Source: Leuconostoc inhae KCTC 3774 (GTDB taxonomy: Bacteria > Bacillota > Bacilli > Lactobacillales > Lactobacillaceae). From it: 36,145 nucleotides of DNA. Under the pieces are notes generated by a model. That model was not told where the DNA came from and ran no database searches. It saw only the letters and a list, made by a program, of their open reading frames with translations. The stretch is taken from NCBI GenBank assembly GCA_000166735.2, contig AEMJ01000005.1, positions 1 to 36,145 of the forward strand, written 5' to 3'. Shown in pieces: positions 1 to 36,145 of this stretch. Within the stretch, counting starts at the first letter, position 1; each line of letters begins with the position of its first letter. Made by a program: the position numbers and the translations under genes.

Positions 1-35
1 CTTATGACTACTTATTTTTGGAGATGTGACTGATT

Positions 36-1373
36 ATGCGAGATTTAACTCAAGGTTCACCAGCTAAGCAAATTTTGTTTTTCACTATACCATTGGTTAT
101 TGGGAATCTTTTTCAACAACTTTACAATTTTTCTGATACTGTTATTGTTGGACAAACATTAGGCGTTAAATCTTTGGCAGCCGTTGGTGCCACCGGATCT
201 ATTATGTTTTTGATTTTAGGATTTGTGCAAGGATTTACGGCTGGTTTATCCATTATTACTGCACAACGTTATGGTGCTCGTGATATTGCGGGTGTGCGTA
301 AAAGTATGGCTTCAACATTGATTGTTTCAGCATTAACAACCGTTATTGTCACGATTTTGAGTTTACTCGCTGTCTATCCATTATTAAAAATCATGCAAAC
401 ACCTGCAGAAATTTTTAATCAAGCATTTATTTTTATCGCCATTATCTTAGGCGGTATTTTTGCTACAATGGGTTACAATGTTACGGCGAATTCACTGCGT
501 GCGATTGGTGATTCACGCTCACCGTTAGTTTATCTTATTGTTGGCATGATCATTAACATTATACTTGAACTATGGTTTATTATCGGTTTGAACTACGGCG
601 TTGCCGGTGCCGCTCTGGCAACAGTTATTGCACAGCTTGTATCAACAATATTAAGCTTTTGGCATATTTATCGTTTTTCTCCTTTATTGCAAGTTCATCG
701 TTCTGATTTCAAATGGGATCCGGTAGATATTAGAATCCATTTACGTGCTGGATTACCAATGGGTTTCCAAAGCTCGATAATCGCTATTGGCGCACTTGTA
801 CTACAGGGAGCTCTTAACACATTAGGAACAGATGCAGTGGCCGCAACGACGGCTGCCCAACGTATTGATCAAGTCGCTACGTTACCGTTAATGTCATTTG
901 GTATTACAATGGCAACTTTTGCTGCCCAAAATTACGGTGCTAAACAATATGAACGTATTCTTATTGGGGTGAAGCAGGCGTTATTCATGAGTATGGGGTT
1001 TGGCCTATTCATGGGAATTTTAGAAATTTCCTTTGGTGATTTTGCGGTCATGCTGTTTGTAGGCGCAGATCAGCAACGTGTACTTGAGTTGGCGCAACAA
1101 TATTTCTGGGCCAATGGTGCTTTTTATTATATTCTATCAGCACTATTTATTATTCGATATGTCTTGCAAGGGTTAAATGATTCCAAAACACCAACTTTTG
1201 CAGGCATTGCAGAATTGATGATGCGAACTGTGGCAGCCATTACATTGGTCGGGCCCTTTGGCTTTTTTGGGGCCAGCTTAGCTAATGTACTGGCTTGGAT
1301 TGGATCACTAATTGTGATGATTCCGGCTTATAGAAAAATTACTAAGAAACTTCGTGAACAGCAAAAAATATAA
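36..1373 (+). CDS. MATE family multidrug/sodium antiporter
   Basis: A 445-residue integral membrane protein of the MATE (multi-antimicrobial extrusion) family, which exports cationic drugs or metabolites in exchange for Na+ or H+. The sequence opens with the family signature 'PLVIGNLFQQLYNFSDTVIV' and repeats similar hydrophobic blocks in two halves (residues about 1-220 and 230-445), as expected for twelve transmembrane helices. Length matches the family (about 440-460). The ATG at 36 is preceded by a GGAG ribosome site near 20-23. The frame is intact and ends in a basic tail. The upstream neighbour lies outside the window. The substrate cannot be told from sequence. Confidence 0.93.
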   Translation: MRDLTQGSPAKQILFFTIPLVIGNLFQQLYNFSDTVIVGQTLGVKSLAAVGATGSIMFLILGFVQGFTAGLSIITAQRYGARDIAGVRKSMASTLIVSALTTVIVTILSLLAVYPLLKIMQTPAEIFNQAFIFIAIILGGIFATMGYNVTANSLRAIGDSRSPLVYLIVGMIINIILELWFIIGLNYGVAGAALATVIAQLVSTILSFWHIYRFSPLLQVHRSDFKWDPVDIRIHLRAGLPMGFQSSIIAIGALVLQGALNTLGTDAVAATTAAQRIDQVATLPLMSFGITMATFAAQNYGAKQYERILIGVKQALFMSMGFGLFMGILEISFGDFAVMLFVGADQQRVLELAQQYFWANGAFYYILSALFIIRYVLQGLNDSKTPTFAGIAELMMRTVAAITLVGPFGFFGASLANVLAWIGSLIVMIPAYRKITKKLREQQKI

Positions 1374-1456
1374 ATGAACAATATTAATGATGTGCTCGTT
1401 AAGTCTTGAATAGAAAATTAAGCTGAGGTATTGTCTCAGTGGTAGTACAGGCATGT

Positions 1457-1546
1457 GATGATAAATTAGAAGACATAAGCTGTGGATTTTTATGGTTGAT
1501 TTTGACAATGACCATTAAAGTTTCTGCAGCTTTTTTTGTGCGCAAA
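1457..1546 (+). repeat. Dispersed intergenic hairpin element, copy 1
   Basis: First of four related copies seen in this window. It shares with copy 2 the flank AGAAGA(C/T)ATAAGCTG, the 17 bases GACAATGACCATTAAAG and a T run (1531-1537) after a CTGCAG arm. The 5' arm (CTGTGGATTTTTATGGT) is degenerate relative to copy 2, so the stem is weaker. It lies in the roughly 300-base space after the MATE gene, where it could end transcription. The rest of that space holds only the promoter of the next gene. Confidence 0.75.
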
Positions 1547-1648
1547 ATTTGGTTAAAATAAGCATTCTACCATTTGGTGTAACGCTTGCTACTTAAAATT
1601 GTTGTGATGATTGTAAAAGATAATCTAGTATGTTTTAATAAAAAATTA

Positions 1649-1677
1649 TTGACATATAAATAATAATAGTTTATATT
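1649..1677 (+). promoter_or_regulatory. Promoter with embedded inverted repeat, SRPBCC-marR operon
   Basis: A perfect -35 TTGACA (1649-1654), 17-base spacer and -10 TATATT (1672-1677). An inverted repeat ATATAAA (1654-1660) / TTTATAT (1670-1676) fills the spacer. This is the usual place for a MarR operator, and a MarR gene is second in the operon, so autoregulation is a reasonable inference. Confidence 0.7.
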
Positions 1678-1709
1678 ATATGTATACTTATAAAAAGGAA
1701 AAAGAGAAT

Positions 1710-2144
1710 ATGAAATATAGTTTTGAGCAGAAAACAAGCGCTTCAATTACAGATGTATGGTCGTTATACGAAAACGTCAACAAATGGTTTACTTGGGAAA
1801 ATGATTTAGAGAAAATTTCCTTAGAAGGATTATTTGAAACTAATACTAAGGGTAGTATGACCTTGACGAACATGCCGCCTATGTCATTTGAACTTGTTAA
1901 AGTTATTCCCGAGGAAGTTTTTATTGATAAAACAACTATTCCAAATATGGGAGATATTAATTTTATTCATGAGTTGATAGAAACTCATCATAAAGAAACA
2001 GTCATTAGACATTCTGTTGAATTTGTGCCTTTAAACAGAGAACCAAAAGCTAATGATTTGCAATTCATTTCTAAGATATTTGAAAACGTTCCAGCAAGCG
2101 TTTTTTCACTTATTGAGGTTGCTACTAATGATTCAAAAATTTAA
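1710..2144 (+). CDS. SRPBCC (START-like) family protein
   Basis: About 144 residues with the fold signature of SRPBCC/polyketide-cyclase-like proteins: an N-terminal 'FEQKTSASITDVWSLYENV' followed by 'WFTWENDLEKISLEG', a helix-grip pattern that makes a ligand-binding cavity. The enzymatic or binding role is unknown. I start it at ATG 1710 rather than 1680 because the AAAGGAAAAAGAGA stretch just upstream serves as ribosome site and the earlier ATG lies at the predicted transcription start. Its 3' end overlaps the following MarR gene by 17 bases, so the two are co-translated and probably functionally linked. The protein could bind the MarR effector or act on it (inference). Confidence 0.75.
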   Translation: MKYSFEQKTSASITDVWSLYENVNKWFTWENDLEKISLEGLFETNTKGSMTLTNMPPMSFELVKVIPEEVFIDKTTIPNMGDINFIHELIETHHKETVIRHSVEFVPLNREPKANDLQFISKIFENVPASVFSLIEVATNDSKI

Positions 2145-2587
2145 TTCAGAATTTAAAGATAACGCGGCTAATTCGTTAGGGTTTTCTTTTATTAAAGTTT
2201 ATAACGCATGGCACACATTAATTAAAACTAAATTACGCCAGTATGATTTAACACATCCTCAATTTATTGTATTATCAACATTAGCTTATTTGACACAGCA
2301 GAATGATGAAGTTAATCAAGTCAACATTTCAAAGCATTCTGATATTGATGTTATGACTGTTTCGGTGATTATAAAAACCTGGAAAAATCAGGATTTGTTG
2401 TACGTGAAGTTTCAAAAAAGACACGAGATCAAAAATTATAAAATTGACGCAAAGTGGTTCAGACATTATTAATGAGACGTTACCAGTAGTGGAAAAAGTA
2501 GATCAGAAATTCTTTTCTGTTCTAAAGGATGATAAAAACAAGTTCAATGAGTTGCTTCAATTATTAATATTAGCTGATCGGACATAA
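2128..2587 (+). CDS. MarR family transcriptional regulator (two frame breaks)
   Basis: Read as one gene across two breaks it gives about 152 residues, the usual MarR length. The winged-helix core is visible: 'LTHPQFIVLSTLAYLTQ', then the recognition region 'NISKHSDIDVMTVSVIIKNL' and the wing 'SGFVVREVSKKDTRSK'. The C-terminal part ('LPVVEKVDQKFFSVLKDD') is the dimerisation helix. Breaks are at the 5-A run 2373-2377 and the 6-A run 2414-2419; one added A at each restores the family sequence to the stop at 2585-2587. As literally read, translation stops at 2472 with a nonsense tail. It overlaps the SRPBCC gene and probably represses their shared promoter. Confidence 0.82.
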
Positions 2588-2771
2588 AGTTAATATAATA
2601 TTGCAGGTTGCTGAAAGACTTGTTTTGGCAATTGCTTGTACAGTCAGCTTAAGTACACTGTGATGAGTTGCTAACACATTACCATTTATAGTAAGATACG
2701 ATTCAATTGTAATCAATTGTTGAAGAATAAAGGTTGAAAAATCGAACAGTTGAAGCAATGCTTTCAATGCA

Positions 2772-2874
2772 TGACATGATAAAATAGAAGATATAAGCTG
2801 CAGATTCTTTATGGTTAGTTTTAGACAATGACCATTAAAGAATCTGCAGTTTTTTATGCAAAGTGTTCGATTTA
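2772..2874 (+). repeat. Dispersed intergenic hairpin element, copy 2 (best-formed)
   Basis: The clearest copy. Arm CTGCAGATTCTTTATGGT (2798-2815) pairs with ACCATTAAAGAATCTGCAG (2831-2849) with a single bulge, around a 15-base loop TAGTTTTAGACAATG, followed by a T6 tract (2850-2855). In form it is a strong intrinsic terminator. It sits in the 500-base space between the MarR gene and the Mga-like gene. The loop and both flanks, not just the stem, recur in the other copies. An upstream CTGAAAGAC (2611-2619) also occurs in the same order ahead of copy 3, so the full element may start there. Confidence 0.85.
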
Positions 2875-3002
2875 AATTTATAATCTAACCATAAACAGTA
2901 CGGTTGTTAATTATTTTAAAAATTAAATCTAATGTCGAGTAGATTTATTTTTTGATTTTTGATTTTTTAAAAATTACAAAAAATAAAGATCAGCGATTAT
3001 AG

Positions 3003-3008
3003 TATAAT
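3003..3008 (+). promoter_or_regulatory. Candidate -10 box upstream of the Mga-like gene
   Basis: A perfect TATAAT stands 86 bases before the Mga-like start. No good -35 box lies 16-18 bases upstream, which would fit an activator-dependent promoter. The 120 bases before it are unusually AT-rich runs (A and T tracts at 2947-2990). Support rests on the -10 box alone. Confidence 0.4.
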
Positions 3009-3093
3009 TAGAAAGAATGAAGTAAATGACAGTATATTGCATGATAAACAACATGGCAATCTATAAAAATATTTAAAATATGCAAGGAGCGTT

Positions 3094-4479
3094 ATGAATT
3101 CGTTAGTGTCATTCATTAATAAAAATGATTTGTTGAAAATTGAGTTAATGAACTATGTCTTAGAAACTGATCAAAAATTTTATGAGACCAAAACTTTAGA
3201 ACAAGAGTTTGCTGTTTCTAATTATATGTTGCGTGAAATCTTAGATTCCTTGAATATAGATTTGCATAACATTTTAGATTCAGATTGGTTATTACTACAA
3301 AAAGGATTGGTTTATCCTAGATATCGTGTGACGAGATATCATTTATATAAAATGTCACAGTATTATTTTAATCTTTCGGCTTTGAAACCACTTCTTGAGA
3401 CGAGGGTTTTAACAGGTTCTTTGCCAACTTATACAACGATTCAATACGATTATGGATGGAGTCCGTCATACTTCTTTTCACAGAAAAAAATACTAAATGG
3501 CCTTGTGAATGATAATGATTCTTTTGAATTTATTCAAGCTGGCTATGTTATCTATAATTATTTTGATGAGAAACCAATGTTTTCTGATCGTATCAAAGTA
3601 ATCGGCCAAGAAATGCTAAAGTTTCTATTGGAAAATCATTTCATTAATGATTTGAATCAGCGGCAAAAAATGTTACTTATCAACTTCTGTGTATCTGAAA
3701 TGTTGTATAATAATCAGGCACTTTTTGAAAATAGAGAAGTTGCAATTCATACTGTTGTATCGCTACCAATAATTATTACCTCTTTTATAGGCAATGATTC
3801 GGATAAAATTTTGTCAGTATTGCTAGAAATGTTAGATATTTTTGACTTTTTATTAGAAAATAAAAATTATAAGTATTCACAATATGTAAGTGATAAAATT
3901 ATACTTTTGCAAAATGATATCACGCCAGCCTTAGAAAATTTTTTCTCTAAATCAACGAAGAATGAAATAGCACAGTTGAGTTATAAAATTTCAGTTTATA
4001 GTTTACGTTTTGGATTTAAAAATCAATGGTTTGTAACAAATGAAGGGGAAGTCAATCTAAATTATTTTCGTGATATCTATCCATCAATTTTTAAATTAAT
4101 AACCTACCTTATTGATATTATTAACATACAAGAAACGATAGTCAATAATTATCAGCGTGAATTATTTTGTTTCAATCTTATAGGTATCATGTTTAGAAAC
4201 ATTACGAATACAAGCATTGATAGGGTGAATATTAGTGTTAATTTTTCAGCAACACCAATTACTAATGATATGATGATTGCAATGCTTAAAAGTCATATTA
4301 ATCATGCGAGTGTCGATTTCGCATGTACAGATAAAATTGCTGATATTTATTTATCTGATATGATTGACGATGATGTACTTGGAGAACAAGTAATCTGGAA
4401 AAAGCCACCTACATTAAGTGATTGGACGGCATTGGGTGAGCTAATTGTGAAAATCAAAAAAATGAAAAGTGTAAAATGA
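3094..4479 (+). CDS. Mga/AtxA-like transcriptional regulator
   Basis: 461 residues, intact. The first 60 residues form a winged-helix like that of Mga ('ETKTLEQEFAVSNYMLREIL' is the helix-turn-helix). The long, mostly helical remainder has no enzyme motif and fits the PRD-like body of Mga/AtxA stand-alone virulence regulators, which in related bacteria control surface proteins; a C-terminal EIIB-like part may be present (residues about 375-455). Start ATG 3094 follows AAGGAGCG, a good ribosome site. Its TGA overlaps the ATG of the next gene (4476-4479), so regulator and lectin-like surface protein are translationally coupled. It probably activates the surface/exopolysaccharide region downstream (inference from position and family). 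Assignment is by overall pattern and is less secure than the enzyme calls. Confidence 0.7.
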   Translation: MNSLVSFINKNDLLKIELMNYVLETDQKFYETKTLEQEFAVSNYMLREILDSLNIDLHNILDSDWLLLQKGLVYPRYRVTRYHLYKMSQYYFNLSALKPLLETRVLTGSLPTYTTIQYDYGWSPSYFFSQKKILNGLVNDNDSFEFIQAGYVIYNYFDEKPMFSDRIKVIGQEMLKFLLENHFINDLNQRQKMLLINFCVSEMLYNNQALFENREVAIHTVVSLPIIITSFIGNDSDKILSVLLEMLDIFDFLLENKNYKYSQYVSDKIILLQNDITPALENFFSKSTKNEIAQLSYKISVYSLRFGFKNQWFVTNEGEVNLNYFRDIYPSIFKLITYLIDIINIQETIVNNYQRELFCFNLIGIMFRNITNTSIDRVNISVNFSATPITNDMMIAMLKSHINHASVDFACTDKIADIYLSDMIDDDVLGEQVIWKKPPTLSDWTALGELIVKIKKMKSVK

Positions 4480-6099
4480 AAAACAAACAAGTTAGAATCA
4501 GGCCTTTGTTTTATATGGCCACAGTATCTGTTATGTTGCTATCATTTAGTTCGATAACATCAAACTATAAGGTCAGTGCTAAAACTATTACGCTGTCGCA
4601 ATTACTCAATCAAAACAGTTTAGCTAGTCAACTTATCTTAAATGGTTCATCTTCAGTAAATGATAGTTTGATAACACTGACATCAGATAATACTGAGCAA
4701 TCAGGAACAGCTTATATTAAAACACCGATTAATTTTTCAAATGATGTTTCTTTAAATTTGAGCGTCAACATTGGCAATAAATCGCAACAACATGATGGTG
4801 GGGATGGTATGGCTGTTAGCTTCGTTCCTGCTGATCAAATAAAAAAGGTCAATCAAAAAAATGGGGGAAGTTTAGGATTAGGTGGTATCTCGCATATCTT
4901 TGGGTTTAAAATTGATACCTATTTTAATCGTTTTCCTGAGGAAGGCTCTTTTGAAGCAGATCCTCCTCAGTTTGGCCATAGGCAAGGGGATGGCCAAAGT
5001 TTTGGCGCGTTCTTTGATTCCAAAAATGAAGGTGTTATTCACACAATAACGGATGAAGCACAACAAATTGATGAGAAATTTAACAACCAGTTTAAATCGC
5101 TCATTGTTTCATATAATAGTCAGTCTAGCTCATTTACAGTTACTTATGATAATCAAGTTTGGCATTATAAAAATATGCAAAAATTTCAAAGCCCTATGTA
5201 CTTGGTATTTTCAGCAGCAACGGGTAGAAATCATAATGTTCAGCAGATTATGATTGACGATACAAATTACAAACCTTTCACATCATCTGTTACAGTAAAC
5301 TATCTTGATAACAGGAAAAATAATTTACTGCCGTCTACCAAATTTACTGGTAATATTGGTGAAACCTATAAAATAAACGAAGAAAAAATTCCAGGGTATA
5401 TTCTGTCTAACCAATCACAAAATAGTTCAGGTATATTTAACGAAACAGATTCAGAGATTAATTTTTATTATCAACCAATGCAACACCATGTTATTGTTAA
5501 TTTTCGGTATAATGATAGAACATTGCGCAAAGAGGTGTTTTCTGGAAATACAGGTGAGACAATTAATTATGCCACAATGCCTGTGCTAGAAGTTTTAAAA
5601 AATATCAAGTGACACGTAATGAATGGCCGGGCACGTTTACAATTCCTAGAACGGATCAGCAAAATTTTTATTTTAATATTGAATTATCCAAAAAAATGAA
5701 CAAATTGATACTAATGAAGCATCAAACAAAACATCAAACAAAACACCAAATCAGGCAATGGACCAGCATAATGAGAATCAAGAGCCACAAGATCAAACCG
5801 TTGTTCTCCCCGAAAAAGAAAATATAATACCAGAAATAGTTGCAGCTAATGATGATCAGAACGATTCGCCCCGAAAACAACAATTAACGTTTTATAAATT
5901 TGAATTAAACAATTCTGTTAATATCATTTCTCATCCAAAAAAAGATAAATCAATGTATATGACAACACTGGATCAAGGCATGGCGATTGAAAAGAAATTA
6001 AGCCGACAAGCACAACCTAGTCCTTTTAACTATAAAATTAGTAGTTTTACAAAGGTCTTAGCAGTTTTAGCTACAACAACCACTTTTTCTGATAGATAA
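4476..6099 (+). CDS. Secreted lectin-like protein with MucBP domains (two frame breaks)
   Basis: Across two breaks this reads as about 541 residues. A signal peptide (residues 1-36, hydrophobic core 'FYMATVSVMLLSF', cleavage near 'VSAKT') leads into a bacterial L-type lectin-like domain (about 45-265: 'HDGGDGMAVSFVPAD', 'GGSLGLGG', 'FGFKIDTYFN'). Two MucBP-type repeats follow (about 270-332 'VTVNYLDN...FYYQP', and 337-408), then a Thr/Asn/Gln-rich linker with 'SNKTSNKTPNQ'. Breaks are at the 6-A run 5597-5602 and the 7-A run 5690-5696; one A added to each restores the repeat and linker. No LPxTG, WxL or LysM anchor is visible. The end is 'KVLAVLATTTTFSDR', a short hydrophobic stretch. It is coupled to the Mga-like gene and followed by a terminator overlapping its stop. 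Lectin assignment is by motif; the ligand is unknown. Confidence 0.72.
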
Positions 6100-6124
6100 A
6101 AGCTTAATTTATTAAGCTTTTTTG
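6098..6124 (+). terminator. Intrinsic terminator after the lectin-like gene
   Basis: Stem AAAAGCTTAAT (6098-6108) / ATTAAGCTTTT (6111-6121) followed by further T. It begins inside the stop codon of the lectin-like gene and separates it from the exopolysaccharide operon. A TATAAT at 6173-6178 beyond it could be the -10 of that operon's own promoter, but no clear -35 is seen. Confidence 0.75.
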
Positions 6125-6235
6125 TTTTGAATTTTTTGAAAATTTGGAGAAAAATAATGGTAATCGTCACTATATAATTAAATTATTAATTTATCATATT
6201 ACTTTTGTGAAAACTTTTATTAGGGGCATACTTAT

Positions 6236-7265
6236 ATGGGAAACCGTGTTTATCAAATAGATGTATTAAAGGTTATGGCTATTTTTTTGTTATTTCAGTG
6301 CATTTTCTACTCAATACAGGATTTTATGACATTGACATGCAATCATTTTCTGCCAGTTTAGGAATTGTCTTGCGGTTGGTTTTTATAACATCAGTACCAT
6401 TATTCATTATTGCAACAGGATTTTTAATGGGAACCAAGAAACTTAGCGATCAATACATTGCAAAAATTTTTAGAGTAATCATACTTTATGTCTTAGTATC
6501 AATGATCGATTGGCTTATGCAAACGATTATATTTCAAAATGATATTTCTATGCAGGATGCGCTACTGGGATTACTTGATTTTTCAACAGATAGTTATTCT
6601 TGGTATGTTGAAATGTATATTGGTCTATATCTCCTCATACCGTTGTTAAATGCAGCTTGGAACTATGATTTAAGTAAGCAGTATCATATATATATTATTA
6701 TGGTTTCAACGATTTTATTTTTTTTGCCATCGTTATTTAATGGGTTAGGTAAAATACTACCTGATTGGTGGACTAATGCTTATCCGATTGGGTACTATTA
6801 CGTTGGGCTTTACTTTAAAACTTACCTAGAACAAATCAAAAAAATCAATACTAAGCGGTTATTAATATGGTCTGTTTCAATTTTTAGTATGATTTCATTT
6901 TTATCTTTGATAGACAATTATGGTCGGATTTTTTCTTGGACTGATGCAAATGATTATATGGGTTACCAGCCATTTCTAGTCGCTATTCTGATTTCACTAC
7001 TGATTTTAAAAATAGGCCAGCCTAAAAAACAACTAAGTTTCATAATTTACTTATTTTACTATCTAATATGACTTTAACTATTTATTTATTTTCAGATTTA
7101 ACTGACAGTCTCATCTATCATTATTTTAATCACTTGGTACCTAATATTGCCTCGCGCTTTGTGTGGGCTCCAGTTGTTGTTTTATTATCATTTACACTTG
7201 CGAGTTTGTTAGCTTATGTTTTGGAAAAAATAATGTCACTTATTTATCAACGGAGGAGAGCGTAA
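6236..7265 (+). CDS. Membrane acyltransferase, IcaC/Acyltransferase_3 type (two frame breaks)
   Basis: About 343 residues with roughly ten membrane helices, in the Acyltransferase_3 family, whose IcaC/OafA members O-acylate exopolysaccharides. With the first break repaired the N-terminus reads 'MGNRVYQIDVLKVMAIFFVI' then 'SVHFLLNTGF', the family's conserved R-x-x-x-x-D...H start. Later 'SWYVEMYIGLYLLIPLLN' and 'YYYVGLYFKTYL' match the IcaC pattern. Breaks: a T lost in the 7-T run 6282-6288, and a second loss around 7040-7061, most simply one T in 7054-7057. The stop lies one base before the glycosyltransferase ATG. It probably O-acylates (for example O-succinylates) the polymer made by its neighbours. 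Confidence 0.8.
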
Positions 7266-7266
7266 A

Positions 7267-8484
7267 ATGATGACCTATATTTCCGAATTGGTGCAAGATT
7301 TTACAACTTACTATCCGATATTTATGTCATTGATATGGATTATCGGTTCTTGGCTTTCTTCGTTTCATTTCAATCATGAAAAATTCAACGAACCAAACAC
7401 TAATGAAAAAGTGACAATTTTAATGTCAATATTTAATGAAGAAAATAATATAGTTGAAACATTGTCATCTTTTACACAATTAACATATGCTAATTGTGAT
7501 GTTGTCATAGTTGACGATAAGAGTACCGATAATTCAGTTAACTTGGTCAAAAATTGGTTAAATAAACATGAAAGTACACCAGTACGGCTAATTGAATTAT
7601 CTAAAAACCTTGGGAAAGCAGCAGCATTAAATCAAGCGATTAAACAAATAAATTCGCCATATATATTAGTAACAGATGCTGATGCAATATTAGCACATGA
7701 CGTGATTGAAAATTTGCTTAAACAGATGACTGATGAAACAGTTGCTGCAGTGACTGGAAAGCCTGTTGTTAGAAATAGAACAACTTTGCTGGCAAAGCTT
7801 CAAACTCTGGAATATGTTGGAATTATTGATCGGATTAAACGCGCGCAAGATTTTTTATATGGTGGCATTATGACAGTGGCAGGGGTTGTTGTGCTCTATC
7901 GACGTGAGGCACTGATGTCAGTGGCAGGATTTGATAGCACAGCCATAACTGAAGATATTGACATTACTTGGCGTTTACGTAAGAAGAATTGGCGAATTCG
8001 CTATACACCGCATGCTTTAGTTTATATACTGGCACCAGAAACAATCCACGGTTATATTAAACAACGTGTTCGCTGGTCAGTTGGTGGCATCGAGGTACTA
8101 TTGAAGAATTTGAAGTGGACATTCAAAGGCACTAATAAACGGCAAAAGCTATTATTGGTTGACGTATGTTTAAGCCATATTTGGTCATGGACAGTCGTTA
8201 TTACCTCTATTCAGTATTTAGTAGTCACGATTGATACGCAAACATTTTCATTACCAGGTGTTGTAATAATGATATATATTCTTTTGTTCTTTAGCATGAT
8301 GTTACAAGGTATTGTACAAGATCATGGGCAATCACAAGTAGGCGTGCAAGAATTATTCGTCATACCGTTTTATAGTACATTCTATTGGATTACGGTATTA
8401 ATAACAGCCATTATATCACAATTAAATGTTGCTTTTTTTCATAAGCAGAGAGGATCTTGGAGCAGTCCAGATCGTGGGAGGTAA
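7267..8484 (+). CDS. pgaC: Poly-N-acetylglucosamine synthase-like glycosyltransferase (GT2)
   Basis: 405 residues, intact. It has one N-terminal membrane helix (about 14-32), a cytoplasmic GT2 domain (about 45-280) and three C-terminal helices (about 295-395), the IcaA/PgaC/HmsR layout. Processive beta-glycosyltransferase motifs are all present: 'VVIVDDKSTD', the metal-binding 'TDADA', the catalytic-base 'TEDIDITWR' and 'QRVRW'. Such enzymes polymerise UDP-GlcNAc to beta-1,6-GlcNAc and extrude it across the membrane. ATG 7267 follows a strong GGAGGAG. Followed four bases later by a PgaD-like gene. The sugar specificity is inferred from the neighbours (PgaD-like protein, deacetylase, IcaC-like acyltransferase). 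Confidence 0.9.
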   Translation: MMTYISELVQDFTTYYPIFMSLIWIIGSWLSSFHFNHEKFNEPNTNEKVTILMSIFNEENNIVETLSSFTQLTYANCDVVIVDDKSTDNSVNLVKNWLNKHESTPVRLIELSKNLGKAAALNQAIKQINSPYILVTDADAILAHDVIENLLKQMTDETVAAVTGKPVVRNRTTLLAKLQTLEYVGIIDRIKRAQDFLYGGIMTVAGVVVLYRREALMSVAGFDSTAITEDIDITWRLRKKNWRIRYTPHALVYILAPETIHGYIKQRVRWSVGGIEVLLKNLKWTFKGTNKRQKLLLVDVCLSHIWSWTVVITSIQYLVVTIDTQTFSLPGVVIMIYILLFFSMMLQGIVQDHGQSQVGVQELFVIPFYSTFYWITVLITAIISQLNVAFFHKQRGSWSSPDRGR

Positions 8485-8488
8485 ACTA

Positions 8489-8770
8489 ATGCCAAATATA
8501 ATTATTCGGCGAAGTAATAAAATAGGCAACACAATCACGTTTGTTATCACGCTACTTGCATGGTTATTCAATTTATTTATTATATTTTCAACGTTAGCCA
8601 TTAAAAGTCATGTTTATTCTGATAGATTTGTTGTATTAGAATTATTACTTGGTATGAACAGCGCAAGTGTGGACGAAGGTATTCATATTATAATGATTTG
8701 TTTAACCTTAATTATCATTCCCACACTATTTGGATTATTGTCAAAAAATGAGGCATCATGTTATGACTAA
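8489..8770 (+). CDS. PgaD/IcaD-like small membrane protein
   Basis: 93 residues with two hydrophobic helices (about 15-40 and 62-85) separated by a short charged loop. PgaD or IcaD partners of the GT2 synthase have just this size and topology and are needed for full polymerase activity. Sequence similarity in such short proteins is weak, so the call rests on position and architecture. GGGAGG precedes the ATG. Its stop overlaps the start of the deacetylase gene (8763-8770), so the two are translationally coupled. Confidence 0.68.
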   Translation: MPNIIIRRSNKIGNTITFVITLLAWLFNLFIIFSTLAIKSHVYSDRFVVLELLLGMNSASVDEGIHIIMICLTLIIIPTLFGLLSKNEASCYD

Positions 8771-9668
8771 CAAAAAGAGGCGTTTGGTTCTCTATATGAT
8801 TCTTACAATGGTAACTCTTTTGATTCTAATGTTTTTTTCTGGGATACAACAAGGAAAAGCACGACAAAAAGTAACACAAAAAGTAGATTATTCCTATTTA
8901 AATTTTGCTGAAAAGAACAGCAATGTTAAAGACGGCGTTATCGTACTAGCTTATCATCGTATATTGAAAAATAATGCTACCGTGAGCTTTGCGCAAAAAA
9001 TATCTAAAAATCCACAACTTCAAGAATATAATGTGTCTCAAGACGAATTTATCAGGCAGATGGATTGGTTAAAAAGAATCATATCAGTGTTTGGTCAATG
9101 TCACAATTTATTAAACATACTAAAAATAATACGATTCGTGGTAGACACGTTGTCATTACTTTTGATGATATTGATACAACGTTGCCAAGAAACGCTTCTC
9201 AAAAATTGGCCGAACTGAGTATACCTTTTACTTTTTTGTTATTACTGGTAAAGTTGGGCAAAATTTAGATGGGGAGCAATTGGCTTCTTGGTCAGAAATT
9301 ACGCAGTTAGCGATGAAATCAAATGTTACGGTAGGGCTACATACAAATGATTTACATTACCAAGTAGATAACCACCCTATTTTATCTAGTGGGAAATTAT
9401 CACAAAAAGCAATCATAAAAGACTACCAAAAATCAAAGCAAAAGCTAAAAAAGAATTGTCAATTGATCCAACAGTTTTTGCCTATCCATATGGTAGCTCT
9501 AGTAAATCGTTGACAGAATATATGTCATCGCATGGTATGGCGGCGATATTTCTTTTAGAACCTGGTATTGTGTCTAATAATATGCCAGACATTCTAAAAC
9601 ATGTCCCTAGATTTATCGTTACGAATTCAAATTTTACCGAACTACAAAAATGGCTCGAAGTCAAATAG
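8763..9668 (+). CDS. Poly-GlcNAc de-N-acetylase, PgaB/IcaB type (three frame breaks)
   Basis: About 302 residues when read through three breaks. An N-terminal membrane anchor or signal (residues 13-32) is followed by a polysaccharide deacetylase (NodB) domain. The opening 'GVIVLAYHRIL' is typical of the IcaB/PgaB clade. Metal and catalytic motifs are present: 'VVITFDDID' (motif 1, TFDD), 'HTNDLHY' (motif 2, H-x4-H, the SHTYDLH of PgaB) and 'VFAYPYG' (motif 3). Breaks: the 5-A run 9071-9075, the 6-T run 9232-9237 and the 6-A run 9447-9452, each cured by one added base, giving 'LKKNHISVW', 'FTFFVITGKVG' and 'KKELSIDPTVF'. The enzyme partly deacetylates the extruded polymer, giving it positive charge for surface retention. 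Confidence 0.87.
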
Positions 9669-9725
9669 TAACATGGCATAGAAATTCATTGAAATATAAA
9701 ATTCATCAATTGAAAGGAAAAATGA

Positions 9726-10061
9726 ATGGTGTCTAAAAGAATAGTTCTTTTTCTGCATTTATTAGCTGTTTCAAGTATTTTTTTGATGATGTTAGTGACT
9801 ATTATCGAGATATTAACTGTCAGTAATAATGCTAATAATACTAATTTCTATAAAGTGTTAGCAACAAAACAACGTCGTTTATTGAAAAGCAAGGTAATGA
9901 CCCCCAAAAATAATGCGAAACAAATAGTTATCCAACCAGTAGTATATCAAGTAAACACAGAAAATATGTCACAACAAACGACGTATGTTGATAAAATTAT
10001 TATTAATCCAAAAACAGCAATCCTGTCAAGAGTTACTACCGAGGGGGGTGATCGTTTCTGA
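9726..10061 (+). CDS. Small single-pass membrane protein of the exopolysaccharide operon, unknown
   Basis: 111 residues. A hydrophobic segment at residues about 8-30 ('FLHLLAVSSIFLMMLVTI') is followed by a basic, Asn/Gln-rich extracellular-looking tail. I do not recognise a family. The ribosome site GAAAGGAAAA precedes two overlapping ATGs; the one at 9722 meets a stop after four codons, so 9726 is used. It follows the deacetylase by 57 bases with no terminator and is probably in the same operon. The 6-G run 10040-10045 near the end could hide another length error; with one more G the tail would change to 'VIVSDTC'. A role in polymer export or surface retention is only a guess. Confidence 0.5.
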   Translation: MVSKRIVLFLHLLAVSSIFLMMLVTIIEILTVSNNANNTNFYKVLATKQRRLLKSKVMTPKNNAKQIVIQPVVYQVNTENMSQQTTYVDKIIINPKTAILSRVTTEGGDRF

Positions 10062-10269
10062 CACCTGCTAACATGTGTAATGGTAATGGATAGATCACCT
10101 TTAGTATGGCTAATAATATGCCGTAAAAGTATTGGTTTGACAAATATTTTTATGAGCTCAGGTGAAGACAATCTCTAGATAGCAATAATGAATGATACGT
10201 CATTATCTTATGATAACTTGGGGAAAATGATGAATTAAATTCACGAAATATATTAAAAGGAGAACAAAG

Positions 10270-12194
10270 ATGTTCAAAAAGACAGCAACTTTTTTTAGCT
10301 TATTAATTATTATGAGTACTTTTTTTGTTACACCGGTTTCAGTCTTGGCAGAATCCAACACTGACAATTTGAGTACTGCAATGACTTCTTCTAATGTCAT
10401 ATCAAATTCTGATATTCAACCAGTTGAAAAGTCGACTGAAAAGCAAGAGGCAAGTAAAATGTAGTGGCTGGGTTACCCAAAGTCACGCCGGCAACAGATA
10501 ACACGATTAAAACTGGTAAAATAAAATCAAGTTCAACGCAGCCACGTGCGCCTACTATCACAGCTGGTAAAGATTGGGGAGATCAATTTATTACACATGC
10601 TGAACTAGAAGACGAAAATGGTAAGCCACAAACAAATTTCGACATTTACGATGATATGCAGGCACATTGGGATATGACAGTGCCTGCAGGTACCAATATC
10701 AAAACAGATGACACGATGACAGTGACGGTGCCGAGTGTGTTAACCATGGCTACTGATGTCAAATTCGATATCACCGATGTTGCTGGTAATGTTATTGGGC
10801 ACGCAGTTGCAGATCATAACACTGGTAAAGTCACAATTACATTTACTGATTATGCCGAACAGTCTGCTAAAAATGGTATTAGTGGTAAATTTAATATTTG
10901 GGTTCATTGGGATCATACACAAGTTGAAGAAGATACAACGGTGCCTGTTGATTGGGGCAATGGTGGTTCTACTGATATTGATATTGATCCAGGAAACGAC
11001 GGTCCTGATCCTGATGAAGAGTTGTACAAGTGGGGTTGGTATGATTCAAATGATCCGACAATTATTCATTGGCGGGTGCGTTTGAATTATGCCAAGGTTG
11101 ATATTAAAAACGCTGTTTATACAGATTTTGTTGGTGGGAATCAAAATCTTGTACCAGGATCAATTCAAGCCTATCATGTTGAATACAATAGTGATGGGAC
11201 AGACTTTACGCAATTAAATGACGTGCCCAGTTCTGATATTTTTGAGGATAGTACGTTGAAGTTTCACGTTAATCTACATGAATTAACAGATACAGTCCTT
11301 GTTGACTATGATACAAAGGCCACCGATGGTGGTACATCGACAAAATATGAAAACTCCGGTCAATTAACTGGTGAAAATATTGAGAAGCAAACCATTGATG
11401 TTTATTCACCTGATAATGGTGGTGGTGGTGATGGTGAAACCACCGAAACAATTGACGGTATCAAGACATGGCAAGACGATAATAACATCGAAGGATTACG
11501 TCCTGATGCAATTACTATCGATATTTACCAAAACGGTGTCAAGATCAATTCAAAGATTGTCACTGCCAAATCTGATTGGAAATATTCGATAACAGACTTA
11601 CCAAAGTACGATGCTAACGGTAACGCCTATATTTATACAGTGAAGGAAGAGTCTGTTGATCACTATATGTCTTCTCAATCCGGGTATGATTTTACTAACA
11701 CCCTATCAGATATCACGAAAATTGCTGGGACGAAAACTTGGGATGATCAAAATAACCAAGATGGTAAGCGCCCTGATGCAATAAAGGTAAACCTACTTGC
11801 TAATGGTAAGGGGATACAAACGAAAACGATTACAGCAAATGATGATTGGCAATATCAGTTTACTGACTTGCCAAAGTATGACAACAATGGTAAGAAAATC
11901 AGTTATGCAATTACTGAGGATAAGGTATCTGGTTATGAAACAGAAATAGTTAATTATGATTTGATTAATCATTACACGCCGCACACACCTATTAATCCTG
12001 ATAAACCTATAGATCCTATCATACCAATTACACCAAACAATCCTGTAAATCCTGTAGTGCCATGGCAGCCAAATCATAAGTCAGTTAGTTTGCCAAACAC
12101 TGCTTCGGAAAATATTGCTTGGACTGCTACTTATGGATTTATAATAATTGGTTTAATTACCATAGCTGTATGGCTGCGTCGCAAGGACAATTGA
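10270..12194 (+). CDS. Sortase-anchored Cna-type adhesin, LPNTA motif (one frame break)
   Basis: About 641 residues across one break (the 4-A run 10456-10459; one added A gives 'EASKNVVAGLPKV'). A signal peptide (1-30, ending 'VSVLAES') leads to a collagen-binding-like adhesive region (about 90-370, two beta-rich subdomains: 'GKDWGDQFITHAELEDENG' and 'DPTIIHWRVRLNY'). Two Cna-B repeats follow, each with '(I/T)KTWxDxNNxxGxRPDAI' and 'W.Y..TDLPKYD', then an Asn-Pro/Ile-Pro linker ('NPDKPIDPIIP'). The C-terminus is a cell-wall sorting signal: 'LPNTAS', a membrane helix and 'RRKDN'. The last motif residue is Ala rather than Gly. The ribosome site AAAAGGAGAAC precedes the ATG. It probably mediates binding to matrix or plant/animal surfaces; the ligand is unknown. 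Confidence 0.87.
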
Positions 12195-12323
12195 TTTAAT
12201 GACAGTCTAGAGAATGAGACAAATCTATTATCATGTGTCATAGAGATAGAATTGAGATACGTAGAAAGTTAGTTAAATTAAAATTTGAAATAATTTTAAA
12301 ACATAGCACTAAATTTACATGTC

Positions 12324-12350
12324 AAGAAGCCCTTTGCTGGGCTTCTTTTT
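12324..12350 (+). terminator. Intrinsic terminator after the adhesin gene
   Basis: Stem AAGAAGCCC (12324-12332) / GGGCTTCTT (12339-12347) with loop TTTGCT, followed by T. It is GC-rich for this DNA and correctly oriented for the adhesin gene. Confidence 0.88.
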
Positions 12351-12390
12351 GTTCAAAAATAAAGCAGTACAAGCTATGGTTAAACAAATG

Positions 12391-12425
12391 TTTCCAAACT
12401 GTATCTTGTGTTTACAGTTTGGAAA
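12391..12425. repeat. Perfect 13-bp inverted repeat, unexplained
   Basis: TTTCCAAACTGTA (12391-12403) and TACAGTTTGGAAA (12413-12425) around the 9-base loop TCTTGTGTT. It lies between two opposing terminators, has no T tract on either strand and is not near a start codon. It may be a structured RNA end, a protein-binding site or a remnant. Together with the flanking terminators this is all I see in the roughly 450 bases between the adhesin and the sugar porter. Confidence 0.6.
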
Positions 12426-12500
12426 ATTAACGGATTCAATCTTACAATAGTTTTTAACGGTAATATAACCCGTGCTGAATGATAATCTATCTAATGCGTC

Positions 12501-12530
12501 AAAAAGAGCCGAGAATCAAATATTCTCAGC
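12501..12530 (-). terminator. Intrinsic terminator of the MFS sugar porter
   Basis: On the minus strand: GCTGAGAAT, loop ATTTG, ATTCTCGGC, then TCTTTTT. One G-U pair. It lies about 115 bases beyond the porter stop codon. Confidence 0.7.
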
Positions 12531-12645
12531 ATCAATTTTACAAGTATTTTTGTTCGAATTTTGACATAGACTCTAATTTAGAAACAACGCATTGATGTCA
12601 ATCTGTTTTCCTATATCAAGCCAGTCATAGAGGAGATTTAATAAC

Positions 12646-14095
12646 TTATAGTAGTGAACTTTTGTGACTGTATGGCATTTTTGCATGAGCTTTCGAACGT
12701 AAACCAGCTTCTATTGACTCCAACGAGCGATTACGTGTTTCAATTGTAAATTTAGCAATAAACCAAATAGCTACAAAACAAAGAGCGCCATATATTAAGA
12801 ATAATTTAGCAATACCTTTTCCCTCTGAGTTGATAGCATTAGCCGGTGTAAATGCAATAAGCAGCATAGGAAAAGTTTGAGAAACTGCAAAATTTGCTGT
12901 CCAATTAATAACTGCACCAAACGAGTTACCAAGGCCACGAATATTTAATGGGAATGCTTCGCCAATCATGACCCACATAACAGGACCCCATGTAGCTGAG
13001 AAGAATGCAATATACAGCGTCAGAGAAATAACACATACCCATGACCCAAGATTACCATTACCAGCTTGAAGCACTAACATCGCTGTTGACATCAGTAATA
13101 ACGAAATACCCATACCTATTGCACCGTAGGTGAGCATTTTTTTGCGATCAATTTTATCCATTATTTTAACGGCAATAGCTGTCACAATAACATTGAATAA
13201 GCCAATGACAATATGGGATTGGAGCGCAAAATGTTCGCTAAATCCTGCGGATATAAAAATTTTGGGTGCATAATATAATACGGTATTGCATCCCATGACT
13301 TGTTGGAAAATAGCTAAACCCAAAGCCATTATTAGAACTGGGCGCGCCATAACGCCGAATAATTCTTTAAAGCCACCAGATGGAATATTTGCTTGTAATT
13401 GAATATCGTGTAGTTCTTCTTCGACCAATTTCGCATTGGGATTCATTTGCGACAGCACACGTTTAGCGTCATCAATTTTCCGTTGCGCACAAGAAATCGT
13501 GGTGATTCTGGTAATCTGAGACCACCAAAAAACAATAATGCAGCAGGAATTGCAGCCAAACCAAGCATCCAATGCCAACCAACATTTTCTTTAAGTCCTA
13601 AAAATCCGTTAGGTGAAAGCCATTCATTTGAAACATAGGCGAAGAAAATACCTGTCATAATCATTAATTGAAATAGTGTGCCGATACCACCGCGCTTATC
13701 AGCTGGTGATAATTCAGCTAAATATGTAGGAATCAAAGCTGAAGCTGCTCCTACAGCAATACCAAGAATAACACGTGACACGACTAATACAGTGTAATTG
13801 ATTCCTATACCAGATCCTAATGCACCTGTAAAAAATATTATTGCGGCAATTAGTAAAAGTTTTTACGTCCTAATTTATCAGATAGTGGGCCTATAACGGC
13901 AGCACCAATTATGGCACCAAGAAGCACAGATGCTGTAATAAAGCCATCTTGAAAGGAACCTGATTTAATACCTAATTCCTTTCCTATAAAAAGCATAGCA
14001 CCTGATATGACGCCTGTATCGTATCCAAACAACAGTCCACCAAGGGCACCGAAAAAATAGACAAAATTTGTTGATAAATGTCTTGTGTGATTCAT
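12646..14095 (-). CDS. MFS sugar porter (sugar:H+ symporter; two frame breaks)
   Basis: About 483 residues across two breaks, the usual length of the sugar porter family (XylE, AraE, GalP). Signature motifs occur in order: 'GYDTGVISGA', 'GPLSDKLGRK', 'LPESPRFLVRNGK' after helix 6, 'VMWVMIGEAFPLNIRG' and the terminal 'ETRNRSLESIE'. Breaks are at the T run 13860-13864 (restoring 'GRKKLLLIAAII') and the T run 13476-13479 (restoring 'NGKIDDAKRVLSQM'); each needs one extra base. The start at 14095 has an AGGAG site. The sugar cannot be fixed from sequence; pentoses or hexoses are both possible. It has its own promoter with a cre-like operator and its own terminator. Confidence 0.9.
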
Positions 14096-14124
14096 ATTGT
14101 TGTCTCCTAAGTATCCATTTATTT

Positions 14125-14173
14125 TGTAAACGTTTACATTAGTGATTATATCTCTGTTAGTTGTTAAAAGCAA
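14125..14173 (-). promoter_or_regulatory. Sugar porter promoter with cre/LacI-type operator
   Basis: On the minus strand: -35 TTGCTT (14168-14173), 17-base spacer, -10 TATAAT (14145-14150). The perfect palindrome TGTAAACGTTTACA (14125-14138) lies just downstream of the -10, covering the start of transcription. This is the classic roadblock position for CcpA or another LacI-family repressor. The core GTAAACGTTTAC is the same as in the glucosidase promoter at 23.5 kb. Confidence 0.85.
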
Positions 14174-14368
14174 CTAACCTTAATGTCATTTGTCAAAAAT
14201 GTTGTGTATGGCTATATTATTTTCTCTATTTAAAAAAATATGCCATTGCCTGAAGTCAGTCCGTATGTACTTTTTAGACAATGGATATTGCATAGGTTTA
14301 GTCAAAGTAAGCTTTCTGATTTATCAGATATGACATGAGGTTAATTATTATAATCTATCCAATAAAGT

Positions 14369-14410
14369 TAATATTTACAATGACGATAAACTCTCTATCT
14401 AATATTTACA
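14369..14410 (+). promoter_or_regulatory. Direct repeat TAATATTTACA upstream of the ugp-like operon
   Basis: Two exact 11-base copies, at 14369-14379 and 14400-14410, 31 bases (about three helical turns) apart. Each contains TTTACA, the half-site of Gram-positive PhoP boxes, although those are normally spaced 11 bases. They lie in the 350-base divergent space between the sugar porter and the ABC importer. I see no convincing -35/-10 pair for the importer there. Functional reading is inference. Confidence 0.4.
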
Positions 14411-14525
14411 GAATCGTGACTCAGTTTTGTTATATTTAAAAGCATAGACAATAGTTGTCTTGGTTCACATTTTATTTGTGCGATAGCATAGTAGCATTAT
14501 CTTATAACGAAAAGAGAGAAGCACA

Positions 14526-15566
14526 TTGGAAGTTAAATTTAATCACGTGACTTTGACTTATCCAAATGGCATCGAAGTGTTGCATGATATGGATTTTGAT
14601 ATCAATGATGGCCAACTCGTTGCACTTTTGGGACCCTCTGGTGGTGGTAAATCTACCACATTGAATCTGATTTCTGGATTATTATCAGCGACAACTGGTA
14701 ATATTTACTTTGGAGACAAAGATGTGACAAAACAAGACGCTTTAGAGCGCGGCGTTGGCATGGTATTTCAAAATTACGCATTGTACCCACACATGACAGT
14801 ATTGGATAACATTATTTTCCCGATGAAAATGGCAAAAATTGATAAGGCAACACGGAAGCAGCGTGCTTTAGATCTTGCTAAATTAGTTCGAGTTGATGAT
14901 CAAATCGCCAAAAAACCAAGTGATTTATCTGGTGGTCAGCAACAACGTGTAGCCATTGCCCGCGCTTTAGCAAAATCACCTAATATTTTGCTTTTGGATG
15001 AACCCTTATCTAATCTTGATGCGCGTTTACGTGTGGAAATGCGTGAAGAAATTCGTCGTATTCAAAAAGAAACCGGTGTGACAACAATTTTTGTTACTCA
15101 TGATCAAAGTGAAGCCATGCATGTTGCTGATAAAATAATGGTGCTTAATGATGGTCGTATTCAACAATATGATGAACCACAATCATTATATGAAAATCCA
15201 AGTAATCAATTTGTTGCTAATTTCATTGGTGAACCAGCACTCAACGTCATATCGGCGCGCCAACTTGGTCCGGGAGTGACGCAATTGTTTGATGGGGAGG
15301 TCGCGACTATTGGTATTCGTGCTGAAGCACTGACAAATGAAGTCAAAGAACCTGCAATTAAAATGCAAGCGATTGTTCATGAAGTTTTGTCATTTGGACG
15401 TGATCATCAAGCAACTATATCTGTTGGTGAAAACCAATTAATTGCGACTGATGTGACTACAACAGCGTTAATTAATCAAGAAATGACACTTTTTGCAGCG
15501 TTAAGTGGGGTTTATGCCTTTGACAAAGAAGGTCAGAGGCTCCCGCTACGGGGTGAACGCACATGA
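14526..15566 (+). CDS. ugpC: ABC importer ATP-binding protein, UgpC/MsmK type
   Basis: 346 residues, intact. Walker A 'GPSGGGKST', Q-loop 'VFQNYALYPHMTV', signature 'LSGGQQQR', Walker B 'ILLLDEPLSNLDA' and H-loop 'FVTHDQ' identify the ATPase. The C-terminal OB-like regulatory domain (about 235-346) places it in the carbohydrate-uptake (CUT1, MalK/MsmK/UgpC) group, though it is about 15-25 residues shorter than many members. The start is TTG at 14526, since no in-frame ATG is near and homology begins here; GAGAGAAG is the probable ribosome site. It overlaps the first permease gene by four bases. It drives import by the permeases that follow. Confidence 0.9.
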   Translation: MEVKFNHVTLTYPNGIEVLHDMDFDINDGQLVALLGPSGGGKSTTLNLISGLLSATTGNIYFGDKDVTKQDALERGVGMVFQNYALYPHMTVLDNIIFPMKMAKIDKATRKQRALDLAKLVRVDDQIAKKPSDLSGGQQQRVAIARALAKSPNILLLDEPLSNLDARLRVEMREEIRRIQKETGVTTIFVTHDQSEAMHVADKIMVLNDGRIQQYDEPQSLYENPSNQFVANFIGEPALNVISARQLGPGVTQLFDGEVATIGIRAEALTNEVKEPAIKMQAIVHEVLSFGRDHQATISVGENQLIATDVTTTALINQEMTLFAALSGVYAFDKEGQRLPLRGERT

Positions 15567-16458
15567 TGCGCAATCAGAAGACGACTTGGAAACAGACGTT
15601 AAAAGGTTGGTTGTATGTTTTACCAATGTTAATCATCGTGTCAGTTTTTAGCTTGTATCCGATTATTTCAAGTTTAGCCATGAGTTTTTATACGCAGTAT
15701 AACTTTTTTACCAATCAAGTAATGGCGCTTGGGTTTGATAACTTTAAATATTTGTGGGAAGATCCGTTGTTTCATGCTGCTGTGTCCAATACATTAATCT
15801 TTGTGATTGGCGTTGTCCCTTTGGAAATCGTTATTTCTTTAACAGTGGCTGTCTTGTTGAACCAAATTAAATTGTTTGCTGGTTTTTTTCGAACGATTTA
15901 TTTTTTACCATTTGTGACTAGCATCGTTGCCATTTCAATGGTTTGGAAGTGGATTTATAACAAAGATGCAGGGTTGTTGAACTACTTTTTAAGCTTTGTT
16001 GGTATTCATCCAATTGATTGGCTAAATGACCCTAATTGGGCATTACCAGCGCTAATTATTCTTGCCATTTGGAAAAGTCTAGGATTTAATATCATGTTAT
16101 TCCTGGTTGCCTTAAACAATGTTGATAAACGTCTATATCGTGCGGCGACTTTAGACGGTGCTAGTATATGGCAACGCTTTTGGCATATCACGGTACCAAT
16201 GATTAGTCCAATGACATTTTTGATTACGATTAATGCAGTCATTGGATCATTTAAAGTGTTTGATGAGATTTTTCTTTATTTGGTGGGCAAGCAGGTCCTG
16301 GTAATGCAGCGATGACAGTTGTTTTCTATCTTTACCGAATGTTTTACGAACAAAACAAGTACGGTATTGCCGCAGCGGCTGGTGTTGTATTGTTTGTCAT
16401 GATTTTAATTGTGACATTATTGCAAATGTGGTTTAGCAAAAAGCATGTGCATTACTAA
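15563..16458 (+). CDS. ugpA: ABC importer permease, UgpA type (one frame break)
   Basis: About 298 residues across one break, six membrane helices. The ATPase-docking EAA loop is 'YRAATLDGASIWQRFWHITV' (about residues 193-212). The break is at the T run 16269-16273; one T added gives 'DEIFSLFGGQAGPGNAAMTV' and then 'FYLYRMFYEQNKYGIAAAAG', the normal CUT1 ending. As literally read it stops at 16315. It overlaps ugpC by four bases, showing tight operon coupling. Confidence 0.88.
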
Positions 16459-16470
16459 AAGGAGTTGACG

Positions 16471-17291
16471 ATGAAAAAATCATATCAAACACAATCGTTT
16501 ATTTGCTGTTAGTAGTTGGTGCTTTGACAATGCTGTTGCCATTCTTTTGGATGGTGTTAACGTCATTTAAAACTGGATTTGAAGCGTTACAGGTGCCACC
16601 AACATGGCTACCGAAAAAACTACAGGTTACAAATTGGATTTCTGCCTGGAAAGCAGCACCATTTGCGACGTATCTACTAAATTCGGTGATTGTATCGTTT
16701 ATGACGACAATTGGTCAAATCATTACAGCAATTATGGCAGCTTTTGCATTTGCCAAAATGAATTTTCACGGTAAAAAAATACTTTTCACAATCTTACTAG
16801 CGACCATGATGGTGCCGGGAGAAATGTTGATCATCCCTAACTTTGTGACCTTATCACAGTTACATATTGTCAACACATATGGCGCTTTGATTTTGCCATG
16901 GTTAGCCAGTTTCTTTGCAGTCTTTACCCTACGTCAGTCATTTGCAAGCGTACCTGATCAGTTGTATTACGCTGCCAAACTTGACGGTGCTTCGGATTGG
17001 AAATTTTTATGGCAAATTTTGGTGCCTAATGCTAAATCATCGATTACCGCCATTGGTCTTCTACAAATTATTGGTTCATGGAATTCATTCATGTGGCCAT
17101 TAATTGTAACTAATACAGATAAAATGAGGACGTTACCGGTTGGTTTGCAAGCATTTAGTTCTGATTCGGGTGTTAATTATCCTGAATTGATGGCAGCATC
17201 GACTTTTGTCATTTTGCCAATGGTAATTTTATATCTGTTCTTAAACAAGTATGTTGTTGCTGGTATTTCTGGTGGGGGAATCAAGGGTTAA
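16471..17291 (+). CDS. ugpE: ABC importer permease, UgpE type (one frame break at the start)
   Basis: About 274 residues. ATG 16471 follows AAAGGAGTTGACG, but the 6-A run 16474-16479 is one base short, so the literal frame stops after 13 codons. One added A gives 'MKKIISNTIVYLLLVVGALT', joining the long frame. The rest shows six helices and the EAA loop 'YYAAKLDGASDWKFLWQIL', the second permease of CUT1 importers. Typical family C-terminus. It pairs with the preceding permease. Confidence 0.88.
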
Positions 17292-17403
17292 TTTACTGTC
17301 CACATTTTGTGGGTGGTAAAAAGATGTCATGTTTAATAACGTCTTTTTACTGCTTATAAAAGCAGCTAAATTTTTTTGGGAACACGAAAGGAAATATGTA
17401 CAC

Positions 17404-18702
17404 ATGAGTACTGGGAAGAAATTCGCAGCTTTGGCTGCTATTACAATTATGGCAGGTTCATCTTTTGCTGGCTTGTCAGCAGTTCACACACCAACAGTAA
17501 GTGCCAATACTGTTGCCAGTAAGCCAGTAAAAGTAACGTTCTGGCACGCCATGGCTGGCCCTTATAAAGACGCGTTGCAAAAGCGTATTGATGCTTTCAA
17601 TAAATCACAAAGTAAATATGAGATTGTTGCCACTGCTCAAGGTGATTATACGACTTTGAACCAAAAAATTATGGCTGGTGCTAAGTCTAAAACATTGCCT
17701 GTTATGGCCCAAACAATTTACACACAGGTACCTGACTACGTTAAAGATGGCATTGTAACATCACTTCAACCTCAAGTTGATGGTAAAAATGGTTTGTCAA
17801 AGAAACAATTAAACAATATTTATCCAGGTTTCTTGCAACAATCAAAATATAAAGGTGAGTTCTACTCAGCACCTTTTTCAGCATCAGTGCGTGAAATGTT
17901 TTATAACAAAACACTGTTGAAGAAGTATAGCCTTTCAGTACCAAAAACTTGGGATGAAACTGCTAAAATGTCTGAAGTTTTGAAGAAAGATGGTATTGCC
18001 ACTGTTGGCTTTGATAAGTCATTTGATATGGAGTGGAACTCAATGGCTCGCTCAGCAGGTGTATCATTGGTGACGAATAAAAACAAGGTCAATGTTGATT
18101 CCAAAAAAGCTGTTGCAGCAGCTAAATTGATTACAGACATGGTTTCTGATGGCACTGCCAAAACAGCCGGTTCTGATATCTATGGCACCACAAATTTTGT
18201 TAATGGTAAAATAGCCTTGACATTCTCATCATCTGCCGGTATTACAGCAACGAAAGCTGCAGCTGCCAAAGACTTTGACTGGGGCACGGCACCACTTCCT
18301 TCATACAAAGGTAAGTCAGCAACAGTTTTGGCTGGTAACAGCTTAGTGGTGACTGCAACGGCAACAAAGAATCAGCAAGCTGGTGCATGGGCCTTCATGA
18401 AATATCTAATGTCTGACAAGCAAACTGAAAAGTGGGCGGAATCGACAGGTTATTTGCCAATTACTAAAAAAGCAACCAAGTCAGCCGCTTATAAAGCCTA
18501 TTTGAAAAAGAATCCACTTGCTCAAGCTGCTTCAGATTCATTGCCAGGTGCATTCTCAGATACCGCTTTCTTAGGTTACCAAGATTATCATACAAACTTA
18601 TTAAATGCCGTTGATTCAATGTTAACGAAGAAAACACCAGCGTCAGATGCGTTGAAAACATTGTCTGATCAAACAAAGAAGACTTTGAAAGAGAACGAAT
18701 AA
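17404..18702 (+). CDS. ugpB: ABC importer substrate-binding protein, UgpB-like
   Basis: About 432 residues, intact. After the signal region it reads 'VKVTFWHAMAGPYKDALQKR', then 'FNKSQSKYEIV', 'YSAPFSASVREMFYNK' and 'PKTWDET', close to the pattern of UgpB, which binds sn-glycerol-3-phosphate and glycerophosphodiesters. Other CUT1 sugars remain possible. ATG 17404 sits about 10 bases after GAAAGGAAA. The N-terminus has a basic start and a hydrophobic core but no lipobox cysteine; the likely cleavage is near 'TVSAN'. That is odd for a Gram-positive ABC binding protein, normally a lipoprotein. Its TAA shares a base with the ATG of the following hydrolase. Confidence 0.82.
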   Translation: MSTGKKFAALAAITIMAGSSFAGLSAVHTPTVSANTVASKPVKVTFWHAMAGPYKDALQKRIDAFNKSQSKYEIVATAQGDYTTLNQKIMAGAKSKTLPVMAQTIYTQVPDYVKDGIVTSLQPQVDGKNGLSKKQLNNIYPGFLQQSKYKGEFYSAPFSASVREMFYNKTLLKKYSLSVPKTWDETAKMSEVLKKDGIATVGFDKSFDMEWNSMARSAGVSLVTNKNKVNVDSKKAVAAAKLITDMVSDGTAKTAGSDIYGTTNFVNGKIALTFSSSAGITATKAAAAKDFDWGTAPLPSYKGKSATVLAGNSLVVTATATKNQQAGAWAFMKYLMSDKQTEKWAESTGYLPITKKATKSAAYKAYLKKNPLAQAASDSLPGAFSDTAFLGYQDYHTNLLNAVDSMLTKKTPASDALKTLSDQTKKTLKENE

Positions 18703-19896
18703 TGCGTATGCAAGTAAAATTCTTAAATGGACTCAATACAATCGGGGGGAATGTTGTATCATTTACGCAGGGAAAAACAAGGCTTGTGATGGATTTTGGT
18801 GTCAATTTTGCACCATCTGAAACACCTACAGGGGATTTATTAGCCAATGGCACACTACCAGATTTACCTGATTTATTTACTGATGTGAGTAGTGAATATG
18901 AGACAACAATATTTGTCTCACATTTACACTTAGATCATATGGGCGCTTTGAAATATTTAACAAAGCCTATCGATGTTTACATGAGTCAAGCATCTGCTGA
19001 TTTATACTATGTTTTAACAAAATTAGGGATCGAATCTGCGCCTTACGCAAATATTAAAGTCATTGATTTTGAAAAACCCACTAGTTTTGGTGACTTTGAG
19101 GTGACTTTCTTTGAAACAGATCATGATGCACGTGGTGCAGCAGCTATTCGTATACGAAACGGGGAGCATACAGTCGTTCATAGTGGCGACGTACGATTAG
19201 ATGGTCCGCATCCAGAACGTGTAAATCATTGGGCAGATGTTTTACGTGACGAAAACATTGATTTGTTGTTACTAGAAGGCACTGAATTTAGTTTTGATGA
19301 AGCAAACGATATTGCACATGAGCGCTATACAGAAATGTCATTGCAACAAAATTTTGCTCAAATATTACAGAGCTCAGAACAATTGGTTGTGATCAACCCC
19401 TATGAACGTAATATTGATCGTTTAGTAGCTTTGCAAGCAACTGTACAAGCTAATGGACGTGAAATGCGTTGGGATCATCAATTTGCTACAATCCTGCTTG
19501 CGGTGGGGATGACCGATGTCAAAGAGATTGATTGGGAGACTGTTTTAGCTCAGCCAGGTCACTATGTGATTCAAAATCATTTTAATCAGTTACATGATTT
19601 GGATCAGTTTAATGGCGATTATGTTTACTTGCATATGAACGGCGAACCACTTGGTGAATATGATCCACGTTTTGCTGAACTAAGTGATTACTTAACTAAC
19701 AATGATGTGCTATTTTGCAGTCTGGGGGTCAGTGGACACGCTACGCCAGATGATTTAGTGGCTTTGGCACAACACATTAGTGCCAAAAAAAACAGTGACA
19801 TGGCATTCATTCAAGCCAGAAAAAGAGGCGAAAGCTTTGCGAGAAGTTGGATTGAATGTTTATTTACCAACTAAAGGTGAAACTTTGAACTATTAG
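18702..19896 (+). CDS. Metallo-beta-lactamase-fold hydrolase, beta-CASP/RNase J-like (one frame break)
   Basis: About 397 residues. The metal site is clear: 'SHLHLDHMGA' (HxHxDH, about residues 67-76), 'TDHDARG' and 'HSGDVRLDG'. A beta-CASP-like ending is present, with 'VSGHATPDDL' and, after repair, 'TVTWHSFKPE'. It resembles RNase J but is much shorter than the usual 550 or so residues. The break is in the 8-A run 19785-19792: removing one A gives 'AKKTVTWHSFKPEKEAKALR' and the stop at 19894-19896; as literally read it ends at 19874. It is coupled to the binding-protein gene and followed by a terminator, so it is the last gene of the importer operon. It could be a nuclease or a phosphodiesterase acting on the imported compound; unproven. 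Confidence 0.75.
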
Positions 19897-20002
19897 TGTT
19901 TGATTGCAAAGATTATTAACCACGAGTCACGTGCTAGTATCTATGAAATTATTTGGTTAATTATACGTAGACGCACAAAATATAGATAAATAGTTTAGTA
20001 TG

Positions 20003-20035
20003 ACGCTTACATTATTTGTGAGCGTTTTATTTTTT
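20003..20035 (+). terminator. Intrinsic terminator of the ugp-like operon
   Basis: Stem ACGCTTAC (20003-20010) / GTGAGCGT (20018-20025) with one G-U-compatible pair, then TTTATTTTTT. Located about 107 bases after the hydrolase stop. Confidence 0.8.
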
Positions 20036-20128
20036 GGAGAGGGATAATACCGAATATGGCATTATAAACGCAATGAGAGAGCACCAGAATAGAAGAAAAG
20101 TATAGTTACAAACTGATGGTTCAAATGT

Positions 20129-20437
20129 TTAGATAAAAATGATTAAAACAATAAAAACTAGTGTGATCAGAAATCTTGTGAGATGATGGTTGATGTGAAA
20201 TGAATTGTTTTGTAATCCGTTTAGGATAGCTGTTAGCTCAAAAATTATCAGTCCAATAATCGTTACTGTTTTAAATGATCCTAGGCTCATGAAGTTTGCT
20301 AGTAATATAGTGAGGCCACTGATAAGATTTAATATATTACCCCAACGGTTCTTAGAATTTAGTTCTGTTAGTGATGCAAGCATCACTAACAAGGCGTAAA
20401 GTGAAATAATTATCTTGATAGCTATAATAAAAATCAT
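20129..20437 (-). CDS. Small four-helix membrane protein, unknown
   Basis: 102 residues with four strongly hydrophobic segments (about 3-24, 31-50, 54-74 and 82-101) and a short 'ELNSKNRWGN' loop. I do not recognise the family; the pattern resembles small uncharacterised membrane proteins of lactobacilli. The possible ribosome site AAGAAATGAG is weak. No close partner gene. The convergent importer operon ends about 95 bases away. The hydrophobic periodicity argues that it is real. Confidence 0.5.
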   Translation of the reverse strand: MIFIIAIKIIISLYALLVMLASLTELNSKNRWGNILNLISGLTILLANFMSLGSFKTVTIIGLIIFELTAILNGLQNNSFHINHHLTRFLITLVFIVLIIFI

Positions 20438-20590
20438 TACTTTAATCTCATTTCTTTATTCATTTAAATATCATAGTAATATTACCATATTTTCATTAAT
20501 TTTATCAATATCATTAATAAAAATATTTTTATTGTTAATTTATAAATAAAACATTATGATAAATTAAATAGTTGATTTACAAAATTTTAT

Positions 20591-20683
20591 GTGGATTTAT
20601 CCAACGGGGATGAAAGTGCTGTGCAAGTTGAACGTGATGACAACTATCTGACAACTGAGAGTGGTAGTGAAAATTCTGATTAA
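20591..20683 (+). pseudogene. Possible remnant coding for an acidic C-terminus
   Basis: In the 350 bases between the small membrane protein and the GNAT gene, one frame reads about 30 residues of coding-like sequence ('VDLSNGDESAVQVERDDNYL' then 'TTESGSENSD') before a stop. It is bounded upstream by very AT-rich DNA with an in-frame stop. No start with a ribosome site is visible. It may be the end of a lost gene; family not identified. Confidence 0.25.
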
Positions 20684-20788
20684 ATTAAGTTTTATGCAGT
20701 ATGTAAAAAATGTCGTGTAACATACGAGAATGTTTTGTTGTTGGCTGTGATACAATTCATTATAAGGTGATAATAAGGGGAGTAAAAA

Positions 20789-21220
20789 ATGATACGTTCT
20801 ATCATGACAACTGACATTGACGCGCTTTGCAAAATAAATAGTGAAGAATTGGGGTATGATTACCCAAGAGAACAATCTTTGACGCAACTTCGTAAGATTT
20901 TGAATGATTCTAACCATTATTTGTTAGCACTTTATGAAGATGAGACGACTAAAAAAATTTTAGGTTATGTTCATGCTGAAGTTTATGAAGAAATATATGC
21001 CGAACCTACTCTAAATGTGTTAGCTTTGGCTGTGGTAAGAGACAATCAAAATAGCGGTATCGGGACACAGTTAATGTCATGGTTAGAAAACACTGCTGTA
21101 TCAAAAGGATACAAATCTATTCGTTTAAATTCTGGTATGAGTAGAAAAAGTGCACACGAATTTTATGAACATATCAATTATGTTCATACGAAGAATCAAA
21201 AGAAGTTTATAAAAAATTAA
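20789..21220 (+). CDS. GNAT family N-acetyltransferase
   Basis: 143 residues, intact. The GNAT fold is plain: 'MIRSIMTTDIDALCKI' start, 'LNVLALAVVRDNQNSGIGTQ' (beta-4 and the acetyl-CoA loop Q/RxxGxG/A, here QNSGIG) and 'AHEFYEHINYVHTKNQKKF' at the end. The order matches AAC(6')-like small acetyltransferases, but the acceptor is unknown. AAGGGGAG lies just before the ATG. Transcribed alone, with a hairpin terminator after it. Confidence 0.9.
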   Translation: MIRSIMTTDIDALCKINSEELGYDYPREQSLTQLRKILNDSNHYLLALYEDETTKKILGYVHAEVYEEIYAEPTLNVLALAVVRDNQNSGIGTQLMSWLENTAVSKGYKSIRLNSGMSRKSAHEFYEHINYVHTKNQKKFIKN

Positions 21221-21267
21221 AATGATACAGAGGGAAAATCTGTTTAAAGTAATCAAGTATAGCAAAT

Positions 21268-21314
21268 AATAGCTAGCAAAGACTTTGTTTAAAAAACTTT
21301 GCTAGCTATTTTGG
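21268..21314 (+). terminator. Hairpin terminator after the GNAT gene
   Basis: A perfect 14-base stem AATAGCTAGCAAAG (21268-21281) / CTTTGCTAGCTATT (21297-21310) with a 15-base A/T-rich loop, followed by a short T run. Confidence 0.7.
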
Positions 21315-21412
21315 TTCCTGTGAATAGTTTGTTTATGATACAGTAATGGCATTTTTCTAAAATTAGATGTCTTACATAAATACACGATAATTAATTTTGC
21401 AAGAGCTAACAA

Positions 21413-21697
21413 GTGGTTAAAAGTATTATGCTAGAACTTTTAGATCTTTACAAATTATATCAAGTCATTGCGTTTAGAAAAATTGGCTACTTTATTAAAT
21501 CTATAAAAGAATTGTTGATGCAAAAAGACCATGCAAACATTTTTAAAATAGCTGAGCAAAAAATTCAGGATCAAATTGCTGAGTTAGTAAAAATCAAGCA
21601 TTCAATTCAAGGAATCATGCAAGCCCAAACGAATACTTCGCTTAATAAAATTTGTTTTTGTGAAAAAGAGAACCGATTTTTGAAAAAATACCAGTAA
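21413..21697 (+). pseudogene. MerR family regulator, N-terminally truncated remnant
   Basis: About 94 residues. 'LYQVIAFRKIGYFIKSIKEL' matches the second half of a MerR DNA-binding domain (L..I...R.lG.sl..Ik.lL), and the helical 'QKIQDQIAELVKIKHSI' that follows is the dimerisation coiled coil. The first half, with the winged helix-turn-helix and the 'LRYY' motif, is missing, and the upstream DNA shows stops in this frame. A deletion or older decay is likely, because no single-base repair restores the missing part. No target gene is adjacent in the same direction. Confidence 0.6.
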
Positions 21698-21721
21698 ATT
21701 TTTAGCTATTTTAGTCATCAG

Positions 21722-21753
21722 AAAACCCCGAAAGTGACTTTAACTTTCGGGGT
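21722..21753 (-). terminator. Intrinsic terminator of the glucosidase gene
   Basis: Stem CCCCGAAAGT (21726-21735) / ACTTTCGGGG (21743-21752). On the minus strand it is followed by TTTT. It lies about 40 bases beyond the glucosidase stop codon. Confidence 0.88.
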
Positions 21754-21793
21754 ACACATCATTAGTCGCAGGTTTTTTATTTTATCCGTTCTA

Positions 21794-23467
21794 CTATTTA
21801 TTTTTGAAAAGATATACTTTACTTTCATATGGTCGTAAAGTCTTTCCTTGGTCATCGGTATAATTATTAATCAATAATTCGTCTGCGTTTAATTGTTGAT
21901 AATCACGTGAAATGGTTTTATCGGTAAAGTTACTTAAAACAAGTATTGTTTGCCCCTCATAATGACGACGATAAGCATAAACTTGATCGTCATCACAGTC
22001 AATAGGTTCAAAATTACCATATCTAATTACTTCTGAATCATGACGAAGCGCAATGAGCTTTTTATAGTGATAAAATACAGAAGATTTATCAGACAGAGAT
22101 TTTTGAGCATTTATTTCGGGGTAATTATTATTTGGTGCATACCAAGGTGTTGCTGTCGAGAATCCAGCGTTAACTTCTGTATTCCATTGCATAGGTGTTC
22201 TAGCGTTATCACGCGACAGATTTGCTAAATACTTGAGCATTGTTTCTGAAGTGACAAGGTGTTTTTGATTGACTAACTCATCATAGAAATTAAGTGATTC
22301 AATATCTTCATATTGTGCCAATTTAGTAAAGTGACCATTGGTCATGCCTAGTTCTTCACCTTCGTAAATATAAGGGGTACCTTGTAACATGTGTAAAGTA
22401 GTAGCTAACATTTTTGCTGACACATCTCTAAATTCTTTTGAATCATTGCCAAAGCGGGATACTGCACGAGGTTGGTCATGATTATTCCAATAGAGACTGT
22501 TCCAACCTTTACCATCAAGACTTGTTTGCCAGCGATTTAACGATTGTTTTAATTCAACTAATTTAACAGGTTCATCATGCCATTTTCCTATTCGAACATC
22601 TGGATTAGGACTTAATGCGACATGTTCAAATTGGAAGACCATATTTAATTCATGGCTATTCAAACCAGTATATTTAATCGCATCATCGGGTGTAGCTCCA
22701 GGCATCTCACCAACAGTAATGGTGTCATATTTAGATAAAACCTCATCATTCATCTGTTGTAAGAATTCATTTAAGCGATGACCATCGGCAACAAAATCCA
22801 TTGTTGTGCCAGATGTTACGGGTGCAGGAACGTCTGGTAAACTATCAGGTTTTGAGATTAAGTTGATGACATCCATACGAAAACCATCGACGCCTTTGTT
22901 TAACCAAAAACGTTCAATATCAAACACGGCTTCGCGCACTTCTGGATTTTCCCAATTAAGATCTGGTTGGCTTTCGGCAAAAATGTGTAAATAGTACTGT
23001 TTTCGTTCAGGAACATAAGTCCAGGCTGAACCACCGAATGCCGCTAGCCAATTGTTTGGTTCGTGACCGTTAACAGGATCTTTCCAAATATAGTAATCCG
23101 CATATTGATTCGTTTGACTTGTACGACTTTCTTTGAACCATTCATGCTGGTCAGATGTATGATTGACAACTAGATCCATCATAATTTTAAGATTAAGTTG
23201 GTGCGCCTGTTGGAGTAATTCTTCAAAATCTTGCATCGTGCCATAGTTTGAATTAATGTTTTTGTAATCAGCAATGTCATAACCATTATCTTTATTTGGG
23301 GATACATAAATTGGGTTTAACCAAATGACATCTGCGCCTAAATTTTGAATATAGTGTAAACGTTGTTTAATACCAGTTAAATCACCGATACCGTCATTAT
23401 TACTATCCTGAAAACTCATAGGATATATTTGATAAACCACTGAATCTTTAAACCACTGTTTTGCCAT
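21794..23467 (-). CDS. Oligo-1,6-glucosidase / dextran glucosidase (GH13)
   Basis: 557 residues, intact, full length for the GH13 oligo-1,6-glucosidase group. The four conserved regions are present: 'DLVVNHTS' (I), 'GVDGFRMDVINL' (II, nucleophile Asp), 'TVGEMPG' (III, acid/base Glu) and 'YWNNHDQPR' (IV). The residue after the nucleophile is Val, which in this family favours alpha-1,6 over alpha-1,4 bonds, so isomaltose-type oligosaccharides from dextran or starch are the likely substrate. No signal peptide, so it acts in the cytoplasm on imported sugars. AAAGGAAAA precedes the start. It has its own promoter, with two operators, and its own terminator. A trehalose-6-phosphate hydrolase is less likely given the Val. 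Confidence 0.9.
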   Translation of the reverse strand: MAKQWFKDSVVYQIYPMSFQDSNNDGIGDLTGIKQRLHYIQNLGADVIWLNPIYVSPNKDNGYDIADYKNINSNYGTMQDFEELLQQAHQLNLKIMMDLVVNHTSDQHEWFKESRTSQTNQYADYYIWKDPVNGHEPNNWLAAFGGSAWTYVPERKQYYLHIFAESQPDLNWENPEVREAVFDIERFWLNKGVDGFRMDVINLISKPDSLPDVPAPVTSGTTMDFVADGHRLNEFLQQMNDEVLSKYDTITVGEMPGATPDDAIKYTGLNSHELNMVFQFEHVALSPNPDVRIGKWHDEPVKLVELKQSLNRWQTSLDGKGWNSLYWNNHDQPRAVSRFGNDSKEFRDVSAKMLATTLHMLQGTPYIYEGEELGMTNGHFTKLAQYEDIESLNFYDELVNQKHLVTSETMLKYLANLSRDNARTPMQWNTEVNAGFSTATPWYAPNNNYPEINAQKSLSDKSSVFYHYKKLIALRHDSEVIRYGNFEPIDCDDDQVYAYRRHYEGQTILVLSNFTDKTISRDYQQLNADELLINNYTDDQGKTLRPYESKVYLFKNK

Positions 23468-23498
23468 GAGCGTATTTTCCTTTTATATTTATGAGTAC

Positions 23499-23558
23499 AG
23501 AATAACATGTTGAGTAAACGTTTACAATGCTTTTATACAGAGTGAGTAAACGTTTGCG
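23499..23558 (-). promoter_or_regulatory. Glucosidase promoter with two phased LacI-type operators
   Basis: On the minus strand: -35 TTGTAA (23522-23527), 17-base spacer, -10 TATTCT (23499-23504). Operator 1, GTAAACGTTTAC (23514-23525), overlaps the -35. Operator 2, GTAAACGTTTGC (23546-23557), lies upstream with centres 32 bases (three helical turns) apart. This suits looping or cooperative binding by a MalR-type or CcpA regulator. Confidence 0.82.
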
Positions 23559-23561
23559 CAA

Positions 23562-23774
23562 TTGGAAAGGATCGAAGCAAAAGATTTTCAAAGCCAAAAG
23601 AAACGTTTAGTGTATATATCTATTAGACAAGGTGTATGTTTTGGAACATTGACCTTTATTGGTAATGGCACCATGTCTCCAGGTTTTAGAGAGTTAACAT
23701 CATGGCACATAATGATAGTGTACGTTATTGAAGGTATTCTTTTTGGTATAACCATGTATTTTTTCAAAGGATGA
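23562..23774 (+). CDS. Possible small membrane protein
   Basis: 70 residues from a TTG start, with two weakly hydrophobic segments (about 18-33 and 48-67). No convincing ribosome site, and the reading frame begins within the divergent operator region. A terminator-like hairpin follows (23811-23862), which supports a transcript here. Family not recognised; could be a remnant of a DUF-type membrane protein. Confidence 0.3.
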   Translation: MERIEAKDFQSQKKRLVYISIRQGVCFGTLTFIGNGTMSPGFRELTSWHIMIVYVIEGILFGITMYFFKG

Positions 23775-23810
23775 ATTTAAAAACAGTAAAGTAGTTAATG
23801 TGATGAATAG

Positions 23811-23862
23811 AATCTAATAGTTTGGACAGAATAAAAATCTGGCTGAACTATTAGATTTTTTT
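23811..23862 (+). terminator. Hairpin with T tract
   Basis: AATCTAATAGTT (23811-23822) pairs with AACTATTAGATT (centred near 23850), with extra TGG/CTG pairing inside, followed by T7. Orientation is plus. The roughly 370 bases from here to the pyruvate oxidase promoter hold only the short hairpin ORF at 24.1 kb. Confidence 0.65.
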
Positions 23863-24126
23863 AACATACTTTATTTTACCTATACTGATGACTAGAAAAA
23901 CAATCAAAAAAGAAGCTGAGCAGTGATTAATGCAATGCCTGATTTTTAACACGATCTTCTGAGTAATCGATATTTTATTAATCGGAATTTCATTAATGTG
24001 GCCTAATTTTCTAGTGTCAATGCTGTTGCAAGGTCTGCTTTAGGTTAGATAAAAATCTGATAAGATTAGTATTGGGATTCGGTACGGATTGACATGTCAT
24101 TGGGTCAGCAAAAGCCATAGTAAATA

Positions 24127-24171
24127 GGAGATAGATGGTACTTAACTCAATGGTGAATGATTGAGTTAAGT
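24127..24171 (+). other. Nine-codon ORF with strong ribosome site over a perfect hairpin
   Basis: AGGAG (24127-24131) precedes ATG 24135 and the peptide MVLNSMVND with a TGA stop. The coding bases form one arm of a perfect 12-base hairpin ACTTAACTCAAT (24140-24151) / ATTGAGTTAAGT (24160-24171). It lies about 75 bases before the pyruvate oxidase promoter. It might be a leader peptide or chance. No T run follows, so it is not an ordinary terminator. Confidence 0.3.
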
Positions 24172-24245
24172 GCGCAACAATTTGCTAAATTAATGGGATT
24201 TATATAGTTCAAATCATAACAGATTCAAATAATTAACTGAGTGAC

Positions 24246-24302
24246 TTGATTTTGTGTATTATTTGAGATATAATTTTATTTATCGCTATGAAAGCGCTTT
24301 CA
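24246..24302 (+). promoter_or_regulatory. Pyruvate oxidase promoter with canonical cre
   Basis: -35 TTGATT (24246-24251), 17-base spacer, -10 TATAAT (24269-24274). A perfect cre palindrome TGAAAGCGCTTTCA (24289-24302) lies just after the expected start of transcription. CcpA bound here would block elongation when glucose is plentiful. Confidence 0.9.
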
Positions 24303-24339
24303 TACATGACGCTTTTTTTCATTTAGGAGGAGATATCAG

Positions 24340-26159
24340 ATGTTAGATAAAAAATATCAGCTGGGTTAGCAGCTTTGAAAGTCATGGAAGGATGGGGTGT
24401 TCACACAATATACGGGATTCCTTCCGGAACATTGAGTGGTTTGATGGATGCGATGGGACATCCTGAAAATAATATCAAATTCTTGCAAGTGAAACATGAA
24501 GAAGTCGCTGCTATGGCTGCCGTCATGCAATGGAAATTTGGCGGTAAGTTGGGTGTTGCCGTCGGATCAGGTGGACCTGGTGCGACGCATTTGATTAACG
24601 GGCTATATGATGCAGCAATGGATAATACACCAGTATTGGCCATTTTAGGATCAAAGCCAGTGCGAGAGTTGAATATGGATTCGTTCCAAGAGTTGAATCA
24701 GAACCCAATGTATGAAAACATTGCCGTTTATAATCGTCGTGTGGCTACTGCGGAACAATTACCTCACTTGGTTGATGATGCAATCCGAACAGCAATTGCG
24801 AAGCGTGGTGTTGCCGTTCTTGAAGTACCTGCTGATTTTGGATTTTCAGAAATTGATGCTAATTCAATTTATTCATCACCATTATATTCGTCAGGTTTGA
24901 AATATAAAGAATATAAGTCGGCACCTGTTGACGCAACAGACATCGATGAAGCTGTTGCGTTGTTGAACCAAGCAAAGCGTCCAGTAATTTATGCTGGTGT
25001 CGGCACGATGGGTCACGGTTCAGCAGTCCAAGAGTTGGCACACAAGATTAAGGCACCAATTATCACAACTGGTAAGAACTTCGAGACTTTCGAATGGGAT
25101 TTCGAAGCTTTCACTGGATCGACATTCCGAGTTGGTTGGAAGCCAGCTAACGAAGCTGTTCTTGAAGCAGACACTGTATTGTTTGTCGGAACAAATTTCC
25201 CATTCTCAGAGGTTGAGGGTACATTCCGTCATGTTGATAAGTTTATTCAAATCGACAATAATCCTGCAATGTTAGGCAAACGTCACCAAACTGATGTTGC
25301 TATTCTAGGTGATGCGGGTGAAGCGATTGATGAAATACTTGCCAAAGTTTCCCCAATTACAGAATCAGCATGGTGGCAGGCTAACGTTAAAAACGTGCAA
25401 AATTGGCGTGATTACATGAATAAGCTTGAACAAAAGACTGAAGGTGATCTTCAAGCTTATCAAGTTTACAATGCTATTAATAAGTACGCAGCGGAAGATG
25501 CCATCTTCTCAACTGATGTTGGTAACGTGACACAAATGTCAGTTCGTCATTTGCACATGACACCCAAGAATATGTGGCGCACATCACCACTGTTTGCAAC
25601 AATGGGTATTGGGTTGCCAGGAGGTATTGGCGCTAAGAATACTTACCCAGATCGTCAAGTTTGGAATTTAATGGGTGATGGCGCTTTTTCCATGACGTAT
25701 CCAGATGTTGTCACAAATGTTCGGTATGACTTGCCTGTGATCAACGTTGTCTTCACAAATACTGAATATGGTTTCATCAAGAACAAGTATGAAGATACAA
25801 ACACGTATAACTTTGGCGTTGACTTTACTGATGTTGATTATGCTAAAATTGCCGAAGCACAGGGTGCTGTTGGTTTGACTGTAAACCGCATTGAAGATAT
25901 TGACCGTATTATGAAAGAGGCAGTCGACTACTATAATCAAGGACGAGTTGTTGTTATTGATGCAAAAATCACTAAGGACCGTCCAATACCTGTAGAAACA
26001 TTGAAGTTGGATACTAGCTTGTACAGTGAAGACGTTGTTAATGCTTATAAAGAAAGATACGAAGCACAAGAATTAGTGCCATTCCGTGAATTCCTTGAGG
26101 ATGAGGGACTAACGTCAACATACATTAAAGAAACTAGCGACAACAAGTATAGCTTCTAA
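24340..26159 (+). CDS. pox: Pyruvate oxidase (one frame break at the start)
   Basis: About 606 residues, the length of Lactobacillus plantarum POX (603). It converts pyruvate, phosphate and O2 to acetyl phosphate, CO2 and H2O2, using TPP and FAD. The TPP half-sites are seen as '[13 protein letters not shown]' (N-terminal Pyr domain, activating Glu) and '[13 protein letters not shown]' with 'NTEYGF' (C-terminal PP domain). The FAD domain lies between (about 190-330). ATG 24340 follows TTAGGAGGAGATAT, a very strong ribosome site, but the 6-A run 24349-24354 is one base short. Adding one A gives '[20 protein letters not shown]' in the long frame. A strong enzyme gene with promoter, cre and terminator intact argues that this break is a sequencing error. 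Confidence 0.95.
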
Positions 26160-26160
26160 A

Positions 26161-26194
26161 AAAACGCGATCCAAAATATTTTGGATCGCGTTTT
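26161..26194 (+). terminator. Bidirectional-looking terminator after pyruvate oxidase
   Basis: A fully palindromic 34-base hairpin: AAAACGCGATCCAAAAT (26161-26177) / ATTTTGGATCGCGTTTT (26178-26194). T run on one side and A run on the other, so it may also stop minus-strand transcripts from the exporter gene at 26.4 kb. Confidence 0.9.
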
Positions 26195-26395
26195 GTTATG
26201 AGTATTAAAGGTATTGTGTACAATGTATTGTTTGTCTGGCTGTTAGTCGTATGAATTTACCAATAAGAGGGTATCTTATTTCAACATTACTGACGTCTTA
26301 GATTGTATTGTATAGCTTAATAAATAGTCATGAGAATTATCTATTTTTTAAATATACTAAACAATTAAAAATATGAAATAATGTTAATTACGACG

Positions 26396-27349
26396 CTACC
26401 GATTCATATTACCGCCATAAATACCAAGAATAATAATAACTATACCAAGTACTATAACAAAGTTTGGCAAACTATTGCCTAAAATTATAATCCCTAGCAA
26501 TATTGAAAATATGATTTCCATTGATTGGGTTGACTCAATATTTGCTAGTTTTTTCATATCGGTCATGACTAGTGAAGTTGCATGGAAGAATAGACCTGTT
26601 GCTATCACACCGGAAAAAAGAGCGACTAGAAATGTTGTTTCCACTTGACCAAAAGATGGTCCGCCGAACTTAATATAAGTCCCTACGGATAGGCATAACC
26701 ATGTGGGGTAAGTACAAACTAGCATACCAAATAATCTCTCGAACCCATTTAGGGAAGCACTGACAGGCATCACCATCCTATTACCCATCGGATAACTGAT
26801 AGCAGCTACAAACATCATAACTAGCGCAATACCAAAGTTTAGAATCACACCGTCAACCATTAAGTAGTTTAATACGGTTAAAGCGACACCAATAAGTATT
26901 AAAAATAGCCATGGCAAAATTGATAGTGGGATTTTTTGTCGAGGAATTCTATACCTGCTGTTTTTTGTCGTGTTAATTAAGGGTGAAATAAGAACCCCCA
27001 ACACGATAGTAATTTGCCACATACTTGCAGTAAGCCAACCTGGAAATATACTATTAGCAAAACAAAGTGGTACGTAAAACAAAACGAAGCACAGATGGCT
27101 ACCTATAAGCCACTGCATTTTGTTTAATTTGATGCGTTTAATGACGTGTTTTATTGAGAAACTATCACTAAATAAAAAATGAATCAGTAATAGCAGGGGC
27201 ATCATCCATAAGTATCTCAATATTGCAGACCAAATCCATGAGCCAGTACTTTTTGCCATCAATTCATTCAGAACGAAAGTCAACGAAAAGAAAAATGCCG
27301 ACACAATACCAATAAAATTAGGGGCCTTTAATATTTTAGCAATCATCAT
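26396..27349 (-). CDS. EmrE-type multidrug efflux transporter (DMT superfamily)
   Basis: 317 residues with about ten membrane helices in two repeats, matching the long 'multidrug resistance efflux transporter' family of the drug/metabolite superfamily. Conserved stretches include 'SAFFFSLTFVLNELMAKSTG', 'WIWSAILRYLWMMP' and 'FFHATSLVMTDMKKLANIES'. The C-terminal 'SMEIIFSILLGIIILGNSLP' resembles the last-helix region of EamA-like transporters. Substrate unknown. Its start lies 12 bases after the stop of the XRE-cupin regulator, so they form one operon and the regulator probably controls the exporter. Confidence 0.85.
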   Translation of the reverse strand: MMIAKILKAPNFIGIVSAFFFSLTFVLNELMAKSTGSWIWSAILRYLWMMPLLLLIHFLFSDSFSIKHVIKRIKLNKMQWLIGSHLCFVLFYVPLCFANSIFPGWLTASMWQITIVLGVLISPLINTTKNSRYRIPRQKIPLSILPWLFLILIGVALTVLNYLMVDGVILNFGIALVMMFVAAISYPMGNRMVMPVSASLNGFERLFGMLVCTYPTWLCLSVGTYIKFGGPSFGQVETTFLVALFSGVIATGLFFHATSLVMTDMKKLANIESTQSMEIIFSILLGIIILGNSLPNFVIVLGIVIIILGIYGGNMNR

Positions 27350-27361
27350 AAATACCTCACT

Positions 27362-27917
27362 TTATCGTGTATTGTCATACAGCATAATACAATAGAATTC
27401 ACAGTCGTCTGCTTCTTGATTGATATATCGGTGGCCCACTTGTGCATCAAATTTAGCCAATTCTCCCGCTTGAATCGTATGGCTTTCATCGTTAACAACA
27501 ATTGTTAACGCACCCCTTGCTACGATTAGCATTTCAATTGTGTTATCAACATGTGGTTCTGAATATCTTTCTGCCTGACCACTAAGGGAAATCTTGAAAA
27601 TTTCGAAATTATCATTTACAGAGGTATTAAATGTTGCTTGAATCGTGACACCTATATTCTCAGTAGCAATCGGATGTAAATCGGATTGCTTGACAAGTTC
27701 AAAATCAATGCCAGCCTTTAGAAAAAAAATAATTAATAGGAATACCTAAACCACTCGAAATTTTCCAAAGATTATCAATTGATGGTGAAGTTTTGCCAGT
27801 TTCAATATTATGCAGTGTTGGTTTACTGACATCGGTCATTTCTGCAACATTATCTAAAGTCATATTTTTTTCAATACGTACCTTTTTCAAGTTTTCTCCA
27901 ACTCGTTTTCCAATCAT
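27362..27917 (-). CDS. XRE-cupin transcriptional regulator (one frame break)
   Basis: About 184 residues across one break, the typical size of HTH-plus-cupin regulators (PuuR type). The HTH is 'MTLDNVAEMTDVSKPTLHNI' followed by 'ETGKTSPSIDNLWKISSGLG'. The cupin half shows 'YSEPHVDNTIEMLIVARGAL' and 'AGELAKFDAQVGHRYINQEA'. The break lies in the 8-A run 27722-27729 (T8 on the coding strand); removing one base gives 'INYFFLKAGIDFELVKQS'. As literally read the protein stops after the HTH (27705). The start at 27917 is followed in the operon by the efflux gene. The cupin is expected to bind a small-molecule effector. Confidence 0.88.
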
Positions 27918-28141
27918 TAGCGCCCTCTTATTTACTTTATGAAATTAAATTCAATATAATGGAATTATACACACTGAATTTATTTTTGACAAGTTTTTTA
28001 TGAAACAATTAAGTCAATATAAGATGTTGAGCATTTAATCTCATGAAAAATCGTTGCTGGCGAATGAATAAGAAAGCGAGCAATGGCACGAATAGAAAAA
28101 TGAAGTTGAAGTAACATCTCATTTTGTTGTACACTAATGCT

Positions 28142-29659
28142 ATGTTAAAAAAAGATTTCATTTTAATACTTCTAAACTTGCCATTGTTTTGTACGGTGCA
28201 GTTATAGGTTTTTTTACAGGATTAGTAGTTAGTTTATTTAGATTGTCGATTGAAAAATCCTTATCATATTTTCAGTCTTTATATGTGAGTATTGGTCATG
28301 GTAATTTTCAAGCGCTAATCATTGTTATCATATTAAATGTGTTGTGCTTATTTTTCGTATCCTGGTTGTTAAAAAGAGAACCAAATATTTCCGGTTCTGG
28401 CATACCGCAAGTCGAAGGTCTGTTAATGGGCGAATTGACTGTTAAGTGGTGGTCTACGCTTTGGCGTAAATTTGTGGCAGGTATTCTGGCTATTGGTAGT
28501 GGTTTAATGTTAGGGCGAGAGGGGCCATCTATACAATTAGGCGCTTCAATCGGTCAGGGTATTGCAAAATACCGGCAATTGAGCCACAATAAAACAAAAA
28601 GTTTGATTGCAAGTGGCGCAGCCGCAGGCTTATCCGCTGCATTTAATGCACCACTAGCCGGTGTAATGTTTGTATTAGAGGAAGTTTATCACAGTATCTC
28701 ACCATTTGTTTGGGTAGGCGCTTTGACTGGTGCAACAGTTGCTGATTTTGTTTCAACAGTTATGTTTGGTCAGACACCAGTCTTAGCTGTTGGTCATTTA
28801 AATATTTTTCCCGTGAGGTTATATTGGTTACTGTTAATATTTGGTATAGCATTAGGTTTGTTTGGATTTTTATATCAAAAAGTATTGCTGTTTAGTTTGG
28901 CAACGTACGCTAGATTAAAAATACCAAAATATTTTATGGTATCATACCTTTCATGTTATTAATGCCAGTCGGTATTTTTTGGCCAAATCTACTAGGTGGC
29001 GGTAACAGTCTGATTTTATCTTTAAAAGACACACCAATGAATGTTAAGGTGCTTTTAGTGATGCTAATGGTACGATTTATTTTTCTATGATTAGTTATGG
29101 GTCTGGGCTACCAGGTGGTATATTTTTACCTATCCTAACGTTAGGCGCATTGAGCGGTGCCTTGTTTGCCAATTTGTTTGTGTATTTTAATCTCATGCCT
29201 ACGTCTTATATTTTGAATTTTGTTGTTATCGGTATGGCTGGTTATTTTGCTTGTATTGGTAAAGCGCCATTTACAGCAATCATTCTTATTATTGAAATGG
29301 TAGGCAGCATAACTCATATCTTGCCCTTAGCATTAGTCAGTTTAGTTGCGTATTTAATTGTTGACTTACTGAATGGTGCCCCAATTTATGAGTCTCTGCT
29401 GGAAAGATTACTAAAAAGAAGCAAGCAAGGCATGACATCATCTGACATGACCACCATAGAAATATCAGTTTTAGCAGGTGGGATTATGGAAGATCAACAA
29501 ATACGAGACTTGAAATTAGTGCCTAATAGCTTAATTACACTGGTTAAAAGATCTGATAACTTATTAATACCGAAAGGTGATTTAGTTTTACGAGCTGGTG
29601 ATATTATTGACATCAGAATGAGTCAAAGTGACTCAAAAGCTTTCAGGGGTCAATTCTAA
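28142..29659 (+). CDS. ClC family chloride/proton antiporter with RCK_C domain (three frame breaks)
   Basis: About 506 residues over three breaks. Filter motifs are present in order: 'GSGIPQVEG', 'GREGPSIQLGASIGQG' (gating Glu) and 'GSGLPGGIFLPILTLGALSG'. The internal proton glutamate region 'FVLEEVYHSISPF' is kept, so it should be an H+-coupled antiporter, not a channel. The C-terminus (about 430-505) is a TrkA-C/RCK_C domain ('LVPNSLITLVKRSDNLLIPK', 'LRAGDIIDI'). Breaks: the 7-A run 28147-28153 near the start ('MLKKRFHFNTSKLAIV'), the 4-A run 28926-28929 ('KIFYGIIPFMLLMPVG') and the 5-T run 29080-29084 ('VRFIFSMISYGSGLPGG'). Each needs one added base. A strong terminator follows. Confidence 0.92.
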
Positions 29660-29700
29660 CTATCACAACTCATTGAATTTGGGAAATATGTGATTGATAC

Positions 29701-29760
29701 ACGCCCTTATGAAAACAGGTTTATTATTTAAACTGTTTTCATAAGGGCGTTTTTATTTTT
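29701..29760 (+). terminator. Strong intrinsic terminator after the ClC gene
   Basis: A perfect 18-base stem: ACGCCCTTATGAAAACAG (29701-29718) / CTGTTTTCATAAGGGCGT (29733-29750), followed by TTTTATTTTT. Confidence 0.95.
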
Positions 29761-29785
29761 CCAAATCATGGGAAACACAATTATA

Positions 29786-29819
29786 TTTATTTGACTAAAC
29801 AGTCAAATAAATATATACT
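29786..29819 (+). promoter_or_regulatory. TetR promoter with overlapping palindromic operator
   Basis: -35 TTGACT (29791-29796), 17-base spacer, -10 TATACT (29814-29819). A perfect 11-base inverted repeat TTTATTTGACT (29786-29796) / AGTCAAATAAA (29801-29811) with a 4-base centre covers the -35 and most of the spacer. It is a typical TetR autorepression site. Confidence 0.85.
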
Positions 29820-29825
29820 TTGTTT

Positions 29826-30191
29826 ATGGGTAAAAATAAAAGTTTTAACACGAATGATGTTCTCATAAAAATTGCGCAGTTATTCGTGAGTCGAGGGTAC
29901 AACGGCACCTCTCTAGACGATATTGTTGAGAAAACTGGTCTTCTCAGAGGAAGTCTTTATGGGACTTTCGGAAGTAAACTCGGCATGTTTGTCGCCACAT
30001 TGGAACTATGTTTAAAAACAGGAGAAGATGATTTGAAATGGGGATTACTGATAGTAGCGATGCTAGAAGTAACGGCACGAAATAAAAAAGTTTTTGACAT
30101 AGTTGAAACGTGGTATTTAGACAATCAGCATGAAGAAATTGCCAAACAACTGGGGTTTGTGCTGTTAAAAAATAGTGGAATAATGAAATGA
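29826..30191 (+). CDS. Short TetR family regulator, probably leaderless
   Basis: 122 residues from ATG 29826. The N-terminal HTH is standard: 'AQLFVSRGYNGTSLDDIVEK' then 'TGLLRGSLYGTFGSK'. The ligand domain is only about 65 residues, against about 130 in ordinary TetR proteins, yet its last part 'WYLDNQHEEIAKQLGFVLLK' looks like a normal TetR C-terminus, so an internal deletion is possible. There is no ribosome site. The -10 ends at 29819, so transcription should begin at or next to the ATG. The TTG at 29820 would be outside the transcript. It is followed 10 bases later by the PH-domain gene and most likely represses both. Confidence 0.8.
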   Translation: MGKNKSFNTNDVLIKIAQLFVSRGYNGTSLDDIVEKTGLLRGSLYGTFGSKLGMFVATLELCLKTGEDDLKWGLLIVAMLEVTARNKKVFDIVETWYLDNQHEEIAKQLGFVLLKNSGIMK

Positions 30192-30201
30192 GGTAAAGAT
30201 A

Positions 30202-30553
30202 ATGGAAAATAAAATCGAGATAACCAATCAAATGTTAATTGTCATCCCGCAAGGAATAGATAAAATAGCATCGTTTAAATCAAAACTGGAAATTCCTTGG
30301 CAAAATGTAGTTGGTGCTTCAATTGATATGGGTATATTAAATGAAAATAAGGGATTTCGAAATCTTGGAACTGCTTTACCGGGATACTGGGCTGGTAGTT
30401 ATGATAAAAATGGTGAAAAAAGTTTTTTTCAACATAAAAAAAGAGGCTAAACCAATCGTGATTCAGTTGCGTAACGAAAAATTTAACCGCTTGATTCTAG
30501 GAGCAGACAATGCTGAAAAAATTGTCGACGCAATCAACAACAACATAAAATAA
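30202..30553 (+). CDS. Bacterial PH-domain protein (one frame break)
   Basis: About 116 residues across one break, fitting the bacterial Pleckstrin-homology-like family: 'IPWQNVVGASIDMGILNENK', 'TALPGYWAGSYDKNGEKSF' and 'KPIVIQLRNEKFNRLILGAD' followed by 'AEKIVDAINN', the closing helix. The break is in the 7-T run 30423-30429; removing one T gives 'GEKSFFNIKKEAKPIVIQLR'. As literally read it stops at 30450. Function unknown; members are usually small cytoplasmic or membrane-associated proteins. GAGGTAAAG precedes the ATG. Co-transcribed with the TetR gene. Confidence 0.75.
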
Positions 30554-30713
30554 TCATTTGTTTGATCTGCTGAAAGACGAATAACTTAAGGCTAAAGTGG
30601 ATAAACGCTGTTGTGAAATGGCAAGTAGCCTTTTTCAATAACGATATAATTTATTGACAAGTTTGAGTACAACATTTATAATTCACCTACAAATAGTAAG
30701 TTGAGGGAAAAAT

Positions 30714-31330
30714 TTGTTCAATAAAAAATTAGGGGTATTTTCTCTTCGTCTTGGTTTATCTATTGTCGGCACTGTTATAATTGCATTTGGTATTGTCTTA
30801 TTTCGTTTGGCGAACATAGGCATTGATCCGGTTACGGCAGCAGATGTTGGGATATCAGATACATGTCATTGGAACTTGGGGAATTACCAATTGGCGTTTA
30901 ATGCACTGCTGTTTTTAGGCGTGTTGTTCTTTGATAAAACGCAATTTGGTATTGGCACTTTAATCAATATGTCTTTACCTGGATACATTGTCGCTTATTT
31001 CACGCCGAAACTAGCGCCTATAACTATGTCTTGGTTTGGAAATTTTTCTTATTTTGAAAATATATTTTTATTTGTTATTGGCATGCTTCTGTTTTCACTG
31101 GGAATTGGCATATACACGAGCGTCAATCTAGGCGTTTCTCCATACGATGCAATCGCGCCATTGTTTAGTAAGAAAAATGGGCCAGTTACCGCCTGACAAG
31201 ATCTGTTCAAGATTTGTTATTTTTTGTATTAGCTATTATATTTGGTGGACCGCTTGGTATAGGAACGTTTTTAATTGCTACGTTAACTGGCTATATTGTG
31301 CAATACTGGCGTCAGCTATTCAAAAAATAA
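30714..31330 (+). CDS. YczE/YyaS-like membrane protein (one frame break)
   Basis: About 205 residues with five to six membrane helices. 'FGIVLFRLANIGIDPVTAAD' and the later repeat 'LGIGIYTSVNLGVSPYDAIA' show the internally repeated G-x-x-P pattern of YitT/YczE membrane proteins. Start is TTG 30714 after GAGGG. The break is in the 5-A run 31173-31177: one A added gives 'SKKKWASYRLTRSVQDLLFF' and then 'GGPLGIGTFLIATLTGYIVQ' to the stop at 31328-31330. No firm function is known for the family. A terminator follows. Confidence 0.82.
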
Positions 31331-31356
31331 AACGTAATATATAATATAAAAAATGT

Positions 31357-31390
31357 AAAAACGCATAGCTGTTGCAGCTATGCGTTTTAT
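31357..31390 (+). terminator. Intrinsic terminator after the YczE-like gene
   Basis: Stem ACGCATAGCTG (31361-31371) / CAGCTATGCGT (31375-31385), loop TTG, flanked by AAAA and TTTT. Confidence 0.92.
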
Positions 31391-31462
31391 AATTTCAAAA
31401 ATTGTCGATAGTTAATCACCAAAAATGATACGGAATTTTTCTGGTGTGATTGTTCATTTAAT

Positions 31463-31759
31463 CATCTGAGTGTAGTTGTTTTTTCATATGCTACCACTGA
31501 AAATCATAAATTAATTGACCTTCAGAAGCTAACTAAAAAGCGAGTGACATTCAGTTGGGAGTGGATGTATAGCAAATCGTACGACCAAACTGAAGATATG
31601 ATTAGTCAACACAAAATCTTAACTCATCTGGTAAGATTATACGAAGAAGAAGAATTACAACCCATCACAACAAAAACGTACAAGATAATTAATGCCGAAA
31701 ATATGAAGAAAGCACTCACTGTTGTATTAATTATTGCTTTTATTCAAACACTAATGTGA
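31463..31759 (+). pseudogene. Zinc-type alcohol dehydrogenase, C-terminal remnant
   Basis: Coding-like sequence 'KKRVTFSWEWMYSKSYDQTE' then 'DMISQHKILTHLVRLYEEEE' and 'TTKTYKIINAENMKKA' matches the last 70 or so residues of zinc-binding alcohol dehydrogenase/quinone oxidoreductase proteins. The in-frame match begins near 31463 and fades after 31715. The catalytic and Rossmann domains are absent, and a terminator for the previous gene lies just upstream. This is a real truncation, not a single-base error. The 440 bases from here to the LysM gene hold hairpin copy 3 and the LysM promoter. Confidence 0.65.
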
Positions 31760-32035
31760 CTGTTTTTTGTGAGAAGAACGAAAAGGGCAATCAATTGTCT
31801 TTTTTATTTTGGTCTATTTATTTAATTGAAAAGCTAATATTTTTAAAAGAAGTATGTGAAAAGCAAATTACAAAAAATTAACTGAACACGACATGTTTCT
31901 GAAAGACTGGTCTAGGTGGCTACTAGCTAATTGGCTTCATTGGCCTAGTATTCAGTTACTGATATATTTGATCGAACTCATTGTTTCAATTTTTCGTTCC
32001 TTTGAAATGAAACGTTCCAATGACAGTATGTTCAC

Positions 32036-32110
32036 GAGATATAAGTTACAGATCCTTTATGGTTAGTTTTAGGCAATTACTATTAAAGGCTTTGTTTCTT
32101 TTTTGTGTTA
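32036..32110 (+). repeat. Dispersed intergenic hairpin element, copy 3
   Basis: Shares 18 identical bases with copy 2 (CTTTATGGTTAGTTTTAG) and the flank GATATAAG. The 3' arm (ACTATTAAAGGCTTTGTTTC) and 5' arm (ACAGATCCTTTATGGT) still pair in part (CCTTTA with TAAAGG), with T6 after. A CTGAAAGAC at 31899-31907 precedes it, as before copy 2. It separates the dehydrogenase remnant from the LysM gene. Confidence 0.75.
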
Positions 32111-32142
32111 TGTTGATCAATTAATATTATCGAAAAGTTTAT

Positions 32143-32191
32143 CTTAATCTTCTTAAGTTTTTCTTAACAATCTTACGAAATATGTTATAAT
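32143..32191 (+). promoter_or_regulatory. LysM-autolysin promoter with phased CTTAA repeats
   Basis: CTTAA at 32143, 32152 and 32163 and CTTAC at 32172 (starts 9, 11 and 9 bases apart) lead into an extended -10, TGTTATAAT, with the hexamer at 32186-32191. There is no good -35; the last repeats occupy its place. Regularly spaced direct repeats in this position suggest a response regulator that activates transcription. The CTTAAG-N5-CTTAAC pair resembles the reverse complement of CiaR sites. Confidence 0.55.
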
Positions 32192-32226
32192 TTACTTATC
32201 TGTTGATTTTGAAAGTGAGAGAATAT

Positions 32227-33987
32227 ATGAAAAAATATTTGTTAGTGACTGCAGTTGCAGCATCAGTTGTGGGTGGACAGGTAGTTGAAGTTTCTGCGAG
32301 TACCACATACAATGTTAAACCCGGGGATACATTGTATGTCATTGCATTAAAAAATAATTTGAGCGTCAGTGAGATTAAATTAGCTAATCACTTGAACTCC
32401 GATACCATTTATTCTGGTCAAAAGTTAATATTAGGCAAAGCAACATCTTCTAGTACGACCACATCTACAAAAACTACGACAAAGTCGAATAATACATATA
32501 CCGTTAAATCTGGTGATACCTTATCAAAAATTGCTTCAAATCATAATATGAGCCTTTCCCAAATTGCTACTTTGAATCAAATTAGCAATGTTAACGTCCT
32601 TCGTGTTGGACAAGTTCTAAAGATAGCTGGAACGAGCATTTCCACAAATCAAAGTAATGCCAAAACAAGCAGTCCGGAAATTACTACAAGTACAGCAACT
32701 TACACGGTGAAATCTGGTGATACGCTATCAAAAATTGCTAGTTCAAACAAAATGACGTTAGCACAGTTGGCCACGTTAAATAAAATAACAAATGTGAACA
32801 TGCTTCGAGTTGGACAAGTATTGAAAGTAACACGAACAAGCAGTGCAGTACAACCCGTAAAGTCTACTACGACAACAACAGCTAAGGTGAATACAGCGTC
32901 ATATACTGTTAAGTCAGGTGATACCCTATCCAAAATAGCTGCAAACCACCATATGAGCCTCGTTCAAATTGCGGTTTTAAACAAAATTACTAATCTCAAT
33001 GCTATTCGCATTGGACAGATTTTGAAAGTTTCTGGTACTGTTGCTAGTACAAGTCAGTCAGCTCCGTCAGCTTCTAAGCCAACGACCAGCACCAGTACAA
33101 CATATGTGGTTAAATCTGGAGATACGCTTACTGCAATCGCTAACAAAAATGGTGTCACACTGTCAAACTTATTATCTTGGAATAAATTATCACGTGGAGC
33201 CATTATTTATCCTGATCAAAAGTTAACTTTGCAACAAGTTATAAATACAACGACATCAAGTACGACAAGCACAACAACAACTTCAAAGCCAACCACAACC
33301 ACGAATAGTTACAAGGTTAACTCTGGAGAAACCTTGTATGGCATCGCTGCAAAATTAGGCATGAACGTTAATACGTTATTGACTTTAAATGGTTTGAAGT
33401 TGACAAGTACAATTTACGTTGGGCAAGTGTTGAAAATTTCTGGGACAACGACATCAACGGCGACTCCTGTTACATCTGAGATATCAACACCAGTAGCGGG
33501 GAATATCTCGACGGCTGGATTGAGTATCTATCAAGCTGCTTGGCTGAAAACAGCTGTGGCAGATGCAAAAATTGCGACAATTGGGACAGGCGTTTTACCT
33601 TCTATCACTGTCGCTCAAGCCATTCTTGAAAGTGGTTGGGGACAATCAATTTTAACTTCAGCACCTTACTATAACTTGTTTGGCATTAAACAGGGAACTG
33701 GTTGGCAAGGCGCAATTGTTAATATGAAAACTTCTGAGTATGTAAACGGTAAGTGGGTGACGATCTCGGCACCATTCAGAGCTTATAGTTCACAGATGGC
33801 TTCATTTCAGGATCATACGAAATTCTTATTGACGAATAGTCGCTATGCTGGCAATGGTGTCATTAATGCAAAAAATTATGTGAATATGGCGAATGGTTTA
33901 CAGGCAGCTGGATATGCGACTGATCCAACCTATGCTAATAGGCTCATTAATTTAGTTGAGCGATATAATTTGCAATCATTAGATTAG
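32227..33987 (+). CDS. Secreted N-acetylglucosaminidase with six LysM domains (autolysin, GH73)
   Basis: 586 residues from ATG 32227 (ribosome site AGTGAGAGAAT), intact. A signal peptide (1-26, ending 'VEVSAST') precedes six LysM peptidoglycan-binding domains (about 28-71, 93-138, 160-205, 227-272, 294-338 and 361-407), each with the (Y)xVxxGxTL pattern. Thr/Ser-rich linkers join them. The C-terminal glucosaminidase domain (about 430-586) has 'TVAQAILESGWGQS' with the catalytic Glu, plus 'YYNLFGIKQGTGWQG' and 'FRAYSSQMASFQDHTKFL'. It cleaves the glycan strand of peptidoglycan during cell separation. LysM domains 2-4 are close to each other and probably arose by tandem duplication. Confidence 0.95.
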   Translation: MKKYLLVTAVAASVVGGQVVEVSASTTYNVKPGDTLYVIALKNNLSVSEIKLANHLNSDTIYSGQKLILGKATSSSTTTSTKTTTKSNNTYTVKSGDTLSKIASNHNMSLSQIATLNQISNVNVLRVGQVLKIAGTSISTNQSNAKTSSPEITTSTATYTVKSGDTLSKIASSNKMTLAQLATLNKITNVNMLRVGQVLKVTRTSSAVQPVKSTTTTTAKVNTASYTVKSGDTLSKIAANHHMSLVQIAVLNKITNLNAIRIGQILKVSGTVASTSQSAPSASKPTTSTSTTYVVKSGDTLTAIANKNGVTLSNLLSWNKLSRGAIIYPDQKLTLQQVINTTTSSTTSTTTTSKPTTTTNSYKVNSGETLYGIAAKLGMNVNTLLTLNGLKLTSTIYVGQVLKISGTTTSTATPVTSEISTPVAGNISTAGLSIYQAAWLKTAVADAKIATIGTGVLPSITVAQAILESGWGQSILTSAPYYNLFGIKQGTGWQGAIVNMKTSEYVNGKWVTISAPFRAYSSQMASFQDHTKFLLTNSRYAGNGVINAKNYVNMANGLQAAGYATDPTYANRLINLVERYNLQSLD

Positions 33988-34040
33988 ATTGTACTAGTGT
34001 AAAATTGAAGCAAGTTCTCAAATTTCATTCATTAAATCTG

Positions 34041-34069
34041 TTGTAATTAACCAAATTTATCTGTATAAT
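34041..34069 (+). promoter_or_regulatory. Promoter of the PhzF-like gene
   Basis: -35 TTGTAA (34041-34046), 17-base spacer, -10 TATAAT (34064-34069), 45 bases before the start codon. No operator-like repeat seen. Confidence 0.75.
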
Positions 34070-34114
34070 CACTGAAACAAGTAAATTTATAGATAATCAA
34101 AGAGGAAAATAAAA

Positions 34115-34965
34115 ATGGTTGACGTTTATGTTGCAAGTGCTTTTAGCAAGGATAACGTTGGTGGGAACAAAGCTGGACTAGTTTTTGATAGACCTGATTT
34201 GAGTTCAGTTCAAAAAATGGCAATTGCAAAAAAATTAGGCTATGCTGAAACTGCGTTTATAACAAGTTCAAGCGTAGCTGATTTTTGTTTAGAATATTTT
34301 ACACCCACTGAAGAAGTGCCACTTTGTGGTCACGCCACAATAGGCACATTTGCAATTCTGAATTTATTGAATAAATTATCTAAAAATAATTATACAATAG
34401 AGACTAAATCGGGTGTGTTGTCTATTGAAGTTGATCCAGATGGTATGGTATTCATGGCACAAAATACACCAACTTTTTTTAATGAATTATCATTAGATTT
34501 ATTTAATGACTGTTTAGATACTAGTTCAATCAATGATAAACTACCAATTCAGATTGTGTCTACTGGTTTAAGAGACATTATGGTGCCAATAAAATCAACT
34601 AAGCATTTACAACAATTAGATCCTAACTTTAGTGTTATGACAGAATTGAGTAAAGAACAAAACGTCATTGGTGTCCATGCCTTTGCTCTAGAAGAAGGCA
34701 TGGACAACATTACTGCAATTTGTAGAAATTTTGCGCCTCTTTACGACATTGATGAAGAGTCTGCAACAGGAACTTCCAACTGTGCATTAGCTTGTTATCT
34801 CTTTAAATATGTTGAAAAAAATCACAATATATTTTTGAGCAAGGCTATAATCTAAATAGCCCTTCGCGAATAGTTGTTAATTTAAAAACGCATGATGATA
34901 TGATTGATGCAGTTTTTGTTGGAGGTTATGGCTATCTAGTTGAAAAGAAGTCATTATCAGTTTGA
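34115..34965 (+). CDS. PhzF family isomerase/epimerase-like protein (one frame break)
   Basis: About 283 residues across one break. It has the diaminopimelate-epimerase-like fold of PhzF enzymes: 'GGNKAGLV' near the N-terminus, 'YAETAFI' with the catalytic Glu, 'FTPTEEVPLCGHATIGTF', and 'EESATGTSNCALACYLF' in the second half. The break is in the 5-T run 34832-34836; one T added gives 'HNIFFEQGYNLNSPSRIVVN' and the stop at 34963-34965. The AGAGGAAAA site precedes the ATG. Substrate unknown; family members isomerise small metabolites. Confidence 0.88.
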
Positions 34966-35098
34966 TTTTTTATATAAATGTTTGATCACAATTTAAATGT
35001 TGTGCGGAATTTTTTGATTTTGAGCGCTGTGTATTCTAGAATTTTAGGCATATCTACGGTTTGACTTGAAATATTTATATGACGTATAGGGAGATTTT

Positions 35099-35900
35099 AT
35101 GGTACTTAAACAATATAATGGTATTCAATACCAGGATTTAGGTGAAGGAGAGCTAATCTTATTTCTTCATGGTTTATTTTTAGATAAAAATTCTACACAA
35201 ATATTTTTTGAAAGAGATTCACAAATCATTAATTTCAAGCGTATATATTTGGATCTTCCAGGTATGGGTGATTCGGCGATAATTGAAGAGCCTTCTTCTA
35301 ACGCAATATTTAAAAAACTAGTTGCATTCATCGATCATATCATCGGAGAAAAGTCATTTATCGTATATGGACATTCATATGGTGGGTATTTAGCTCAAGC
35401 AATTGCTCATCACTACCAGAATCAGGTAAGCGCAATGTTTTTAACTTGTCCTGTAGTAATTGCTGACGATAATTTAAGAATAACTGAAAAGCACAAAAAT
35501 GAATTTGGCGATGAAATAAAGATTACGACGAATGATGCTTTTTTTCTGACTTTGAAGCAATGAATGTTATGATCAATGAAACAAGTTGGTTAGCATATCA
35601 AGAACTCATTTTACCTGGACTGCAAAAAGCTAATCAGGTATTTATAGGAAAATTGCAAAAAATAGTTATGGGCTATCTTTTGAAAAAGAATTAGATCATT
35701 TTGGTAGTGAAACAAAAATTCAAGTCGTATTGGGAAGATATGATCATATTGTAGGCTATAAACAACAACTTGCATTATTTGTACAAAAAGAAAATGCCGA
35801 TATAACATTACTTTCTTCTGCTGGTCACAATATCATGATAGATCAACCTGACACTATCTATTCTCTATTTAACAAACTAATCAATAACAAAAACCAATAA
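35099..35900 (+). CDS. Alpha/beta hydrolase (two frame breaks)
   Basis: About 267 residues across two breaks. The alpha/beta-hydrolase landmarks are present: the oxyanion 'FLHGLF', 'LDLPGMGDS', the nucleophile elbow 'VYGHSYGGYLA' (Ser), the acid region 'QVVLGRYDHIVGY' (Asp) and the late 'SSAGHNIMIDQPD' (His). Breaks: the 7-T run 35539-35545, where one added T gives 'DAFFSDFEAMNVMINETSW', and the 6-A run 35657-35662, where one added A gives 'LQKNSYGLSFEKELDHFG'. As literally read it stops at 35563, without Asp and His. No signal peptide. The substrate is unknown. Confidence 0.88.
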
Positions 35901-35958
35901 AAATTGGATAATTTCTTATTCTTGACTTAAATATAGTGCAGATTGCGAAATTAAATGG

Positions 35959-36040
35959 CACACTTTGCACAAAAAGATGCAGAGACTTTGATGGTAATTG
36001 TTTAAAACAATCCTAAAGAATCTGCGTTTATTATCTTATG
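35959..36040 (-). repeat. Dispersed intergenic hairpin element, copy 4 (inverted)
   Basis: The only copy on the minus strand. Reading the complement, AAGATAATAAACGCAGATTC, TAGGATTG, then the arm ending TCTCTGCATCTTTTTG and TGCAAAGTG follow the same order as copy 2, including the TGCAAAGTG tail beyond the T run. The stem GCAGA(N)TCTTT/AAAG...TCTGC is partly kept. It lies downstream of the hydrolase and faces it, and would end transcription arriving from the right. I see no gene in the remaining bases to the window end. Confidence 0.65.
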
Positions 36041-36145
36041 GACGCTCTGTTATTTTAAAGAAAATACATTGTTGTATGACAAGAGGATGATCAGTAATTA
36101 TGAATTAACATCATTGAAACGGGTTTTCTAAAAGACGTAGTCACA

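Follow-up and report, generated by a model that had tools for sequence, protein, structure and literature searches.

A short beta-CASP metallo-hydrolase encoded beside a UgpB-type importer in Leuconostoc inhae probably takes the place of the phosphodiesterase UgpQ

The closest described system is the E. coli ugpBAECQ operon, in which a CUT1-type importer is likewise encoded together with a phosphodiesterase gene. The phosphodiesterase, UgpQ, is a cytosolic GDPD enzyme, whereas the corresponding slot of the locus described here is occupied by a beta-CASP metallo-hydrolase. On the enzyme side, RNase J shares the MBL/beta-CASP core, the HxHxDH motif, and the SGHA motif with this hydrolase, but RNase J carries a C-terminal domain and is about 550 aa long or longer, whereas the hydrolase homologues are mostly about 400–475 aa. 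Enterococcus faecalis EF2904 (PDB 2az4) has both family and fold in common with the hydrolase and is named a hypothetical beta-CASP protein in PMC3095777. Judging from its number and description, EF2903 is probably the binding protein encoded next to EF2904, and the accessible portions of the E. faecalis surface-protein and lipoprotein surveys that list EF2903 give no ligand for it. A precedent for MBL enzymes in small-molecule roles is provided by the UlaG-like metallo-hydrolases, which are likened to the hydrolase by description and not by sequence; according to PMC3219644, they have a common origin with RNA-processing enzymes and act on phosphorylated sugars and nucleotides. For the binding protein, PMC12718374 describes UgpB relatives that grip the phosphate by two Tyr and two Ser residues and hold the glycerol by Glu, Gly, Arg, and two Trp residues; one member of their branch binds glycerophosphocholine and another the UpG dinucleotide. 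The nearest solved sequence is the Thermus thermophilus U3G (UpG dinucleotide)-binding protein (PDB 7c0f–7c1b series), the entry titles of which name the dinucleotide.

The window, i.e. the whole 36,145-nucleotide stretch of Leuconostoc inhae KCTC 3774 DNA that was analyzed, contains an importer operon that ends with the hydrolase gene:

14526–19896, + strand: five-gene run ugpC-ugpA-ugpE-ugpB-hydrolase
14526–15566, + strand: ugpC-like ABC ATPase (NCBIfam PRK11650, UgpC, 4e-100, under its cut-off)
15563–16315, + strand: ugpA-like permease, 3' end frame-disrupted (PRK10561, UgpA, 9.8e-27; one-base gap versus locus L023)
16503–17291, + strand: ugpE-like permease (PRK10973, UgpE, 2.7e-41)
17329–18702, + strand: ugpB-like binding protein (phosphate quartet present, glycerol-clamp Trp missing)
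18702–19896, + strand: short MBL/beta-CASP hydrolase of the EF2904 family (table-11 ORF to 19874; family C-terminus to 19896 in a shifted frame)
19785–19792, + strand: A8 run, the frame-shift point relative to intact genus homologues

The top NCBIfam matches of the importer were UgpB, UgpA, UgpE, and UgpC, with the binding protein scoring 107.4 bits against the UgpB equivalog model, below its 411-bit cut-off. The original prediction that the hydrolase start overlaps the binding-protein stop was borne out, as the ugpB stop codon and the hydrolase ATG at 18702 have the A of TAATG in common. By coordinates, the overlap is identical in L023, L024, and L025, and the two genes abut in L026. Under table 11, the hydrolase ORF (18702–19874, +) encodes 390 aa. 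Four intact homologues from the genus are 397 aa long and from the A8 run continue in the other frame, to the stop at 19894–19896, in agreement with the end at 19896 that had been proposed earlier for the gene. The table-11 frame meets the wrong stop, and the WHSFKPE motif with its invariant last His is then lost. This frame break at the A8 run is probably an assembly indel error. Assembly error is the simplest cause because ugpA is also shortened by a single-base difference, in this case relative to the 93.5%-identical L023; alternatively, both frame breaks may reflect real decay. The source assembly comprises 893 contigs and is 89% complete. A second single-base difference from L023 is located near the ugpA/ugpE junction (15563–16503, +). 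Upstream of the operon, a gene that is sugar-porter-like by translation is broken into three ORFs (12646–14173, −), which is a further sign of indel errors in the contig or of decay. In the genus sample, one genome (G014) has the operon in decayed form, and another (G007) retains a hydrolase remnant.

The best match of the hydrolase among solved sequences was EF2904 (4e-32), followed by RNase J chains, which bears out its earlier description as RNase J-like. The NCBIfam RNase J models scored far under their cut-offs (59.2 versus 820 bits and 49.6 versus 400 bits), and Lactamase_B models were the only ones among the Pfam matches listed for the window ORF at E values up to 0.1. The source genome also has two longer RNase J-like genes, so the window hydrolase is a third, short relative. 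The metal-binding set (HxHxDH, a later His, Asp, and a final His) is invariant in 9/9 and 42/42 homologues; in the window, the final His is encoded in the shifted frame. By inspection the protein has no signal peptide, which points to a cytosolic location. The structural model, made for the intact homologue from Weissella confusa, has a pLDDT of 95.4 and matches 2az4 with a Z-score of 45.1 (rmsd 2.1, 383 residues aligned) and RNase J with Z-scores of 30–35 across about 370–386 residues, with the beta-CASP insert present. All 50 fold matches listed were beta-CASP proteins and, except for 2az4, their titles refer to RNA-processing or related nucleases. The nine aligned homologues are 397–438 aa long, and those in the wider set are mostly 399–475 aa, along with two long ORFs (489 and 513) and two fragments. 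Compared with eight RNase J-like proteins, the hydrolase family lacks the C-terminal domain, has a shortened insert, contains a Glu residue at the motif-A column, and is distinguished by an H-x-N-G-E-P-L-G motif. The serine of the RNase J Ala-Ser-Asn motif is part of the 5'-phosphate pocket, and its position is occupied by Arg in 33 of 42 members of the hydrolase family. A search of viral contigs returned no relative.

The conservation of the gene pairing was analyzed in two samples. A profile built from the nine-sequence alignment was scanned against genome contigs, and the surroundings of the best 80 of 179 relatives were searched for importer genes (7 kb upstream and 4 kb downstream). Importer genes lie near the hydrolase gene, mostly directly adjoining it, in 75 of these 80 loci, which span Lactobacillaceae, Enterococcus, Carnobacteriaceae, Bacillaceae, Paenibacillus, Clostridium, and Actinomycetota. 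The arrangement of the genes is not fixed. Weissella-, Lacticaseibacillus-, and Bacillus-type loci have C-A-E-B-MBL, Lactobacillus and Enterococcus loci have C-A-E-MBL-B, and most Actinomycetota have A-B-E-MBL. The EF2904-type gene precedes ugpB in the Enterococcus loci examined, whereas the hydrolase gene follows ugpB in the window. Among the five exceptions in the best 80, L035 and L062 begin close to a contig end, and the available DNA of L041, L045, and L076 contains no importer; two of these, L045 and L076, are also near a contig end. The second sample, independent of the contig scan, consisted of 348 genomes of the class, 27 of which were hydrolase-positive. Linkage to the importer was found in 22 of the 27. 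By coordinates, the hydrolase is on the same strand as the binding-protein gene and at most 0.9 kb from it in 11 genomes; in nine it is divergent, at about 2 kb, with permeases filling the gap in the three cases inspected (arrangement MBL / A-E-B). Two more genomes, G242 and G355, were added as linked after reading of the remaining loci. The unlinked genomes are G064, G083, G115, G231, and G381. In G031, hydrolase and importer are both present on different contigs, and the reduced genome G033 (87% complete) carries ugpCAEB without the hydrolase (L119:4764–8853, +), with ugpB split over two ORFs. The coupling to the importer that had been suggested from this single locus is therefore strongly supported by both samples, and homologues are not mostly found away from such importers. 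CorA and similar neighbors in Lactobacillus were considered as parts of the module and rejected, as they were seen in no other lineage.

The identity of the gene that occupies the hydrolase position in hydrolase-less systems is informative about function. The GDPD gene of E. coli, ugpQ, lies inside the ugp operon. In the class sample, 44 genomes contain the binding protein at E values up to 1e-90, and 20 of them lack the hydrolase. In 19 of these 20 genomes (10 of the 20 belong to one genus), the binding-protein gene has a GDPD-family gene at a distance of 200 bp or less; the exception is G148, in which neither GDPD nor hydrolase adjoins the binding protein. Adjacent GDPD genes were found in none of the 22 hydrolase-linked systems (the 15 tested first and the other seven). 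The survey covered the 22 linked, three unlinked, and 20 hydrolase-negative genomes, plus G064. For 19/20 versus 0/15, Fisher's test by genome gave 5e-9, and counting by genus (9/10 versus 0/12, again for the first 15 linked systems) gave p = 2e-5; relatedness is not taken into account in either value. Five genomes (G118, G166, G087, G132, and G145) contain both kinds as paralogous systems. The beta-CASP hydrolase thus stands where sister importers that lack it have a known phosphodiesterase, GDPD. Given its presence in the slot of this unrelated enzyme, its substrate is probably an imported molecule with a phosphate linkage.

The binding proteins of the two kinds of systems differ in the predicted pocket. 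Pocket counts were made on 85 hydrolase-linked rows (72 at under 95% identity) and 13 GDPD-linked rows, with L156 confirmed among the latter and three wrong-frame longest-ORF rows (GD_L143, MB_L162, and MB_L170) omitted. The Tyr/Ser/Ser/Tyr phosphate quartet is present in 85/85 hydrolase-linked proteins (the second Ser being replaced by Thr in 29 of them) and 13/13 GDPD-linked proteins. It was rejected as an operon signature because it also occurs in 6/7 of the nearest binding proteins outside the family, and it therefore marks the UgpB branch. Relative to E. coli UgpB, the hydrolase-linked proteins lack the clamp Trp, and most lack the Glu: Trp at the E. coli W195 column is found in 0/85 hydrolase-linked versus 13/13 GDPD-linked proteins, and Glu at columns 88–90 (the E89 column or beside it) in 9/85 versus 13/13. 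Trp elsewhere in columns 190–197 occurs in 5/85 hydrolase-linked proteins, and the W195 region is aligned with some doubt because most of these proteins were gapped at this column in an earlier alignment. Arg at the Arg397 column was uninformative as a discriminator, being present in 31/85 hydrolase-linked and 0/13 GDPD-linked proteins. In a 90-row tree, from which the three wrong-frame rows, the distant control C_L141, and 16 near-duplicate loci were left out, the hydrolase-linked proteins form one side of a branch with support of 99/95, and L085 is a long branch at the edge of this group. The solved sequence nearest to the window UgpB is the T. thermophilus UpG-bound protein (2e-35, 28% identity, the highest identity among the structure matches listed), and E. 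coli UgpB scored 1.2e-21. Structural comparison could not be used as a pointer to the dinucleotide protein, which shared a Z-score of about 44 with a cyclic-maltoside binder and with the UgpB proteins of M. tuberculosis and E. coli. In a hand-read alignment, several positions mutated in the UpG-protein entries have another residue in the window protein (Ile for F79, Thr for N81, Ala for Y246, and Ala for Q274), and a shared ligand should therefore not be presumed.

The reading that we prefer, with a probability of about 70%, is that the module imports a phosphodiester other than the simple glycerophosphodiesters and that the cytosolic short beta-CASP enzyme in the UgpQ slot cuts it. The UgpB-branch binding protein would capture an organic phosphodiester, UgpA, UgpE, and UgpC would import it, and the metallo-hydrolase would hydrolyze it in the cytosol, filling both the role and the slot of the unrelated GDPD enzyme; where a linked phosphomonoesterase is present, it would then remove the phosphate. 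Both the reaction and the departure from simple glycerophosphodiesters are what we infer from gene context, fold, and pocket residues. The original prediction had placed an imported phosphodiester at the center of the system, and by analogy this part is well supported by the exchange with the UgpQ family; as to the diester itself, its two examples, a teichoic and a nucleotide fragment, are both candidates, as is a glycerophospho-sugar fragment. Our tentative first choice of ligand is a short nucleotide fragment, and a sugar- or polyol-phosphodiester, including teichoic fragments, is a possible second choice. In a more specific version, which we put forward with considerable reservation, di- or short oligoribonucleotides would be bound and imported intact, degraded to nucleoside monophosphates by the hydrolase acting as a miniature RNase J, and dephosphorylated by a cytosolic nucleotidase; according to PMC4652760, RNase J frees nucleoside monophosphates from 5' ends. 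The preferred reading has to accommodate the unlinked loci L041, L045, and L076, the five unlinked genomes of 27 in the class sample, and the exceptions G033 and G148.

An unlikely alternative is that the function is the same as that of UgpQ, with ordinary glycerophosphodiesters (GPC, GPG, or teichoic glycerol-phosphate pieces) as substrates and the beta-CASP enzyme as a non-orthologous replacement that yields glycerol-3-phosphate. The position of the hydrolase in the GDPD slot and the UgpB/A/E/C matches of the importer would fit this scheme, but the clamp Trp is missing from all 85 hydrolase-linked proteins, and five genomes keep a separate GDPD-linked system. The neighboring phosphatases also bear on the question. 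A CpdB/5'-nucleotidase-like gene adjoins or is near 20 of the 80 operons (best 80 of 179 relatives), and a signal peptide was not evident in the two examples read. In L049 and L097, which are one strain, the CpdB-like gene and the hydrolase gene are on opposite strands and about 6 kb apart. HAD hydrolases are encoded beside 7/10 Actinomycetota loci and L061 and, in the class sample, close to the hydrolase at several loci. The occurrence of phosphomonoesterases from unrelated families next to one kind of module fits a path from diester to monoester to product. It also speaks against a product that is just glycerol-3-phosphate, for which these phosphatases would be unnecessary. With a CpdB/5'-nucleotidase-like gene near only 20/80 operons, a phosphatase was rejected as a constant part of the module; when selected neighbors were scanned against Pfam, no linked phosphatase was recognized in most loci, including the window.

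It is still less probable that a sugar importer is linked only by co-expression to a true ribonuclease or regulator acting on cellular RNA, for example the mRNA of its own operon. The listed fold matches, all beta-CASP and mostly with RNA-processing or related nuclease titles, would be in line with this explanation, and so would the RpiR and GntR/UTRA regulators and sugar enzymes near some loci; however, the hydrolase swaps with a small-molecule diesterase, it has a shortened insert and no RNase J C-terminal domain, and two longer RNase J-like genes are already present in the genome. Genes for RpiR, GntR/UTRA, ROK, and PGI-like proteins and for sugar enzymes occur near a few loci, which keeps a sugar- or polyol-phosphate substrate in play. 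That an RNase J paralogue lies next to the importer by chance, or that the two are associated in position only, is very improbable: despite the 5/27 unlinked genomes, this explanation is contradicted by the 75/80 linkage (best 80 of 179) and the GDPD swap, by linkage in two phyla with differing gene orders, by the joint decay of operon and hydrolase in G014, and by the single group formed by the hydrolase-linked binding proteins.

In a literature search that left preprints and most subscription papers outside its reach, no description of the hydrolase–importer pairing was found, nor any paper with both beta-CASP and UgpB; among the matches listed, none had both UgpB and 'MBL fold'. The preferred reading, i.e. 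cleavage of an imported phosphodiester in the UgpQ slot, would give a concrete role to a family with a structure, 2az4, that the PDB has listed since 2005 without a known function. An RNase-type fold apparently replaces a small-molecule phosphodiesterase. The module would also point to an unrecognized source of nutrients or phosphorus in lactobacilli and enterococci. With a nucleotide fragment as ligand, it would constitute an uptake-and-digestion pathway of a kind absent from the literature found.

Several individual loci have additional neighbors. In L126 (3179–8323), the genes beside the hydrolase encode a HAD hydrolase and proteins of the PGI-domain and ROK types, and the DNA read there contains no importer. 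In Lapidilactobacillus, a methionine gamma-lyase family gene is located between ugpB and the hydrolase in L044 (8561–9817) and near the unlinked hydrolase in L029, L041, and L045. A hydrolase remnant lies directly 5' of a CpdB/5'-nucleotidase-like gene in G040. At L033 (7967–9989, −), the remnant preceding such a gene is C-terminal, and the importer is absent from the 20 kb read. In L127, an inositol-monophosphatase family gene (9368–10276, −) separates the hydrolase from a divergent GntR/UTRA regulator and the importer, and it is a possible clue to the ligand.
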